Source of the DNA: Synechococcus sp. A15-62
GTDB taxonomy: Bacteria > Cyanobacteriota > Cyanobacteriia > PCC-6307 > Cyanobiaceae
Reading direction: 5' to 3'
Length of the DNA stretch: 64,000 nucleotides
Assembly: GCF_014280075.1 (NCBI RefSeq)
Contig: NZ_CP047950.1
Coordinates: 930,001-994,000, forward strand
Shown: positions 1 to 64,000 of the stretch, piece after piece
Layout of the letters: every line of letters starts with the position of its first letter
How positions within the stretch are numbered: the first letter of the stretch is position 1
Position numbers and translations under genes: made by a program
The notes under the pieces: model-generated
What the model was told of the DNA's origin: nothing
The model's database searches: none
What the model saw: the letters and a program-made list of their open reading frames with translations, nothing else

Positions 1-509
1 TGCTGTTGCCAGGCGCTGATCTGCAATTTCAGGTCTGGGATGGGTGTGGACGGAGCCACGGCATGGCTCCAAAAGGTTCCAAGCCACTCCACATGCCCCT
101 GCATTAAAGGATCACAGGCGAGGTAGTCGAGTGCATCGCCAATGTCGCGGCGCCCCATCTGCTCGATTCCCCAGAGCAGATTGCCCGAGTAATCGAGCAT
201 GATTCTTGGGCTGCAGCCCTCATTGATCAGTTCCGGCAGCAGGTCGGCAAGACGCCGATAGCAGTGGGCGAATGGTTCGGCGTTGTGGTTATCACCCTCA
301 TTGGGGTGATCCAGCATGTACTGGAGATGGGAGATCAAGCTCTTGTTCGCTCCCGCTGGCACCGTCGGTTGGTGCATGTGGAGAGCGCAAGCAAAGCCGG
401 AATGCAGGTGTTCAAGATCGATCGCACTGTTCGACCAGACCTGCCGTTGTTTCCGCATCACAGCAGCAACGTCGGCTTCTCGTCCGCTGATCGGTGGACA
501 GCCTGTCAT
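1..509 (-). CDS. Glycoside hydrolase family 57-like protein, N-terminal part
   Basis: Only the first 169 or so residues are inside the window; the gene leaves the left edge. After about 35 residues the protein reads CALHMHQPTVPAG, then a segment with GNLLWGIEQMG and LGTFWSHA. The His-x-His-Gln-Pro start and the later H-rich turn resemble the first strands of the GH57 barrel, a family of alpha-glucan-active enzymes. The catalytic Glu and Asp lie beyond the edge, so activity cannot be judged. The start is the ATG at 509-507, 16 bases after the stop of the preceding minus-strand gene, so the two are probably cotranscribed. A role in glycogen or other polysaccharide turnover is inference. Confidence 0.6.
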   Translation of the reverse strand, partial: MTGCPPISGREADVAAVMRKQRQVWSNSAIDLEHLHSGFACALHMHQPTVPAGANKSLISHLQYMLDHPNEGDNHNAEPFAHCYRRLADLLPELINEGCSPRIMLDYSGNLLWGIEQMGRRDIGDALDYLACDPLMQGHVEWLGTFWSHAVAPSTPIPDLKLQISAWQQ

Positions 510-525
510 TGCACTCCGCTCGTGA

Positions 526-876
526 TCACCAGCCGGCACGCGGTGTTTGGCGCAGCATGCCTTCCCAATGATCGCGCCAGGTGCGCTGATCGCCAATGCC
601 AGCCAAAAGTTCAACCTCAGCAGGGGCCTGATTCAGCCGATGCCTCCAGCGGGTGATGTCTTCGGCTTGATCAAGCCAGGTGCTCATCACGTCGTGACGA
701 ATCGCCTCCCCATCCCAGTGGTGCTGGTCGGCTGTGTTTTGCGACCAGCGCATCAATTCATCCAGGCTCAGTGGTCTGAATCCCATGATTGTCAGACCTG
801 TGATTTGCTCGAGTTCAAAGCGACGCAGAACGTCTCCAAGGCCAAAGAAGTGAAGAAGGATCATTGAGTTGATCAC
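526..876 (-). CDS. Hypothetical protein, 116 aa, upstream of GH57 gene
   Basis: An open frame of 116 codons in the same direction as the GH57-like gene and only 16 bases before it. I do not recognise a domain. The protein is rich in Trp and Arg in its second half (WSQN, TWLDQAEDITRWRHRL, WRDHWEGML), soluble-looking, with no signal peptide. Three in-frame ATGs lie near the 5' end (876, 864 and about 786), so the start is uncertain; the third would leave an 86-residue protein. The tight spacing argues for an operon with the hydrolase. Confidence 0.5.
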   Translation of the reverse strand: MINSMILLHFFGLGDVLRRFELEQITGLTIMGFRPLSLDELMRWSQNTADQHHWDGEAIRHDVMSTWLDQAEDITRWRHRLNQAPAEVELLAGIGDQRTWRDHWEGMLRQTPRAGW

Positions 877-970
877 TTTTGCGTGAAATTTATGAGCCTT
901 TTTTGTCCGAATTGTTCAGGTTGATGGTCTTTGCTTTTGGAAATATTTCAATTAGATCAACATCCAGGGC

Positions 971-997
971 TTGGCACTCATGGCTTGAGAGTGCCAA
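971..997. promoter_or_regulatory. CIRCE-like inverted repeat (possible HrcA operator)
   Basis: The sequence reads TTGGCACTC, nine bases, GAGTGCCAA. The CIRCE consensus is TTAGCACTC-N9-GAGTGCTAA, so spacing and 8 of 9 positions per arm match, and the one change is compensated in the other arm. One further base pair (970 with 998) extends each arm to ten. It ends 24 bases before the tautomerase ATG and about 95 bases from the divergent minus-strand gene. HrcA control is inference; hrcA itself is not in the window. Confidence 0.65.
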
Positions 998-1021
998 GCT
1001 TCTCCCAGCATTCTTGAGCCG

Positions 1022-1360
1022 ATGCCTCTGATCAATGTGCGCACGTCGCTTCCAGCACTGAAAGACGGATCAGCGTTGTTGCAGGAGCTTTCGTCTGAGT
1101 TGGCCAATCAGACGGGCAAGCCGGAGGCTTACGTGATGACGCTTCTGGAGACAGGCGTTCCGATGACCTTCGCCGGCAGTCATGAGCCCTGTGCCTATGT
1201 CGAGGTGAAATCGATCGGTGCGCTGCGTCCGCCTGCGATGACAGCTGCGTTCTGTGAGCTGATTCAGGCGAGGACGGGAATCCCCGCCAACCGGGTGTAC
1301 ATCGGGTTTGAGGATGTGCAGGCCAGCTGCTGGGGATGGAACGGCAACACCTTTGGCTGA
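1022..1360 (+). CDS. MIF-type tautomerase family protein
   Basis: A 112-residue protein of the macrophage migration inhibitory factor / phenylpyruvate tautomerase family, the usual length for it. Pro2, the catalytic base after Met removal, is present (MPLINV), Lys33 sits where the family has its substrate-binding Lys, and the C-terminus has the typical GWNGNTF turn. Such proteins form trimers and tautomerise keto-enol substrates such as phenylpyruvate in vitro; the cyanobacterial substrate is unknown. The start ATG at 1022 is fixed by the need for Pro2. A CIRCE-like repeat lies just upstream, suggesting heat or stress control. The next gene starts 35 bases downstream on the same strand. Confidence 0.85.
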   Translation: MPLINVRTSLPALKDGSALLQELSSELANQTGKPEAYVMTLLETGVPMTFAGSHEPCAYVEVKSIGALRPPAMTAAFCELIQARTGIPANRVYIGFEDVQASCWGWNGNTFG

Positions 1361-1394
1361 TGCTCTCCCATACTGAGGCCGAGATCGCGCTCTG

Positions 1395-1574
1395 GTGGTG
1401 ACAAGCTCTCCTCCCGGCACTCCGGGCAACCCACGTCAAACCACGTTGATCGCATCGTTGCGTGAAAGGTTTCGCTTGGCGGAACAGAACCGTGATGCCA
1501 AGGCGAAGCAGGCTCTCTTCCGCGAAGCGATCTATCTCGGCATTCAGCCGCAGGTGATTACGGAAATCCATTGA
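1395..1574 (+). CDS. Small conserved-looking protein, 59 aa
   Basis: A 59-residue frame beginning with GTG GTG (1395 or 1398). The N-terminal third is Pro/Ser/Thr-rich; the rest is a charged helix (LRERFRLAEQNRDAKAKQAL) ending IQPQVITEIH. Its TGA stop overlaps the TTG start of the next gene by four bases (TTGA), which argues that it is translated and coupled to the downstream sugar-isomerase-like gene. I do not recognise a function; the look is that of a short cyanobacteria-specific DUF protein. Confidence 0.55.
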   Translation: MVTSSPPGTPGNPRQTTLIASLRERFRLAEQNRDAKAKQALFREAIYLGIQPQVITEIH

Positions 1575-2440
1575 GCAGCCCCAGGTTGCTGCTGTTCAAA
1601 ACACTGTGGGGCTGGACTGGGTCCCTTGAACAGGCCTGCTCCTCCGCTGAATGCGAGCGCTTTGATGGCCTTGAGGTGAACCTCGATCACCCTTGTCTTA
1701 AGGCTCTTCAGCCTGAAGGGATCCGTCGCTGCCTCTCCGATGCAAAACAGCATCTGATTGTTGAAATTGTTACCGGGGGGGATTACACCCCCGATCTCAA
1801 CTGCTCTCCATCGCAGCATCTGGATCAAGTTCAGCGCGGCTTGGAGCGAGCCATGGCGCTGGCCCCGCTCAAGATCACTTTGATCACCGGCAGCGATAGC
1901 TGGCAAGAAGTTGAGCAGCATCGTTTTCTCGACAGACTTTTGGACAAAATTGATGCGTGTTCGATTCCGGTGACGCTCGAGACGCATCGCAGTCGTTCTC
2001 TCTTCAACCCATGGCGCATGCCCGCCTGGCTGGCCCGCCATCCACGGCTTCGGCTCACAGCGGATCTCAGTCACTGGTGTGCGGTATCGGAACGGTTAAT
2101 GACACCTGAACTCCCCCCCATTCAGGCGGTGGCCGCTCGGGTTGATCACATTCATGCCCGAATCGGCCATGCTCAGGGGCCCTCCGTCAGCCACCCTTTC
2201 GCACCGGAATGGGCTGAGGCCCTCGAGAGCCATCGCCGCTGTTGGCAGTTGTTTCTCGATCAAAGCGCGAGGCCCGAACGGCCGATCACGATGACGCCTG
2301 AGTTTGGCCCCGATGGCTACATGCCGCTTCAGCCATTCACAGCTGCACCCCTTGCGGATGTTCAGCTCCTCAATGCAGAGATGGCCTCATGGCTGCGTTC
2401 CTCAATGCTGTTTCCTGCTGATCCCAACCGTTCTCGATAA
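1571..2440 (+). CDS. Sugar phosphate isomerase/epimerase-like TIM-barrel protein
   Basis: A 289-residue protein resembling the AP-endonuclease-2/xylose-isomerase-like TIM barrel family. Typical elements are FDGLEVNLDHP near residue 32, LITGSD, VTLETHRSR (metal-ligand Glu followed by His), LRLTADLSHWC (Asp-x-x-His), DHIHARIGHAQG and the late MTPEFGPDG Glu. These supply the Glu, Asp/His, His and Glu metal ligands. The substrate cannot be told from the sequence. The start is TTG at 1571 in a TTGA overlap with the preceding small gene. Its last 79 bases overlap the 3' end of the convergent Rieske gene, an unusually long overlap. Confidence 0.75.
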   Translation: MSSPRLLLFKTLWGWTGSLEQACSSAECERFDGLEVNLDHPCLKALQPEGIRRCLSDAKQHLIVEIVTGGDYTPDLNCSPSQHLDQVQRGLERAMALAPLKITLITGSDSWQEVEQHRFLDRLLDKIDACSIPVTLETHRSRSLFNPWRMPAWLARHPRLRLTADLSHWCAVSERLMTPELPPIQAVAARVDHIHARIGHAQGPSVSHPFAPEWAEALESHRRCWQLFLDQSARPERPITMTPEFGPDGYMPLQPFTAAPLADVQLLNAEMASWLRSSMLFPADPNRSR

Positions 2441-3432
2441 AGACCCTGCCAATGCAGGATCCTTCGTTCCAGCTGATGCGGAGGCCCTGGCTGGAAATCC
2501 TCTTGATATCCGTGTTGGACTGATTCAACCAAAGCCTTGTCTTCGTCCAGAAAGGTGAGCATGTCCCTCAGCCAGGCGTCGGCTGTGGCTGCATCCATGG
2601 CGTCTCTGCCTGCGAACAAGTGCAATTGCATCGTGCAGCGGTCGGGTCGTTCGGGCATGAATTCCAGCCATGCCAACCGCCCGTCTGGCCAGACCAGCAG
2701 ATGGCTCCATGGCGGCAGCCCGAAGGTAAGGAATCGACCCCCGTCCGGGTGGGGTGTCTCTAGAAGGTTGTTGTGTTGGCTGAAGCGATGGCGGTAATCC
2801 CTCACCGGCCCTTGTTCGCGGTGCAGCGTTGTCGGATGGGCAATAGCGACGTGGTAGTCGTCAAGTGTGTTGTCGTGGGCAATCTTCCAATTGCAGGCCA
2901 GGCTGCTTCGGCTCAGTCGCAGCAGGGTGGATGCAGTGTTCCAGGCTGCTCCGGCTTCGGTATGAACCAGCTGCAGCTGCTCCTCGAGTGTTAGAGCTTT
3001 ATCGCTGAAAGCGATCCAGATCAGTGGGCCATCGATGCGGCAGGCAAGCTCTTGCAACCCCCATCCCTGCCGGTCAAAGTCCTGCTCAAAATCGGCTTCA
3101 CGCGCCGCGGCCAGCAGCTCTCCGCGCAGGTTGTAGGTCCAGCCGTGATAAGGACAAACCAGGCGTCGACAGGACTGCCCCGTTCCTCCGCCTTGTCCAA
3201 ATGCAACACCGCGATGGGGACAGCGGTTGCGAAAAGCACGTGGATGCTCTCCAGTGGGCCAGGTGAGCAGAAGTGGCTGATCCAGCATGGTGATGGCCAG
3301 CACCTCTCCCGGTTGGAGATGGCTGATTGGTGCAACCGGATGCCAGTAGTGGTTGGCATAGGTGTGGATGTCCCATTGATGCATCGCGTCGCCGCGGTAC
3401 AGCGATGCAGGAAGGAACGTCTGATTCAACAC
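2362..3432 (-). CDS. Rieske non-heme iron oxygenase, catalytic subunit, in guanidine operon
   Basis: A 356-residue ring-hydroxylating-oxygenase-type large subunit. The Rieske [2Fe-2S] ligands are Cys71-x-His73 and Cys93-x-x-His96. The mononuclear iron site follows NWKIAHDNTLDDYHVAIAH: bridging Asp191, His194, His199, and a later FLDEDKALVESVQ with Asp298 as likely third ligand. It should couple O2 and electrons to hydroxylation or N/O-demethylation of a small substrate; no ferredoxin or reductase partner is nearby. It starts 22 bases after the ABC ATPase and is the last gene of the guanidine operon. The long start is preferred because LPASLYRG aligns with the usual N-terminus; ATG at 3384 is the alternative. 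Substrate unknown; a guanidino compound is a context-based guess. Confidence 0.85.
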   Translation of the reverse strand: MLNQTFLPASLYRGDAMHQWDIHTYANHYWHPVAPISHLQPGEVLAITMLDQPLLLTWPTGEHPRAFRNRCPHRGVAFGQGGGTGQSCRRLVCPYHGWTYNLRGELLAAAREADFEQDFDRQGWGLQELACRIDGPLIWIAFSDKALTLEEQLQLVHTEAGAAWNTASTLLRLSRSSLACNWKIAHDNTLDDYHVAIAHPTTLHREQGPVRDYRHRFSQHNNLLETPHPDGGRFLTFGLPPWSHLLVWPDGRLAWLEFMPERPDRCTMQLHLFAGRDAMDAATADAWLRDMLTFLDEDKALVESVQHGYQEDFQPGPPHQLERRILHWQGLYRERLGSAGNSIEERSHEAISALRS

Positions 3433-3454
3433 GGCTTCACTTAAGACAGTTCAG

Positions 3455-4210
3455 TCAGGAAAGTGCCGGCTCCAGCTCCCGCATGGTGGCGGAGAGGGAA
3501 CGACGCATGGAGAGGAAGTCGCTGCTTAGGCGCAGCTGATCGAGATCGGTTTTGTCGAGATCGACATCGAGGGATCGAGTGATTCGCCCTGGATTTGGGG
3601 CAAGCACGTGGACGCGCTGGGCCAGCACCAAAGCCTCTTCCACGTCGTGGGTGATCAGCAGAACGGTCAGGCCTGTTCGTTGCCAGAGCTTGAGCAGGAA
3701 GTCCTGCATCGATTCCCGGATCTGTAGATCCAGAGCCCCGAAGGGTTCATCCAGCAGCAGGATGCTGGGGTTGGTGGCGAGGGCCCGGGCGATGGCAACC
3801 CTCTGTTGCATTCCGCCCGACAGTTCGCGCGGCAATTTTGTGGCGGCGTCACTAAGGCCAACCACTTCGAGGAAATAGGCGGTTCGCTCCTTGATCTCTG
3901 CTGCTTTCATCCGCTGAAGTCGCATCCCGAAGGCAACGTTCTCAGCAGCGTTGAGCCATGGATAAAGGCTGTATTTCTGAAACACCATGCCCCGGTCTGG
4001 CCCGGGACCGGTGACTGGGTTGCCGTCAACAGTGATGCTGCCGCTGCTCGGTTGATCCAGACCAGCAATCAGCCGCAGAATCGTGCTCTTCCCGGACCCA
4101 GAGCTGCCCACAAAGGCCATGAAGTCTCCGGATTTCATGGAAAACGAAAGGTGATCGAGGATCAATTTCTCCCCGAAACGCTTGCTGAGGTTGTTAACGA
4201 TCAATTCCAA
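3455..4210 (-). CDS. ABC transporter ATP-binding protein (guanidine importer, predicted)
   Basis: A 251-residue ATPase of the nitrate/sulfonate/taurine (SsuB/TauB) type. Walker A is GSSGSGKST (about residue 36), the Q-loop lies in MVFQKYSLYPW, the signature is LSGGMQQRVAIARAL, Walker B LLLDEPFGALD, and the switch His follows in LLITHDVEEAL. It powers import through the adjacent permease, whose stop is three bases upstream of this start. Operon position behind a guanidine riboswitch makes guanidine or a guanidino compound the likely cargo; that is inference from context, in line with the homologous sll1080-1082 genes next to the Synechocystis guanidine hydrolase. Confidence 0.9.
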   Translation of the reverse strand: MELIVNNLSKRFGEKLILDHLSFSMKSGDFMAFVGSSGSGKSTILRLIAGLDQPSSGSITVDGNPVTGPGPDRGMVFQKYSLYPWLNAAENVAFGMRLQRMKAAEIKERTAYFLEVVGLSDAATKLPRELSGGMQQRVAIARALATNPSILLLDEPFGALDLQIRESMQDFLLKLWQRTGLTVLLITHDVEEALVLAQRVHVLAPNPGRITRSLDVDLDKTDLDQLRLSSDFLSMRRSLSATMRELEPALS

Positions 4211-4213
4211 GGC

Positions 4214-5041
4214 TCACACCGCCCATTTGCAGCTGAGACGCAGCAACAGCCTGAATCCCATGTCGATGGCGAAGCCGATCAAGCCGAGAACGATCAACTC
4301 GGCGAAGATCTGATCGGTGCGGAAAAAGCGCTGAGCCAGCTGGATGCGTTTGCCAAGGCCCACTTCCGCGGCCACCAGCTCAGCCACCACCACAAGGTTC
4401 CAGGAGGTTGCGATGTTGATTCGCAAGGTGTCGATGATGCTGGGCAGGCTGTAGCGGGCGACGACTTGCACCAGCACCTGCCGGCTGCGACCACCCAGCG
4501 TGAGTGTGGTTTCGATGAGTTCTTTGGGAACGAACTTCACCGCATCCATCACCATCAGGATGTTGAAGTTGATCGTGCCGAGAAAAATCAGAGCGATCTT
4601 GGGTTCCTCCCCGATGCCGAGGTAGATGATCAGCAGAGGGATGAATGCCGCTGCAGGCATGTAACGCAGCATGGCGATCAGCGGCTCGCAGATTGCGCAG
4701 ATCGCTGGGTACACCCCCATGCAGATGCCGATCGGCACCGCCAGAAGTGTGGCGAGAAGAAATCCTCCAAACACGCGGGCGGTGCTGGCCACAATGTCTT
4801 GGAAAAGGATTCCGCTCTCGGCCATGGAGGCCAGGGAGCGGAACACGGCCTGCGGAGAGGGAAGGAATTTTTCATCCACCAGTCCGAGGGAAGCGATGGC
4901 GGTCCAGAGCAGCAGGGGCACCAGCAGTGATGCCACCTGCAGGCCGCCACGCACGGCCTTGGATGGCATGGCACCAAGGGTGAACAGGGAGAGAAGCCCA
5001 TTGCTTCTCCCCTTGCGAGCAGCGGCGGCCGTGGCAGTCAT
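4214..5041 (-). CDS. ABC transporter permease (guanidine importer, predicted)
   Basis: A 275-residue inner-membrane permease of the SsuC/TauC/NrtB family with about six hydrophobic segments (for example LLVPLLLWTAIASLGL, a segment near FLLATLLAVPIGICMG, and MPAAAFIPLLIIYLGIG). The conserved EAA-type loop appears as ARYSLPSIIDTLRINIATSW. The ATG shares one base with the stop of the substrate-binding protein (TGATG), and the ATPase follows after three bases, so the three are translated as one importer. Length and topology are normal for the family; cargo is inferred from the operon. Confidence 0.9.
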   Translation of the reverse strand: MTATAAAARKGRSNGLLSLFTLGAMPSKAVRGGLQVASLLVPLLLWTAIASLGLVDEKFLPSPQAVFRSLASMAESGILFQDIVASTARVFGGFLLATLLAVPIGICMGVYPAICAICEPLIAMLRYMPAAAFIPLLIIYLGIGEEPKIALIFLGTINFNILMVMDAVKFVPKELIETTLTLGGRSRQVLVQVVARYSLPSIIDTLRINIATSWNLVVVAELVAAEVGLGKRIQLAQRFFRTDQIFAELIVLGLIGFAIDMGFRLLLRLSCKWAV

Positions 5042-6042
5042 CAGGAGGCGGCGACCTTCTTGATGAAGCTGTCGTCAAACAGCTTGCTCATGTCTGGTTT
5101 CTCAGGGATGAAGCCCACCGAAACCATGAAGTCGGCCATCGACTTAGCGGCGAACGGCATGAACTTCATTCCCTCACCAGTGCTGAAGGCCTCGAGGTTT
5201 TCCTCGATGGAGAAGAAACGGGTGCCGTCTTTGTACTGCTCGTATTCCTCAGTGGGAATGCCGGCACGCTTGGCCATGATCGCCTCGGATTTTTCGGGGT
5301 TCTTTTCCATGAACTCGCGAACGTCCCACCAGGTCTTCACGATCTTCTGCACATCGTCGGGGCGCTCCTTGATCAGATCACCGCTGACGGTGAGCAGATC
5401 AGGAATGGCACCTGGATACTCCTTGGAGCTGGCGATCACCTGGGCACCTTCTCGCTTCATGGCGGTGCCTGTGTAGGGAGGGAAGGCACCAACTGCATCA
5501 ACTTGACCGGCCGCGAATGCAGTGGCTGCCTGATCGGTGGGCATGCCTTTGATCACCACGTCGTCGCGGCTTAGGCCCGCATCCTTGAGGGCCAGGCTGA
5601 GCAGATAGTCATCGACAACGCCTTCCTCAACAGCAACGGTCTTGCCTTTGAGATCGGCGATGGATGTGATGGAGGCATCGGCAATGATCTGGTCATTGCC
5701 AGCAGAGTTGTCGTTAACCAGAACCACCACTTCACCGCCGTTCTCACCCGGCAGGAAAGAAATGGTGTCGTTCAAGGTTTGGGAGTTGCCGTCGATCTTG
5801 CCAGCGGCGAAGGTTTCCATCGACTGCACGTAGCCGTCGAACCACTTCATCTCCACATTCACGCCGTTCTTCTCGAACAGCTTTTCCTCCACGGCAATCG
5901 CCCAGGGCCACCATCCGGCCCAGTTGCTGTAGCCCAAAACGATCGGGGTGCCACCCACCGTCGGTGTGGAGGGCTTGGAGCAAGCGACAGCCAGCACGAT
6001 GGCGAGGCCGGCGAAGAGAAGGTTGCGCAGTTGTTTTGTCAT
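5041..6042 (-). CDS. ABC transporter substrate-binding lipoprotein (predicted guanidine binding)
   Basis: A 333-residue periplasmic binding protein of the NMT1/TauA/SsuA class. A lipoprotein signal (LLFAGLAIVLAVAC) places the lipidated Cys at residue 21. Then come the family landmarks GYSNWAGWWPWAIAVEEKLFE, FAAGKIDGNSQTL, a VAVEEGVVDDYLL hinge region and FAAGQVDAVGAFPPYTG. Trp- and acid-rich pocket segments would suit a small cation, but this is inference. It follows hypB by 38 bases and overlaps the permease start. Context (guanidine-I riboswitch, guanidine hydrolase) points to guanidine or a close analogue as ligand. Confidence 0.88.
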   Translation of the reverse strand: MTKQLRNLLFAGLAIVLAVACSKPSTPTVGGTPIVLGYSNWAGWWPWAIAVEEKLFEKNGVNVEMKWFDGYVQSMETFAAGKIDGNSQTLNDTISFLPGENGGEVVVLVNDNSAGNDQIIADASITSIADLKGKTVAVEEGVVDDYLLSLALKDAGLSRDDVVIKGMPTDQAATAFAAGQVDAVGAFPPYTGTAMKREGAQVIASSKEYPGAIPDLLTVSGDLIKERPDDVQKIVKTWWDVREFMEKNPEKSEAIMAKRAGIPTEEYEQYKDGTRFFSIEENLEAFSTGEGMKFMPFAAKSMADFMVSVGFIPEKPDMSKLFDDSFIKKVAAS

Positions 6043-6080
6043 GGCATGGGCGGGAGGAACAAGACGTTGAATTGATCTGC

Positions 6081-6785
6081 TCAGGCGGTGGCCAGAGCAG
6101 GGGTTGTGGTGGTCCGGCTGGCGAGGGCTTGCCGCACCCAGATGTGCCAGGCATCCAGGCCTTCACCTGTCAGGGCGGAGACCTCGATCACCGTGGCGTT
6201 GGGATTGATGCTGTGGATGTTGCGGCGGATCGCTGCCACATCCACAGGCAGGTGGGGCAGAAGATCCACCTTGGTGATCAGCACCACATCCGCGTTGCGG
6301 AACATCAGGGGGTACTTGAGCGGCTTGTCATCGCCCTCGGTCACGCTGAGCAACGCCACTTTGTGGTGTTCCCCAACGTCAAATTCCGCAGGGCAGACCA
6401 GGTTGCCCACGTTCTCCACGAGCAGTAAATCCAGCGCGGAAGGATCGAGCCGTTGTTGCAGCAACTTCAGGCCACCACTCACCATGGCCGCATCAAGGTG
6501 GCAGGCTCTGCCTGTGGTGATGGGCACCACCGGGATGCCAACAGTTTCCAAGCGGTCGGCATCCAGGTGAGTGGTCATGTCGCCTTCCAGCACGGCCATG
6601 CTGAGTTCGCGAGCCAAGGCTGGGAGGGACTGTTCGAGCAGGGCGGTTTTCCCTGCGCCTGGGCTGCTCATCAGGTTGAGGCAAAGCAGATCCCAGCTCT
6701 GGAAATGCTCGTTGTTGTGTTCGGCCTGATGGTTGTTGGCCGCAAGCAGATTGAGGCCGAGGGTGTCCTCAAGAGGCATATGCAT
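6081..6785 (-). CDS. hypB: HypB-like GTPase, nickel insertion factor for guanidine hydrolase
   Basis: A 234-residue GTPase of the HypB/UreG family. The P-loop is [14 protein letters not shown] (residues 39-52), followed by [15 protein letters not shown], the metal-site region [25 protein letters not shown] and the guanine-specificity ITKVDLL. The N-terminus has a few His residues but no CxxCGC nickel site or long His tract. In [NiFe]-hydrogenase organisms HypB delivers nickel to hydrogenase; here no hydrogenase gene is near and the gene sits between hypA and the importer in a guanidine-hydrolase operon. The equivalent factors are known to activate the Ni-dependent guanidine hydrolase of Synechocystis, so that is the probable client. 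Confidence 0.9.
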
Positions 6786-6808
6786 GGCAAAAGAGGGGGG
6801 TATTGGTT

Positions 6809-7207
6809 TCAGCGTTGACGCTGGATTGGAGCGGACTCAAGGGCAGCGGCGGCATCGCTGCGGTAATCGATGCTGCGGATGCGCAATTCCCTACCGCTGA
6901 CGATCTCCTCAAGCGGGTTATCGCAGCAGGGAGAGCGATAGGCGTTTTCGGGCACAGGGTCGTAGGTGCCGTTGCAGATCAAGCAGCGGCCCACAAAGGG
7001 GATTTCCGTGATCGTGAGCCGGGATCCATCCAGCCAGGTGCCCTGCACCGCAGCGTTGTAAGTGGTCACCAGCTGATCGGGTTCAACGCAGGTGAATCGC
7101 CCCACATCGAGATGAACGGTTTCGACCATCGCAGAGGTGTCTTCGCGACGGTCGCGCCATTCATTCAGGGAGATCAGCAGGCACTTGGTCATGTCGACTT
7201 CATGCAT
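6809..7207 (-). CDS. hypA: HypA-like nickel metallochaperone
   Basis: A 132-residue HypA family protein. The N-terminal MHE (Met1-His2-Glu3) nickel-binding motif is intact, which fixes the start at 7207. The zinc domain is present as [11 protein letters not shown] followed by SPCCDNPL, giving CxxC plus a CC pair rather than the commoner second CxxC. It lies three bases after the guanidine hydrolase stop and 23 bases before hypB, so all three are one transcript. It should pass nickel to the hydrolase together with HypB. The last 25 residues after RIRSIDY are an Ala/Arg-rich tail of uncertain role. Confidence 0.9.
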
Positions 7208-7210
7208 GGC

Positions 7211-8401
7211 CTATCTCCACTTCTGATCAACGTTCATGTTGCAGGTGTCGCTGATCCACTCCGGCTTCTCTTTGCGGGGCAACTGACCGCTCACCACAAG
7301 GTGGGCCATGGTGTCGCAAATCACCCGGGTGGCCATCAGGGAGGTCATGTCACTGATGTCGTAGGGAGGTGAAACCTCAACGATTTCCAAGCCGCAGACG
7401 GGAACGTTGCGCACGATCAGCTCGAGCAGCTTGAGCGCTTCTCGCGGCATCAGGCCACCGGGCTCAGGCCAGCCAGTTCCCGGCACGAAGCCGGCATCGA
7501 TGCAGTCAATGTCGAAGGAGATGTAGACGCAGTCCGTGCCATCGGTGGCTCGTTCAATGGCGTACTGGGCTGCGGCTTCCAGTCCCATTTCAGTGATATC
7601 GGTCACCGTGAGCACATTGGTGCCCCGCTCCCTGCAGACCTTGACGCCCTCGCGAGGCACTTGCCAACCACCAATGCCCAGCTGCACCAGGTTTTCTGCC
7701 GGGGCGTTGGCCATGTTCGTGGCATGGAACCAAGGGCAGGTGTGCATCCGCTCATCAAGGTCGATCTCCTGGGTGTCGACGTGGCGATCGAAATGGATGA
7801 TTCCCACTTTTTTGTCGCCGAGATGGCGACACACCCCACGCACCGTGGGGAAACCGATCGAGTGGTCGCCACCGAGGATGATCGGGAAGGCGCCGCTCGA
7901 GAAGACGTGGGCGATGCCTTTGGAGATCTGATCGAAACTCTTTTCGTTGTTGGCCGGGATCGTGAAGATGTCACCCACATCGCAGAGGGTGATCTGTTCA
8001 CGCAGGTCGACCCCCATTTCGTAGTTGTAAGGCGTGTAAAGCGCTGAAATTCGTCGGATCCCCTGGGGGCCGAAGCGCGTTCCGGGCCGGTAGGTGGTGC
8101 CGCAGTCGTGGGGTACACCAACGATGGCGACGTCGTAGTTGCCCACCTGGTTCACATCTTCCAAGTAGGGCCCCTTCATGAAGGTGTTGATGCCGGCGAA
8201 ATGCGGCAGCTCGCCTCTAGAGAAGGTGGAGATGTTGCGGTCAACAATGCTTTCGGCGGCTTCAAGCCCGAAGCGTTTGGCTTGGTCAACTTCTTGCTGC
8301 CAGCCAGTGAGTGGAAGCTTGCGTTCCTTCTCGAGTGCCTGCATGCCTTCGCTGGGATGCGAACGCTGGAAGGCCCCTGAAGGGTCCGATGGGGATGACA
8401 T
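7211..8401 (-). CDS. gdmH: Ni-dependent guanidine hydrolase (ureohydrolase/arginase family)
   Basis: A 396-residue ureohydrolase once annotated as agmatinase in this group. Metal ligands are His180 (GGDHSIGFP), Asp205/His207/Asp209 (HFDRHVDTQ) and Asp297/Asp299 (SFDIDCIDAG). It has an N-terminal extension of some 80 residues compared with agmatinases, as in Synechocystis Sll1077, which hydrolyses guanidine to urea and ammonium and needs nickel and HypA/HypB-like helpers. Those helpers follow directly here, and a guanidine-I riboswitch precedes the gene. The ATG at 8401 is chosen because an upstream in-frame start at 8536 would translate the riboswitch. The reaction would supply nitrogen through urea. 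Guanidine rather than agmatine as substrate is inferred from riboswitch plus chaperones. Confidence 0.93.
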   Translation of the reverse strand: MSSPSDPSGAFQRSHPSEGMQALEKERKLPLTGWQQEVDQAKRFGLEAAESIVDRNISTFSRGELPHFAGINTFMKGPYLEDVNQVGNYDVAIVGVPHDCGTTYRPGTRFGPQGIRRISALYTPYNYEMGVDLREQITLCDVGDIFTIPANNEKSFDQISKGIAHVFSSGAFPIILGGDHSIGFPTVRGVCRHLGDKKVGIIHFDRHVDTQEIDLDERMHTCPWFHATNMANAPAENLVQLGIGGWQVPREGVKVCRERGTNVLTVTDITEMGLEAAAQYAIERATDGTDCVYISFDIDCIDAGFVPGTGWPEPGGLMPREALKLLELIVRNVPVCGLEIVEVSPPYDISDMTSLMATRVICDTMAHLVVSGQLPRKEKPEWISDTCNMNVDQKWR

Positions 8402-8427
8402 CAAACAAGGGAGTGTGCGTTGAGGCG

Positions 8428-8518
8428 GTCTCCCGGGCTTTTGTCCCTCCGTGCAACCGGCAAGGCCGGTGGAAACCTCTTGGACCAGGCATCCCCGTGA
8501 AGAGATCGGAACCCTAGG
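8428..8518 (-). promoter_or_regulatory. Guanidine-I (ykkC) riboswitch
   Basis: Read on the minus strand, the leader contains the hallmark blocks of the ykkC class in order: CTAGGGTTCCG, CTGGTCC with AGAGG, the ACCGGCC/GCCGGT stem, CACGGAGGGACAAAAGCCCG and GGGAGA. It ends only about 27 bases before the gdmH start, and no T-run terminator follows, so translational control is likely. A CTCCC at 8409-8413, next to the start, could pair with the conserved GGGAG in the ligand-free state; that alternative pairing is inference. Confidence 0.93.
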
Positions 8519-8609
8519 TTTCATCCGCAATTTCACTGTCTGCGGCTTTGATGCTCTGCGGAGTGTGAACCGCTACAAATGATTGGTGTGGCTGATTTTG
8601 CAGAAGATG

Positions 8610-8647
8610 GCTGTTGGGTAACAACAGCTGCTAACAGCAGGTAACAA
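8610..8647. repeat. Paired inverted repeats with duplicated GGTAACAA upstream of guanidine operon
   Basis: Two adjoining inverted repeats: GCTGTTG/CAACAGC (8610-8628) and CTGCT/AGCAG (8628-8640). The octamer GGTAACAA occurs at 8617 and 8640, a 23-base period. This lies about 95-130 bases upstream of the riboswitch on the promoter side and between it and a divergent small gene, so it may be a regulator-binding region. No known consensus is fully matched. Confidence 0.4.
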
Positions 8648-8694
8648 GCCAATTCGCGTTGTCAATCGTGCTGCTTAGCGTTTGCTCAGCACGA

Positions 8695-8868
8695 ATGATT
8701 GCTGTGAGTGAATCCTTCGGTGGTCTGCCTAATAAAGAGTTGAGTTCCGGTGTGTCGCAGTGGTGGCGCGAACGGGTTCAACATCTAATTGATTGCGGCA
8801 GGGCTGAGGATGCCCGCTGCCTTTACCTGGAGTTCGGGGAGGACACTGCAGGAACGCTGGGCTTCTGA
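8695..8868 (+). CDS. Small hypothetical protein, 57 aa
   Basis: A 57-residue frame starting at ATG 8695 (an ATA/alternative start 36 bases earlier is less likely). The product is a soluble helix-rich peptide with SQWWRERVQHLIDCGRAEDARCLYLEFGED, which looks like a real amphipathic helical hairpin with two Cys. No family recognised. It stands divergent from the guanidine operon. A terminator-like hairpin just behind it has its T-run on the opposite strand. Confidence 0.5.
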   Translation: MIAVSESFGGLPNKELSSGVSQWWRERVQHLIDCGRAEDARCLYLEFGEDTAGTLGF

Positions 8869-8877
8869 AAAACCCGC

Positions 8878-8908
8878 ATAAAAAAGGAGGGTTCCCTAGG
8901 CCCTCCTG
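8878..8908 (-). terminator. Rho-independent terminator, minus strand
   Basis: On the minus strand AGGAGGG, a nine-base loop, CCCTCCT, then a run of T. It would end the transcript of the 54-residue gene at 9004-9168, 96 bases upstream on that strand. Confidence 0.6.
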
Positions 8909-9003
8909 GAGTCGACGCATTACCCCTCACCGGGGTGCATCAAGTGTTACGTGCTGAACACTCAAGCGCTGTAAGTGTTGATACTTATTCCTGGCCCCAT
9001 CAA

Positions 9004-9168
9004 TCAACTTAAGGATTGTTCCTGACGCCGCAGAATTTCATAGGCTTGCCATAGACCTTCAACGTCAGAGCACACCGCATGTCGGTTGCAGACGCGGTAG
9101 CGGCCCTGGCCGATGGCATCAATGGTGGTGCCTTTGGAAGTGGCACAGATGCGACTGATGCTCTCCAT
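9004..9168 (-). CDS. Small hypothetical protein, 54 aa
   Basis: A minus-strand frame of 54 codons starting ATG at 9168. The product begins MESISRICATSKGTTIDAI and has RYRVCNRHAVCSDVEGLW in the middle, with three Cys and basic residues, no membrane segment. It has its own terminator downstream (8878-8908), which supports a real transcription unit. No known family recognised. Confidence 0.5.
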   Translation of the reverse strand: MESISRICATSKGTTIDAIGQGRYRVCNRHAVCSDVEGLWQAYEILRRQEQSLS

Positions 9169-9285
9169 GGGATTCGCTCAGTGGATCAATGATCTACAGC
9201 CGTGAGGGGGCGGTATGCACATCTGATTTGCAGTTCTAAATCTCTTCTGCGGGAGAAAAGATCCATGGCTAAGTGCTCATCGCCA

Positions 9286-9313
9286 TAAAAAAAACCGGGC
9301 CAGGCCCGGTTTT
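9286..9313 (-). terminator. Rho-independent terminator
   Basis: AACCGGGC-CA-GGCCCGGTT hairpin with eight T on the minus strand and a shorter T-run on the plus strand. It lies 29 bases beyond the stop of the 27-residue minus-strand frame and probably ends it. Confidence 0.7.
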
Positions 9314-9341
9314 GTTCAGCTTTTGCTGGCGTTTTGAACGC

Positions 9342-9425
9342 TCAGGCTTTGGAAGGCTTGGTGGTGAGTGCAGCAGACATGGCGGAAGCCAGGAGCACGC
9401 ATCCGGCGACGGCGAGGAAACCCAT
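9342..9425 (-). CDS. Very small membrane peptide, 27 aa
   Basis: A 27-codon frame (ATG 9425) encoding one hydrophobic segment, GFLAVAGCVLLASAMSAAL, with a short basic tail TKPSKA. A good terminator follows directly. Size and shape resemble the single-helix accessory peptides common in picocyanobacterial thylakoids, but it does not match the Psb, Pet or Psa peptides I can recall. Function unknown. Confidence 0.45.
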   Translation of the reverse strand: MGFLAVAGCVLLASAMSAALTTKPSKA

Positions 9426-9472
9426 GGTTCAGGGGGGAGGGAACGACCTAAGCATCATTCCCACAGTTGGTG

Positions 9473-9658
9473 TCAGCTTTTGTTGCTGTTGGCACGGAAT
9501 TCGGAAGAACCTTGTTTCCGACCGGTCTCGGCCGTTTTCAGAGGCATCTCCTGGCGATCGAGACAGGTGGAGCACAGCAGTTTCCCTTTGTTGCGCCAGT
9601 ACGCCGCCATCGAGCGTTCGATGCGCATGGAGCACCCTTCACAGCGAAATAACGGCAT
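9473..9658 (-). CDS. Small zinc-ribbon-like protein, 61 aa
   Basis: A 61-residue basic protein with two Cys pairs, CEGC at residues 6-9 and CSTC at 29-32, separated by about 20 residues, the layout of a small zinc ribbon. A charged Ser/Arg/Lys tail follows. ATG at 9658. Overlapping frames on the plus strand lack such a motif and are judged shadows. Nucleic-acid or protein binding is possible; no family assigned. Confidence 0.5.
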   Translation of the reverse strand: MPLFRCEGCSMRIERSMAAYWRNKGKLLCSTCLDRQEMPLKTAETGRKQGSSEFRANSNKS

Positions 9659-9726
9659 CGACGGCTCCGCGACGCAGCCCTTCTAACGCAACAGTGCGGT
9701 TGAACCGGTGTTCTCTGTGACGATGG

Positions 9727-10053
9727 GTGCGCTTTGCTCGCCCCAGCCTTGTGATGCAGGCCTTTCACGTGTTGCCGCTCATCCTGATGGTGCCTGTCGC
9801 TTCTGCCTCAACGGCGTTTCAGCCCTTGGATCGGGTGGAGGGTTGGTTGATCGAGCGACGTCTGGACGACAGCCAAGATCCGATCTGCCGTGCGTCTGTG
9901 CCAGGACCTGGCACCTGGTTCTCTGCACGGGTTCATCTGGATCAGGACGACGAGATGGTGGTGCCTGCCGGGCTGCATCGGCCAGACGAAACGGGGCTGA
10001 AGGCTGTGCGTGATGCGCTCCAGCGCTGTCGCGCCAGTGTTCTCTATTTGTAG
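9727..10053 (+). CDS. Secreted hypothetical protein, 108 aa
   Basis: A 108-residue protein with an N-terminal signal-like segment (VLPLILMVPVASASTAF), then a soluble domain of about 80 residues with two Cys (DPICRAS and LQRCRAS) that could form a disulfide in the periplasm. ATG at 9727 or the internal ATG at 9754, which puts the hydrophobic core closer to the start. Function not recognised. The Yfr1 RNA gene follows 57 bases after the stop. Confidence 0.6.
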   Translation: MRFARPSLVMQAFHVLPLILMVPVASASTAFQPLDRVEGWLIERRLDDSQDPICRASVPGPGTWFSARVHLDQDDEMVVPAGLHRPDETGLKAVRDALQRCRASVLYL

Positions 10054-10110
10054 TGGTTAAAGCTTTGTGGCTGGGGGAGCTGCTGCTCTGAAATCGGGCT
10101 ATGAAATCAG

Positions 10111-10179
10111 AGTCGGCAGTTGCAAAATCGTCGACTCCTCACACCACCCGAGCCTCCGCCCAGCGCGGGGGCTTTTTTT
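10111..10179 (+). ncRNA. yfr1: Yfr1 small regulatory RNA
   Basis: The 11-base ACTCCTCACAC at 10134-10144, invariant in cyanobacterial Yfr1, is flanked by a 5' stem (AGTCG with CGACT, 10111-10135) and a 3' terminator hairpin GCCTCCGC/GCGGGGGC with seven T (10152-10179). This is the full Yfr1 plan: hairpin, single-stranded core, terminator. A TATGAA hexamer at 10100 fits a -10 box with transcription starting near 10111. In Prochlorococcus Yfr1 binds leaders of Som porin mRNAs; a porin leader in this window carries the matching site at 18089-18097. Confidence 0.92.
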
Positions 10180-10260
10180 GACCGATCCCGAAAACCATCT
10201 TTTGTTTTTGTGCTCAGCAAAAGTTTTGCGGTTGTGATGTTTTTAACCGCTTGATCTCTG

Positions 10261-10446
10261 ATGTATTGCATCGAGAGGCTTGATCATGGAGGGCAGTGGA
10301 TCCAAGAGATCTGCTTCAAAACGGAGTTCAAAGCCTTCGTGAACGCCCGCACCAAATCACGCGCCACCTTGAAGACCTACCGCGTGGTGCATGCCACCTG
10401 GAATCAGGTGGTCACCGTTGTGCAGGGATCAGCTGAATCCCATTGA
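10261..10446 (+). CDS. Small hypothetical protein, 61 aa
   Basis: A 61-residue soluble frame starting MYCIERLDHGGQWIQEICF and continuing with a basic region (NARTKSRATLKTYRVVH). It shares the layout start-GG/EGW-hydrophobic-FxAFVNAR with the next small gene (EGWVEECSHANAFDAYIDARRR), so the two may be distant paralogues. No family recognised. It stands alone after Yfr1. Confidence 0.55.
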   Translation: MYCIERLDHGGQWIQEICFKTEFKAFVNARTKSRATLKTYRVVHATWNQVVTVVQGSAESH

Positions 10447-10556
10447 TCTGCCTTGCTTTGGGTTCATTCTTTCCGTTGTGATCCCGAAGACTTCAAGTCA
10501 CTTCTGGGGATGCGGAATGTCCTGAGCCATAACCGGTGGCCCAGGCGTCTGTGGGC

Positions 10557-10769
10557 ATGATCCTCACGCGATATCTCAGCAGTGAAGGTTGGGTGGAGGA
10601 GTGTTCCCATGCCAACGCTTTTGATGCCTACATCGACGCACGGCGGCGCTGCGTGCTCCGAGGCTGCCCATACCTGCTGGTGGATGCAGAGACCGGCGGT
10701 ACGGTTTCAGTACTCACTGTGAAACAGTGTTTGCATCAGTACGGCGTCGAGGGGGATTTTTCGGCGTGA
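10557..10769 (+). CDS. Small hypothetical protein, 70 aa
   Basis: A 70-residue frame from ATG 10557; a GTG at 10536 would add seven residues. The sequence MILTRYLSSEGWVEEC, FDAYIDARRRC and LVDAETGGTVSVLTV reads as a small alpha/beta domain. It resembles the preceding 61-residue protein in its first half. The SDR gene starts 57 bases later on the same strand. Function unknown. Confidence 0.55.
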   Translation: MILTRYLSSEGWVEECSHANAFDAYIDARRRCVLRGCPYLLVDAETGGTVSVLTVKQCLHQYGVEGDFSA

Positions 10770-10825
10770 TCGCGTTAGTGGATCGACGCAAGAGCCGGCA
10801 GGATGGCGGTTGCTGAAACCTCCCG

Positions 10826-11491
10826 ATGGCGACGTTTCTGGTCACCGGTGCCAACCGTGGGATCGGCTTGGAATACTGCCGGCAGCTCAAGGCCCGGGGT
10901 GATGACGTGGTGGCGGTTTGCCGTCAAACCAGTGATGAACTCGAGGGTTTGGGGGTGCGGGTGGAAGCCGGCCTTGAGTTGAGCGATAGCCAAGCCATTG
11001 ATGACCTGGTGCAGCGTCTAGATGGTTTGCCCCTCGGTGGCGTCATTCTCAATGCCGGGATTTTGCAGTCGATGGGCCTGATGGATTTGGATCCCACCGG
11101 GATTCGACGCCAGTTTGAGGTGAATGCCCTTGCTCCTTTGCTGCTGGCCAGGGCGTTGGTGGATCAGATGCCCAGTGGCGCCAAGTTGGTGCTGATGACC
11201 AGCCGCATGGGATCCATCGACGACAACAGCTCGGGAGGTTCCTATGGCTATCGGATGTCGAAGGTGGCCCTCAACATGGCTGGAAAATCGTTGGCGATTG
11301 ACCTGGAATCGCGGGGCATCGCCGTGGCGATTTTGCATCCCGGATTGGTGCGCACCCGCATGATTCGCTTCAATCCCAGCGGGATCCCCCCCGAGCAGTC
11401 GGTGAAGGGTCTGCTGGCACGGATCGATGGCTTAACCATGGCCACCAGCGGCAGCTTCTGGCATGCCAATGGTGAGTTGTTGCCGTGGTGA
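10826..11491 (+). CDS. Short-chain dehydrogenase/reductase (SDR)
   Basis: A 221-residue SDR. The NAD(P) glycine motif is TGANRGIG (residues 7-14), the NAG strand motif appears as ILNAGIL, and the catalytic Tyr-x-x-x-Lys is YGYRMSK with a Ser (MTSRMGS) upstream. After the active site come HPGLVRTRM and a C-terminal substrate lid. The absence of an acidic residue after strand 2 and the Arg in VAVCRQT suggest NADPH preference. It resembles the C-factor/sniffer-like carbonyl reductase group; the substrate is unknown. The J-domain gene follows 15 bases downstream. Confidence 0.88.
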   Translation: MATFLVTGANRGIGLEYCRQLKARGDDVVAVCRQTSDELEGLGVRVEAGLELSDSQAIDDLVQRLDGLPLGGVILNAGILQSMGLMDLDPTGIRRQFEVNALAPLLLARALVDQMPSGAKLVLMTSRMGSIDDNSSGGSYGYRMSKVALNMAGKSLAIDLESRGIAVAILHPGLVRTRMIRFNPSGIPPEQSVKGLLARIDGLTMATSGSFWHANGELLPW

Positions 11492-11506
11492 GACGGGAGA
11501 CACGCT

Positions 11507-12280
11507 TTGGGCTTTGATCCGCGGCATTGGTCTGGTGGACGCCCTGAACAACGGGTCACCAGCAATGTTGAGGCGTTGCTGGCGGAGAACGATGCTTTGC
11601 GTCGCGAGGTGTTGCGGCTCAACCGTGAGTTGGAGCGATTGCAACGCCAACGCATTCGCACGCAAGCAAGATCCCATCGCCCCTGGAGTGAGCCATCGGC
11701 TCAAGCTCCACCACGGATCAGCAGCCAACAGGTGCGGGCATGGGGGCACGCCCTTGCTCAGCAGCAGGGATGGACGGCACTGCGTCAGCGGGGTTTGGAG
11801 CTGTTGATTGAGCAGCTCAACCGGAGTGGTTTTCCTGCCCACTTAAGCCTTGAACAGCGGTTGGATCGGTTGGTTCCGGGGCTGGGAACAGATCTCCTGG
11901 CGGCGGTGGGTGCCAAGCCGAACAAGCAAACAACGGCAGTTCTGGCGGCGTTTGCCTTGTTTGGGGTTCGCGCCAGTGAATGGCTGGATGAGGATCCACA
12001 GCGTGTGGTGGAGCAGCTGCGTCAGCGTCAGGAGCAATCCGGTTCCAGACGGCAGGGGCGCCGCACCCGAACAGACCAGCGTCAAACCGATCGTCCGGAA
12101 AATGGCCATGCCCGTGATCCACGCCGTGCAGCTTTAAAGGTGTTGGGCTTGGATGCCAACGCATCCCTGGCGGAGATCAAGCAGGCGCATCGAAAACTGG
12201 TGAAGCAGCACCATCCAGATCTCGGTGGTTCTGCTGAGGCGTTTCGACGCGTCAATGAGGCGTATCAGTCGTTGGTTTAG
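11507..12280 (+). CDS. J-domain protein with N-terminal coiled coil
   Basis: A 257-residue protein from TTG 11507. Residues 20-50 form a charged coiled coil (LLAENDALRREVLRLNRELERLQRQ). A middle domain of about 120 residues is not recognised. Residues from about 205 on are a J domain: ALKVLGLDANASLAEIKQ, then the diagnostic His-Pro-Asp in KQHHPDLGG and a last helix FRRVNEAYQSLV. It should stimulate the ATPase of a DnaK partner at a site chosen by the N-terminal part. No Gly/Phe region or zinc domain is present, so it is a type III J protein. Confidence 0.85.
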   Translation: MGFDPRHWSGGRPEQRVTSNVEALLAENDALRREVLRLNRELERLQRQRIRTQARSHRPWSEPSAQAPPRISSQQVRAWGHALAQQQGWTALRQRGLELLIEQLNRSGFPAHLSLEQRLDRLVPGLGTDLLAAVGAKPNKQTTAVLAAFALFGVRASEWLDEDPQRVVEQLRQRQEQSGSRRQGRRTRTDQRQTDRPENGHARDPRRAALKVLGLDANASLAEIKQAHRKLVKQHHPDLGGSAEAFRRVNEAYQSLV

Positions 12281-12361
12281 TAACGCCTTGGTTCGATAAC
12301 GCCGCCTTTGCCGTGTTGATCGGTCTTGTCCGATGATTTGAAGGAGCAACAGGTGGTGTTG

Positions 12362-12481
12362 ATGCCGGTGGAAGTTGGTGTGGTGCTGATTGGTGCTGGC
12401 TTTGCCGTGGCTGTGTCCCTCGCCGTCGCCGTTTGGTTTGAACGTTGGAAGGCAAGACAGCCCGATCCTGAAGGCGAATGA
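12362..12481 (+). CDS. Small single-span membrane protein, 39 aa
   Basis: A 39-codon frame MPVEVGVVLIGAGFAVAV followed by LAVAVWFERWKARQPD: one transmembrane helix of about 22 residues with a basic cytoplasmic-type tail. Several GTG/TTG codons precede the ATG. It falls in the size class of photosystem and NDH accessory peptides, but I cannot match it to one. No direct evidence of function. Confidence 0.45.
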   Translation: MPVEVGVVLIGAGFAVAVSLAVAVWFERWKARQPDPEGE

Positions 12482-12485
12482 GCCA

Positions 12486-12513
12486 TAAAAAAAGCCCCGC
12501 TTTGGCGGGGCTT
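12486..12513 (-). terminator. Rho-independent terminator, minus strand
   Basis: AAGCCCCGC-loop-GCGGGGCTT with seven T on the minus strand. It follows the DUF4278 gene by 23 bases and ends it. Confidence 0.75.
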
Positions 12514-12535
12514 GAAAGAGGTCGTCGTGCTGTTG

Positions 12536-12640
12536 TCAGCGAGCGACTTTCTGACCGCGGTAAACAAGAACAGGGCGTTGAACATTGGAAGCAGCAGCGT
12601 TGCTCTGGTTGTACTTCTGGCCGCGATAGGTCAGGGTCAT
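12536..12640 (-). CDS. DUF4278 family small protein, 34 aa
   Basis: A 34-codon frame beginning MTLTYRGQKYNQSN and ending VLVYRGQKVAR. The doubled YRGQKY/YRGQKV motif is typical of the very short DUF4278 proteins of cyanobacteria, whose function is unknown. ATG at 12640 and a strong terminator after the stop support a real, monocistronic gene. Confidence 0.75.
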   Translation of the reverse strand: MTLTYRGQKYNQSNAAASNVQRPVLVYRGQKVAR

Positions 12641-12733
12641 GATGAGTTCCTCGAAGCAAGCTCAGGTCCCCGTTCCATGGCCTGAGTCGAACTGCGCCTC
12701 GCCGAAGACGAGGTGAACGTGATTGCGTAGCAG

Positions 12734-12925
12734 TTGCTACAGATCCTTTATAGAAGGACTGTCAATGCGCGTGTCGTTCGTGCTGTTACAAAACAGGAAT
12801 TCTGTTCGGCTCAGGCTGTTTGGTACAGGCCTCCAAGTGGTTCAAGCACGTTTGGGAGGTGTGTGCACAGGGCGTGGCTTGAGTTGGGGTGCTTTTTGCG
12901 TCATCACAGGCTGAAGATGAACTAA
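12734..12925 (+). CDS. Doubtful small ORF, 63 aa
   Basis: Between DUF4278 (12640) and the next good gene (13123) the only candidates are two overlapping frames. The one given has a plausible protein composition (AVWYRPPSGSSTFGRCVHRAWLELGCFLRHH), while the frame starting at 12723 looks less protein-like. There is no clear start context and no homologue I recognise. The remainder of 12641-13122 shows only a short CCTCG/CGAGG hairpin near 12697. Confidence 0.25.
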   Translation: MLQILYRRTVNARVVRAVTKQEFCSAQAVWYRPPSGSSTFGRCVHRAWLELGCFLRHHRLKMN

Positions 12926-13122
12926 ATCAATTCTGTCGTTGCTGGGATGGTCGGAATGATGGATCGGCTACCGATCTCGAGGTTCCAGATCTAAACCTTC
13001 TGGTCCGGACTCAAAGCTTCCATTAATTTGTTGTTCTGCTGAACAGTTCGGCTGCGATTGGGTGATGCTTGATGCTTACTCAATGTGAAGCTGCTGGCGC
13101 TCAGAGATGCCATCCGTACGGT

Positions 13123-13338
13123 ATGGACACAACAGTTTTCGCGGTCATGAACAGCTCTCAGAGCAAGGATGATTGGGTGAAGGCGCAGCAGCACAAGTTC
13201 CATAAACCCATTGATGTGGACACCTTGATGTGGGTGCGCAATCGCTTGATGCGCTTGGAAGTGGAGGCCCGTTGGGCCGACCGCATCTGTGTGTTTGAAG
13301 AGTTCTTCCCCAACGACGCGATCATTCCGCGCATTTAA
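13123..13338 (+). CDS. Hypothetical protein, 71 aa
   Basis: A 71-residue frame from ATG 13123; ATG 13147 is an alternative start. The product is soluble and helix-rich: SKDDWVKAQQHKFHKPIDVDTLMWVRNRLMRLEVEARWADRI, ending FPNDAIIPRI. It lies nine bases before the ParA-like gene on the same strand, so the two probably form an operon and might act together. No family recognised. Confidence 0.6.
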   Translation: MDTTVFAVMNSSQSKDDWVKAQQHKFHKPIDVDTLMWVRNRLMRLEVEARWADRICVFEEFFPNDAIIPRI

Positions 13339-13347
13339 ACCTCCGCC

Positions 13348-13995
13348 ATGTTTTTGACTGTCTTTGGCCAGAAAGGTGGTGTGGCAAAAACCTGCACCAG
13401 CATTCATTTGGCTTGTGTTTGGGCTCAGCAGGGCCTGTCGGTGTGTGTTGTTGATGCGGATCGCAACCGCTCAGCCACCGCCTATGCCGCCCGAGGGATG
13501 CTTCCGTTTGAGGTGGTGCCTGTGGAGGCTGCAGCAAAGGCCACCCGCCATGCCCAGGTGATCATCACCGATGGGCAGGCCAGCAGCCACGAGGATGAAC
13601 TCAAGAACCTTTCGGCCGGAGCAGACCTGGTTTTGCTGCCCACCACGCCGCAGGCGAGATCGGTTGAGCTCACCGTTGAGCTCTCCTCAATCCTTAGGCA
13701 GATGGACACGAGACATTCCGCGTTGTTGGTGAAGGTGGACAGCCGAAAACAACGGCTTGCCCAGGAAGCACGCCAAATTTTGGAGGGTTTTGATGTGGAT
13801 GTGATGCAGGCGGAAATCCCCTTGTTGGCGGCGTTTGAAAAAGCAGAGGTGGAGGGTGTTTGTGTCTCGAATGCTGTGGATGATCGTGGTCGTGCCGATC
13901 TGCGCCGCATGGGGGGATGGTCGGCCTACTGCCAGGCCGCTGTTCAGATCCGTGATCGCTTGTTGGCAGCACCGCCTGACGCCATCAGTGCTTGA
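13348..13995 (+). CDS. ParA/MinD-like ATPase, orphan
   Basis: A 215-residue P-loop ATPase with a deviant Walker A GQKGGVAKT (residues 8-16), a VVDADRN switch I and IITDGQ in the Walker B position where ParA has DxxP. LLPTTPQARSVELTVE follows as in ParA proteins. No parB, centromere-like repeats or chromosome origin genes are near, so this looks like an orphan used for positioning a cargo such as a carboxysome (McdA-like) or a mobile element relic. No HTH domain is fused to it. Function beyond ATPase is open. Confidence 0.8.
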   Translation: MFLTVFGQKGGVAKTCTSIHLACVWAQQGLSVCVVDADRNRSATAYAARGMLPFEVVPVEAAAKATRHAQVIITDGQASSHEDELKNLSAGADLVLLPTTPQARSVELTVELSSILRQMDTRHSALLVKVDSRKQRLAQEARQILEGFDVDVMQAEIPLLAAFEKAEVEGVCVSNAVDDRGRADLRRMGGWSAYCQAAVQIRDRLLAAPPDAISA

Positions 13996-14086
13996 TCAAG
14001 AACCACCTCACTTCCTGCATCGGTCGCCAATCAGACAGATCTTCAGCGCTGCAGCCGCAATCCTTGGCTCAGCTGATTGAAGGTTG

Positions 14087-14245
14087 ATGGGACGCAGTTC
14101 TTGGTTGAAAAATCCCACCCGTTGCTCAGCAGCATCCACCTGGCAGCCCCCAGCCCAATCCGTTTCTTCTGGTCAGGTGACGGTGAAGCCTTCCTCCGCC
14201 GCGGTTCTGCTCAAGGCGCCGAGCATCACCAACAAAGCCGCGTGA
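14087..14245 (+). CDS. Small ORF, 52 aa, coupled to next
   Basis: A 52-codon frame (ATG 14087) encoding a Ser/Ala/Pro-rich, basic peptide without a membrane segment. Its TGA overlaps the GTG start of the following 28-codon frame (GTGA). The composition is not strongly protein-like, so the call rests mainly on the overlap. Confidence 0.3.
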   Translation: MGRSSWLKNPTRCSAASTWQPPAQSVSSGQVTVKPSSAAVLLKAPSITNKAA

Positions 14246-14328
14246 TCGAAGCCGTTGTGATGCTGGCCATCGGTTTGTCGATGGCCAGCGCGGTTCTTGG
14301 CAATCTGAACGACAACGAATCCGTCTAG
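14242..14328 (+). CDS. Very small membrane peptide, 28 aa
   Basis: A 28-codon frame from GTG 14242 with one hydrophobic helix (IEAVVMLAIGLSMASAVLG) and an acidic tail NLNDNESV. It overlaps the preceding frame by four bases. The clear membrane helix suggests it is the meaningful part of the longer open frame that starts at 14077. Unknown function. Confidence 0.4.
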   Translation: MIEAVVMLAIGLSMASAVLGNLNDNESV

Positions 14329-14349
14329 GTTCAAAAGCTCCTGCTTTTG

Positions 14350-14502
14350 ATGACGAACTTGTTGGCCTTCATGCTCGGACAGCTTGAGATCAGCAATCTC
14401 ACAGCGGCCTTCCTCCTCCTGGTGGCGCTTGTTTTTGTGGGCAGCTTTGCTGTGGTGTCATTACAGACCGGTGAGCTGATCAAACCGCCCAAAAATGACT
14501 GA
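14350..14502 (+). CDS. Small membrane protein, 50 aa
   Basis: A 50-codon frame, ATG 14350, with a short polar start, a hydrophobic span LTAAFLLLVALVFVGSFAVV and a tail SLQTGELIKPPKND. A CAAAAG/CTTTTG hairpin sits directly upstream of the ATG and could affect translation. Its 3' end overlaps the next frame by eight bases. It fits the single-helix thylakoid peptide class but I cannot name it. Confidence 0.5.
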   Translation: MTNLLAFMLGQLEISNLTAAFLLLVALVFVGSFAVVSLQTGELIKPPKND

Positions 14503-14704
14503 CACGTTTGAGCTGAACGACCGGCAGATCCTTTTGAAAGCATCCAGTGATCGTGTCGTCGCTGAACGGGTGGTGCGTCACATCCAACGGCGCCTTGATG
14601 AAGACGATTGGCGTCCCTACACCTGCAAGGCCGATGCCGTTCAAGCTTGGTTTCGTCTCGGCGGGATTCGAGCTCAAGTGCTTAGGGCTTTGAACCTGGT
14701 CTGA
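14495..14704 (+). CDS. Small hypothetical protein, 69 aa
   Basis: A 69-residue charged, soluble frame: MTDTFELNDRQILLKASSDRV, then VVRHIQRRLDEDDWRPYTCKADAVQAWFRLGG. It starts inside the last codons of the preceding membrane peptide (8-base overlap), so both should be translated from one transcript. No known family. Confidence 0.5.
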   Translation: MTDTFELNDRQILLKASSDRVVAERVVRHIQRRLDEDDWRPYTCKADAVQAWFRLGGIRAQVLRALNLV

Positions 14705-14718
14705 TCGCGCCCTGAAGC

Positions 14719-14826
14719 TCAGAACGATCCCAGCAACTGGGTCATCGCTGCTGCAGCGCCGATGCCACCAAAGAACAGCACCAACGGCAGGAACACAGGC
14801 CAGCGGACGGCTGTATCAGAAGCCAT
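14719..14826 (-). CDS. Small single-span membrane protein, 35 aa
   Basis: A 35-codon minus-strand frame starting MASDTAVRWPVFLPLV, with one membrane helix (FLPLVLFFGGIGAAAAMTQLL) and almost no tail. Convergent with the 69-residue plus-strand gene (14 bases apart). The type is common in picocyanobacteria; identity unknown. Confidence 0.5.
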   Translation of the reverse strand: MASDTAVRWPVFLPLVLFFGGIGAAAAMTQLLGSF

Positions 14827-14944
14827 AAAACAATTTCATCTTCGGGCGACGCTATTCATTTCTTCTTCTCTGTGGCGATGCCGACCTTTTCCTCTCCAGA
14901 GCTGCATGATGTGAGGCCCACCCAAGCCTCTCTCTCTGTGGTCG

Positions 14945-16579
14945 ATGCCTGAGCCATCCAAGGCTGCTAACGCTGACGTTTCCCATGTGATGGTGATCGG
15001 TGCTGGCTGGGCTGGCTGGGGTGCAGCCAAAGCCCTCTGTGAAGCCGGTGTTCGCGTCACCCTGGTCGATGGGATGTCGGATCCCACGGGACGGACGCCG
15101 ATGCGCACCGCCAGCGGTAAACCCTTCGAAGCCGGCACCAGGGGCTTTTGGAGGGATTACCCCAACATCAATGCGCTGACCGATGAGCTTGGGCTCACCG
15201 ATGTGTTCACTGAATTCACCACCAGCGCCTTCTGGTCTCCCGCCGGTCTGGAGGCCACCGCGCCGGTGTTCGGTGATGGGCTGCAGCTGCCCAGTCCCCT
15301 GGGCCAGGCCATGGCAACAATCAAGAACTTCAAGCGACTGCCTGTTGCCGATCGCCTGAGCATTGCCGGCCTTTTGGTGGCGATGCTTGATCTCAACCGC
15401 AACGAGGAGACCTTCCGGCGCTACGACGCCATCGATGCGTTGACCCTGTTCCGCCAACTGGGAATCACGGAGCGGATGATCGACGAATTCTTGCGTCCGA
15501 TTCTTTTGGTGGGGCTGTTCAAGCCACCGGAGGAATTATCGGCAGCCGTCACCATGGAGCTGCTCTACTACTACGCCCTGGCGCATCAAGATTCCTTTGA
15601 TGTGCGCTGGATTCGTTCCGGCAGCATCGCCGAGCAGCTGATCGCTCCCCTGGCGGAGCGCTTGCTCAACTCTGGTCTGCTCACCGTTCTGGGAGGAACG
15701 TTGGCCACGAGCCTGGATCTTGATCAGCCAGGCGAAGCGATGCGGTCGGTGGAGATTCGCTTCCAAGCGACAGGACGCTCGAGCGTTGTTGATGACGTTG
15801 ATGCGGTTGTGCTGGCGGTGGGTGCCAAGGGCATGCATGCCCTGATGGCGGAGTCGCCACGCTGCAGTGATGTGCTGCCGGAGCTGGCGGCTGCTGGCGG
15901 TTTGGGGGCGATTGATGTGGTGTCGGTGCGGTTGTGGCTGGATCGCACCATCGCAGTCGCCGATCCCGCCAATGTCTTCTCGCGCTTTGATGCCTTGCAG
16001 GGTGCGGGCGCCACTTTTTTCATGCTCGATCAGCTGCAGAACGCTGATCAAGATGCACTCTGGGGCGGCAGCGAGCCCCGGGGTTCCGTGGTGGCCAGCG
16101 ACTTCTACAACGCCACGGCGATCGCAGCCTTGAGTGATCAGGAGATCGTCGACACCTTGCTGAATCAGCTGTTGCCCCAGGTGGTGCCAGCCTTTCGGCT
16201 TGCCCAGGTGCTGCAGTTTGAGGTGCGGCGTTACCCGGGCTCGGTGTCGTTGTTCTCCCCCGGCAGTTTCAGCCAGAGGCCCCCGCTGCAGACGGCACTT
16301 CCTTCTGTGGTCTGCGCTGGCGACTGGGTGCGGATGGGCGAACGCGAGCACGGTGCCAAGGGCCTGTGCCAGGAACGGGCCTACGTCTGCGGTCTTGAGG
16401 CGGCCAATGCACTGGTGCGCAGTGGGGTTGTGAGCGGGGCGAATGCGTCAAGCCGCCAAGAGCATCCGGTGCGTCCGATCCGTCCGGAAGAACCCCAGGT
16501 GCTGTTGGGCCGGGCCCTCAACAAGCTTGTGATGGATCCCTTGGAGGCTTTCGGGATCCGTTGGCCTTGGCTGGCCTGA
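14945..16579 (+). CDS. FAD-dependent amine-oxidase/carotenoid-desaturase-like flavoprotein
   Basis: A 544-residue protein. The FAD dinucleotide fold is VIGAGWAGWGAAKALCEAGVRVTLVD (from residue 17), followed by the family glycine region near GKPFEAGTRGFW. Mid-protein IRPILL and VTMELLYYY resemble zeta-carotene and phytoene desaturase relatives, and the C-terminus has VVCAGDWVRMGEREHGAKGLCQERAYVCG, the second FAD contact. It belongs to the plant/cyanobacterial desaturase-like group (CrtP/CrtQ relatives) but differs from the core enzymes, so the substrate is uncertain; carotenoid or a prenyl lipid is the best guess. It stands alone, with a convergent small membrane gene three bases beyond its stop. 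Confidence 0.8.
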   Translation: MPEPSKAANADVSHVMVIGAGWAGWGAAKALCEAGVRVTLVDGMSDPTGRTPMRTASGKPFEAGTRGFWRDYPNINALTDELGLTDVFTEFTTSAFWSPAGLEATAPVFGDGLQLPSPLGQAMATIKNFKRLPVADRLSIAGLLVAMLDLNRNEETFRRYDAIDALTLFRQLGITERMIDEFLRPILLVGLFKPPEELSAAVTMELLYYYALAHQDSFDVRWIRSGSIAEQLIAPLAERLLNSGLLTVLGGTLATSLDLDQPGEAMRSVEIRFQATGRSSVVDDVDAVVLAVGAKGMHALMAESPRCSDVLPELAAAGGLGAIDVVSVRLWLDRTIAVADPANVFSRFDALQGAGATFFMLDQLQNADQDALWGGSEPRGSVVASDFYNATAIAALSDQEIVDTLLNQLLPQVVPAFRLAQVLQFEVRRYPGSVSLFSPGSFSQRPPLQTALPSVVCAGDWVRMGEREHGAKGLCQERAYVCGLEAANALVRSGVVSGANASSRQEHPVRPIRPEEPQVLLGRALNKLVMDPLEAFGIRWPWLA

Positions 16580-16581
16580 GC

Positions 16582-16764
16582 TCAGAAATTCAGTTGACCT
16601 GAAAGCCAGAGTTCCTGCCAAGACCCTGCGGCTGAGGCATTCAGCGCCATCAGGATGGTCGCGCTGATGCCACCCAGGGTGAGCCCCACCCCCATCATGA
16701 TCAGGGCGGTCAGTCCTTCCGCTTCGGTGAGCGGTTGCTTTTCGAGAAAGCGACGCTTGGCCAT
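16582..16764 (-). CDS. Small membrane protein, 60 aa
   Basis: A 60-residue minus-strand frame from ATG 16764 (an upstream ATG at 16815 would add 17 residues). The N-terminus is polar and basic (MAKRRFLEKQPLTEAEGL), then one hydrophobic span TALIMMGVGLTLGGISATILMAL and a short tail. Convergent with the flavoprotein gene. Unknown function. Confidence 0.55.
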   Translation of the reverse strand: MAKRRFLEKQPLTEAEGLTALIMMGVGLTLGGISATILMALNASAAGSWQELWLSGQLNF

Positions 16765-16920
16765 GGCTGCTGATCCGATGCACCCGTTCTGCATCGGCCC
16801 AAGGGCACTTGGCAACAGGCCGTATCACTCATTCACGCAGAGCTGCGGGGAGATGACTCAGCGTTGCTTAGGTTGCTGGGCTGCGCTTGACGCCGCCCCG
16901 ATGGGTTTCATCATGCAGCC

Positions 16921-17172
16921 ATGACTGGTTTGATCTGTGGCATGACCGCCCTGTGGCTCCACGCCTGGTGGTGTTGCAGAACAACCAATTCGCCTGCGGT
17001 CAAACGCAGTTGGCCCTACCCGCGCTCGTGGAAAAACAGCGCCGATCTGTATGCGAGGCCCTGTCGCCGTCACCGTCATCTCAGGGCACGCATGCAACTC
17101 AGCGCACGCAGCCGCCGCCGCATTGACGGTAGAAGTCCTGTCTTGGTAGCGCAAGCTACTGAAAGCGCTTAA
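16921..17172 (+). CDS. Doubtful ORF, 83 aa
   Basis: The 380 bases from 16815 to 17195 hold only this plus-strand frame: a short hydrophobic, Cys/Trp-rich start (LICGMTALWLHAWWCC) followed by a very basic, Arg-rich tail. Arg-rich tails are often seen in out-of-frame translation of GC-rich DNA, so it may not be a gene. Confidence 0.25.
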   Translation: MTGLICGMTALWLHAWWCCRTTNSPAVKRSWPYPRSWKNSADLYARPCRRHRHLRARMQLSARSRRRIDGRSPVLVAQATESA

Positions 17173-17195
17173 GTTGGCTTGTCTAGATTTTTTCG

Positions 17196-17342
17196 TTGAA
17201 CGGCAGCCAATCGGTCGAGGCCAGGAGTGAGAAGCGTCGTCAGCAGCTGATGGGACTGTCGTTTGTGTCTGCGGCTGTTGGTGTCCTCACGTTGTTGACG
17301 ATCCGTCTGGGCACCTGTTGCTCCTGGTTCGGCTCGCACTGA
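17196..17342 (+). CDS. Small membrane peptide, 48 aa
   Basis: A 48-codon frame from TTG 17196: a charged N-terminus (SVEARSEKRRQQLMG), one hydrophobic span LSFVSAAVGVLTLLTI and a short tail with two Cys. It is followed by the structured RNA candidate at 17382-17506, for which it could be the coding part, or which could be independent. Confidence 0.4.
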   Translation: MNGSQSVEARSEKRRQQLMGLSFVSAAVGVLTLLTIRLGTCCSWFGSH

Positions 17343-17381
17343 CCTTTTCGGGTTGGCGGCTGGAGCTTAGTGGTGTCAAGT

Positions 17382-17506
17382 GCCTCGGCAAGGCTGAGGC
17401 AGCCACCAGATGTGGTGTCATCAGCCCTTGATTGTGGATGCAGGGCCGGTATGTTTCATTTGTTCCCCATCACCTGGCTTCAGCCCATGCGGCTGAGGCT
17501 TTTTTT
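17382..17506 (+). ncRNA. Candidate structured small RNA ending in a terminator
   Basis: Four hairpins in 125 bases: GCCTCGGC-AAG-GCTGAGGC (17382-17400), CACCA-GATG-TGGTG (17404-17417), GCCCT/AGGGC (17424-17446) and a 9-bp terminator GCTTCAGCC/GGCTGAGGC followed by seven T (17477-17506). No convincing reading frame covers it. The first and last hairpins share GGCTGAGGC, so alternative pairing is possible. It could be an independent sRNA or the 3' region of the 48-residue gene. It does not match Yfr1, tmRNA, RNase P or SRP RNA. Confidence 0.55.
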
Positions 17507-17631
17507 ATCGCCTTCTTTCAAGACTTTGTATCAAGGCAGACCAACTTTCGATTGTCTTAAGTGACATCGCCTGGTGGCAACGGCCACATCGACATCACGT
17601 TCCTTAAGTTGAAAAGAAACGTCTTCCATTG

Positions 17632-17805
17632 ATGTCTCCTGCTGAATTGTCGAGCATCAAATGGGAGCAAGATGGTGAGATGTCTGCCCAAGACACCTGG
17701 ACTTTGGTGAAAATGCTCACCAAGGTGGAAGAGCAAGACAAGGCATCAAGCCTGTTGCATCTGTCGTCGAAACACAGCCATTCCAAGCGGTCCAATCGTC
17801 GCTGA
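17632..17805 (+). CDS. Small hypothetical protein, 57 aa
   Basis: A 57-codon frame from ATG 17632: MSPAELSSIKWEQDGEM, then a helix SAQDTWTLVKMLTKVEEQDKA and a Ser/His/Arg-rich basic tail. Soluble and amphipathic. No family recognised. It stands between the RNA candidate and the porin leader region. Confidence 0.5.
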   Translation: MSPAELSSIKWEQDGEMSAQDTWTLVKMLTKVEEQDKASSLLHLSSKHSHSKRSNRR

Positions 17806-17890
17806 GCCGGACTTTTTCTTGTGCGGGTTGTTGGCTCGTTCGATCTGTGCGTGGGCTCGACCTCTTTTTTATGCGCTTGATCCCCCAGCT

Positions 17891-17930
17891 GAGGGAGGGT
17901 GAAACCCTTGGATCTCCCTCAATTGAGGGA
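17891..17930. repeat. Overlapping inverted repeats upstream of porin
   Basis: TCCCTCAATTGAGGGA (17915-17930) is a perfect 16-base palindrome. Its left arm can instead pair with GAGGGAG at 17891-17897, enclosing a GGGT-GAA-ACCC hairpin. The site is about 175 bases before the porin start and no convincing gene covers it; it may be an operator or a leader switch. Confidence 0.45.
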
Positions 17931-18088
17931 TGGATGCACAGCATTCGCTGGGACACACCTGGCTTCATTGGCGCCGGGGAGGATGGTCTTAACCGATACA
18001 TAAACGACCCTTTGCTTGCTCTTACCGACACCGTGATTCCGGGCCCATAGCGTGAGGCCGCTGGCATGTCTTGCCGGCACTTTTCTCT

Positions 18089-18097
18089 TGGTGTGAG
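18089..18097 (+). promoter_or_regulatory. Predicted Yfr1 binding site over porin RBS
   Basis: TGGTGTGAG, 9 to 17 bases before the porin ATG, is exactly complementary to CTCACACCA of Yfr1 (10138-10146). It occupies the ribosome-binding region, so pairing would block initiation. Porin leaders are proven Yfr1 targets in Prochlorococcus; here it is a sequence-based prediction. Confidence 0.8.
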
Positions 18098-18105
18098 AAC
18101 CCAAA

Positions 18106-19764
18106 ATGAAGCTTTTCCAGCAACTGCTGGTGGCTCCTGCTGCCCTTGGCCTTCTGGCCAGTGGTGCTAACGCCGCCGAGCTGAACATCAACGGCATTTC
18201 TGATTACGCGGCTACTGCCAGTGGCAACAGCCTTGATCAGGTCACCAGCGTCACCCAGTTTTCTGACGTTTACCCCACCGACTGGGCCTATCAGGCTCTG
18301 GCCAACCTGGTGGAGACCTACGGCTGCGTCGCCGGCTACCCCAACGGCACCTTCCGTGGCAACCGGGCCATGCCATGACCCGCTACGAAGCGGCTGCCCT
18401 GCTGAGCGCCTGCCTCGACCGGATCACTGAAGTGACCGACGAGCTGCGTCGCCTGCTCAAGGAATTCGAAACCGAGCTGGCCATCCTCAAGGGTCGCGTT
18501 GACGGCCTCGAGGCCCGCGTTGGCGAACTGGAAGCAACCCAGTTCTCACCACCACCAAGCTCAAGGCCAAAACCGTCTGGGTGGCTGGTGCTACCAACGC
18601 CATTGGCGATAACTACAAGACCGGTGGTGAGAAGCGTGCGCGCGATGCTTACAACGCTGAGTACGGCGCCTTCTCCTTCAGCTACGACCTGCGTCTTGGC
18701 CTGAAGACCTCCTTCAGCGGCAAAGACCTGCTGTACACCCGTCTCCGCGCCGGCAACATGGGCGACAGCAGCGTGTGGGATGGCAACGGCGTTCCAATGA
18801 ACAAACTCGATACCGCTGCCCCCGGCGGCAACATCGTTGAGATTGATCGCATCTACTATTGCTTCCCCCTCGGCGACAGCTTCACGGTCCAGGTCGGCCC
18901 TCTGACCCGGAACACCGAGATGATGGGCTACAAGGCCAGTGCCTACGCCAAGGGCGGTAGCAAGATCCTTGATTTCTTCGGTGGTTCCCTGGGTACCCCC
19001 GGCGTGTGGAACAAGGAGACCGGCGGTGGCTTCGGTGCCATCTACAGCAACAAGAAGCAAGTGGAGAAGGGCAACCCCTACTTCACCGTGGCTGCTAACT
19101 ACGTTGCCGACTCCGGTGAGGCCAATGACAGCAACCCCAACACGGGTGGCTTCATGACCGATAACTCAGAAGGCAACATCACCACTCAGATTGCCTACGG
19201 CAACAAGCAGTGGGGCTTGGCCGCCGGTTATCGCTACGGCCAGTGTGGTGCCAAGTTCCCACCGCTACTGAGTATGCCGCTGGCGGTAAGTACGGCACCC
19301 CTTGCACCGTCGCTGATGGCGAGCGCAGCAACGCCGACAGCCACAGCTGGTCTGCCCACGCCTTCTGGCGTCCTGAGGAGTCCGGCTGGATGCCTTCCAT
19401 CAGTGCAGGCGTCGGTAGCTCCTACCTGACCGGCAACGATGCTTGGGATGACAACACCAACAAGCGGTCCATGGCCAGCTGGATGGTGGGTCTGACCTGG
19501 AACGATGTCTTCCTGGAAGGCAACGCCCTGGGCTATGCCGTGGGCCAGCCCCAGTTCGTCTACGAGGTCGAAGACGGCTTTGTGGCTGACGGTGGTTACG
19601 CCATGGAGCTCTGGTACAGCTTCCAGGTCGCCGACAACATCCAGATCACCCCTGCTGTGTACTGGCTGAGCCGTCCCTTCGGTGACAACACCCAGAACGT
19701 CAACGGCGACTACAAGTCTCTCGGCGTTCTCGGTGGCCTGATCCAGACCACCTTCAAGTTCTGA
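18106..19764 (+). pseudogene. Som-type S-layer-homology porin gene with three frameshifts
   Basis: The conceptual protein of about 550 residues has a signal peptide (LLVAPAALGLLASGANA), an SLH domain (FSDVYPTDWAYQALANLVETYGCVAGYPNGTFRGNRAMTRYEAA), a coiled-coil linker and a long beta-barrel ending in LIQTTFKF, the terminal Phe of outer-membrane proteins. The frame is broken by GCCAT duplicated at 18370-18379, loss of one C near 18557 (TTCTCACC for TTCTCCACC) and loss of one base near 19262 (TTCCCACC for TTCCGCACC). The sum is +3, so the original frame is restored for the last third. No other damage is visible, and codon usage stays normal. Either sequencing errors or very recent inactivation. 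The normal product is the main outer-membrane channel. Confidence 0.88.
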
Positions 19765-19823
19765 TCAACGGGCCCAGCTTCTGTTGGGCCTTCAGAACAA
19801 CCTTCCTCACACACACATTCCAA

Positions 19824-19850
19824 GCCCTCCCGTGCGGAGGGCTTTTTTTT
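19824..19850 (+). terminator. Rho-independent terminator of porin gene
   Basis: GCCCTCC-CGTGC-GGAGGGC followed by eight T, 60 bases after the porin stop. Just before it TCCTCACAC (19804-19812) repeats nine bases of the Yfr1 core. Confidence 0.85.
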
Positions 19851-19961
19851 GTGGCTGCGACGACTCCCTGCTGTGAACAAGTGTCTCTGTTGAGCTGGCG
19901 GCAACCGGCGTGGCGAGTGGTGCTGCTCTGTGCTGGGGGGGGGGTGGTTTGACCCTGGCTT

Positions 19962-20062
19962 GATCCATTCCTCTGCAGAATCACTGCATTGATGGGGAGC
20001 GTGGTGGCTGGAGCTGGTGTGAATCCTGCTGATCAGCGCTGGGGTTTCTGGCCGCTGCTGCC
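19962..20062 (+). pseudogene. Truncated duplicate of the DUF4336 gene start
   Basis: 101 bases that align without gaps to 23429-23529, with eight mismatches by eye. They include the 30 bases upstream of the DUF4336 start and its first 23 codons (the ATG now lies in TTGATGGGG). Similarity stops abruptly at CTGCTGCC. The fragment is a direct repeat with the intact gene 3.4 kb away, bracketing psbA and small genes. Confidence 0.85.
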
Positions 20063-20767
20063 ACTTGGGTTCCAGTTACAGGAACAGGCCTGAGGGGCTT
20101 GTCCCTGATTTGTCCCTCATTTTTTGTGCCATTGGGCTGAATGATATGCAAGTGGAGCCTTCTATCCGCTGAGCTGATCTCAGCCACACGGATCACCAGG
20201 CTTGTTTCGGATGACCGACGACCGGTGGCATTGGATTGGCGAGCTTCCCGCTTCATGGTTCTGGACCATGCACTTGGATGGCCACGCCGTTCCAACAATC
20301 GGTCGCTCTGCCTCAGAAGGCAATGAGCAGGACAGCTGATTGCCTGATGCCCCACCGCTCCCGAGAGTGTGTGCATCGAGATCGGAGGAGCCCATGACGG
20401 CCGACACTCCACCTGAGCAAATCGCAGAAGCAGCCTGACTTTTCTGGCCCCTGCTCCAACTTTTCAACCCAACCGTGAGCGCCTCGTCTGTGACGACACT
20501 GATGTGCGTCTGATCAGTCGATACTCCTCTGCACCGTTCGTCTAGGTGCCCCGTAGGAGTCCCGCTTCACACCTGGTCCAAATGGCCCCAGGGTTGCCAC
20601 AAGCCAGACGCTTCGACCTTTTTCTTTCAGTCCCATTGCCAAGGAGATCCCCAAAGGCAACACGTACTGACTAGGTCGACTGCAATGCATAAACGAGCGA
20701 GTTAGGCCGTCTCTTCCATCTGGGAGGGGCGGCCTCCTCTTTTGTTGAAGTGCAGGTGAGCAGTTCC
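20063..20767. other. No firm gene; degraded or non-coding stretch
   Basis: Several short frames on both strands overlap here but none looks convincing. A minus-strand frame (20412 to 19981) runs into the DUF4336 fragment and so is not an intact gene. A long imperfect GC-rich hairpin lies at 20705-20736 (GGCCG and CGGCC ends). The heptamer TGTCCCT occurs three times near 20100-20117. The stretch looks like island remnants. Confidence 0.4.
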
Positions 20768-20935
20768 CTAGGACGCCTTGCCGTTTTTGCACGGGCGTTC
20801 ACCTCGCTTCAACTTGAGCCACATCGCTTTCTCAAGCGCCGTCAGCTTTGGATCTGTCTCATGCATTGCAGCTTCCGCACGTCGCCTGGCCGCAATGATG
20901 AAGCGGTCTGTCTTATCGACTCCGTCGAATCCCAT
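20768..20935 (-). CDS. Small hypothetical protein, 55 aa
   Basis: A minus-strand frame of 55 codons, ATG 20935: MGFDGVDKTDRFIIAARRRAEAAM, then KLTALEKAMWLKLKRGERP and a basic end. It reads as a soluble helical protein with natural composition. It lies within the segment bounded by the two DUF4336 repeats. No family recognised. Confidence 0.5.
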   Translation of the reverse strand: MGFDGVDKTDRFIIAARRRAEAAMHETDPKLTALEKAMWLKLKRGERPCKNGKAS

Positions 20936-21080
20936 GTCCCTAAAAAGGACGACACTTGCAAGGTAGACATACGAATCGTGCGTGCATCGAATGCCAGTGA
21001 GCCCTCACTTCAAGCGATGGCCAGAGCTGACTGGGACTTCAATCGCGCGACCAAATCTTGGCCGTTGCGAATGATTTCTT

Positions 21081-21305
21081 TCACGCCGATGCCTGTTCAG
21101 TCGTGTCATCGAGGACATCTTGCTGAAGCTGCTGAACAGCGCAGAGGGCTTCATGCGCTGGCCATCCATGGACGTCCATCAACTCCTTAACAAGCGCATC
21201 AGGGGCCTGAGTGATCGAGGAGCGAATGGCATTGACGACTTTGTTGTCCCTTGCGAGTGCAGACAGCCGTAGAGCCCTAAGTCGCCGTGTGTTCGGCTGT
21301 TTCAT
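21081..21305 (-). CDS. Small hypothetical protein, 74 aa
   Basis: A minus-strand frame from ATG 21305 (the open frame extends 14 codons further up). The product is MKQPNTRRLRALRLSALAR, then VVNAIRSSITQAPDALVKELMDVHGWPAHEALCAVQQLQQDVL: basic start followed by two amphipathic helices. The helix-turn part resembles a UBA-like or other three-helix domain in outline only. Unknown function; island location. Confidence 0.5.
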   Translation of the reverse strand: MKQPNTRRLRALRLSALARDNKVVNAIRSSITQAPDALVKELMDVHGWPAHEALCAVQQLQQDVLDDTTEQASA

Positions 21306-21382
21306 AACCGCACTCTGGACTACCGCTGGTTTTGCTCCAATTGCCAACGATTTGTAAGCACTTGGTTGCCCAGTTCACTGCC

Positions 21383-21842
21383 TTACAGAAGTGGACCGGC
21401 GCAGCGCCTCCAACCCATTGATTTGAGTGCATTCCATTTTTCCAGCGCCTCTTGTCGTGTCATCAGTTGACTCCCCTGAGGAATCGGGTCGTCAGGTGGT
21501 CGCCAATGGAAGCTGCGCATGACGATCGACTCGCCTTGAGAGCCATCCTTGGCAGCGGTGAATTGGTAATAAAGCTGCTGTGGCTCATTGACAAGCCACG
21601 CGCCAACCGACTTGTAGGAGAGTTCTTCAGTGATGAGTTCGCCCCATGGGAGAGTAGCCTGATCGATCGATCAGACGGCTTTTTTCGTAGGTGAGCTGGC
21701 GGAGCCTTTCGATGTGCTGCTCATGCTCTCCGCTGCTCCAGTGCTGTGGGAAGGCAACCCGGGCTTGAAGCTCCGAGATTTGGTTGTTGAGTTCTCTCGC
21801 TGGGTCCTCGGACCGAAGGTCCTCTCCACAGTGGACCATCAC
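21383..21842 (-). pseudogene. DUF1651-like gene with 4-base duplication frameshift
   Basis: The first 60 or so residues (MVHCGEDLRSEDPARELNN to YEKSRLID) are in one frame; the rest, GAWLVNEPQQLYYQF to LMTRQEALEKWNALKSMGWRRC, is in another. The junction is GATCGATCGATC at 21658-21671; removing one GATC joins the frames as RLID-QATLPWGEL. The second half has the DUF1651 pattern of marine picocyanobacteria (WLV, an aromatic strand, W-P, L-TRxEALxxWxxL-GWRR). Function of the family is unknown. The first half alone would yield a 71-residue protein. Confidence 0.65.
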
Positions 21843-22024
21843 CTCCCCCTTCTGGTGAGGGAAAAGTGAATCTCTTGAATCACTACTGATGCGCCTTTCG
21901 GGAGAGGTCGTTGACCTAACAGGAAGGTCGGCCCATCTCTTTGGCGGTGATTGGATTAGTCGTTCCAGGCAGTGTTGGCGTTACCTGATCGCGGTTGATC
22001 CGACTCCAAGAACTGCCTGCACAA

Positions 22025-22053
22025 CAAAAAGCCCCCTCCGAGGAGGGGGCTTT
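22025..22053 (-). terminator. Rho-independent terminator of psbA
   Basis: AAGCCCCCTCC/GGAGGGGGCTT with a T-run on the minus strand, 38 bases after the psbA stop. Confidence 0.85.
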
Positions 22054-22090
22054 CCGATTCAGTTGATCTGAATCGTTTGTTGATTCCAGA

Positions 22091-23170
22091 TCAACCGATG
22101 GCAGGAGCTTGCAGAGCCACAGGAGTGGACTCAGCAGCAGCCAGGTCGAGGGGGAAGTTGTGAGCGTTGCGCTCGTGCATCACTTCCATGCCGAGGCCGG
22201 CACGGTTCAGCACATCAGCCCAGGTGTTCAGGACGCGGCCCTGACCATCAAGGATGGACTGGTTGAAGTTGAAGCCGTTCAGGTTGAAGGCCATGGTTGA
22301 CACGCCGAGGGCGGTGAACCAGATGCCGACAACAGGCCAGGCAGCCAGGAAGAAGTGAAGGCTACGGCTGTTGTTGAAGGAGGCGTATTGGAAGATCAGG
22401 CGACCGAAGTAACCGTGGGCAGCCACGATGTTGTAGGTCTCTTCCTCTTGGCCGAACTTGTAGCCGTAGTTCTGGGACTCGCTCTCGGTGGTTTCACGCA
22501 CCAGGGAGGAGGTCACCAGGGAGCCGTGCATGGCGGAGAACAGGCTGCCGCCGAAAACACCTGCGACGCCCAGCATGTGGAAGGGGTGCATCAGGATGTT
22601 GTGCTCGGCCTGGAACACCAACATGAAGTTGAAGGTGCCGGAGATGCCCAGGGGCATGCCATCAGAGAAGGAACCCTGACCGAAGGGGTAAACCAGGAAA
22701 ACAGCCATCGCTGCAGACAGCGGAGCGCTGTAGGCGACGCAGATCCAAGGGCGCATGCCCAGGCGGTAGGAGAGTTCCCACTGACGACCCATGTAGGCGG
22801 AAATGCCGATCAGGAAGTGGAAGCAAACCAACTGATAAGGGCCGCCGTTGTACAGCCACTCATCGAGGGAAGCAGCTTCCCAGATGGGGTAGAAGTGCAG
22901 GCCGATGGCGTTGCTGGAAGGAACAACAGCACCAGAGATGATGTTGTTGCCGTAGATCAGGGAGCCAGCGACAGGCTCGCGGATGCCATCGATATCAACC
23001 GGAGGAGCGGCGACGAAAGCGATGACGAAACAGATGGTGGCAGCCAGCAGTGTGGGGATCATCAGCACACCGAACCAACCGACATACAGACGGTTGTTGG
23101 TGGAGGTGACCCACTCACAGAAGGCCTGCCAGCTGGAAGCGCCGGAGCGCTGCTGGAGGGTGGTGGTCAT
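22091..23170 (-). CDS. psbA: Photosystem II reaction-centre protein D1
   Basis: A 359-residue D1 protein with the five membrane helices, the Mn-ligand Asp170 region and the normal C-terminal extension after DLA (cleavage behind Ala344). Residue 130 is Gln (YMGRQWEL), the mark of the D1:1 or low-light isoform; high-light D1:2 copies carry Glu130. Marine Synechococcus normally have several psbA copies, so others should lie outside the window. It starts at ATG 23170 and ends with a strong terminator. The 290 bases between it and the divergent DUF4336 gene hold its promoter and leader, but no clear -10/-35 pair stands out. It lies between two direct repeats. Confidence 0.99.
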
Positions 23171-23428
23171 GAGAACGGAAAGAAGCCGGTGGGACGAATC
23201 CCGGTGGCAGATAAGAAAGGTCGGTTAGCCCGACAGCGTCAATGTAAAGGAAGTTTGCGGCGCCGACACGACACTCAGTCCGAGCACTCCTGATGGGATC
23301 GATAGGTCGGGCTTATCAGCTGATCAGCGGTGTGCGTTGGGCAAGGAATCTGAGTGTTCTTTGCACCCGTCTGCTTGCCGTGTGGGCATAGCGATTTGGG
23401 ATGAAGAAACCGGCCTGAAGAATGGCCT

Positions 23429-23529
23429 GATTCATTTTTCTGCAGAATCACTGCACTGATGTGGAGTGTGGTGGCTAGAGCTGGTGTGAATCCTGCGGAT
23501 CAGCGCTGGGGTTTCTGGCCGCTGCTGCC
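23429..23529 (+). repeat. Direct repeat, right copy (5' part of DUF4336 gene)
   Basis: The intact counterpart of the fragment at 19962-20062, in the same orientation. It spans 30 bases of leader and the first 23 or so codons of the DUF4336 gene. Confidence 0.85.
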
Positions 23530-24652
23530 GCTATATCCCTATGGCCGTCGCCGCACGCTGTTCAGTGAGCTGATCCCTGGTCAGCTCTGGAGCCTGGAGC
23601 AGCTGCAGGGGGTGTATTACGTGGCCGTGCCGGTGCGGCTCACCGTGGCCAAGGTGCCCGGCGGCTTAATGCTGGTGAACCCTCTTCCGCCCACCGGTGA
23701 AGTGCGCCAAGCCATCGCCGGGTTAGAACAACAACACGGCCCCGTGCGCACGATCGTGCTGCCCACCGCCTCTGGGTTGGAGCACAAGCTTCCCCTCGGT
23801 CCCTTGGCCCGCGCCTTCCCAGATGCGGACATCTGGGTGTGTCCGGGGCAGTGGAGCTTTCCGGTGCAGTTGCCCCTGGCCTGGCTGGGTGTGCCAGCGC
23901 GCCGCACCAAGGTGTTGTTCGACGATGGCCTTCCCCATGGCGATGTTTGTGAGTGGTTCTCCCTAGGACCGCTCGATCTTGGCGTCGGCCGTTTCCAGGA
24001 AGTCTCCTGTTTGCATCGCCCGTCAGGGGCTCTGTTGGTGACCGACGCCCTTGTGGGCATCAGTGCTGAAGCTCCGGCCCTGTTCGACCTCGATCCAACG
24101 CCGCTGTTGTTCCATGCCCGCGAACGCGGCGATGAGCCCCTCACCGATTCAGCGGAAGCACGCCGCCGCGGCTGGGCCCGGCTGGTGCTGTTTGCCTCCT
24201 ACCTGAGGCCGGAACCACTTGAGGTGCCTGCGCTGCCGGAGTTGCTGCGGGATGCGTTCAAGCCCGGGCTCCGCTCCCTCAAGGCCCACTTCGGCATCTA
24301 CCCCTTCCGTTGGAAGGCCGGTTGGCAGGCGGCTGCCGATGGCTTGATCGGCGAAGAAGCGCCCAAGTTGCAGGTGGCCCCAGTGCTTGAGCGGTTGGTG
24401 TTGCCCAGAGCTAAGGAGGCTCTGTTGCGATGGCTGCAGGAGTTGAGCGGACGGGCTGAGCTGCGTTGGCTGGTGCCGGCTCACTACAGCGCGCCGGTCA
24501 CATTCACACCCGAGACAGTGCAACAACTGATCTTGTCGTTGCAACAGCGGGACTGGGCTCCCAGTTCAGAAAACTGGGAGTTTCTGGGATCCATTGATCA
24601 GCGTTTGATCGATCTCGGCGTCGTGCCTGATCAGCCAGTGATCAAAGCTTGA
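23459..24652 (+). CDS. DUF4336 domain protein (metallo-hydrolase-like), 397 aa
   Basis: A 397-residue DUF4336 protein of cyanobacteria and plastids. The N-terminal MWSVVARAGVNPADQRWGFWPLLPLYPYGRRRTLFSEL is typical, as is VPVRLTVAKVPGGLMLVNPLPPTGE, which resembles the first strands of a metallo-beta-lactamase fold. The family lacks a full HxHxDH site here (TASGLEHKLPLGPLAR instead), so hydrolase activity is doubtful. Function is unknown. It is divergent from psbA and its 3' end overlaps the DUF760 gene by 11 bases. Its beginning is duplicated at 19962. Confidence 0.88.
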   Translation: MWSVVARAGVNPADQRWGFWPLLPLYPYGRRRTLFSELIPGQLWSLEQLQGVYYVAVPVRLTVAKVPGGLMLVNPLPPTGEVRQAIAGLEQQHGPVRTIVLPTASGLEHKLPLGPLARAFPDADIWVCPGQWSFPVQLPLAWLGVPARRTKVLFDDGLPHGDVCEWFSLGPLDLGVGRFQEVSCLHRPSGALLVTDALVGISAEAPALFDLDPTPLLFHARERGDEPLTDSAEARRRGWARLVLFASYLRPEPLEVPALPELLRDAFKPGLRSLKAHFGIYPFRWKAGWQAAADGLIGEEAPKLQVAPVLERLVLPRAKEALLRWLQELSGRAELRWLVPAHYSAPVTFTPETVQQLILSLQQRDWAPSSENWEFLGSIDQRLIDLGVVPDQPVIKA

Positions 24653-24995
24653 GTTCGTCTTCCGGCTCGATTGCCATCTGTTCGTCAGCGAACAGGGTCT
24701 CTTCGAGCTCCTTGCGCTGTTCCATCTGGCGCAGGAAATAGCCGGTCATCATTGCCGAGGCCAACATGTTGGCGAGGTTGTCGCGGTTGGCCGTCACCTT
24801 TACCTCAAAGTGCTCTCCGGGAAGCATTCCCAGCAGGCCCTGAACGTTGTGGCGAATGATGTCTTGAATATCGTTGCTTGCTGATTTGGCGACCCGCTGC
24901 AGGGTGTCAGGCGACTGCTCTTGCAGGTACTGAATCAGGCTGTTCCCCGCTTGACCATCACTGCTGTCAGTTGTCAGAAACTCGGGGTTAAACAT
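24642..24995 (-). CDS. DUF760 family protein, 117 aa
   Basis: A 117-residue DUF760 protein, a family of cyanobacteria and chloroplasts. Typical elements are NSLIQYLQEQSPDTLQRVAKSAS, IRHNVQGLLGMLPGEHFEVKVTANRDNLANMLASAMMTGYFLRQMEQR. An acidic tail follows. The plant members have been linked to chloroplast protein turnover and salicylate control, but the cyanobacterial role is unknown. ATG 24995; convergent, 11-base overlap with the DUF4336 gene. Confidence 0.85.
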   Translation of the reverse strand: MFNPEFLTTDSSDGQAGNSLIQYLQEQSPDTLQRVAKSASNDIQDIIRHNVQGLLGMLPGEHFEVKVTANRDNLANMLASAMMTGYFLRQMEQRKELEETLFADEQMAIEPEDELKL

Positions 24996-25044
24996 TCGCC
25001 TGTGATGTTCATCACGGACTTGACCTTAACGCAGGCACTCGTAA

Positions 25045-25635
25045 TCAACCGGCATCGCTGCTGTCGGTGATCCGTAACGGACCGAACCTCTGCAGCGGCC
25101 AATACCGCCAGACCGCCGTGCCCAACACATTGTTCTCCGGCAGTGATCCCCAGAGGTGGGAATCGAGGCTGGCATTGCGGTTGTCCCCCATCACCCACAG
25201 CTGATCTGCTGGCACGGTGATCGGGGCCATTTCGTAGTTGATCGGTTCCGCCAACCAGGGTTCTGCCGCCGGTTCGCCGTTGCGGAACAGCCTGCTGTCG
25301 TGCACGTCCAGCTGATCGCCAGGCAGTCCCACCACCCGTTTGATCAACGCAGCGGAGGCGTCGTAGCCAGCGGCCACGAGCTGCTCGGGCGGGGTGAAGA
25401 CCACCACATCGCCCCGGTGCAGATGGCTGTGGCGGCTGCGGGCCAGTCGGGGCCTCACTTTCTCCACAAGGATGCGGTCCTGCAGCTGCAGGGTGGGCAG
25501 CATCGAGCCGGAGGGAATCCAGCGTGGTTCCACCACCAACCAGCGCAGCAGCAGCGCCAGCAGGGCCCAGAGAATCAGATTGCGCCAGAAGCCCTTGCTG
25601 TCTTCTTCTGGAGCGGGTGTCGTGGGTTGGGTCAT
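25045..25635 (-). CDS. lepB: Signal peptidase I
   Basis: A 196-residue type I signal peptidase that cleaves signal peptides of exported proteins at the outer face of the plasma or thylakoid membrane. One N-terminal membrane helix (LILWALLALLLRWLVV) is followed by the Ser catalytic box IPSGSMLPTL (Ser43) and the Lys general base in ALIKRVVGLPGD, then the GDNRNASLDSHLWGSLP box. Length is normal for the cyanobacterial form. ATG 25635; divergent from menD, 57 bases apart. Confidence 0.95.
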   Translation of the reverse strand: MTQPTTPAPEEDSKGFWRNLILWALLALLLRWLVVEPRWIPSGSMLPTLQLQDRILVEKVRPRLARSRHSHLHRGDVVVFTPPEQLVAAGYDASAALIKRVVGLPGDQLDVHDSRLFRNGEPAAEPWLAEPINYEMAPITVPADQLWVMGDNRNASLDSHLWGSLPENNVLGTAVWRYWPLQRFGPLRITDSSDAG

Positions 25636-25692
25636 CGTTGACCGAAGATCACACCAGCCTGGCCTGCTGCACTGACCATCGCTCGCGCCAAT

Positions 25693-27378
25693 TTGCAGGC
25701 GGCCCTCACGCTTCTTGAGGCTCTATGTCTTCAGGGGCTGAAGCAGCTGGTGCTCTGCCCTGGCAGCCGTTCCGGTCCTCTGGCAACAGCGGCGGGAGTG
25801 CTGGCGAACCAGGCGAAGCTGCAGTTGGTCACGGCCATCGACGAGCGCTCAGCCGCGTTTCTGGCCCTCGGCATGGCGACTGCCCATGGCCGTGCCGTGG
25901 CAGTGGTCACCACCTCCGGCACCGCGGTGGCCAACCTGCTATCCGCTGCGGTAGAGGCGGACCGCTCCTGTCAGCCCTTGCTGCTGCTCACGGCGGATCG
26001 CCCCCTCCGGCTCAAAAACTGCGGCGCTAACCAGACGGTTAATCAGGAATCTTTTCTGCTCGCGGCCTGCCGCTGGTTCGGCAGTGGAGCGGCAAACGGC
26101 ATCCACACGCAGGCAAACGACACCCTCAATGCCCTGGCGGCTCAGGCCTGGCAGCAAGCTCAGGGTTCAGGCACTGGGCCGCCAGGAGCGGTTCACCTCA
26201 ACCTGCCCTTCGAGGAGCCGCTGCACACCACGCTTGAGCAGCAACAACAGCTGGCTTCGGCTGCGCTCCCGCCCACGGCTTGCCCAGAGCCTTCGCCAGG
26301 GATCAGGCTTGCGCCTCGCCTCGATCCAGAGCGGCCAGGGGTTGTGATTGCGGGTCCCTGGCGTGGCCTCTCGCCCGCCTTGCAGGCCCATCAACAGGCA
26401 CTGCATCGCTGGCTCGACCTCAGCGGTTGGCCTCTGCTGGCCGATCCCCTTGCCGCCCTGGCCCCCGATTGCCCCAACCGCATCGAGCACTGGGAGCTGC
26501 AGCTCAATCGGCTGAGCCTGCCTGACGATGCGCAGGTGTTGCGGCTGGGACCGATGCCAGCCAGCCGGCGGCTAGAGGCATGGCTTCAGCGCCATCAGGG
26601 CCCCCAGCTGTTGATCACTGAAGGAGATCCAAGGCCGCTGGATCCTTTGCAGATGGCCAGCCAATGGTCGGGGGGCATGGCCGCCTGGATCGCTCAACAG
26701 CCTGGTCTGAAACAGGCGACCAAACCATCGGTTGGCACCAATGATCTTTCGCCGTGGCTTGAGACCCAGCTGCCCTTGCATGGCGCCGTCAATGAGCCCG
26801 CTCTGGCCTACTGGCTCCCCCAGCTTTTGCCGGAGCAGCTGCCGGTGATGCTGGCCGCCAGTTCACCGGTGCGCGACTGGTTGACCTGGGGCGGGCCTGC
26901 CTGCGGCCGCCACCGTTGCTTCAGCTTCCGTGGGGCCTCGGGCATCGACGGCACCTTGTCGCTCGCCATGGGTCTGGCGGCGAATCTCGGTCCGTTGGCG
27001 CTGGTGACCGGTGATCTGGCCCTGCTGCACGACAGCAACGGTTGGCTGCATGCCTCGTCCGCTGCTGCACCTCCACCTCTGCTGGTGCTGCTGATCGACA
27101 ATGGCGGTGGCGGCATTTTTCAGCAGCTGCCCATTGCCACACCGGGCTTCGAATCGCTCTTCGCCATGCCCCAGCAGGTGGACCCCCTGGCCCTGGCGGC
27201 AGCCCATGGCGTCCCTGGCCGCCAGGTGGCCTGTCTGGAGGATTTGCAGGAGGCCTTGGCCTGGGGCTTGTCGCAGCAACGGCCGGTGTTATTGCGGTTG
27301 TGCAGCAACCGCGGCCGTGATGCTGCCTTGCGCCAGCAGTTGCGCGCCGCTGCTCAGAATGAGGGCACTGAGCTCTGA
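25693..27378 (+). CDS. menD: SEPHCHC synthase (menaquinone/phylloquinone pathway)
   Basis: A 561-residue thiamine-diphosphate enzyme that joins 2-oxoglutarate and isochorismate in phylloquinone synthesis, the photosystem I quinone. N-terminal [16 protein letters not shown] and the catalytic Glu region [16 protein letters not shown] are clear. The cofactor-binding [14 protein letters not shown] and [15 protein letters not shown] are near the C-terminus. The only usual start is TTG at 25693; the frame is open further upstream, where TIARAN precedes it, so the true start could be a few codons earlier. menB follows five bases after the stop. Confidence 0.96.
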
Positions 27379-27383
27379 GCCCG

Positions 27384-28253
27384 ATGAGTGACATGCGTCA
27401 GGTGCTCCCCGGTGCGTCAACCGCGCAATGGACACCGTGGGGCAGCTACCAGGACATCCTGGTGGACCGTTGCGCGGACGGCCTGGCCCGTGTGGCCATC
27501 AACCGCCCCGCCAAGCGCAACGCCTTCCGCCCGCAGACGGTGATGGAGCTCTGTGATGCCTTCACGCGCATCCGGGATGACCGTGACATCGGTGTGGTGC
27601 TGTTCACCGGCGTTGGCCCAGCCGCTGATGGTGGCTACGCCTTCTGTTCCGGCGGCGACCAGAGTGTTCGCGGCGACGGCGGTTACGTCGGTGAGGACGG
27701 TCTGCCGCGCCTGAACGTGCTCGATCTGCAGCGCATCATCCGCAGCCTGCCCAAGGTGGTGATCGGTTTGGTGGCCGGCTACGCCATGGGCGGTGGCCAG
27801 GTGTTGCATCTGCTCTGCGACCTCAGCCTCGCCGCCGACAACGCTGTGTTCGGCCAGACCGGTCCCAAGGTCGGCAGTTTTGATGGCGGCTTCGGTGCGG
27901 GCTACCTGGCGCGGGTGGTTGGCCAGCGCAAGGCCCGTGAAATCTGGTTTCTCTGCCGCCGTTATGGCGCCAAGGAGGCTTTGGACATGGGGCTCGTCAA
28001 CGCCGTGGTGCCGTTGGAGCAGTTGGAGGCGGAGGGGGTGCGCTGGGCCCGCGAGGTGCTGCAGCACAGCCCCACGGCCATCCGTTGCCTCAAGGCCGCA
28101 TTCAATGCCGAAACCGATGGCCTCGCCGGGCTGCAGGAGCTGGCTGGCAACGCCACCCATCTCTTTTATCGAACCGAAGAAGCCGTGGAAGGTCGCAATG
28201 CCTTCCTTGAAAAGCGGTCTCCGGATTTTTCCGAGACAGGCTGGTTACCCTGA
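27384..28253 (+). CDS. menB: 1,4-dihydroxy-2-naphthoyl-CoA synthase
   Basis: A 289-residue crotonase-fold enzyme that closes the naphthoquinone ring in phylloquinone synthesis. Typical MenB blocks are [74 protein letters not shown] and [13 protein letters not shown] at the end. It follows menD by five bases and the L,D-transpeptidase starts five bases after it, so the three appear cotranscribed, quinone and cell-wall functions together. Confidence 0.97.
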
Positions 28254-28258
28254 CGGGG

Positions 28259-28804
28259 ATGCTCCCTCTCCCCCCGCCGGAACCGCTGGCCCTGCTGCAG
28301 GCGGCGGCTGAGGATTCCGTGACGGCAGGCCTGGCTTCACTGCCTCAGGATCTGCGTGGCAATAGCAGTCGCCATGTGGTGATGCTGCGCGGCCGTCGCC
28401 GTGTGTTTCTGTTCGACAACGGCAGGCTGCGCAACGCCTTTCCGGTGGCCATCGGCATGCCCGGCTGGGAGACCCCCACCGGACGTTTTGAAGTGCTGCA
28501 AAAGATTCCCAATCCGGTGTGGGTGCATCCGGTGAGTGGAGAGCGGGTTGAGGAGCAAGGTCCCAATAACCCTTTGGGCAGCCACTGGATCGCTTTCCAC
28601 CGCGATTGCCTCGGCCGCGATGCCCACGACGGTGATGCCTGGATCACGATCAAGGGATGCACCACCACGGGGTTCCATGGCACCCCCCACCGCTGGACGG
28701 TGGGACGGGCCGTTTCCCATGGCTGCGTGCGGCTTTACAACGAGGATGTGCGTGCCCTGTATCGCCAGGTGTCGCTTGGAACTCAGGTGACGGTTCTTCC
28801 CTGA
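28259..28804 (+). CDS. L,D-transpeptidase (YkuD domain)
   Basis: A 181-residue YkuD-domain protein. The catalytic motif is HGTPHRWTVGRAVSHGCVRLYNEDV, with the conserved SHGCVRL Cys. Upstream strands VVMLRGRRRVFLFDNGRLRNAFPVAIGMPGWETPTGRFEVLQK are those of the family. No convincing signal peptide is seen (the N-terminus is LPPPEPLALLQAAAEDS), so export would need another route or a different start. It would cross-link peptidoglycan stem peptides or anchor proteins. Downstream is glgA, 55 bases apart. Confidence 0.9.
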   Translation: MLPLPPPEPLALLQAAAEDSVTAGLASLPQDLRGNSSRHVVMLRGRRRVFLFDNGRLRNAFPVAIGMPGWETPTGRFEVLQKIPNPVWVHPVSGERVEEQGPNNPLGSHWIAFHRDCLGRDAHDGDAWITIKGCTTTGFHGTPHRWTVGRAVSHGCVRLYNEDVRALYRQVSLGTQVTVLP

Positions 28805-28856
28805 CGGAACAGATTCCGAAATTCCCCTTAAAGTCGCCGCGCCAACGCCGATCTGA

Positions 28857-31170
<2,314 letters not shown>

Positions 31171-31174
<4 letters not shown>

Positions 31175-32520
31175 CCCTGACGCTTCGTCAGCTGATGGAT
31201 GCCTGGGGAGTCCCCCAGGGCGGCAGCTTTGAATCCGAAGCCCTTGTGGGACGGGTCTGCACCGACAGCCGAAAGCTTCAGCCGGGTGATTTTTTTGTCC
31301 CCCTCGTGGGCGAGCGCTTCGATGGTCATCAATTTCTCGCCCAACTGCCTGAACACAAGGTCCAGGGTGCTGTTGTGAGCCGCAGCTGGACTGAACCGTT
31401 GCCTTCGAGCCTGTTGCATTGGCGCGTGGACGACACTCTGCTGGCCTATCAACAGCTGGCCTTGCTGCACCGCCGTGCCCTCGGCAAGCCTCTGGTGGCG
31501 GTGACGGGCTCAGCCGGCAAAACCACAACCCGGGAGTTGATTCGAGCGACATTGGCTCCTCTGGGAGCGATTCAGGCCAGCGAAGGCAACAACAACAACG
31601 ACGTTGGGGTTCCCCTCACCGTTCTGGGTGCCACCGAAGCTGATGCGGCCCTCGTGATTGAGATGGGCATGCGGGGGCCTGGGGAGATCGAGCGCCTCTC
31701 CCGCTGCACCGAGCCGGATCTTGCGGTGATCACCAACATCGGAACGGCTCACATCGGTCGTCTCGGTAGCCGCGAGGCAATTGCAGCGGCCAAATGTGAA
31801 ATCACGGCTGGGCTGCATCCGCAGGGGACCGTGGTGATTCCCGCCGGTGATCCTCTTCTGGAGTCCGCCTTGTCGGCGGTCTGGTCCGGCCGCGTGCTGC
31901 GCGTGCGCCTGGCTGACGATCCCGAGGTCGAATCCGATTTGGTTGGAGACATCAACGGCGACCAGTTGCTGATCGATGCGGATCGTCTCCCGCTTCAGCT
32001 GGAGGGGCGCCACAACGCCCGCAACCTGCTCTTGGCCGTTGCGGTTGCTGACCAGTTGGGCGTGTCTCGCAGGGTGTTGCAAGGCATGCAGGTGACGGTG
32101 CCGGGCGGACGCAACCGCCGCCTTCAGCAGGGTGGTTTGACACTCCTCGATGAGACCTACAACGCCTCGCCTGAGGCGGTGTTGGCGGCTCTTGAGCTGC
32201 TGGCGGCTCAACCGGGGCGACGTTTTGCTGTGCTGGGCACCATGCTGGAACTTGGGGACCGCAGCTTGGAGCTGCATCAAGAGGTTGCCGCCCGCGCCGT
32301 ACAGCTGGGCCTGGACGGTCTGGTGCTGGTGGATGGCGGTGCGGAGGGCAAGGCGATGGCTGAAGTGGCGGCATCCCTGCCCCATCTGCAGTTGGTTTCG
32401 AATCCGGAAGACGCCGCAGCGCCCCTGGCAGCCTGGCTGAACTCTGGTGATGTTCTGCTGCTCAAGGCCAGCCGCGGTGTTGCTCTGGAACAGTTGATTC
32501 CGCTGTTGCCACGCCTTTGA
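31171..32520 (+). CDS. murF: UDP-MurNAc-tripeptide--D-Ala-D-Ala ligase
   Basis: A 449-residue Mur ligase that adds D-Ala-D-Ala to the peptidoglycan precursor in the cytoplasm. The ATP loop is VTGSAGKTTTRELI (residues 111-124), followed by EGNNNNDVGVPLTVL, MGMRGPGEIERL and the C-terminal LLDETYNASPEAVLAAL, all MurF marks. The ATG overlaps the stop of the preceding gene (ATGA). Convergent with glmU, ten bases apart, so two cell-wall precursor genes meet here. Confidence 0.97.
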
Positions 32521-32530
32521 AAAGGCTGGA

Positions 32531-33883
32531 TTAAACCTTTCGATCCGCCCAGCCGTCCTTGGTCATTTGTCGGGCACGACCAATGGCTAGGGCGCCATCC
32601 GCCACATCCTTCGTAATCGTTGACCCGGCACCGATGGTGGCGCGTTCACCGACGTTGATGGGGGCTACCAGCACTGAATTGGCACCGGTTTTGCTGTTGC
32701 TGCCGATCACGGTGCGGTGCTTGTTCACCCCGTCGTAGTTGGCGGTGATCGTTCCGGCTCCCACGTTGACCTTCTCCCCGAGTTGGGCGTCGCCGATGTA
32801 GCTGAGGTGGTTCACCTTGGTGCCAGCCCCCAGCTGGCTTTTCTTTACCTCCACAAAGTTGCCGATGCGGCAACCATCGCCGACATCGGCGGCCGGCCGC
32901 AGGTGAGCAAAGGGACCGATGGCAACGTCATTGCCGACCTTGGCCTCTCGCACCACGGAGTGCACAACACTGACGTTGGTTCCAACCGACGAATCCTCGA
33001 TCAGGCTGCCAGGGCCGATCCGGGAGTTGTCGCCGATCACGCAGCGGCCGCGGAAGTGGGTTTGCGGCTCGATCACCACATCGCGGCCGAAGTTGCAGCC
33101 TTCACTGAGGGTGCAGCTGTCGGGATCAATGAAGGTGACCCCTTCATCCATCCAGTGGTGGCGCAGCCGTTGCTGCAGCAGGGCTTCGCACTGGGCCAGT
33201 TGCCGCCGGTTGTTGATGCCGTTCACCTCATCGGCATCGGCCACCTCCAGGTGCATGGCCTTCGGCAGCATCGCCACCGTGTCGGTGAGATAGAGCTCCC
33301 CCTGATCGTTGTCGGTGCTGAGTTTCGGCAGAACGTTGGCCAGGGCCGTCCAGTTGAAGCAGTAGATCCCGGCGTTGGTGAGGTTGTTGCTGCGTTGCTC
33401 GTCCGTGCAATCGCGATGCTCAATGATGCTGCTCACCTGGCCGTCGGCATCGGCGAACACACGCCCATAACCCGTGGGATCTTCGAGCCGTGCCGTCAGC
33501 AGGGTGACATCGGCACCACTGGCCCGGTGCTGTTGCACCAATGCTTCGACCGTTTCACTTCGCAGCAGCGGCACATCGCCGTTGAGAACGAGCAGCTCGC
33601 CCTCAAAGCCCTGAAGTGACGGAATCAGCTGTTGCACTGCATGGCCCGTGCCGTTCTGGGGCTGCTGCAGAACAAATTCCAGGCCGCCGAGCGGAGCCAG
33701 CTGCTGCTCCACCCGTTCGGCTTGATGCCCCACGATCAGCAGCCGCCGTTCCGGTTGCAGATTCCCGGCACTGGCGAGCACCCGTTCCACCAGGGTGGCT
33801 CCCGCCAGGGGTTGGAGCACTTTCGGGAGTGCGCTCTTCATGCGGGTGCCTTTTCCAGCGGCCAGAACGGCTACGGCGAGCAT
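32531..33883 (-). CDS. glmU: Bifunctional UDP-GlcNAc pyrophosphorylase / GlcN-1-P acetyltransferase
   Basis: A 450-residue two-domain enzyme. The N-terminal uridyltransferase has [18 protein letters not shown] (residues 6-23) and LNGDVPLL; the C-terminal acetyltransferase is a left-handed beta-helix of hexapeptide repeats with [26 protein letters not shown] and [13 protein letters not shown]. It makes UDP-GlcNAc for peptidoglycan and lipopolysaccharide. ATG 33883. The MnmD-like gene lies upstream on the same strand, 36 bases away. Confidence 0.98.
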
Positions 33884-33919
33884 GCGGAGCGAGGGGAGGA
33901 CGGGCGGAATCTACCGGGC

Positions 33920-34855
33920 TCAGGACGGACTGTCCCTGCGCCAGCGTCTCTGCCAGGCATTTGTGGGTTCGTAACCGCAATGCTCCTGTTCAAGGCGGCG
34001 GCGCTCAAGGATGCCCTCAGTCGTGGCATTGCTCTGGGGATCGCGAAACGGCACGGCCGCTCGCGTCTGCAGGTGTTCCCACTCCATCGCCGAGAGGGGG
34101 CGCCAACCGGGGCCGTTTGGAGGACAACCGGAGTCTGCGGGTGTGGCCAACGTGCCGCTGCTCCACCCCACCCGTTCGCCCGGGGCCGGCAGCAGTGAAA
34201 ACAAGCTCAAGCCCGCTCGCTTCAGGCTGGCCCTCACTGCGGCCGAACGGCTGTAGGTGAGCAACCGTCCCTGTGGCGCCAAGCGACGCGCTAGGGCTCC
34301 CAGGAATTCCTCGCTCCACAGTTCCGGGCAGCGCTGGGGGGAAAAGGCGTCCAACAGCACCAGGTCAAAGCGAACTGACTCAGGTATCTGCTGGAGCATC
34401 GATCGGGCATCGCCCCAGAGCTGGATCCCTTGGCTGTTGTTCTCCTGCCAGCTGTTGTTCTCCTGCCAGCCGCCGTGGTCGCGAATGGCTTCAAGCCTCG
34501 CCAGCACACGGGCTGACCAGAGGCATTGGAAGCTCGCCTGCTCCAAGGCTTGTTCCAGGGGGCGGCGGTCCAGCTCAAGCCCCCACCACTCGAGCTTCGG
34601 CCCAGCCGTCGGCAAGGCCTCCAGCACAGCGGCCGTGTTGTAACCGAGCCCCAGGCACACATCCAGGATCCTTAGGTCAGAGCCGCTGCCGAAGCGCTGC
34701 AGCTCCGCGGGTTGCACGAACTTGGCCCGTGCCTCATTCAGGGCCCCGGCAGAATTGTGAAAGGCCTCTCCGAAGTGATCACTGTGCAGGCTGAAGCTGC
34801 CATCCGCCGTCGGATAGACGCGGAGCCCACCGAGCTCAGCAGCGGAGCCGTTCAA
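33920..34855 (-). CDS. MnmC/MnmD-like SAM-dependent methyltransferase
   Basis: A protein of about 311 residues with the MnmC methyltransferase (DUF752) plan: [25 protein letters not shown], the SAM loop [19 protein letters not shown], then [38 protein letters not shown]. Stand-alone versions finish the side chain of wobble uridine in tRNA. An 18-base tandem duplication at 34433-34468 gives WQENNS twice. The start is TTG 34855, overlapping aroA by 20 bases; the frame stays open further into aroA, but conserved sequence only begins here. Confidence 0.85.
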
Positions 34856-36161
34856 GTTCGTCCCAGAACGAGGGATACGACACGGCTGCGGCTTCGCTTC
34901 TCGCCAGGCTGGAGTTGCCGTCGGAGAGCATGGCTGCCACGCCAAGGCTCATCGCCACCCGGTGATCGGTTTCGCTGTCCAGCACGGCGCCCTTGAGCGG
35001 TCGACCGCCGCGGATGGTCATGCCGTCCTCATGTTCGTCAATGTCGGCCCCCATGGCCTTGAGCTGACGTGCCATCACCGCCAGCCGATCGGTTTCCTTC
35101 ACCCGCAGTTCAGACGCTCCACTGATCCGGCTTTCGCCCTCGCAGAAACAGGCGGCGACGCTGAGGATTGGCACCTCGTCCACAAGGCGGGGCATGATCT
35201 CCTCGCCAAAGTTGAAGGGTTTCAACGGCCCGTGGGTCACCCGAAGATCGCCCACCGGTTCGCCCGCCACATCGCGGGGGTTGAGCACCTCGATTTGGGC
35301 ACCCATCTGCTCCAACACCTCCAGGATTCCGGTGCGTGTCGGGTTCAGCCCCACGTTTTCGATGGTGAGATCGGCGCCTGGGATCAGGGCTCCAGCCACA
35401 AGCCAGAAGGCCGCCGAGCTGATGTCGCCGGGGACCACCACGTTCTGGCCATGCAGGGTGGCGCCGGGACGCACGCTGATGTGCCGTCCCATTTCGCCGC
35501 CCACGCTCAGGTCGGCGCCAAAGGCCTTCAGCATCCGTTCGCTGTGATCGCGAGACTGGGCCGGTTCGATCACCGTGGTGGGGCTCCCGGCCGTGAGCGC
35601 AGCCAGCAGCAGTGCCGATTTCACCTGAGCACTGGCCACCGGAGTGCCGATCACCGTTCCTTTCAACTTGCGCCCTTGCACCGCCAGCGGCGCGAGGTTG
35701 CCCCCATCACGGCCCCGCACATCCGCACCCATCGAGGCCAACGGTTGCCCCACCCGACGCATCGGGCGGCGGCGCAGGGAGGCATCGCCATCCAGCACAA
35801 AATGGCGACCGTCGCGGCCTGCCAGCAGGCCCAGCATCAGTCGCATCGTCGTGCCTGAGTTGCCGCAGTCGAGCACTTCTGCGGGTTCCTGCAATCCGTC
35901 CAGGCCCACGCCTTCCACGGTGACAATGCCGCCATCGGTGATCGGGCTGATTCTGACGCCCATGGCCCGCAGGCAAGCGGCTGTGCTCAGGGGGTCTTCA
36001 GCCGGAAGCAGCCCGTCAATCGTTGTCGTTCCCTCCGCGATGGCGCCAAACAGCAGTGATCGGTGCGAGATCGATTTATCGCCCGGGACCTTCACCCGTC
36101 CTTGGAGGCTGCCTCCGGCCTTGAGCTCACGGGGGTCGTCGGATTGGCCTGTGCCGCTCAA
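34836..36161 (-). CDS. aroA: EPSP synthase (shikimate pathway)
   Basis: A 441-residue 3-phosphoshikimate 1-carboxyvinyltransferase, making the precursor of chorismate for aromatic amino acids and quinones. The N-terminal [43 protein letters not shown] and the C-terminal [23 protein letters not shown] are diagnostic. The segment GNSGTTMR has the Gly/Ala pattern seen in class II-like enzymes of cyanobacteria, though I did not settle the class. ATG 36161; the UbiD-family gene ends 24 bases upstream. Confidence 0.97.
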
Positions 36162-36185
36162 GGTTGTTTCGTCGTTGGGCTGATC

Positions 36186-37748
36186 CTATTGGCCGGTCTT
36201 CAGGCCCTGAATCAGGCGATCGAGGGCATAGCCGAACAGGCTGGGGTCGGGGTCATCGTTGCCGAGGTCCTCCAGACCCAGTTCGGCCCAGCGGTCGCTG
36301 ACCCGTTGTTCCAGATCCGCCGGACGGCTGAGGGGTTCACCCCACTCGTGATTTTTCTCGGGTCCCACCTTGGTTGTGGCATCAATGGCCAGGCGTCCCC
36401 CGAGGCCCAATTGCTCGCTGGCGAAGTCCAGGGTGTCGAAGGGGGTGTTTTCCAGAGTGAACAGGTCGCGCTGGGGATCCACCTGGGCAGCGATGGCCCA
36501 GACCACCTGACGCGGGTCGCGCACGTTGATGTGACTGTCCACCACCACAACAAACTTGGTGTACGTGAATTGCGGCAGGGCACTCCAGAAGGCCATGGCA
36601 GCACGTTTTGCCTGCCCCGGATAGGCCTTGTCGATCGAGATCACCGCCAGCTTGTAGCTGAGCGCTTCCATCGGCAGAAAGAAGTCGGTGATCTCTGGAA
36701 TCTGCTGCCGCAGGATCGGCGTGTAGATCCGGTTCAGCGCGATGGCCAGCATCGCTTCCTCCTTAGGAGGACGTCCGCTGAAGGTGGTGAGAAACACCGG
36801 GTCCCGCCGTTGGGTCATGCAGTGGAAGCGCACCAAAGGTGAGTCCTCCACACCGCCGTAAAAGCCCATGTGATCTCCGAAGGGGCCATCCGGCAGCACT
36901 TCCCCTGGAGTGATCGTTCCCTCCAGCACCACTTCGCTGTGGCTGGGCACCTGCAGGTCGATGGTTTTGCAGGGGGCTAGACGAACCCCTTCTCCGGCAT
37001 AGATGCCTGCGAACAGCCACTCGCTCAGCTGCACAGGGATCGGTGTTGCTGCGGCCATCACCAGCAGCGGGTGTACACCGATGGCCACCGCCACCTCCAG
37101 CTTCTTTCCCATGGCGGCGGCTTTGCGCAGGTGGCGGGCACCGCCGCGCACGCTCAACCAGTGCACGGTCATCGTGTTCACCGACTGCCTCTGAAGTCGG
37201 TAGACGCCCACGTTGGGGACACCGGTTTCAGGGTCTTTGGTGATCACCAGTCCAAGCGTGATCACGCCCCCGGCATCACCGGGCCAGGGCCGGATCAGCG
37301 GGATGTTGTTGAGATCGACCTCATCACCACGGAACACCTGCTGCCGGCAGGGGGGTGTGAGGTCTCGGTCGGGCTTGGCCTTGACCAGATCCCAGAAAAC
37401 CCGGGCGAATTGTTTGGTTTCGTTCAGCCCCTTGGGGGGGCGGGGTTGCTGCAGCAGGGCCAGGCGTGACCCCAGCTCCTCCAGCTGCTCGGCCCGTTCG
37501 AGGCCCATGCTCCACACCACCCGTTCGACGGTGCCGAGGGTGTTGACGGCCACTGGCATCGACGAGCCGATCACGTTCTCGAAGAGCAGGGCGGGCCCTC
37601 CTTGGCTCAGCACCCGGTCGGCAATGGCTGCCAGCTCAAGGTCGGGGTCCACCGGTGCCGTGATTCGTCGCAGCTGGCCTCGGTCCTCAAGCAGCTTGAG
37701 AAAGCCCTGCAGATCTCGGGTGGCCGGACCGGATTGGAACAGGGCCAT
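36186..37748 (-). CDS. UbiD family (prenylated-FMN) decarboxylase
   Basis: A protein of 520 residues of the UbiD family. Landmarks are [21 protein letters not shown] near the start, [59 protein letters not shown], a segment from [27 protein letters not shown] with catalytic Glu, and [22 protein letters not shown]. In cyanobacteria a UbiD homologue decarboxylates the 4-hydroxy-3-prenylbenzoate intermediate of plastoquinone synthesis, the likely role here. The ATG at 37748 is chosen because sequence upstream of it does not look like protein and would overlap the divergent comB leader. Confidence 0.93.
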
Positions 37749-37811
37749 GGGATGACGGTCTCGGCGCAAGCGGTCTCGGTACTGTGTCGCACGCCGGTGT
37801 TCAGCGTGGCC

Positions 37812-38543
37812 ATGCAGATCTCCTACTTTCATGTGCCGGCAGAGATGCCGCAGGACCTTCGCCCTGATGCGGCGGTGGTGATTGACGTGCTGCGGGCTAC
37901 CACCACCATTGCCTGGGCACTGCACAACGGCGCTGAGGCGGTGCAGGCTTTCGCCAGCCTCGACGACCTGCGCGCTGCGGCAGCGGGGTGGCCTGCCGAT
38001 TCGCGTCTGCTGCTTGGTGAGCGCGGTGGGCAGATGCTCGAGGGGTTTGATCTGGGTAATTCACCCGTTGCTGTGACGCCGGAGCAGGTGGCTGGTAAGC
38101 GCCTGTTCATGAGCACCACCAATGGCACCCGCGCTCTCGATCGTGTCCGCGAGGTTCCCCTGCTGCTAACGGCGGCGTTGCCGAACCGCGAGGCCGTGGC
38201 CCAGCGCTTGCTGGCCAAGCAACCCAGCCACGTGGCGATTGTCGGCAGCGGTTGGGAGGGGGCCTACTCCCTCGAGGATTCCCTGGCCGCTGGTGCCTTG
38301 GGGCATCGCTTGCTGGAGCTGGATCCCACCGAGAGCAGCGCCGCCAATGACGAACTCACCTCGGCCGTCTCACTCTGGCGTCAGTGGCAATCCGATCCTG
38401 AGGCCTGTCTGCGCACGGCGACCCACGGTCAGCGCTTGATTCGCCTTGGCGATCACGACGCTGATTTCCGCTGCTGTGCCGGGCTTGATCAGCTGAGTGT
38501 CGTTCCGACACAGGTCGAGCCTGGGGTGCTTCGGGCGGCCTGA
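37812..38543 (+). CDS. comB: 2-phosphosulfolactate phosphatase family protein
   Basis: A 243-residue ComB-family protein. It has [55 protein letters not shown] and a C-terminal [18 protein letters not shown]. ComB hydrolyses 2-phosphosulfolactate in coenzyme M synthesis of methanogens; the cyanobacterial role may concern sulfolactate. The ATG 37812 is preferred over an open extension upstream because the family begins at MQISYFHVP. Divergent from the UbiD-family gene with 63 bases between. Confidence 0.9.
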
Positions 38544-38571
38544 CCCTCATTAAAATCTGCATATCTGATCA

Positions 38572-39399
38572 GTGCATGTGAGCGACTTCCTGGCGGCTGC
38601 TGTCCAGCTGACGAGCGGTCAGGATCCAGAGCTCAACTTCAATGCGGCTGAAGAGCAGATCGACCTGGCTGCCCGCCGTGGTGCCGAGCTGATCGGCCTG
38701 CCGGAGAACTTCGCCTTTATGGGTGAAGACACCCGCCGCCTGGAGTTGGCCCCGACCCTGGCTGAGCAGACCAGTCGCTTTCTGGTGACCATGGCGCGTC
38801 GCTATCAGGTGGCGCTGCTCGGCGGAGGCTTTCCCGTGCCGGTGGGTGATGGATCGCGAACCCTGAACCGCGCTGAGCTCGTTGACCGTGACGGCATGCT
38901 CCTGGGCCGTTACGACAAAATTCACCTCTTTGATGTCGACCTGCCGGACGGCAACACCTATCGCGAGTCGGCAACGGTGAACCCAGGTAGGGATTTGCCT
39001 CCGGTGGTTGAGATTCCCGGTCTCTGCAAGGTGGGGCTGTCCATTTGCTACGACGTGCGGTTTCCTGAGCTCTATCGCCATCTCGTCGGTGCCGGCGCAG
39101 ACCTGCTGATGATTCCTGCGGCATTCACAGCCTTCACCGGAAAAGACCACTGGCAGGTGCTTCTGCAGGCCAGGGCCATTGAGAACACGGCCTATGTACT
39201 GGCTCCGGCCCAGACCGGTGTGCATCACGGTCGGCGGCAAAGCCATGGCCACGCCCTGGTGATTGATCCCTGGGGAACGGTCCTTGCTGATGCAGGTGTG
39301 CAGGCTGGAGCTGCCATTGCTCCGGTCAACACGAGTCACCTCGGCCATGTTCGGGGTCAGATGCCGAGCCTTCGGCACCGCCAACCCGCTCTGTTCTGA
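38572..39399 (+). CDS. Carbon-nitrogen hydrolase (nitrilase superfamily, Nit-like)
   Basis: A protein of about 275 residues with the Glu-Lys-Cys triad: LIGLPENFAFMG (Glu), YDKIHLFDVDLPDG (Lys) and VGLSICYDVRFPELYRHL (Cys). The last motif is typical of the Nit1/Nit2-type amidases that hydrolyse deaminated glutathione or 2-oxo-acid amides, a metabolite-repair role. GTG at 38572 or GTG at 38578 could be the start. The amidase gene follows six bases after the stop. Confidence 0.9.
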   Translation: MHVSDFLAAAVQLTSGQDPELNFNAAEEQIDLAARRGAELIGLPENFAFMGEDTRRLELAPTLAEQTSRFLVTMARRYQVALLGGGFPVPVGDGSRTLNRAELVDRDGMLLGRYDKIHLFDVDLPDGNTYRESATVNPGRDLPPVVEIPGLCKVGLSICYDVRFPELYRHLVGAGADLLMIPAAFTAFTGKDHWQVLLQARAIENTAYVLAPAQTGVHHGRRQSHGHALVIDPWGTVLADAGVQAGAAIAPVNTSHLGHVRGQMPSLRHRQPALF

Positions 39400-39404
39400 G
39401 CGCC

Positions 39405-40499
39405 ATGGTTCCGGCGTCGTCTCGACGGCTGGCCTGGCTTTTGGCCGCGGCCCTGCAGTGCACTGCCTTCACTCAGGCATTGCCTGCCCGAGCCGCCAGT
39501 GCATTGGCCGCCTGGGCTTTCACCGAGCAGGGGGTCCTCAAGCTGCGCACCAGCCGGAATGCTCGTTTGGAGGCGTTTTTTCAGGCCGCCAGCGATGGCC
39601 GCGGCACCAGGGTCTGGATTGATATCCCTGGTGAGCTGAGGTTCCCGCGTCGCCTGGCCGGACGGGGTGCAGTCCGTGAGATTCGGTTGGGCAAACCCCG
39701 TGCCGGTGCCACCCGTCTGGTGGTGGAATTCCGCCCTGATGTGGATCTCAACCCCAACGATCTGCGCCTGCGTGGAACCGCTCCGGATCGCTGGGAACTG
39801 GTGTTCACCGGCCTGCCCACCCGCGGCTTGGATGATTTTGGTGAAGGCGATCTCACCGGTCGTGCCACGGCCTGGCTCCCACCCGGTGGATTCCGTCCCA
39901 CCCGAACGCCGGTGGATCCTTCCGGGTTGCCAACGGTCGCCCGCAACCGCTATCGCATCGTCATCGACCCCGGCCATGGAGGCCCTGATCCTGGGGCTAT
40001 AGGCATTCGCGGTCTGCGCGAGACCGACGTGGTTCTGGATGTGTCGCTGCAGGTGGCTGATCTGCTTCGGGCCAGGGGCGTGGACGTGCGCTTGACCCGC
40101 ACGCGGGAGGTGGATGTGGACCTGCCGCCGCGGGTGTCCCTGGCAAATCGCAGCGGGGCCACGGCTTTCGTGAGCATCCATGCCAATGCCCTGAGCATGA
40201 ACCGTCCGGATGTGAACGGGATCGAGACGTTCTTCTTCTCGGACCCCCGTTCTGGACGTCTGGCGTCCTATTTGCAGCAGCAGATGATGGATGTGTCCCC
40301 CGGAACACCGAATCGCGGCGTCAGACGCGGCCGCTTCTTCGTGATCCGGCGCAGCACCATGCCTTCGGCTCTGGTGGAGATGGGATTTGTCACCGGGGCG
40401 ATTGACGCGCCGCGGCTGGCCAACGCTGACCATCGCCGCCGCCTGGCCTTGGCCCTGGCGGCCGGCATCCTCAACTATCTGAAGCAGGAGGTGCGATGA
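39405..40499 (+). CDS. N-acetylmuramoyl-L-alanine amidase (AMIN + Amidase_3)
   Basis: A 364-residue exported zinc amidase that cuts the peptide from peptidoglycan, needed for daughter-cell separation. A signal peptide ends near ALPARA; an AMIN domain (residues 35-125) targets the septum. The catalytic domain begins IVIDPGHGGPDPGAIG (zinc His), continues with LRETDVVLDVSLQVADLL (zinc Glu) and FVSIHANAL (zinc His), and ends with MPSALVEMGFVTG (catalytic Glu). The stop overlaps the murI ATG by four bases. Confidence 0.95.
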   Translation: MVPASSRRLAWLLAAALQCTAFTQALPARAASALAAWAFTEQGVLKLRTSRNARLEAFFQAASDGRGTRVWIDIPGELRFPRRLAGRGAVREIRLGKPRAGATRLVVEFRPDVDLNPNDLRLRGTAPDRWELVFTGLPTRGLDDFGEGDLTGRATAWLPPGGFRPTRTPVDPSGLPTVARNRYRIVIDPGHGGPDPGAIGIRGLRETDVVLDVSLQVADLLRARGVDVRLTRTREVDVDLPPRVSLANRSGATAFVSIHANALSMNRPDVNGIETFFFSDPRSGRLASYLQQQMMDVSPGTPNRGVRRGRFFVIRRSTMPSALVEMGFVTGAIDAPRLANADHRRRLALALAAGILNYLKQEVR

Positions 40500-41293
40500 C
40501 GCCGCAACTGCTGGGGTTCTTCGACAGCGGCCTGGGCGGCTTGACGGTGCTGTGCCGGGTGCTCGAACGCCATGGATCGGTGCCCTGCGTCTACCTCGGT
40601 GACACAGCCCGGGTTCCCTACGGGAACCGTCAACCGGATGACATTCGGCGCATCGCCGCTGAAGTGGTGGGTTGGTTGCGCGACCAAAAGGTCTCCACGG
40701 TGGTGATGGCCTGCAACACCACCAATGCCCTGGCGAGGGATGTGGCCGAGGGGCAGGCCGGGGCCCCGGTGATCGGTCTGATCGGCGCCGCCGCCGCGAT
40801 GGTGGAAACACGCCGTGTTGGAGTGCTGGCCACACCAGCCACTGTGGCCTCTTCGGCCTACCGAGCCAGCATCGAAGCGCTTCACCCTGGGTCGATGGTG
40901 ATTGAGCAGGCCTGTCCTGCCTTTGTTCCCCTGATCGAAGCCGGGGATATGAACAGCGATGACCTTCGCCATGCGGCCCAGGCCTATCTCGAACCCTTGC
41001 TGGCGGCTTCCGTGGAGTCGATCGTGCTGGGTTGCACCCATTACCCCTTGATGGTTCCACTGTTGCGTCAGCTTCTGCCGGAGTCCGTCCAGATCATTGA
41101 CCCGGCCATTGGGGTGGCCCGTCAACTGGATGCTGTTTTGGGGGCACCGGGGCCGATTTCGGCTGTCCCACGTCCATTTTCCCTGGAGAGTTGCCGCTTC
41201 TGCGTCACCGCTGACCCCGATGGCTTCGCGATGCGTGCCACCCCTTGGCTGGGCCAGCGGCCTGACGTCAGCCTTCAGCTGCTGCAGGACTGA
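40496..41293 (+). CDS. murI: Glutamate racemase
   Basis: A 265-residue racemase that makes D-glutamate for peptidoglycan. The two catalytic Cys are in VMACNTTNALA and VLGCTHYPLM, with GFFDSGLGGLTVL near the N-terminus and YLGDTARVPYGNR following. Its ATG overlaps the amidase stop (ATGA). The prenyltransferase gene starts 38 bases after it. Two cell-wall genes thus form a coupled pair. Confidence 0.97.
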   Translation: MTPQLLGFFDSGLGGLTVLCRVLERHGSVPCVYLGDTARVPYGNRQPDDIRRIAAEVVGWLRDQKVSTVVMACNTTNALARDVAEGQAGAPVIGLIGAAAAMVETRRVGVLATPATVASSAYRASIEALHPGSMVIEQACPAFVPLIEAGDMNSDDLRHAAQAYLEPLLAASVESIVLGCTHYPLMVPLLRQLLPESVQIIDPAIGVARQLDAVLGAPGPISAVPRPFSLESCRFCVTADPDGFAMRATPWLGQRPDVSLQLLQD

Positions 41294-41330
41294 GCGTGGG
41301 ACCACTAGGATCGCGGCGCCGAGGGGAGTC

Positions 41331-42302
41331 ATGAGCACCGTTACCGAGCTACTCCAACCGGTAGAGACAGATCTTGAAATCCTGCTCGGAGACCTGCGCA
41401 GCCTGATTGGAGCTGGACACCCCATTCTTCAGGCTGCTGCGGAACATCTGTTCAGTGCCGGCGGCAAGCGTTTGCGTCCCGGCATTGTTCTTCTGCTGTC
41501 GCGGGCCCTCTCAGAGCAAGGAGATCTCTCGCCCCGCCATCGCCGCCTGGCCGAGATCACAGAAATGATCCACACGGCCTCGCTCGTTCACGACGACGTG
41601 GTGGATGAGGCTTCCACGCGGCGTGGTGTGGACACGGTCCACAGCCGTTTTGACGCTCGCGTTGCCGTTCTCGCCGGTGACTTTCTCTTTGCCCAGGCCA
41701 GCTGGCACCTCGCCAACCTCGATGACCTCGACGTGGTGAAGCTGCTCAGCCGCGTGATCATGGATCTCGCGGATGGGGAGGTGAAGCAGGGCCTCTACCG
41801 CTTCGACACGTCCCAAACCTTTGAGACTTACCTCGAAAAGAGCTATTGCAAGACGGCATCCTTGATTGCCAACAGCTGCCGTGCTGCAGGTGTACTCAGC
41901 GGTTGCTCGCCGACCCAGCTCGACAGCCTCTACCAATTCGGCCGCCAGCTGGGTCTGGCCTTCCAGGTGGTTGACGACATCCTCGATTTCACCGGAAACG
42001 ACCAGCAGCTCGGCAAGCCCGCAGCCAGTGATCTCGCCAGCGGCTACCTCACCGCGCCCACCTTCTATGCCCTTGAGGAGCACCCATCGCTGCAGCCGTT
42101 GATCGATCGCCAGTTCTCCGAGCCCGGTGATCTGGACAAGGCGCTGGAGATGGTGCGGGCCTCCAAGGCGATTGAACGCACCCGTGAGCTTGCGGAAACC
42201 TTTGCCCGCGAATCCCGTGAATCAATCGCCTGGCTGCCGGAATCTGCGGCGCAACGCGCCTTGATGGAACTGCCGGACTTCGTCCTCAGCCGTCTGTACT
42301 AA
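41331..42302 (+). CDS. sds: Solanesyl (polyprenyl) diphosphate synthase
   Basis: A 323-residue trans-prenyltransferase. The first Asp-rich motif is LVHDDVVDEASTRRG and the second is FQVVDDILDFTG; GGKRLRPG and the SYCKTASLI region are also typical. It elongates isopentenyl units to the C45 chain of plastoquinone, judging from the length class and cyanobacterial context. The ATG at 41331 is preferred to an open extension that runs back into murI. Convergent with the HAD gene, nine bases apart. Confidence 0.95.
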   Translation: MSTVTELLQPVETDLEILLGDLRSLIGAGHPILQAAAEHLFSAGGKRLRPGIVLLLSRALSEQGDLSPRHRRLAEITEMIHTASLVHDDVVDEASTRRGVDTVHSRFDARVAVLAGDFLFAQASWHLANLDDLDVVKLLSRVIMDLADGEVKQGLYRFDTSQTFETYLEKSYCKTASLIANSCRAAGVLSGCSPTQLDSLYQFGRQLGLAFQVVDDILDFTGNDQQLGKPAASDLASGYLTAPTFYALEEHPSLQPLIDRQFSEPGDLDKALEMVRASKAIERTRELAETFARESRESIAWLPESAAQRALMELPDFVLSRLY

Positions 42303-42311
42303 GCCAAAACC

Positions 42312-42962
42312 TCAAGACAACAGCCTCAACACAACAGACAGGCTGTTGATGGAACAGGGGTTGGTGTTCAGGTTGGCTTGGTCTGATCCCTTGGGGCTCA
42401 CCAGCCAGACCTGACAGCCGGCGCCATGGGCTGATTTGCAGCCGGCCTGGGAATCCTCCAGGGCCCAGCAGTGGTTGGGGTGGAGGCCTAGGCGTTGGGC
42501 GGCAAGCCGGAAGGGTGCAGGGTCGGGTTTGCCCGCATCAAGGTCGGGATCGTCGCCATAGACCCTTTCCTGGATCTGCTCAAGCCAGGGATGGGGGGCT
42601 GCTTTGAATTCAACCGCGTCGCGGCTGCTGCTGGTGACAAGCGCCATGGGGATGTCCCGCTTATGGCAATGCGTCACAAGCTCTTGGGCGGCAGGCATCG
42701 GGGCAGCATCCGGAAGCAGGGCACGAACGATCGGCTGCTGCACCGCCAACAGGGCATCCATGCCCACAGGTTCGGCCAGCCATGCATCCACCTGGGTCGC
42801 ACAGTCGAGTCGGCGACGGCCCTTCAACTGCATCAACTGGGCCTCGCTCAGCTGGGTGCCGAAGTGGGCCGCGGCTTCCTTCCAGCCACGGCCATGCAGC
42901 GGCTCGGTGTCGAGCAGAAGTCCATCCAGATCGAACAGGCAAGCGGCAGGTGGCAGTTTCAT
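42312..42962 (-). CDS. HAD-superfamily hydrolase (phosphatase/phosphomutase-like)
   Basis: A 216-residue HAD hydrolase of the beta-phosphoglucomutase/CbbY subclass. The nucleophile motif is FDLDGLLLDTE (Asp10 or so), then ALVTSSSRDAV (motif II Ser/Thr), GKPDPAPFRLAAQRLG (Lys) and ALEDSQAGCKSA (motif IV acids), the usual four motifs. A cap domain lies between residues 15 and 85. Likely a sugar or nucleotide phosphatase; substrate unknown. ATG 42962, convergent with sds. Confidence 0.9.
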   Translation of the reverse strand: MKLPPAACLFDLDGLLLDTEPLHGRGWKEAAAHFGTQLSEAQLMQLKGRRRLDCATQVDAWLAEPVGMDALLAVQQPIVRALLPDAAPMPAAQELVTHCHKRDIPMALVTSSSRDAVEFKAAPHPWLEQIQERVYGDDPDLDAGKPDPAPFRLAAQRLGLHPNHCWALEDSQAGCKSAHGAGCQVWLVSPKGSDQANLNTNPCSINSLSVVLRLLS

Positions 42963-43091
42963 CCCGGATCGGCGATGCCTAGCTCAATCCTTTCGCATCG
43001 ACTGCATCATCGTCCGACGGATTGATACGGGACCTGGATCAAGCGGGGTCCTGCTCCTTACCCTTCGAGGAGAAGCACTGCGCAGTCTGCT

Positions 43092-45065
43092 GTGACCGAC
43101 GCCAACACCACCATCGAAAGCGTGCTGCAGGAGCAGCGGGTGTTCGAGCCGCCAGCAGACACCGCCGCCAAAGCCCGCATCGGCAGCCTCGAGGCTTACC
43201 GGTCCATGGCCGATGTCGCCAAAAACGATCCTGATGCGTTCTGGGGTGAGGCCGCCCGGCGAGAACTGCATTGGTTCGAGCCCTTCCACACCGTGCTGGA
43301 TTGGTCGAACCCCCCGTTCGCGCGTTGGTTTGAGGGCGGCACCACCAACCTCTCCTACAACTGCCTGGACCGTCATCTCGATGGGCCAACAGCACAGAAA
43401 ACAGCATTGATCTGGGAAGGCGAGCCGGGGGATGTGCGCCGGTTCACCTACCAGGAACTGCATGCCGAGGTATGCAAAGCCGCCAATGGTCTCAAAGCCA
43501 TGGGCATCGGCAAGGGTGACCTTGTGGCGCTCTACATGCCGATGGTGCCGGAGGCGGCGATCGCCATGCTCGCTTGTGCTCGCATCGGTGCTCCCCATTC
43601 AGTTGTGTTCGGTGGCTTTTCCGCAGAAGCACTGAGGGACCGTCTCAACGACGGCGAAGTGAAAGCGGTGATCACCGCTGATGGTGGCTTCCGCAAGGAC
43701 AAGCCGGTGTCACTCAAGCCCGCGGTGGATGCGGCGCTGGCCAATGGCGCCTGCCCCTCGGTGACGGGCGTGCTTGTGGTGCAGCGCACCAAGCAGGACG
43801 TGGAGATGGTTTCTGGTCGCGACCAGTGGTGGCATGACCTGGTGGAGGGTCAGAGTGCCGACTGCCCCGCTGAGCCGATGGCCAGCGAGGACCGCCTGTT
43901 CGTGCTTTACACCTCCGGTTCCACCGGCAAGCCCAAGGGCGTGGTGCACACCACCGCCGGCTACAACCTCTGGGCCCACCTCACCTTCCAGTGGATCTTC
44001 GACATCCGGGATGAGGATGTCTTCTGGTGTACGGCTGATGTGGGTTGGATCACCGGCCACAGCTACATCGTCTATGGCCCCTTATCGAACGGTGCCACGA
44101 CCGTGATGTATGAGGGTGCGCCGCGCCCATCCAAGCCCGGTGCCTTCTGGGAATTGATTCAGAAGCACGGGATCACGATCTTCTACACGGCTCCCACCGC
44201 CATCCGGGCGTTCATGAAGAGCGGCCGCTCCGTGCCGGATCAGTTCGACATGAGCAGCCTTCGCCTGCTGGGCACCGTTGGCGAACCGATCAATCCGGAG
44301 GCCTGGATGTGGTACCGCGACGTGATCGGAGGCAACCGCTGCCCGATCGTCGACACCTGGTGGCAGACCGAAACCGGCGGGGTGATGATCAGCCCCCTGC
44401 CGGGAGCAACGCCCACTAAGCCAGGCTCCGCCACCCTGCCCCTGCCCGGCATTCAGGCCGACATCATCGATGCTGAAGGCAACAGCTGTGGTGCCGATGA
44501 AGGCGGGTATCTGGCGGTGCGTGCCCCCTGGCCCGGAATGATGCGCACCGTGCATGGCAATCCCCAACGCTTCCGCGAGAGCTATTGGGAGCACATCCGG
44601 CCTGCCGATGGCTCCTACCTCTATTTCGCGGGGGATGGTGCCCGGCGGGATGCCGATGGCTACTTCTGGGTAATGGGCCGTGTCGATGACGTGATCAACG
44701 TCTCGGGTCACCGTCTCGGCACGATGGAGATCGAATCAGCCCTCGTCAGCCACCCCGCGGTGGCGGAGGCGGCCGTCGTGGGTCGACCCGACGACCTCAA
44801 GGGCGAAGGCATCGTGGCCTTCGTCACTCTGGAGGCCGGCCGCGAGGGCGATGACGCCCTGGTGAAGGAGTTGCGAGCCCACGTCGGAACGGAAATTGGT
44901 CCGATCGCCAGGCCGGACGAGATCCGTTGCAGTGATGCTCTGCCTAAGACCCGCAGCGGCAAGATCATGCGTCGGATCCTGCGGGCCCTGGCGGCGGGTC
45001 AGGAAGTGAGTGGTGACACCAGCACCCTGGAGGATCGCTCCGTTCTGGACCGCCTCAGGGCCTGA
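43092..45065 (+). CDS. acs: Acetyl-CoA synthetase
   Basis: A 657-residue AMP-forming acetate--CoA ligase. It has [10 protein letters not shown]-type N-terminal blocks, the nucleotide loop [20 protein letters not shown], the acetate-pocket Trp in [42 protein letters not shown] and the C-terminal [14 protein letters not shown] Lys that is acetylated for control. It allows use of acetate for lipid and carbon metabolism. GTG start at 43092. Its end overlaps the DUF1350 gene by 11 bases. Confidence 0.98.
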
Positions 45066-45789
45066 TCGCCTTGCCGATGGTTCGGCTCAGCTGACGGATG
45101 ACCGCCACCCGCTTGGGGTCATCCGCCCAGTCTCCGAGGAAGCTGCGCCGCAGCCCGGCACTGGCGGGCGTGAGATGGTCGCCGGGCAGCTCCAGGGTTG
45201 AGCTGGCGTCCGAGGGACGTTCTCGCAGGGCCTGGATCAGATCGCCGCTTTGATCCAGTTCATCGCGCCCGAAGCGCACCACCAGATTCCGCTCTTGTTG
45301 GTAGTGGCGGCTGATCAAGCGAAGCGTTTCAGCTGGACTGGGGCTGAACTCGGTTTCCACCCCGAGCCGTGGTGCCAGTTCACCCAGCAGGGGAATCGAG
45401 CGATCGGCGTTGAAGTTGTTGAAGCTCAGGGCCACAAGGGCCCTGCTGCCGCGACCCCCATCGGGGGCCAGCAAGTGAAGCTTGCAACCCAGGCTGTGGC
45501 CAAGCCGCAGCGGAGCTGCAAGGGCCCCGCAGCGCTCTTCAAGTTGGCGACGCGCTGAGCGAAAGGCACTCCAGGCATCGCGGGCCTGGCGTTGATGATC
45601 GAAACCAGGCACATAGGCCCAGGCATGCACGGCCAAACCATCCGCCGCCAGGTCTTCCAGCAACCTGCGGTAGCTGATCTGGGGGGTGGCCGCCAGATAA
45701 CTGCCGCCGATGAATTCGATCAATCCCGTGGGTTCGGCCGGCCGCAGTTGCCAGATCGCACCCAGCTGACGCCAGTTAGCCATGCTCAA
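45055..45789 (-). CDS. DUF1350 family protein (alpha/beta-hydrolase-like)
   Basis: A 244-residue DUF1350 protein, found in cyanobacteria and plastids. [30 protein letters not shown] begins the fold and [15 protein letters not shown] gives a GHSLG nucleophile elbow, so a serine hydrolase is possible. The family has no settled function. Its start lies four bases into the stop of the bcp gene on the same strand (ATG 45789), so the two are coupled. Confidence 0.88.
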
Positions 45790-46241
45790 CCGCGCAGCTG
45801 ATTCAGCACCTGCTGTGCTTCACGCACGTGGGCCGGGCCATCCAGGAGGTTGCTGAAGGTGTGACGGATCACCCCCTCGCTATCAACGATGTAAGTGACG
45901 CGACCGGGCAGCAGACCAAGGGCTTTGGGCACACCCATCTCGCGGCGCAGGGCGTTGTTGCGATCGCAGAGCAGAGGAAACGTGAGGTTGTGGCGGGTGG
46001 CGAAACGGCGGTGGCTGACGGCGTCATCACCGCTGATGCCCCAAACCTCTGCATCGAGGGCAGCAAAGCTCTCTGCGTTGTCACGGAAGCTGCAGGCTTC
46101 AGCTGTGCAGCCGGGGGTGTCGTCCTTGGGATAGAAGAAGAGCACCAGCCAGCGGCCCTTCACCGAAGCGGGAGTGCGAAGGTCACCGTTCTGATCCTCC
46201 AGGCTGAAGGAGGGGAGCCGGTCGCCGATCCCGAGGGCCAT
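45786..46241 (-). CDS. bcp: Peroxiredoxin, BCP/PrxQ type
   Basis: A 151-residue thiol peroxidase. The peroxidatic Cys lies in FFYPKDDTPGCTAEACSFRD, with a second Cys five residues on (CTAEAC), the atypical two-Cys PrxQ pattern. It reduces peroxides with thioredoxin electrons. The ATG at 46241 fits the family N-terminus (MALGIGDRLPSFSLEDQNG); the open frame upstream to 46328 looks non-coding. The 4-base overlap with DUF1350 suggests an operon. Confidence 0.95.
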   Translation of the reverse strand: MALGIGDRLPSFSLEDQNGDLRTPASVKGRWLVLFFYPKDDTPGCTAEACSFRDNAESFAALDAEVWGISGDDAVSHRRFATRHNLTFPLLCDRNNALRREMGVPKALGLLPGRVTYIVDSEGVIRHTFSNLLDGPAHVREAQQVLNQLRG

Positions 46242-46326
46242 CACATTGAAATGAAGAGGCTGAACCCTAGGCAGCAGGCACCTTGCCCGGGGCGGGAGAA
46301 TCAGGGGCGGGAGGAGACACTGCGCC

Positions 46327-47169
46327 ATGCCTGAACAGCTCGATTTGCTTGCGGGGTTTTCAAGGCCTCAGGCGGAGCCCCAAGCAGCCGCATCGCCGAT
46401 GCCTGCTTCGCCAGCTGCTGAACCCGAGGCCAAGGCTGATCAGCCCGAGGATGCGCCAAAGGCCTCCCCCACCACCCTGCTGATCATTGACACCGAGACC
46501 TCCGGTTTGGATCCGCAGCAGGACCAATGCCTTGAGCTGGGCAGCATTTTGTTTGATGTGCCGAGTCGTTCGGTGCTGGCTCAGCAATCGTTTCTTCTGC
46601 CGGTGGACTCCAACGCAGCAGAACCGATCAACCGGATCCCCGCCGCCGTCACCCGCCGCCCCCAGCCCTGGCGGGAAGCGTTGGTGTGGTTTGAGCATCT
46701 GCTGGACGCTGCCGATCTGCTGGTGGCCCACAACGCGGCCTTCGATCGCCAGTGGTTCGGTCTGGGTGTGGTGCCGGCCACCGCAACACCGTGGCTTTGC
46801 ACCATGGACGACATCCGCTGGCCGGCGGAGCGCCAGTTGCGTTCGCGGCCGTCGGTGCGGGACTTGGCACTGGCCTACGGCGTCCCGGTCTGGGCGGCCC
46901 ACCGTGCCCTCAGCGATTGCATCTACATCGCGGAGGTTTTCGCCCGCTGTGACGACCTGGAGCAGTTGTTGGAGCGGGGCCTGGAACCCCGCCAATTGAT
47001 GCGTGCCCGGGTGTCGTTCGATGAACGCCATCTGGCGAAAGCAGCGGGGTTCCGTTGGAACGATCCGATCAAGGGGGCCTGGACCCGGCGTTTGAGTGCC
47101 CGTGAGGTGGCGGAGCTGGAGTTTCCGGTTGCGCCTGTTGAGCTCGAAGCCGATCGCCTCAGCGCCTGA
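46327..47169 (+). CDS. DnaQ-like 3'-5' exonuclease
   Basis: A 280-residue DEDD-family exonuclease. After a 48-residue Ala/Pro-rich N-terminus come motif I LLIIDTETSGLDP (Asp-x-Glu), motif II LLVAHNAAFDRQW and motif III AHRALSDCIYIAEVF (His and Asp, DEDDh type). The C-terminal 70 residues (RARVSFDERHLAKAAGFRW, WTRRL) form a second small domain seen in cyanobacterial homologues. It may be a proofreading or RNase T-like nuclease; a direct role with DnaE is possible but not shown. Confidence 0.9.
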   Translation: MPEQLDLLAGFSRPQAEPQAAASPMPASPAAEPEAKADQPEDAPKASPTTLLIIDTETSGLDPQQDQCLELGSILFDVPSRSVLAQQSFLLPVDSNAAEPINRIPAAVTRRPQPWREALVWFEHLLDAADLLVAHNAAFDRQWFGLGVVPATATPWLCTMDDIRWPAERQLRSRPSVRDLALAYGVPVWAAHRALSDCIYIAEVFARCDDLEQLLERGLEPRQLMRARVSFDERHLAKAAGFRWNDPIKGAWTRRLSAREVAELEFPVAPVELEADRLSA

Positions 47170-47248
47170 GCCTGCGCATTTGCTTCAGCACTCCGAAGCG
47201 TCTGGGTGGTTTTGCAGAGAGTGCTGCTGAACGCAGCAGGCTGAAGCC

Positions 47249-47518
47249 ATGACGGCTTTTCTGCATCCCCATCAACGCCCCATCCGCTCCCGCCTGCGTC
47301 AATGGCAGCAGGTGCGCACCTGGGCGCGTTTGATTCGTGAAGCCGAAGCGCTTTGGCATGTGGATGTGCGTGCCATCCGACGCATGGGGGCTGATGAACT
47401 CAGCCAGTTGATTGAGGAGGTCCCCACCCCCCACCGCAAACGGGTGAACCGCTGGCTGCGCTGTTACTCAGTGGCAACACGGCTCACCGTCGCATCCACC
47501 GTTGTGCCCACCACCTGA
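47249..47518 (+). CDS. Hypothetical basic protein, 89 aa
   Basis: An 89-residue, Arg-rich protein from ATG 47249: RSRLRQWQQVRTWARLIREAEALW, VRAIRRMGADELSQLIEEVP and a basic end. It looks helical and could bind nucleic acid or membrane surfaces. Nothing identifies it. It sits between the exonuclease and pstS. Confidence 0.5.
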   Translation: MTAFLHPHQRPIRSRLRQWQQVRTWARLIREAEALWHVDVRAIRRMGADELSQLIEEVPTPHRKRVNRWLRCYSVATRLTVASTVVPTT

Positions 47519-47541
47519 ACGCTGGCCCACGACGCGGGAGG

Positions 47542-48546
47542 ATGGACCAAATCACACAAACGGTTTTGGAACATCGTTCCCTGGTTGTTTCCAGCCTGAG
47601 CGTCCTCGCTATTGGCCTTGCCGCCTGTGGTGGCAGTTCCAGTGTGTCCAGCCTCAATGCGGCTGGGGCCTCCTTCCCCGCCAAGGTGTATCAAAGCTGG
47701 TTCGCCGATCTCGCCGGCTCCGGCGGAATCAAGGTGAACTACCAGGCGGTGGGGTCCGGGTCCGGCCGCAAAGCTTTCATTGATGGCACCGTTGATTTCG
47801 CCGCTTCAGACGACCCGATCAAGGAGGCTGACCGCAAGCAGGTGAGCCAAGGGGTAGTTCAGATCCCGATGGTGGGGGGAACGATCGCCTTCGGATACAA
47901 CAAGCCTGGCTGCGAGCTTCAACTCACCCAGCAACAGGCTGTGGAGGTGGCCACCGGCGCCATCAGCGATTGGAAGGATCTCGGCTGCGAAGCGGGCACG
48001 ATCACCTGGGTGCATCGCTCGGATGGCTCCGGCACCACCAAGGCCTTCACCAACTCGCTGCAGACCTTTTCACCGGATTGGACTCTCGGCAGCGGTAAAT
48101 CGGTGAAGTGGCCGGTGGGCGTGGGTGCCAAAGGCAACTCGGGCGTTGCCGGGGTGATCGACAACCGGGTTGGCGCGATCGGCTACGTGAATCAGTCGTA
48201 CATCAAGGGGAATGTGCAGGCTGCTGCGTTGCAGAACAAATCCGGGGAATTCCTCAAGCCCTCCGTGGAGGCTGGTGCCAAAGCCCTGAACGGCATTGAG
48301 CTTGATCAGCACCTGGCGGGCAGCAACCCCAACCCCTCCGCTGCTGGTGCCTACCCCATCGCAACCCTCACCTGGGTGTTGGCTTATGCCGAGGGCAATG
48401 GTGCCAAAGCTGAAGCTGTGAGGAAGGTCTTCAACTACATGCTGGACGACGCCACTCAGGAGGGTGCTGCGGCCTTGGGCTTTGTGCCTCTCCGGGGCAG
48501 CATCCTTGAAAAATCCCGCAGTGCGGTGGCAGGGATTCAGCCTTGA
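47542..48546 (+). CDS. pstS: Phosphate-binding lipoprotein PstS (copy 1)
   Basis: A 334-residue periplasmic phosphate-binding protein with a lipoprotein signal (LAIGLAACGG). Phosphate-site blocks are LNAAGASFPAKVYQSWF, YQAVGSGSGRKAFI, DFAASDDP and WVHRSDGSGTTKAF. It is very similar to the second copy at 48730, and a terminator separates them. No Pho-box-like repeats are obvious before this copy. ATG 47542. The permease and ATPase genes (pstCAB) are not in the window. Confidence 0.95.
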   Translation: MDQITQTVLEHRSLVVSSLSVLAIGLAACGGSSSVSSLNAAGASFPAKVYQSWFADLAGSGGIKVNYQAVGSGSGRKAFIDGTVDFAASDDPIKEADRKQVSQGVVQIPMVGGTIAFGYNKPGCELQLTQQQAVEVATGAISDWKDLGCEAGTITWVHRSDGSGTTKAFTNSLQTFSPDWTLGSGKSVKWPVGVGAKGNSGVAGVIDNRVGAIGYVNQSYIKGNVQAAALQNKSGEFLKPSVEAGAKALNGIELDQHLAGSNPNPSAAGAYPIATLTWVLAYAEGNGAKAEAVRKVFNYMLDDATQEGAAALGFVPLRGSILEKSRSAVAGIQP

Positions 48547-48577
48547 ATGCGAACCCTTGATTGGCATGAACGACATG

Positions 48578-48609
48578 CCCCGGCTTGGATGGCCAAGCCG
48601 GGGTTTTTT
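48578..48609 (+). terminator. Rho-independent terminator after pstS copy 1
   Basis: CCCCGGCTTGG/CCAAGCCGGGG with a three-to-four-base loop and six T, 32 bases after the stop. It separates the two pstS transcripts. Confidence 0.85.
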
Positions 48610-48613
48610 GATG

Positions 48614-48654
48614 CTTTAAACAGGGTTTTATGGTTCCTTAACCATCGTTAATGG
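48614..48654 (+). promoter_or_regulatory. Predicted Pho box (PhoB site), four 11-base repeats
   Basis: Octamers CTTTAAAC, GTTTTATG, CCTTAACC and GTTAATGG start at 48614, 48625, 48636 and 48647, an exact 11-base period, 8 bases plus 3-base spacers. This is the cyanobacterial Pho-box arrangement, with CTTAACC as the best single unit. It is 76 bases before the start of pstS copy 2, which it should activate under phosphate stress. Confidence 0.75.
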
Positions 48655-48729
48655 GTGCATAACGACAGGTGGTTTGAGTCCCGATTAGGTCTTGGTTGCT
48701 ACAGCCTCGTTCCTCTTTCGGTTGTCGTG

Positions 48730-49704
48730 ATGCGCATTGCACAAAAGGCCCTTCTCGCCTCGTCCCTGCTTGTCCTTGGGGCAGGCATGTCAGCTTCGGC
48801 AGCTCCCAAGCTGAACGGCGCTGGCGCCTCCTTCCCGGCCAAGATCTACCAGCGTTGGTTCGCTGACCTGGCCAAGGCTGGCGGCCCTCAGGTCAATTAC
48901 CAGGCCGTGGGTTCCGGTTCCGGCCGTAAAGCTTTCATCGACCAGACCGTGAACTTCGGTGCATCGGATGATCCGATGAAGAAGAAGGACATGGCCAAGG
49001 TCAGCCGTGGTGTGGTCCAGATCCCGATGGTGGGTGGCACCATCGCCTTCGGTTACAACAAGCCCGGTTGCAACCTGAAGCTCACCCAGGAGCAGGCCGT
49101 CAAGGTCGCCATGGGCATGATCAAGGATTGGAAGCAGCTCGGCTGCAAGCCCGGCACCCTCACCTGGGTGCACCGTTCCGATGGCTCTGGCACCACCAAG
49201 GCCTTCACCAACTCCATGCAGGCCTTCTCCACGACCTGGACCCTCGGCACCGGTAAATCGGTGAAGTGGCCCGCTGGTGTGGGCGCCAAAGGCAACTCCG
49301 GTGTGGCCGGCCTGATTCAGAACCGTGAAGGCGCGATCGGTTACGTGAACCAGTCGTACATCAAGGGCAAGGTGGTTGCCGCCGCTCTCCAGAACAAGTC
49401 TGGTGAGTTCCTCAAGCCTTCTGTGGCTGCAGGTGCCAAGGCCCTCAATGGCATCAGCCTTGATAAAGACCTGGCTGGCAAGAACCCCAACCCCACCGCC
49501 AAAGGCGCTTACCCCATCGCCACCCTCACTTGGGTTCTGGCTTACAAAACCGGCAACGGTGACAAAGCCAAGGTGGTGCAGGACGCCTTCAACTACATGC
49601 TGAGCAACGCTGCTCAGAACAAAGCTCCGTCCCTGGGCTTCGTTCCCCTCAAGGGCGACATCCTGGCCAAGTCCAAGGCCGCTGTGAACAAGATCGGCAA
49701 GTGA
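48730..49704 (+). CDS. pstS: Phosphate-binding protein PstS/SphX (copy 2)
   Basis: A 324-residue phosphate-binding protein with a cleavable signal (LLASSLLVLGAGMSASA) in place of the lipobox of copy 1. The body matches copy 1 closely (KLNGAGASFPAKIYQRWFADL, GSGSGRKAFI, SDDP, WVHRSDGSGTTKAF). The ATG at 48730 is preferred since an upstream in-frame ATG at 48655 lies inside the Pho-box region. It has its own terminator and Pho box, so it is separately and probably more strongly induced by phosphate limitation. The ptrA-like gene follows. Confidence 0.95.
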   Translation: MRIAQKALLASSLLVLGAGMSASAAPKLNGAGASFPAKIYQRWFADLAKAGGPQVNYQAVGSGSGRKAFIDQTVNFGASDDPMKKKDMAKVSRGVVQIPMVGGTIAFGYNKPGCNLKLTQEQAVKVAMGMIKDWKQLGCKPGTLTWVHRSDGSGTTKAFTNSMQAFSTTWTLGTGKSVKWPAGVGAKGNSGVAGLIQNREGAIGYVNQSYIKGKVVAAALQNKSGEFLKPSVAAGAKALNGISLDKDLAGKNPNPTAKGAYPIATLTWVLAYKTGNGDKAKVVQDAFNYMLSNAAQNKAPSLGFVPLKGDILAKSKAAVNKIGK

Positions 49705-49740
49705 TCTTGGCTTGAATTGGTTTTTCAAAACCAAACATCA

Positions 49741-49766
49741 AAGGGCCCCTCGGGGCCCTTTTTTTT
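49741..49766 (+). terminator. Rho-independent terminator after pstS copy 2
   Basis: AAGGGCCCC/GGGGCCCTT with eight T. Confidence 0.85.
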
Positions 49767-49886
49767 GGGGCTAAATGAGTCGAATTGCGATCAGTGTTAG
49801 AGCCTTCTTAACCGAATCTCTCCCAGCTCTTTGTTGGGAATCGATGTTGTCCTGAATACAGTTTACGTGGATTCACGGGATTCCAA

Positions 49887-50522
49887 ATGCTTGCCACTCC
49901 GTCGGCTGATCTGAGTTCAACAGCTCTTGGTTTCAAGGCATTTCTTGAAAACAGCTACGACAATCGCAATGTTGTTCATTTTACCGCGGGAAGTTTTGTT
50001 CCTCTGCTGAAGAACAGCGTTTGGTTTGTGGTTCGCGGCATGGTGAAGCTGGGGGCGTTGTCGGTGCATGGCGATGAGCTTGTGCTGGGCCTGGTGGGTC
50101 CCAATGAACCTTTCGGTGCCGCATTCACCAATGTGGAGGCCTATGAGGCTGTAGCGCTCACCGATTGCGATCTGTTCTGCTGCAATCTGGCCGAGCTGGA
50201 GCAGTCTCCCGAATTGGCGCTTGGTCTGGCCAAGGCCATGGCCGCCCGCTACCGCCAGGCGGAGTCGCTCCTGGCCCTGCTCGGGCTACGTCGCGTTGAA
50301 GAGCGGGTGCGTGGCTTTCTGGAGCTGCTCGCCAAGGACTTTGGCGAACCCTGTGAGGCCGGGTTGCGGCTCAACCTTCGCCTGACCCATCAGGAGATCG
50401 CCAGTGCCCTGAGCACCACACGGGTCACCGTGACCCGCGTGTTGGGGCAGTTGCGGGATGAAGGCTGGTTGCAGATTGATGCCTCCAGGCATCTGGTGGT
50501 GAGCGGCACCGGCCGCCGCTGA
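49887..50522 (+). CDS. ptrA: CRP/FNR-family regulator, PtrA-like
   Basis: A 211-residue regulator. Residues 1-130 are a cyclic-nucleotide-binding-like beta-roll without the usual cAMP-binding Arg-Ser motif. The C-terminal HTH is LTHQEIASALSTTRVTVTRVLGQLRDEGWL (from about 165). PtrA of marine Synechococcus is a CRP-type regulator of phosphate-stress genes, encoded next to pstS, and this gene has the same place. Weak Pho half-sites GTTAGAGC and CTTAACCG (49796 and 49807, 11 apart) lie before it, so PhoB may control it. ATG 49887. Confidence 0.88.
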   Translation: MLATPSADLSSTALGFKAFLENSYDNRNVVHFTAGSFVPLLKNSVWFVVRGMVKLGALSVHGDELVLGLVGPNEPFGAAFTNVEAYEAVALTDCDLFCCNLAELEQSPELALGLAKAMAARYRQAESLLALLGLRRVEERVRGFLELLAKDFGEPCEAGLRLNLRLTHQEIASALSTTRVTVTRVLGQLRDEGWLQIDASRHLVVSGTGRR

Positions 50523-50528
50523 AGGCAT

Positions 50529-50557
50529 AAAAAAAGAGCCGGCGAAATTGCCGGCTC
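50529..50557 (-). terminator. Rho-independent terminator behind tRNA-Pro
   Basis: GAGCCGGC-loop-GCCGGCTC with seven T on the minus strand, 47 bases downstream of the tRNA. Confidence 0.8.
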
Positions 50558-50603
50558 AAATCCTGAAGTGGTGATGTTCAGGTGGGGAAACAAGACGGTT
50601 GAA

Positions 50604-50677
50604 TCGGAGCGGCGGGATTTGAACCCACGACCCCCACTACCCCAAAGTGGTGCGCTACCAAGCTGCGCCACGCCCCG
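50604..50677 (-). tRNA. trnP-GGG: tRNA-Pro (anticodon GGG)
   Basis: A 74-nucleotide cloverleaf on the minus strand: acceptor CGGGGCG/CGCTCCG with discriminator A, D arm GCGCAGC-TTGGTA-GCGC, anticodon stem CCACT/AGTGG enclosing TTGGGGT (anticodon GGG), and T arm GTGGG-TTCAAAT-CCCGC. CCA is not encoded. It reads proline codons CCC and CCU. Confidence 0.96.
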
Positions 50678-50691
50678 TCAGATTTAAGTTA

Positions 50692-51027
50692 TCACAGTGC
50701 ATCCCGGCGTCTGAGTCGCCTGAGCAACCGAGTGGTGAGCTGGTCTCTCGTTGCGGATCCGTACTGGTACATCCGCAGTTCTGAAGCGGCCTGACGAAGC
50801 TCAGCCAGGGTCATCGCCGCTAAACGCAGTTCGGGCAGGGTGCGCCATGCTCTCGAACGCATCGGGAGTGAGGCAGAGCCTTTGGCCTGGCCCAGATTCA
50901 AGGTTCCATCCGCCAGCCATTCGGGGATGAGCACCACCAGAACGGCGATCAAGCCATAGAGCTCAACCAGCCCCCTCGGCAGGGGATGCAGTTGTCGCTG
51001 TTCGGATGGATCAGGCCGTTCACTCAC
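50692..51027 (-). CDS. Hypothetical protein, 111 aa
   Basis: A 111-residue minus-strand frame from GTG 51027; the open frame upstream to 51177 looks less like protein and would overlap nothing useful. It begins SERPDPSEQRQLHPLP, has a hydrophobic span LVELYGLIAVLVVLIPEWLA, and ends in a basic region MTLAELRQAASELRMYQYGSATRDQLTTRLLRRLRRR, which resembles a small SAP-like helical unit. A membrane anchor with a basic C-terminal domain. 14 bases upstream of tRNA-Pro. Confidence 0.6.
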   Translation of the reverse strand: MSERPDPSEQRQLHPLPRGLVELYGLIAVLVVLIPEWLADGTLNLGQAKGSASLPMRSRAWRTLPELRLAAMTLAELRQAASELRMYQYGSATRDQLTTRLLRRLRRRDAL

Positions 51028-51094
51028 TGCAGAACGGAGGGGTCCTTCTCCATCCACGATCGCACCAAGAAGAGGAGTGCCAGTTGGCGGGTGG

Positions 51095-51259
51095 TCAGAT
51101 TGCCAATGGTGTTGTTTTGGATGGAGGCGTGTCCCGCCAAAGCATCGGAGCCTGCTGCTTTCGGTTGTGGGACACACTGCCGAGGACCAGGCCCAGCACC
51201 AGGATCAAAGTGAGGGCGATGGCCAGGATCACCTGCCGATCACTCCAGGGCTCGGGCAT
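51095..51259 (-). CDS. Small membrane protein, 54 aa
   Basis: A 54-residue minus-strand frame from ATG 51259 (an upstream in-frame ATG at 51283 adds eight residues). MPEPWSDRQVILAIALTLIL begins it; the hydrophobic span is VILAIALTLILVLGLVLG, followed by a polar tail SHNRKQQAPMLW. It lies 34 bases after msrA on the same strand. Unknown. Confidence 0.55.
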   Translation of the reverse strand: MPEPWSDRQVILAIALTLILVLGLVLGSVSHNRKQQAPMLWRDTPPSKTTPLAI

Positions 51260-51293
51260 GACATGGTTCGGGCTCTTCCCCATCCTGGCCGAA

Positions 51294-52007
51294 TCAGCCC
51301 AGCGTGATTGGGCTGTTGTCGGATCGAAGCACGCAGTGGCTGATGGACCAGTCGTATTTGTCCCACACCTGCTTGGGGAGTTTGTAGTTCGATCCTTCGA
51401 ATTCCTCGAGCAGCGTTTGGGTCGGCATGGCGGAGCAATAGGGGCGGCTGCCTGGTTTGGCCAGGTACTGCTGGTGGTAGTCCTCCGCGAAATAAAAGGT
51501 TTGGTCCGCCAGGATTTCGGTGGTAATGGCTCCGTAGCCCTTGGCCGAAAGAGCGGCCTGATAAGCGTCCCGACTGGCCAGGGCCAGTTGTAGATGCTCC
51601 GGATTGAACGTGTAAATGGCCGATCGGTATTGGCTGCCGGTGTCGTTGCCCTGCCGGTTGCCCTGGGTGGGGTCGTGGCACTCCCAGAACAGTTTCAGCA
51701 GGTCGCTGAAGTCGAGAGCGGGTCGGCTCCACACCACGCGCACCACTTCCGTGTGTCCCGTTATGCCAGAGCAGACCTGGTTGTAGGTCGGTTGCTCGGT
51801 TTGGCCGCCCGCGTAGCCCACGGCAGTGCTCACCACCCCTGGGAGTCGCCAAAACCCTTTTTCAGCGCCCCAGAAGCACCCACAGGCAAAGATTGCTTCC
51901 TCCTGATCGGCCATCAGTGGGGCCTTCAGCGGCGTTCCCAACACGGCGTGTGTTGCCGGTGCAGATGATTCGGCGCCGCCGCGGGGAGACAGCCAGGAAG
52001 GAAGCAT
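51294..52007 (-). CDS. msrA: Peptide methionine sulfoxide reductase A
   Basis: A 237-residue MsrA. The catalytic Cys is in [21 protein letters not shown] (GCFWG motif), with [19 protein letters not shown] and [24 protein letters not shown] following. It repairs S-methionine sulfoxide after oxidative damage. About 30 residues precede the usual start; the ATG for [12 protein letters not shown] (51914) is a likely alternative start. Nothing suggests transport from the N-terminus. Confidence 0.94.
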
Positions 52008-52448
52008 GTTGATTGCGTCGATCTACTGAGCTTAGGCAGCTGATTCAATGCAGTGATGCTGCCGTGTGGATGGCAAACAGTGATCGTCCATGTGATTGCT
52101 CTGCAAATAAGGAATGCAAGCAATGGCTCAAAAGTTCGTTTTGAGGAGAGGTCCTTTTTTGAGCAATGTCGTTCAGGTTGGGGTCAATTCTTTTGTCTGT
52201 AGTTTTCGGCATGAATCGTGCTGTGGCTGAGACGTCTCCAGGCGAGTCGGAGCTTCAGCCATGTTTGGCTGCTGAAGCCATGGAGAACGCCATCAGGGTT
52301 TGAGGAGATTGTGCTGTTGGCTGGAAATGTCCACCCAGCAAGATAAACGTGATGGATCAATGAATCACGAGCCATTGATTGATGGCTTGTTGATTCAAAA
52401 AGGTGTTTCCCCGAGAAAAAATAGTCTGTTCTTTCTGTTGAATTAGAA
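52008..52448. other. Stretch without a recognisable gene
   Basis: Between msrA and the small membrane gene only one short minus-strand frame (52184-52375, 63 codons) is present, without protein-like character. The sequence is AT-richer than its surroundings. No tRNA, repeat array or clear promoter was seen. Confidence 0.5.
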
Positions 52449-52478
52449 GGCCCGCAGCAGACATTTCTGCTGCGGGCC
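52449..52478. terminator. Strong hairpin, probable terminator
   Basis: GGCCCGCAGCAG/CTGCTGCGGGCC, a perfect 12-bp stem with a six-base loop. On the minus strand a weak CTTCTAATTC follows, so it may end the gene at 52541-52804; there is no long T-run on either side. Confidence 0.55.
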
Positions 52479-52540
52479 GATCAAGGAACAGTGGCCTCGT
52501 CCTGCGGAATCATCTTGGGGTGGCCGTGGCGCAGGGGGGC

Positions 52541-52804
52541 CTAAGACGCGTTGGCTTCACCCTCAACGGGGTTGAGCTGAATGTGATTCAGCAGCGTTGT
52601 GACGAAGGCGAAAAGCAGAAACGGCAGGCTGAGCACCAAGATCAGCCCCACGCCCACCAGCGCAAACACTGGTCGCGACGAGCCCATCAGGGCAAGTCCC
52701 GCAGCAAGGCTCACAAAAATGACGGCCATCCAGGCCAGCACCTGTCCGTAGATATCGCCAAAGGTGAGCGTGCAGCGCACCGCAAAGGGGGATCCGCTGG
52801 TCAT
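52541..52804 (-). CDS. Small membrane protein, 87 aa
   Basis: An 87-residue minus-strand protein from ATG 52804 with two hydrophobic spans (VLAWMAVIFVSLAAGLALMG and PVFALVGVGLILVLSLPFLLFAFVTTLL) joined by a short charged turn; the tail is NPVEGEANAS. It lies just after the ABC exporter gene in the same direction (67 bases), so it may be a companion. No family recognised. Confidence 0.6.
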   Translation of the reverse strand: MTSGSPFAVRCTLTFGDIYGQVLAWMAVIFVSLAAGLALMGSSRPVFALVGVGLILVLSLPFLLFAFVTTLLNHIQLNPVEGEANAS

Positions 52805-52871
52805 AGGCAAGGAGTTGCCTTCACAGCTAAGCCACGGACGTTGCTGTTGTCAGAAACCGCCCGGGGATTCT

Positions 52872-54635
52872 TCAGGAAGCCAACGCATCCAGCCGTTGCG
52901 AAGCCTGCTGACGCTCCCAGAGACGTTTGTAGACACCCGGCTGCTGAATCAAGGCGTTGTGGTGTCCCTGTTGAACGATCCGTCCGTTTTCCATCACCAG
53001 GATGCGATCACAGGCCGCTGCTGCTGATAGTTGATGGCTGATCATCACGATGGTCCGATCATCCTGAGCACGGATCGAATCCAGAATCGCCGCTGCTGTG
53101 TTGTTGTCGACGCTGGCCAAGGCGTCGTCGAGAACCAACACCGGCGCCGACATCAGCAAGGCCCGGCCCAGGGCTGTGCGTTGCCGCTGACCACCACTCA
53201 ACGTGATGCCGCGTTCCCCAACGATGGTTCCGAAACCATCGGGGAAGCCCTTCACGTCGTCAGCCAGGCGGGCTTGGCCGGCCGCCAACTCAACCCGCTG
53301 ATCACTGGCCTCAGGCTCGCCATAGCGAAGGTTGTCCGCCAGGGTGCTGGTGAACAGAAAGCCCTCCTGGGGAACGATCGCCACATCACGGCGCAACGTC
53401 TTCAAGGGCATCTGGGTGACATCCATGCCATCCAGGAACAGCTGTCCGGCTTCCAGTGGAACCATGCGACCAAACGCCCGAGCCAGCGTCGTCTTGCCGC
53501 AACCCACAGCCCCCACCACGGCCACCAACTCCCCTGGCTCGATGCAGAAGCTCAAGCCATTCAGGGTGTTCCGTTCAGCACCCTCGTAATGCACCGTCAG
53601 GCCGCGGGCTTCAAAACGCCCACGGCGTTCGGACGGTGGATGGGGCTGAACATCAGAGGGATCCGGGTCTTTGATCTTTGGTTCCCGTTTCAGCAACTCC
53701 TCCACCCGCTCGAGGCTCACCTGGCCGGTCTGGAAGGTGTTGAGCGTGAATCCCAGCAGAGCTGTTGGGAAGACGAGCTGCTCCACGTAGAGGATCAGGG
53801 CCACCAGTGCCCCAATGCTCAGACGACCGGCTTCGAGCTGGCCGCTACCGATGGCCAGCAGCAAAAGAACAGAAAGGGAGGAAATGCCCTGCAGCAGCGG
53901 AAACAGGGTGCTTTGGGTTTTTGCCAGCCGAATGGCGCTGTCGCGGTAGCGGCGGTTGCGTGTGGCGAAGGCCTCTTGTTCCGCTCCCTCCTGGCCGTAG
54001 ATCTTGATGGCCCCGATTCCCGAGAGATCCTCCTGAATCAGGTTGCTGAGGGCGGAGAGTTCTTCCTGTTGCTCACGCTTCTGACGCATCATGCGCCCGC
54101 CGAACAGGCGCACTGAGCTGAGCATCACGGGGTAGAGACCGACGGCGGCCAGGGTCAGCCACGGATCGATCGCCAACATCGCCGGCAGCGTCAGCGCATA
54201 GGCCAGCAGAGTGTTTGTGAGGCTGAGAATCGCGAAGCCAAGCAGGCGCCGGATGTTTTCCACATCGCTGGTGGCGCGACTGATCACTTCACCGCTGCCC
54301 TTGCTCTGAATCCAATCGGGTTCCTGGCGCAGCATGTGCTCGAACAGGCGCTGACGCAGATCCACTTCCACCTGGCGACCCACGCCGAAGATGAGTTGTC
54401 GCGAGGCCAGCCGGATCACACCCATGGTGCTGGCAAGCAGCACAACCCATCCCGCCTGGCGAAGCACGCCGGCGTAACTGAATCCCTCCTGCAGCTCGTC
54501 CACAACGCTGCGCACTTCCATCGGGATCGTGACCCGTAGAACGTTGACCACCACCAAGGCGATGGCGCCCAGCAGCACCGTTCGGCGGTGGGGACGCAGA
54601 TAGCGGCCGATCAGGTCGAGACGAAGGGCGGCCAT
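52872..54635 (-). CDS. ABC exporter, fused permease and ATPase
   Basis: A protein of 587 residues of the MsbA/lipid-multidrug exporter type. Residues 1-320 hold six membrane helices (type IV exporter fold); the ATPase follows with Walker A VVGAVGCGKTTLA, Q-loop VPQEGFLFTST, signature ITLSGGQRQRTALGRAL and Walker B VLVLDDALASVD. Walker A has Gly-Ala-Val-Gly-Cys-Gly-Lys instead of the usual Ser. It acts as a dimer; the cargo (lipid, drug or peptide) is unknown. ATG 54635 is preferred to 54674. Confidence 0.9.
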   Translation of the reverse strand: MAALRLDLIGRYLRPHRRTVLLGAIALVVVNVLRVTIPMEVRSVVDELQEGFSYAGVLRQAGWVVLLASTMGVIRLASRQLIFGVGRQVEVDLRQRLFEHMLRQEPDWIQSKGSGEVISRATSDVENIRRLLGFAILSLTNTLLAYALTLPAMLAIDPWLTLAAVGLYPVMLSSVRLFGGRMMRQKREQQEELSALSNLIQEDLSGIGAIKIYGQEGAEQEAFATRNRRYRDSAIRLAKTQSTLFPLLQGISSLSVLLLLAIGSGQLEAGRLSIGALVALILYVEQLVFPTALLGFTLNTFQTGQVSLERVEELLKREPKIKDPDPSDVQPHPPSERRGRFEARGLTVHYEGAERNTLNGLSFCIEPGELVAVVGAVGCGKTTLARAFGRMVPLEAGQLFLDGMDVTQMPLKTLRRDVAIVPQEGFLFTSTLADNLRYGEPEASDQRVELAAGQARLADDVKGFPDGFGTIVGERGITLSGGQRQRTALGRALLMSAPVLVLDDALASVDNNTAAAILDSIRAQDDRTIVMISHQLSAAAACDRILVMENGRIVQQGHHNALIQQPGVYKRLWERQQASQRLDALAS

Positions 54636-54785
54636 GCGAGCTCGTGGGTCCCGTTGGCAGGCCAACCTAGGCATCCGGCTTCAACGGCTGGTCGTTCGCC
54701 GCTGATCTGAGTGATAGTGGGGCTGTCCCCATCACCTGGCCCGGCGTGCCTTGCACCCCGGGTTTTTTACTGCCAGCTCCCCTCA

Positions 54786-55832
54786 ATGTCCTCAGACCCC
54801 CGTTCCTGGTCCGGTTGCTTGGAGCATCTGCTGCAGGGCAACAACCTCAGCTCCGACGAGGCCAATGCCCTGATGCATGCCTGGCTGGCTGAACAGCTCG
54901 AGCCTGTGCAGACCGGGGCGTTCCTGGCTGGTCTGAGGGCCAAGGGGATGGTGGCCGATGAGCTGGCTGCAATGGCTGCTGTCCTTCGCGAGGCCTGCCC
55001 CCTTCCCTGCGCCCGGCCCGATCTGGCCATGGTCGACACCTGCGGCACCGGTGGTGATGGTGCAGACACCTTCAACATCTCCACGGCTGTCGCCTTCACC
55101 GCCGCGGCTTGCGGGGTCAACGTGGCCAAACACGGCAACCGCAGCGCCAGCGGCAAAGTCGGCTCAGCCGATGTGCTTGATGGGCTCGGTCTCAACCTCA
55201 AGGCTCCGTTGAACAAGGTGGTGGAGGCTTTGCCGGGCACCGGTGTCACCTTCCTGTTCGCTCCCGCCTGGCACCCAGCTCTTGTGAATTTGGCGCCGCT
55301 GCGACGCAGCCTGGGGGTGCGCACGGTGTTCAATCTGCTCGGGCCCCTGGTCAATCCGCTCCAGCCCCAGGCGCAAGTTCTTGGCGTGGCCCGACCGGAG
55401 CTTCTCGATCCCATGGCGGGAGCTCTGCAGCAATTGGGCTTGAGCCGTGCGGTTGTGGTTCATGGTGCTGGGGGCCTCGATGAGGCTTCCTTGGCGGGTC
55501 CCAATGCCTTGCGGCTGATCGAATCCGGGGGCATCACCACAAAAGAGGTGTCTCCTGAAGACCTGGGACTGACCTGTGCCGGTCTCGATCAGCTGCGTGG
55601 TGGTGACTGCGCTGTGAACCAGCAGATCCTTCAGAACGTTTTGCAGGGACAGGGTTCTCAGGCGCAAACAGAGGTGGTGGCCTTCAACACAGCACTGGTG
55701 CTCTGGGCTGCCGGGCTGCAAGTCGAGCTGCCGGCTGCTGTTGCTCAGGCTCTGGCTGTTCTCAGCCAGGGCAAGGCCTGGGACAAGCTTGTCGCCTTGC
55801 GGGAGGCCCTGTCCGACGGAGATGGAGAATGA
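54786..55832 (+). CDS. trpD: Anthranilate phosphoribosyltransferase
   Basis: A 348-residue enzyme of tryptophan synthesis that moves phosphoribose to anthranilate. The PRPP loop is [23 protein letters not shown] (GTGGD), followed by [23 protein letters not shown] and [18 protein letters not shown]. The ATG at 54786 matches the family start; the open frame upstream is not conserved in appearance. carA follows 28 bases after its stop. Confidence 0.97.
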
Positions 55833-55860
55833 ATGACTGATGACCTGCGGCGGCCCTTCG

Positions 55861-57000
55861 ATGCCCGATTCCCCATCAGACAAGGCTTATCTCGTCCTTG
55901 CCGATGGCACGGTTCTCACCGGTGTCGGCTTCGGCCATCGCGGCACCACCATCGGTGAGGTGGTGTTCAACACCGGCATGACCGGATATCAGGAGGTGCT
56001 CACAGACCCCTCCTACGCCGGGCAGCTGGTGAGCTTCACCTATCCCGAACTCGGCAACACCGGCGTGAATGCTGACGACCAGGAAGCTGACCGCCCCCAC
56101 GCCTGTGGCGTGATTGCCCGCCAGCTGGCCCCATTGCCCAGCAACTGGCGCTGTGAACAGACCCTTGAGAGCTGGATGCAGACCCATCAGCTGGTGGGCA
56201 TCAGCGGTTTGGACACCCGCGCTTTGGTGCGGCACCTGCGTGAAGTGGGGGCGATGAATGGTGTGATCAGCAGTGACGGCCAGACCCCGGCGCAGTTGCT
56301 GGAGCTCCTGAAGCAGGCCCCGTCGATGCAGGGTCTGAACCTGGCGGACCGCGTCACCACCAAGCAGCCTTACCAGTGGAACCAAGCCTGTACTGTGGGC
56401 TTCGATCAACGCTTGCAGCGCCGCAGCGACGCTCCCTTCCGCGTTGTCGCCATCGATTTCGGCATCAAGCGCGCCATTCTCGATCGCCTCGTTGCCCACG
56501 GCTGTGACGTCACGGTTCTTCCTGCAAACACGGATCTGGCCACGGTTCGCTCCCATCGCCCGGATGGTGTCTTCCTGTCCAACGGCCCTGGCGACCCAGC
56601 GGCGGTGAGCCAGGGCATTGCTCTGGCCAAGTCATTGCTGGACGAGCCCGATCTGCCGCTGTTCGGGATCTGTCTGGGGCATCAGATTCTTGGTTTGGCC
56701 CTCGGTGGCGAGACCTTCAAGCTCCCCTATGGCCATCGTGGTTTGAATCACCCCTGTGGCACCACAGGCCAGGTTGAGATCACCAGTCAGAACCACGGTT
56801 TTGCCCTGTCCGCCGACTCCCTGGACCAAGGCGTCGTCGACGTCACCCATTTCAATCTGAACGACCGCACCGTGGCGGCGATTGCCCATCGTCAGAAGCC
56901 TGTTTTCGGGGTGCAATACCACCCGGAAGCCAGTCCGGGCCCCCATGATGCGGATCATCATTTCGGCCGCTTTGTGACGCTGATGGCCGATCGCCGTTGA
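55861..57000 (+). CDS. carA: Carbamoyl-phosphate synthase small subunit
   Basis: A 379-residue glutaminase subunit that feeds ammonia to CarB for arginine and pyrimidine synthesis. The N-terminal [21 protein letters not shown] block is typical, and the class I amidotransferase domain has FLSNGPGDP, the catalytic Cys in [15 protein letters not shown], and the His-x-Glu pair in [18 protein letters not shown] 55861 fits the family; ATG 55840 would add seven residues. The carB gene is not in the window. Confidence 0.97.
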
Positions 57001-57036
57001 TCAGGTGGTAGCCCACGCTCAGCATCACTACACTTC

Positions 57037-57432
57037 GTGCCGATGATGCCTGGGGGGCTTGATCCCATCAGCGAACTGCAACGACTGACCGTCTCTCTCC
57101 GGGGCGGATTCGAACAGAAAGATGGCTGTTTGGTGTTTCATTTCACCGGTCAGTTGGATGCGTACTCCGAGAAGCAGTTCACGGAGTACGTGGCTGATGT
57201 CTTGAAAGCCAACAAGCTTCCGGCTGTTCTTGACCTCAGCAAGATCGATTTCCTGGATTCATCCGGTCTTGGTGCCCTGGTGCAGCTGGCCAAGCAATGC
57301 ACGGATTCAAAGCGGTCTTTCCTGCTGGTGGGGAACACCAGGGTGTCGCAGACCGTGAAGTTGGTGCGTCTTGAGGAGTTTCTCCATCTAGTGGAGGATC
57401 TTCCGACAGCTCTGAACCAGCTGGCCGCTTGA
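57037..57432 (+). CDS. STAS-domain protein (anti-sigma-factor-antagonist-like)
   Basis: A 131-residue STAS protein. GQLDAYSEKQFTEYVADVLKANKLPAVLDLSKIDFLDSSGLGALVQL carries the phosphorylatable Ser (DSSGLG). Such proteins bind anti-sigma factors when unphosphorylated, controlled by a PP2C phosphatase and a kinase, none of which is nearby. GTG 57037 or ATG 57043 starts it. The stop overlaps the TTG of mrnC (TTGA). Confidence 0.9.
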   Translation: MPMMPGGLDPISELQRLTVSLRGGFEQKDGCLVFHFTGQLDAYSEKQFTEYVADVLKANKLPAVLDLSKIDFLDSSGLGALVQLAKQCTDSKRSFLLVGNTRVSQTVKLVRLEEFLHLVEDLPTALNQLAA

Positions 57433-57839
57433 GCGACTGGATACGCAACCAGGGTCCCAGCGGCATCAACGAACCGTTGGGACCATTGCAACTGGCTTGG
57501 ATTGGCGATGCCGTCTGGGAGCTGCACCAACGGCTGCGCCATGGAGCAAAGCCTGGACGCTCTGATCAATTGCACCGGGCTGTGGTGGCCGATGTCCGTG
57601 CTGATGCCCAGTCCCGCCTGCTGAGCTGGTTGGAAGACCGTGAACTTCTCAGTTCAGAAGAACTCGACTTGGTGCGTCGGGGCCGCAACAGTGCCGGTCG
57701 GGGTCCACGGCGTGCAGACGCTGCGGCTTATGGAAGGGCCACAGGATTTGAGACAATGGTGGGCTGGCTGTTTCTGAACAATCCAGCCCGGCTTGCGGAG
57801 CTCTTCGATCACCTGGAGCAAGCCGGATCCAACCCATAA
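57429..57839 (+). CDS. mrnC: Mini-ribonuclease III
   Basis: A 136-residue RNase III catalytic domain without a double-stranded-RNA-binding domain. The motif LAWIGDAVWELHQRLR replaces the usual ERLEFLGDA and LVRRGRNSAGRGPRRADAAAYGRATGFETMVGWLFL holds the second acidic cluster. In Bacillus it trims 23S rRNA precursors. The TTG start overlaps the STAS stop. rlmB, also a 23S rRNA enzyme, follows 16 bases downstream. Confidence 0.92.
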   Translation: MSDWIRNQGPSGINEPLGPLQLAWIGDAVWELHQRLRHGAKPGRSDQLHRAVVADVRADAQSRLLSWLEDRELLSSEELDLVRRGRNSAGRGPRRADAAAYGRATGFETMVGWLFLNNPARLAELFDHLEQAGSNP

Positions 57840-57855
57840 CGTTGCCTCGCACACC

Positions 57856-59484
57856 ATGAGCCCTCGCTTTGAACGCCGCTCCAGCGGCCCATCCCGCGAT
57901 GGCCGTTCGGGGCCAGGGGGAGGTGGGGGCGGTCGACCACCAGGAGGAAGGCCGGCGAGTGGACGAGCATCTGCTGGCCGTTCCTCGATGGGGCGATCAG
58001 ATAGCGGTCGCCCCATGCCCAGTAACCGTCGTTTCGATGGTGGTCGTTCTCCCTATGCCAAACCTGGGCGTGATGGCGGCGGTTATCGCGAACGACGCGT
58101 TCCACGGGATGGAGAGTGGGACCAGTCCCGAGGTGGTGACCGGCCCGGTAACCGCTTTGCTGAGCGTTCCGGTGATCGACCCGGTTATCGGTTCAAGGAG
58201 CGGTCTGGGGATCGTTTCGGTGATCGACCAGGTGATCGATCCGGAGAACGCTTCGGTGATCGTCCGAAAGAGCGGTTCGGCAACCGTTCCCGTTCCTTCG
58301 ACCGAGATCAGAACGCCTCCCGTGCAGACGCTCAGAACGAACGCTCTGGGCCTGGACGTTTTCGCGATCGCAACGATCGTTATGGCGACCGCCGTCGTTC
58401 AGGCGATGAACGACGCCAACCGTCCCAGCGCTCCAGATCCCGCTACGACGAGGGCCGTTCCCAGCGCCCGGATCCAGCACCGGAGGCCGCAGCGGCCACA
58501 CCCCCGGCGGACGATCTGATTTGGGGGCGTCATGCCACCCAGGCCGCTTTGGAAGCGGGACGCCCCATCCATCGCATCTGGTGCACTGCGGAGATGCGCA
58601 GTGCCTCCAAATTTCTTCAGCTCCTGCGCGATGCCAAGGCTTCGGGGGTTCTCGTGGAAGAGGTGACCTGGGCCAGGCTCGGCCAGATCACAGGTGGATC
58701 CGTTCACCAGGGCATCGCCCTGCAGACGGCGGCGGCGGAGACCCTTGATCTCGACAGCCTCATCGATGGCTGCTCGGATCTGGGGGAACCCCCCCTGTTG
58801 GTGGCCTTGGACGGTGTCACCGACCCCCACAACCTCGGGGCGGTTGTTCGTTCCGCTGAGGCCATGGGAGCCCACGGTGTGGTGATTCCCCAGCGCCGCA
58901 GTGCTGGCTTGACCGGTTCCGCTGCCAAGGTGGCGGCCGGAGCCCTGGAACACCTGCCGGTGGCCCGCGTCGTCAACCTCAATCGTTCTTTGGAGAAGCT
59001 CAAAGACGCCGGCTACAGGGTGGTGGGTCTTGCCGCTGAAGGTGATGTGACCCTCACCGATGTTGACCTCAGTGGGCCGATGGTGCTGGTCACCGGATCC
59101 GAGGACCAAGGCTTGTCGCTGATGACCCGGCGTCATTGCGACCAGTTGGTTCGCATCCCGCTGAGGGGCATCACACCGAGCCTCAATGCCTCCGTCGCCA
59201 CAGCCCTTTGCGTGTACGAGGTGGCCCGGCGCAACTGGATGAAGGACATTCACGGCCAGTCACCGTCTCCGCCGATCCGGCGGCCGAAGCTTGCGGGTGC
59301 TGAATCGCCCGTTGATGCAACTGAGGCGTCAGAGATTGCTGCACTGCCTAAACAGTCTGCTGTCTCTGAACAGCCTGAAGCTCCTGTGGAGAAGGCTCCG
59401 GAACATCGGATTGATCTCGATCTGAACCCATCGCAGCCGGATGCTGCCTTGTCGTTCGATCAGAACATCCAGCTATCTCCCTGA
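57856..59484 (+). CDS. rlmB: 23S rRNA 2'-O-ribose methyltransferase with long RGG-like N-terminus
   Basis: A protein of 542 residues. The first 215 or so are low-complexity, made of Arg, Gly, Asp, Ser and Pro in repeats such as GDRPGYRFKERSGDR and GERFGDRPKERFG. The SpoU/TrmH (RlmB) domain begins DDLIWGRHATQAALEAG and has LVALDGVTDPHNLGAVVRSAEAMGAHGVVIP, VVLVTGSEDQGLSLMTRRHCDQLVRIPL and SLNASVATALCVYEVAR, the SPOUT motifs. It methylates a guanosine of 23S rRNA (G2251 in E. coli). An acidic tail of 80 residues ends it. The basic extension is much longer than in E. coli RlmB. Confidence 0.95.
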   Translation: MSPRFERRSSGPSRDGRSGPGGGGGGRPPGGRPASGRASAGRSSMGRSDSGRPMPSNRRFDGGRSPYAKPGRDGGGYRERRVPRDGEWDQSRGGDRPGNRFAERSGDRPGYRFKERSGDRFGDRPGDRSGERFGDRPKERFGNRSRSFDRDQNASRADAQNERSGPGRFRDRNDRYGDRRRSGDERRQPSQRSRSRYDEGRSQRPDPAPEAAAATPPADDLIWGRHATQAALEAGRPIHRIWCTAEMRSASKFLQLLRDAKASGVLVEEVTWARLGQITGGSVHQGIALQTAAAETLDLDSLIDGCSDLGEPPLLVALDGVTDPHNLGAVVRSAEAMGAHGVVIPQRRSAGLTGSAAKVAAGALEHLPVARVVNLNRSLEKLKDAGYRVVGLAAEGDVTLTDVDLSGPMVLVTGSEDQGLSLMTRRHCDQLVRIPLRGITPSLNASVATALCVYEVARRNWMKDIHGQSPSPPIRRPKLAGAESPVDATEASEIAALPKQSAVSEQPEAPVEKAPEHRIDLDLNPSQPDAALSFDQNIQLSP

Positions 59485-59541
59485 AAACAGCGCTTTTTAC
59501 CAGGATCTCGGGGCACAATGCCCCAAGGTCCTGTTCCTCCC

Positions 59542-59787
59542 ATGAGTCCCCTGATTCGGCCGCTGCGCAGCCTGGCCAATGGCTTTGGAGTCGCTTGGTG
59601 GGCGCGTGTTCAGACCTCAGGCCCTGATGTGACCTATTGGTTCGGTCCTTTCATTACCCGCAAGGGGCTGGAGAGCGAGCTCAGCTCCTTCCTGGACGAC
59701 GTCAAGTCGGAGCAACCCCAGTCGATCAGCCATTCCCTGCTGCGGACCCGGCGCTCCGAGCCCCTCACCATCTCCGCTGAGGGCTGA
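59542..59787 (+). CDS. DUF1816 family protein, 81 aa
   Basis: An 81-residue protein, ATG 59542 (an upstream ATG at 59518 is possible). It matches the DUF1816 pattern of cyanobacteria: [41 protein letters not shown]. The family is linked by some annotators to phycobilisome or photosynthetic contexts, with no settled function. gatA starts 28 bases after it. Confidence 0.85.
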
Positions 59788-59815
59788 TCCTGCGGCTGAT
59801 AGCGTCCTTGCTGCA

Positions 59816-61291
59816 ATGGATCGCAGGGACATGACGATCAGCGCGTGGCGTCAGCAACTGCAGAGCGGCGAGATTTCCTCCCGCGAGCTCGTTGATCAGC
59901 ACCTCAAGCGGCTCGAAAGTTCTGAGCCTTCGCTGAACGCTTTTGTTGAAGTCACGGCCGATCAGGCCCGTGCTGAAGCGTCCCGCATTGATGAAGCCCG
60001 GGCCGCCGGAGAGGCCCTTGGCCCCCTGGCTGGATTGCCGCTGGCGATCAAGGACAACCTCTGCACCAAAGGTGTTCGCACCACCTGTTCCAGCCGCATG
60101 CTCGAGCAGTTCGTGCCGCCCTACGAATCCACGGTCACCGAGCGGCTCTGGCAGGCCGGAGGTGTGTTGGTGGGCAAGACAAATCTGGATGAGTTCGCCA
60201 TGGGTGGCTCAACCGAAACGTCCGCGTTCGGTGCCACACAGAACCCCTGGAATACCGCCCATGTGCCGGGTGGAAGCTCCGGTGGCAGCGCAGCGGCTGT
60301 CGCCGCCGGCAGTTGCGTCGCTTCCCTTGGTTCCGACACCGGTGGTTCCATCCGCCAACCGGCATCCTTCTGTGGAGTGGTGGGCCTCAAGCCCACCTAT
60401 GGACGCGTCAGCCGTTGGGGTCTGGTGGCCTTTGCCAGTTCCCTCGATCAGGTGGGTCCATTCGCCGGCAGCGTTGCTGATGTGGCCGAACTGCTCCAGG
60501 TAATCGCCGGGCCCGACCCCCGCGATTCCACTTGTCTTGATGCGGCTGTTCCTGATTTCAGCGCTGGCCTCAGCCAGTCCATTAGGGGCCTCAAGGTGGG
60601 GGTGATCAAGGAGTGCTTCGACGCCGAAGGCCTCGATCCTGAGGTGAAAGCATCGGTGCAGGCCTCTGCTGCCCAGCTTGAGGCTCTTGGGGCTGAACTG
60701 GTGGAGGTGAGCTGCCCCCGGTTCAACGACGGCATCGCCACTTACTACGTGATCGCCCCATCGGAGGCGTCCGCCAATCTGGCGCGATACGACGGTGTCA
60801 AATATGGCTTCCGTGCCGAAGACGCCGAGAGCCTTGCCGCGATGACGGCGCGAAGCCGAGCTGAAGGGTTTGGCGCTGAGGTGCAACGACGAATCCTGAT
60901 CGGCACCTACGCCCTGTCCGCCGGATACGTCGATGCTTACTACAAAAAGGCGCAGCAGGTGCGCACCCTGATCCGGCGGGACTTCGATGCTGCCTTCAAG
61001 AGTGTGGATGTGCTGCTCACGCCAACAGCGCCCTCCACGGCCTTCAAGGCTGGCGCCCACGCCGACGACCCTCTGGCGATGTATCTGGCTGACCTGCTGA
61101 CGATTCCGGTCAACCTGGCTGGACTTCCGGCCATCAGTGTTCCCTGTGGATTCAGTGCGGCGGGTCTGCCCATCGGGATGCAACTGATTGGCAACGTGTT
61201 GGATGAACCGCGTTTGCTTCAGGTGGCCCATCAGTACGAGCAGGCTGCGCAGGTGTTTGCATCACGCCCGGAAGCTGCGCTGGTTCCCTGA
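59816..61291 (+). CDS. gatA: Glu-tRNA(Gln) amidotransferase subunit A
   Basis: A 491-residue amidase of the GatCAB complex, which turns Glu-tRNA(Gln) into Gln-tRNA(Gln). The Ser-cisSer-Lys triad is Lys in [13 protein letters not shown], and Ser in [15 protein letters not shown] plus [33 protein letters not shown] 59816 or 59831 starts it. gatB and gatC are not adjacent, which is normal in cyanobacteria. Confidence 0.97.
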
Positions 61292-61361
61292 GTTGCGCCA
61301 CATGTGGGGGCTTGTGTTCTCCCTGAACGCTGGATCTTGCGTCAGGTCCTAACCTGACCCT

Positions 61362-64000
61362 ATGGCTTTTGTTCCTCTCCACAACCACAGCGACTACAGC
61401 CTTCTCGATGGCGCGTCGCAGCTGCCGGCCATGGTTGAGCGGGCAAAACAGCTGGGCATGCCTGCCATCGCCCTGACAGATCACGGCGTGATGTACGGCG
61501 CGATTGAGCTGCTGAAGCTCTGTCAGGGAACTGATCTCAAGCCGATCATCGGCAACGAGATGTATGTGATCAACGGGTCCATTGACGATCCGCAACCCAA
61601 GAAAGAGAAGCGATATCACCTGGTGGTGCTGGCCAAAAATGCCACCGGCTACCGCAATCTGGTGAAGCTCACCAGCATCAGCCACCTGCGGGGGATGAGG
61701 GGACGCGGGATCTTCTCCCGTGCCTGCATCGACAAGGAGCTGCTGAAGCAACACAGCGAGGGCCTGATCATCGCCACGGCCTGTCTCGGTGGCGAGATTG
61801 CTCAGGCGATTCTTCGGGGGCGCCCCGATGTGGCATGCAAGGTGGCGGCTTGGTATCAGGAGGTTTTCGGCGACGACTACTACCTCGAGATCCAGGACCA
61901 TGGATCTCCTGAGGATCGGATCGTCAACGTCGAGATCGTCAAAATTGCCAAGGAACTCGGCATCCAGATCGTTGCGACCAACGATGCCCACTACCTGAGC
62001 AAGCAGGACGTTGAAGCCCACGATGCCTTGCTCTGCGTGCTCACCGGCAAGCTGATCACCGATGAGAAGCGGCTGCGTTACACCGGCACCGAATACATCA
62101 AAACCGAAGAGGAGATGGGCCTTCTCTTCGGGGATCACCTCGAGCCTGAGGTGGTTCAGGAAGCGATCGCCAACACCGTCAAGGTGGCCGAGAAGGTGGA
62201 GCCTTACGACATCCTTGGCCGCTATCAAATGCCCCGCTTCCCCATCCCCGAGGGCCACACCCCCGTCAGCTACCTGCGGGAGGTGACGGAGCAGGGATTG
62301 CGGGATCGGCTCGAGCTGAGTCCTGAGGCTTCCTTGCCCGACGACTATGCCGAGCGCATGGCCCATGAGCTCAAGATCATGGAGCAGATGGGATTCCCCA
62401 CCTACTTCCTGGTGGTCTGGGATTACATCCGTTTCGCCCGGGAACAGAACATTCCCGTCGGTCCGGGTCGTGGCTCCGCCGCAGGGTCGCTTGTCGCGTA
62501 CTGCCTGGGAATCACCAACATTGATCCGATCACCAACTGCCTGTTGTTCGAGCGCTTCCTTAATCCGGAACGCAAGTCGATGCCTGATATCGACACCGAC
62601 TTCTGCATCGAGCGTCGTGGTGAGGTGATCGACTACGTCACAGAGCGCTATGGCGAGGACAAGGTGGCCCAGATCATCACCTTCAACCGGATGACGTCAA
62701 AGGCGGTTTTGAAGGATGTGGCCAGGGTGCTCGACATCCCCTACGGCGATGCCGACCGTCTGGCGAAGCTGATCCCGGTGGTTCGTGGCAAGCCCGCGAA
62801 GCTCAAGGCGATGATCGGCGAGGAATCCCCCAACCCCGAGTTTCGCGAGAAATACGAGGCGGATCCAACGGTGAAGCGTTGGGTGGACATGGCGATGCGG
62901 ATTGAAGGCACCAACAAAACCTTCGGTGTTCACGCAGCTGGTGTGGTCATCGCTGCTGACCCTCTCGATGAACTGGTGCCGCTGCAGCGCAACAACGATG
63001 GTCAGGTGATCACGCAGTACTTCATGGAAGACGTGGAATCCATGGGTCTGTTGAAGATGGATTTCCTGGGGTTGAAGAACCTCACGATGATCGAAAAGAC
63101 CCTCGAACTGGTGGAGGTCAGCAGTGGCACCCGTGTCGATCCCGACAAACTGCCGCCCCAGGATGAAGAGACCTTTGCACTTCTGGCGAGAGGTGATCTG
63201 GAGGGGATCTTCCAGTTGGAATCCAGCGGAATGCGGCAGATCGTGCGTGATCTCAAGCCGTCATCCCTGGAAGACATCTCCTCGATTCTTGCCCTCTACA
63301 GACCGGGTCCCCTCGATGCTGGCCTGATTCCCAAATTCATCAACCGCAAGCACGGCCGGGAGGCGATCGACTTCGCCCACGCGATTCTTGAGCCGATCCT
63401 GTCCGAGACCTACGGAATCATGGTGTATCAGGAACAGATCATGCGGATAGCGCAGGATCTGGCCGGCTATTCTCTGGGTCAGGCCGACCTGCTTCGGCGT
63501 GCGATGGGCAAGAAAAAAGTATCCGAGATGCAGAAGCACCGCGGCATTTTCGTTCAGGGTGCTGGAGAGCGCGGCGTTGATGAAAAGGTCGCCGACGAAC
63601 TGTTCGATCAGATGGTTCTCTTCGCTGAATACTGCTTCAACAAGAGCCATTCCACGGCCTATGGAGCCGTCACGTATCAGACGGCTTACCTGAAGGCGCA
63701 TTACCCGGTCGCTTACATGGCGGCCCTGCTCACGGTGAATGCTGGAGCTGCCGACAAGGTGCAGCGCTACATCTCCAATTGCAATGCAATGGGCATTGAG
63801 GTGATGCCTCCGGATGTGAATGCCTCACTCACCGATTTCACCCCCAATGGCGATCGGATCCTGTTCGGACTCTCCGCCGTTCGCAACCTTGGTGATGGCG
63901 CGATCCGTCAATTGATTGCCGCCCGCGATAGCGATGGTCCCTTCCGCTCTCTGGCGGATCTGTGCGACCGGATTCCGTCCTCGGTGCTCAACCGTCGTGG
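61362..64000 (+). CDS. dnaE: DNA polymerase III alpha subunit (5' part)
   Basis: About 880 residues of the replicative polymerase, running off the right edge. The PHP domain starts [18 protein letters not shown]; the polymerase acids are in [38 protein letters not shown] is the palm-binding block. The segment [15 protein letters not shown] (junction at 63633/63634) is contiguous, so the split-intein site used by many cyanobacteria is empty and the protein is made in one piece. No frameshift was seen in the visible part. ATG 61362. Confidence 0.98.

Follow-up and report, generated by a model that had tools for sequence, protein, structure and literature searches.

The window analysed here, a stretch of 64,000 nucleotides from Synechococcus sp. 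A15-62 (contig NZ_CP047950.1, positions 930,001 to 994,000), contains an operon headed by a Guanidine-I riboswitch, in which a Rieske oxygenase gene is the seventh gene, and a TIM-barrel gene on the opposite strand. The features are as follows:

1571..2440, plus strand: xylose-isomerase-like TIM barrel of 289 aa; candidate for the second enzyme, as a hemiaminal lyase or in processing of the product (co-occurrence, predicted structure, fold)
2362..3432, minus strand: Rieske oxygenase, CntA-like; proposed guanidino-compound hydroxylase (Pfam, alignment, profile and fold matches)
3455..4210, minus strand: ABC importer ATPase (PF00005; best NCBIfam match TauB-type, under its cut-off)
4214..5041, minus strand: ABC importer permease (PF00528)
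5041..6042, minus strand: ABC importer substrate-binding protein, SsuA family (TIGR01728, 281 bits, cut-off 163.5)
6081..6785, minus strand: HypB-like nickel GTPase (TIGR00073, 280 bits, cut-off 121.2)
6809..7207, minus strand: HypA-like nickel chaperone (PF01155, 81 bits)
7211..8401, minus strand: putative guanidine hydrolase GdmH, arginase family (PF00491, 264 bits; riboswitch; operon; PMC10119275)
8428..8528, minus strand: Guanidine-I riboswitch ahead of gdmH (RF00442, 87 bits, gathering score 63, E 8e-15)

The genes gdmH, hypA and hypB, the importer and the riboswitch are all present in the order expected for a gdmH operon of this riboswitch class. The start of gdmH was set at 8401 since the riboswitch precedes that position, and the operon together with PMC10119275 identifies its product as probable GdmH. 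A complete Rieske oxygenase at the end of a guanidine operon, 22 nt behind the importer ATPase, had been described in the initial annotation of this DNA, and this is confirmed; elsewhere in the operon, neighbouring genes are spaced by 3, 23, 38, -1 and 3 nt. The TIM-barrel gene is convergent with the Rieske gene and overlaps it by 79 nt. The operon resembles that of Synechocystis (sll1077 region) in enzyme, nickel chaperones and importer type, whereas the Synechocystis operon is reported to have no Rieske gene, a difference that had been pointed out in the initial annotation and is stated in PMC10119275.

The Rieske reading frame is open throughout, starts with GTG and encodes 356 amino acids. 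Two Pfam families score above their cut-offs, PF00355 (Rieske) with 60.1 bits against 20.3 and PF00848 (Ring_hydroxyl_A) with 58.4 bits against 24.9; the Pfam scan gave in addition a weak VanA_C match and no PAO domain. All residues listed previously (C71, H73, C93, H96, D191, H194 and H199) are present. Alignments of 16 and of 15 orthologues show no variation at the cluster ligands C71, H73, C93 and H96 or at H194, H199 and D298; judging from the alignment, D298 probably serves as third ligand to the mononuclear iron. With CxH...CxxH, a 2-His-1-carboxylate set and a Ring_hydroxyl_A-type domain, the protein has the characteristics of a Rieske non-heme iron oxygenase alpha-subunit. The structure was predicted with a pLDDT of 87.5 and a pTM of 0.87.

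The closest solved relative by profile is the carnitine monooxygenase CntA (E 5e-45), followed by 3n0q, 3vca and 4qup; two of these carry titles that name them as quaternary-ammonium or stachydrine demethylases. CntA also heads the fold matches listed (Z 32.5), with aromatic dioxygenases close behind at about Z 30. Nearest characterised homologues acting on chlorophyll or aromatic substrates had been named as evidence that would speak against a role in guanidine metabolism, and the nearest solved relatives are of another kind. A chlorophyll-type Rieske enzyme (PAO, CAO) was ruled out by the Pfam result and the nearest structures.

The identity to CntA is 22–24%, and residues that characterise group V differ. 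In CntA, Tyr203 and Cys206 are located about 4.4 Å from the substrate ammonium (PMC10952381). The group V clades are marked at CntA position 203, by Tyr/Phe in Va and by Asn in Vb (PMC7948474), and a Cys-X-X-Cys beside the mononuclear iron is described as a feature that only some members of group V have (PMC10952381). The A15-62 protein has neither Tyr203 nor the Cys206/Cys209 pair: all 96 Rieske sequences compared contain Thr189 at the position of Tyr203, and Asp192 and Val195 in place of the two cysteines. The motifs used to choose this set prescribe the cluster ligands and residues 186–188, 190, 193 and 194, and leave residues 189, 191, 192, 195, 199 and 298 free. The invariant Asp192, aligned to Cys206, could form a salt bridge with a guanidinium group. 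The bridging acid (CntA Glu205) is aligned to Asp191, which is Asp in 92 of the 96 sequences and Cys in four; the latter count against the reading proposed below.

To find out how far the Rieske gene follows gdmH we considered 201 genomes of the family, counting Rieske matches of at least E 1e-90 and gdmH matches of at least E 1e-100. Fifty genomes contain a Rieske orthologue (E ≤ 7.5e-93, at least 52% identity), the next match reaching only E 3.0e-20, and 49 of them also contain gdmH. The one genome without it, G153, is 81% complete and has a contig of 3,969 bases that reads SBP-permease-ATPase-Rieske. Both genes are on one contig in 46 family genomes, and in 45 of these they are on the same strand with 3.7–5.5 kb between them. 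The Rieske gene starts -22 to +45 nt (median 3) from the ATPase stop in 72 of 80 loci of named genomes, with starts assigned by a simple rule and the other eight loci not evaluable by ORF calling. In Prochlorococcus-type loci (n = 33) the Rieske gene is located directly behind the ATPase, and 26 of these have gdmH within the stretch examined. All eight Rieske carriers (E ≤ 1e-70) of a phylum-wide sample contain gdmH. Two distant cyanobacterial genomes outside the family (G274 and G339) have the order gdmH-hypA-hypB-SBP-permease-ATPase-Rieske, with Rieske proteins 31–32% identical and Guanidine-I riboswitches of 79.1 and 77.0 bits. Since the 50 orthologues are clearly set off from the next match, the gdm neighbours are on the same strand and the spacing is short, the linkage is real and not due to chance. 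A neighbourhood search in Synechococcus and Prochlorococcus had been proposed in the initial annotation, with a Rieske gene found mostly without gdmH as the result that would argue against the interpretation; the opposite was observed.

The two genes can also be separated: they are on different contigs in G383 and G282, and in G186 a transporter-Rieske block is located 164 kb from gdmH. No Guanidine-I riboswitch was found in the one Prochlorococcus upstream region searched, nor, at the gathering score, in two (L053 and L049) of ten further picocyanobacterial gdm loci. Phylogeny-aware support for the pairing is weak. On a tree of 32 operons, which leaves out L048, L054, L059 and L060, the Rieske state changes five times with two supported independent pairs, and these are too few changes for significance to be within reach. 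Guanidine use does not require the Rieske gene, since it is absent from 27 of 76 gdmH-positive family genomes and from 29 of 37 gdmH-positive genomes of the phylum sample (in which at most eight candidates were scored per genome, so that misses are possible).

The TIM-barrel gene at 1571–2440, overlooked in the initial annotation and reported here for the first time, is a travelling partner of the Rieske gene. Of the gdm genomes with a Rieske gene 48 of 50 have it, of those that lack one only one of 27 (77 in total, the 76 gdmH genomes and G153). In eight genomes it is located at the opposite end of the operon and still co-occurs with the Rieske gene. The Rieske gene without a TIM barrel was found in G054 and G153, and the TIM barrel without a Rieske gene as partial copies in G035 and in G138, a 74% complete genome outside the 77 in which gdmH was not found; the copy in G049 is broken. 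The TIM barrel is not obligatory for the Rieske gene, since Prochlorococcus has the latter and no TIM barrel was found there. The query that matches 50 of the 201 family genomes gave no match in 20 of 20 Prochlorococcus genomes (1.1–1.7 Mb, completeness not given), and the profile gave none among 37 proteins of 255–320 aa from the Prochlorococcus-type loci L131–L167.

PF01261 (AP_endonuc_2) matches five of 14 TIM orthologues at E ≤ 0.1 (best 5.3e-8) and does not match the A15-62 protein itself. The fold matches listed for the model are sugar epimerases, IolE and alike (Z 18–20), and by these matches the protein can be assigned to the xylose-isomerase-like superfamily. Residues E137, D165, H168, H195 and E244 are invariant in 14 of 14 orthologues. 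In a wider set, chosen by motifs that fix E137, H139, R140 and a PEFGxDGY stretch (E137 and E244 are within the selection motif), D165 and H168 are kept in 52 of 52 cyanobacterial and eight of eight other sequences.

Outside cyanobacteria, homologues of the TIM barrel (39% identity) are found in Pseudomonadota (L219 and others). At each of the 11 intact loci the TIM gene is accompanied by a predicted iron oxygenase with a fold unrelated to Rieske enzymes: a 2-oxoglutarate oxygenase in nine and a desaturase-family protein in two, next door in ten and one gene off in one. This count leaves out G441 (a mis-binned Synechococcus), L224 (a broken copy) and L222 and L223 (Bacteroidota, 29–31% identity). 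In Paraburkholderia sprentiae a Guanidine-I riboswitch is located on either side of the TIM/2-oxoglutarate oxygenase pair, and further out follow a Guanidine-II riboswitch, UAAP1/UAAP2, 'urea carboxylase' and atzF; none of the three riboswitches is directly ahead of the TIM gene. It is the only one of the 11 loci with guanidine riboswitches, none being found in the eight loci L234–L241 or in L220 and L221. Next to the pair in L221 and L241 is a gene of the arginase family, for which the best match in L221 is guanidinobutyrase (3nio, E 1e-147), the L241 protein being 82% identical to the same. No guanidino-specific gene was recognised in L234–L240 (seven of the 11 loci), where most neighbours were not identified. 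The best match of the P. sprentiae oxygenase is 9ovh (E 2.6e-67), a chain named ethylene/succinate-forming enzyme, and other chains so named, e.g. 5v2t (E 2e-18), rank under isopenicillin N synthase (E about 1e-30); since chains of the same name score so unevenly, the substrate cannot be read from these matches. On both sides the function of the pair is putative.

We propose, with a probability of about 0.55, that the Rieske oxygenase and the TIM barrel form a two-gene module that frees guanidine from an imported guanidino compound and thereby feeds GdmH. The imported compound would be the substrate of the Rieske enzyme, which would use O2 and electrons from photosynthetic ferredoxin to hydroxylate a carbon attached to a guanidino nitrogen, so that a hemiaminal is formed. 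The TIM barrel might accelerate hemiaminal cleavage or handle the departing aldehyde. The freed guanidine would be converted to urea and ammonia by GdmH, and the riboswitch would hold the operon on while guanidine is present. Methylguanidine is the simplest substrate candidate, and arginine-like compounds are possible. That no reductase is encoded had been noted before and holds as far as a PF00175 search of the whole A15-62 genome goes, which gave a single protein, presumably FNR. A dedicated flavin/ferredoxin reductase partner is a characteristic of group V, and this search found no CntB-like reductase. The chemistry argues for the module, since CntA, the closest solved relative, cleaves a C-N bond beside a cationic nitrogen.

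A precedent exists in MgdH and MgdL of Vreelandella boliviensis, a 2-oxoglutarate/Fe(II) dioxygenase and a lyase that convert methylguanidine to guanidine and formaldehyde (PMC12508155, published in 2025). There, too, a guanidine-riboswitch operon combines an ABC importer, a guanidine-degrading enzyme, an iron oxygenase gene and a second enzyme, with guanidine as the product, as proposed here. The hemiaminal formed by MgdH has a half-life of over 1 h. The systems differ in that A15-62 has a Rieske oxygenase instead of MgdH and GdmH instead of guanidine carboxylase. Compared by description only, MgdL has conserved residues inside a beta-barrel, and D49/R51, unlike the xylose-isomerase-like TIM barrel. 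The best reading, by analogy, is that the pair is the Rieske counterpart of MgdH/MgdL. An observation counted against the module is that the Guanidine-I riboswitch senses the product of the proposed reaction, and that of V. boliviensis does not bind methylguanidine (PMC12508155).

The initial annotation had spoken of an undescribed oxidative branch of guanidine metabolism. Its observation stands and its interpretation is partly supported; the novelty is reduced, since oxidative release of guanidine from methylguanidine was published in 2025 and the place of the Rieske gene at the guanidine cluster was already in print in 2023, with no function given (PMC10119275). In the open-access literature searched, as far as its text was available, PMC10119275 alone ties the Rieske gene to the guanidine cluster, 'Rieske' is not mentioned in the available part of PMC12186494, and no xylose isomerase or TIM barrel was linked to a guanidine riboswitch.

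Alternatively, the oxygenase might scavenge nitrogen in a step of its own from a cation that is not a guanidino compound, such as betaine or another quaternary amine, sharing importer and operon only through a common nitrogen hunger. Its nearest relatives, CntA and the stachydrine and quaternary-ammonium demethylases, indeed use quaternary amines, and G282 has two separate importers, one in an SBP-permease-isochorismatase-ATPase set that belongs to the Rieske gene and one in a complete gdm operon on another contig. We nevertheless regard this as unlikely: the group V aromatic/Asn position and Cys pair are replaced throughout the 96 sequences, gdmH accompanies nearly all sampled Rieske genes (49/50 and 8/8), and a TIM-barrel homologue is located among guanidine riboswitches in P. 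sprentiae. A greater chance, though still a small one, is given to a reading in which the Rieske enzyme acts alone, which is compatible with the first half of the module, and the TIM barrel is a sugar-type isomerase or epimerase of a linked but different pathway. The epimerase-like fold, the lack of a TIM-barrel match in the 20 Prochlorococcus genomes and sugar genes near both Bacteroidota homologues are in line with this. The co-occurrence despite variable position is difficult to reconcile with it, as are the oxygenases at all 11 Pseudomonadota loci and the phytanoyl-CoA-dioxygenase-family gene near the TIM gene in both Bacteroidota records.

It is improbable that, instead of supplying GdmH, the Rieske enzyme serves to detoxify or modify guanidine, the products of guanidine or a guanidino compound that is toxic. 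Guanidine is toxic to a cyanobacterium (PMC8390497), and the riboswitch, by the ligand in its family description, answers guanidine already present. Guanidine removal is, however, already done by GdmH. In addition, we know of no precedent for the oxidation of guanidine itself. The suggestion in PMC10119275 that the Rieske protein marks iron as a cofactor of the guanidine system follows from the wording there; a protein that has both domains of an oxygenase, complete with a 2-His-1-carboxylate site, is no bare Fe-S carrier, and we consider this reading very improbable.

The module proposed here could be part of a wider scheme. The TIM barrel may be a general guanidino hemiaminal lyase joined to at least three unrelated O2-activating enzymes, a single module with exchangeable oxygenase. 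It would release guanidine from alkylguanidines or from molecules that resemble arginine, and picocyanobacteria would have it in a Rieske form driven by photosynthetic electrons. This generalisation is tentative and clearly less probable than the module itself. The three oxygenase types concerned are Rieske, 2-oxoglutarate oxygenase and a membrane desaturase-like protein.

Few phototrophs of the ocean are as abundant as picocyanobacteria, and many guanidine-using cyanobacteria of oceans and lakes carry the oxygenase and its partner at the end of the operon. Guanidine riboswitches are widespread, and few guanidine-producing reactions are known (PMC12508155). If the proposal is correct, a light-fed oxygenase of picocyanobacteria would be a concrete source of guanidine and a new use of dissolved organic nitrogen. 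It would also provide one more reason why guanidine clusters are missing from low-iron waters (PMC10119275). With the pairing there is a first clue to the role of a TIM-barrel family, and the question can be tested with two purified proteins.

Freshwater operons contain an extra gene between hypB and the SBP gene, a type III glutamine synthetase (TIGR03105, 567 bits). It is present in 34 of 50 Rieske-positive versus eight of 27 Rieske-negative gdm genomes, and was not counted in the module because of this weaker co-variation and because G381 has it without an adjacent Rieske gene. An NMG/methylamine pathway in these operons was rejected, the neighbours past the TIM barrel being a second type III glutamine synthetase and a MetX-like hydrolase, not Mgs proteins. 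A replacement oxygenase beside gdmH in other cyanobacteria was likewise rejected: with 20 loci annotated (L213 and L214 from Rieske carriers), the ten neighbours scanned belong to non-oxygenase families in nine cases and could be assigned to no family in one. Distant Rieske relatives occur on four viral contigs (26–30% identity), with no TIM barrel on the viral contigs searched, and on plasmids (24–29% identity in the 15 matches listed of 321 records).

The genome that carries the window is a single contig of 2,294,140 bases, probably that of a marine Synechococcus, judging by its named relatives. A Guanidine-I riboswitch leads a minus-strand series of genes: gdmH (the guanidine hydrolase gene), hypA, hypB, the ABC importer genes for substrate-binding protein (SBP), permease and ATPase, and finally the Rieske gene, with intergenic gaps of 3, 23, 38, -1, 3 and 22 nt from gdmH through the Rieske gene. 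A consensus scan of positions 2000-9000, which proves little, revealed neither a promoter-like nor a terminator-like site at the ATPase/Rieske junction. The initial annotation had described a complete Rieske oxygenase 22 nt behind the importer ATPase, and the presence of this oxygenase in the guanidine operon is confirmed; neither of its two domains is missing, and the iron ligands are those expected. The features of the region are:

1022-1360, plus strand: MIF-family tautomerase (PF01187, 86 bits)
1571-2440, plus strand: TIM-barrel gene, convergent with the Rieske gene and overlapping it by 79 nt
2362-3432, minus strand: Rieske gene
8428-8528, minus strand: Guanidine-I riboswitch (87 bits), 5' of gdmH
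12661-12722, minus strand: Glutamine-II riboswitch (RF01704, 73.9 bits)

Of ten further picocyanobacterial loci, eight have a Guanidine-I riboswitch at or above the gathering score and two (L049 and L053) do not; none was found in the one Prochlorococcus region examined.

The linkage of the Rieske gene to the guanidine cluster is already known. A putative Rieske protein (CK_00002251) was reported in 2023 downstream of the cluster in most cluster-bearing Synechococcus and Cyanobium genomes (PMC10119275). The cluster of Synechocystis differs in being described there without this gene, in agreement with the initial annotation. The only suggestion its authors make for the Rieske protein is that the guanidine system uses iron as a cofactor, and the main text does not mention an isomerase or TIM barrel (PMC10119275). 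The earlier interpretation is partly supported and can be sharpened; the gene linkage itself is not novel. For the TIM-barrel partner and the exchange of the oxygenase described below, no earlier description was found in the open-access literature searched.

Rieske gene and gdmH are closely associated. Among 201 Cyanobiaceae genomes, 50 encode a Rieske orthologue and 76 gdmH, and both occur together in 49 (Fisher p 6e-26, relatedness ignored). The only carrier without gdmH, G153, is an 81% complete genome with SBP, permease, ATPase and Rieske genes on a contig of 3,969 bases. In genome G186 a block of the same four genes plus the TIM barrel is located 164 kb away from gdmH-hypAB. In a sample of the whole phylum, the Rieske gene (E <= 1e-70, at most eight candidates scored per genome) was found in 8 of 244 genomes, all eight with gdmH, which itself occurs in 37 (one a fragment). 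Four of these carriers lie outside the family: two (G274, G339) have the complete operon including the riboswitch, and in G383 the Rieske gene stands apart with gdmH on a different contig. In the fourth, G282, it lies behind a second, different importer set containing an isochorismatase-family hydrolase (SBP-permease-isochorismatase-ATPase, L181:7363-11906, minus strand), with the gdm operon on another contig; this arrangement suggests a separately imported substrate.

A scan of named-species genomes with two short peptide patterns yielded 123 relatives, and the best 80 are all picocyanobacterial in appearance. One of the 80, a contig filed under an Acidiferrobacteraceae MAG (L093, PBSU01000039.1), is mis-binned: it is Synechococcus-like and carries a Synechococcus guanidine operon with a 96% identical gdmH. 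Among these best 80, 33 loci are of the Prochlorococcus type, with a Rieske protein 37-40% identical; in all 33 the gene directly follows the ATPase, and in 26 gdmH lies within the stretch examined.

The TIM-barrel gene, which the initial annotation overlooked, follows the Rieske gene in its distribution. It is present in 50 of the 201 family genomes, and of the 77 genomes with a gdm cluster it occurs in 48 of 50 with the Rieske gene versus 1 of 27 without, this one copy (G035) being partial. The remaining TIM-barrel genome, G138, lacks gdmH and holds only part of the gene, which in G049 is broken. Rieske and TIM-barrel genes are convergent neighbours in 39 cases and 7.5 kb apart in one; in eight genomes the TIM barrel is instead divergent beside gdmH, at the opposite end of the operon, and the association is therefore more than hitch-hiking. 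In a tree of 32 operons built from gdmH and hypB, the Rieske gene changes at least five times. Only two independent pairs are supported; in these the TIM barrel goes along with the Rieske gene 1.8 times on average and against it 0.0 times, which is too few to reach significance. No copy was found in the 20 Prochlorococcus-type genomes searched. The modelled protein is xylose-isomerase-like (pLDDT 86.1, pTM 0.87) and matches sugar epimerases, IolE, Art22 and others (Z 18-20). All 14 orthologues compared share E137, D165, H168, H195 and E244; in sugar epimerases, residues of this kind bind metal and take part in catalysis. In one genome a 657-aa protein with GGACT (gamma-glutamyl-cyclotransferase-like) and transglutaminase domains is encoded convergently with the Rieske gene (L043:4400-6373, plus strand).

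The closest solved relative of the Rieske protein by profile is CntA, the group V carnitine monooxygenase (E 5e-45), followed by 3n0q, 3vca and 4qup. Fold comparison also matches CntA (Z 32.5, rmsd 2.7 over 328 residues); Z is about 30 for stachydrine demethylase and for aromatic dioxygenases. Group V clades are reportedly told apart by an aromatic residue or Asn (PMC7948474), whereas here this position is Thr189 in 96 of 96 sequences, and the group V Cys pair is Asp192/Val195 in all 96; these residues argue against group V membership. In the alignment the invariant Asp192 is the counterpart of CntA Cys206, towards which the ammonium group of the substrate is reported to point at about 4.4 A (PMC10952381). 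Judged by this alignment, a carboxylate here would be better suited to guanidinium than to quaternary ammonium, since guanidinium can make hydrogen bonds. An alternative role for Asp192 comes from the four carriers outside the family (L178-L181), in which the bridging-acid position (191, alignment A2) is Cys instead of Asp or Glu, so that Asp192 might act in electron transfer in these four sequences. The Cys is unusual, as CntA Glu205 mutants are reported to be inactive (PMC7948474).

TIM-barrel homologues with 38-39% identity were found on three Pseudomonadota records. In Paraburkholderia sprentiae (39%, E 1e-64) the TIM barrel is followed by an overlapping 2OG/Fe oxygenase, UAAP1, UAAP2, urea carboxylase and allophanate hydrolase; sets of this kind, with UAAP genes, are read here as the guanidine carboxylase pathway. 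That pathway is described in print (PMC12508155). The divergent SBP gene and UAAP1 each have a Guanidine-I riboswitch on their 5' side (72.7 and 76.7 bits), and the carboxylase is preceded by a Guanidine-II riboswitch (38.7 bits); the TIM barrel/oxygenase pair is located between the two Guanidine-I riboswitches, with none directly in front of it. The best match of this oxygenase, 9ovh, is a chain named ethylene/succinate-forming enzyme, but it gives no substrate, since other chains of that name score below isopenicillin N synthase. The pair also occurs in Kozakia and Klebsiella. In the Klebsiella record (L221, CP125156.1; 5.37 Mb, filed as a plasmid) the pair is preceded by a guanidinobutyrase-like gene, whose Pfam match ends at position 258 of 280, and amino-acid ABC genes belong to the same row. 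Plasmid record NZ_MN823990.1 contains a broken copy.

In a Pseudomonadota sample the TIM barrel was detected in 9 of 398 genomes, one a mis-binned cyanobacterium. The 2OG oxygenase adjoins it in L235, L236, L237, L239 and L241 and is one gene away in L234. In the other two loci a PF00487 desaturase-family protein (72% identical between them) abuts or overlaps it, with a gdm-type importer nearby:

L238:8997-10945, plus strand: TIM barrel and desaturase-family protein
L240:7570-9557, minus strand: TIM barrel and desaturase-family protein

This pair is possibly a membrane diiron version of the module. Thus, a predicted O2-activating iron enzyme of one of two folds, both non-Rieske, accompanies the TIM barrel in all 11 intact Pseudomonadota loci (2OG assignment by Pfam for L219, L221 and L234, and for the other six by 64-69% identity to the Klebsiella protein). 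Against a guanidine reading count the lack of guanidine riboswitches in L234-L241 (0 of 8), L220 and L221, and of a recognised guanidino-specific gene in 7 of the 11 loci. The two Bacteroidota homologues (29-31%) lie among sugar genes, and a gene of the phytanoyl-CoA-dioxygenase family is again nearby, no more than about 4 kb away.

A precedent for such a pair is described in Vreelandella boliviensis, in which the 2OG dioxygenase MgdH hydroxylates methylguanidine to a hemiaminal that persists for more than 1 h and is cleaved by the lyase MgdL (PMC12508155). The picocyanobacterial pair would be the Rieske counterpart of MgdH/MgdL, with GdmH acting downstream instead of the guanidine carboxylase of that system. 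Slow spontaneous decay of the hemiaminal could allow the streamlined Prochlorococcus to dispense with the second enzyme. As noted initially, the operon encodes no reductase partner; the whole genome has one PF00175 protein, presumably ferredoxin-NADP reductase. As far as PF00175-type reductases are concerned, this makes photosynthetic ferredoxin the likely electron donor, in line with the initial annotation.

Glutamine synthetases were also found near gdm operons. In L045 these are:

9346-10704, minus strand: type III glutamine synthetase (GlnT-like), between hypB and SBP
1141-3876, minus strand: second type III glutamine synthetase and MetX-like alpha/beta hydrolase, beyond the TIM barrel

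The GlnT-like orthologue occurs in 42 of the 201 family genomes, all with gdmH. Genes 66% identical to it were found within the G381 gdm operon (L210) and near the TIM barrel/desaturase pair of L238. Many freshwater genomes carry the pair of second synthetase and hydrolase at the position given above. Further Glutamine-II riboswitches were found in L048 and in Prochlorococcus L131, and three close relatives (L055, L088 and L090) likewise encode the MIF-family tautomerase near the TIM barrel.
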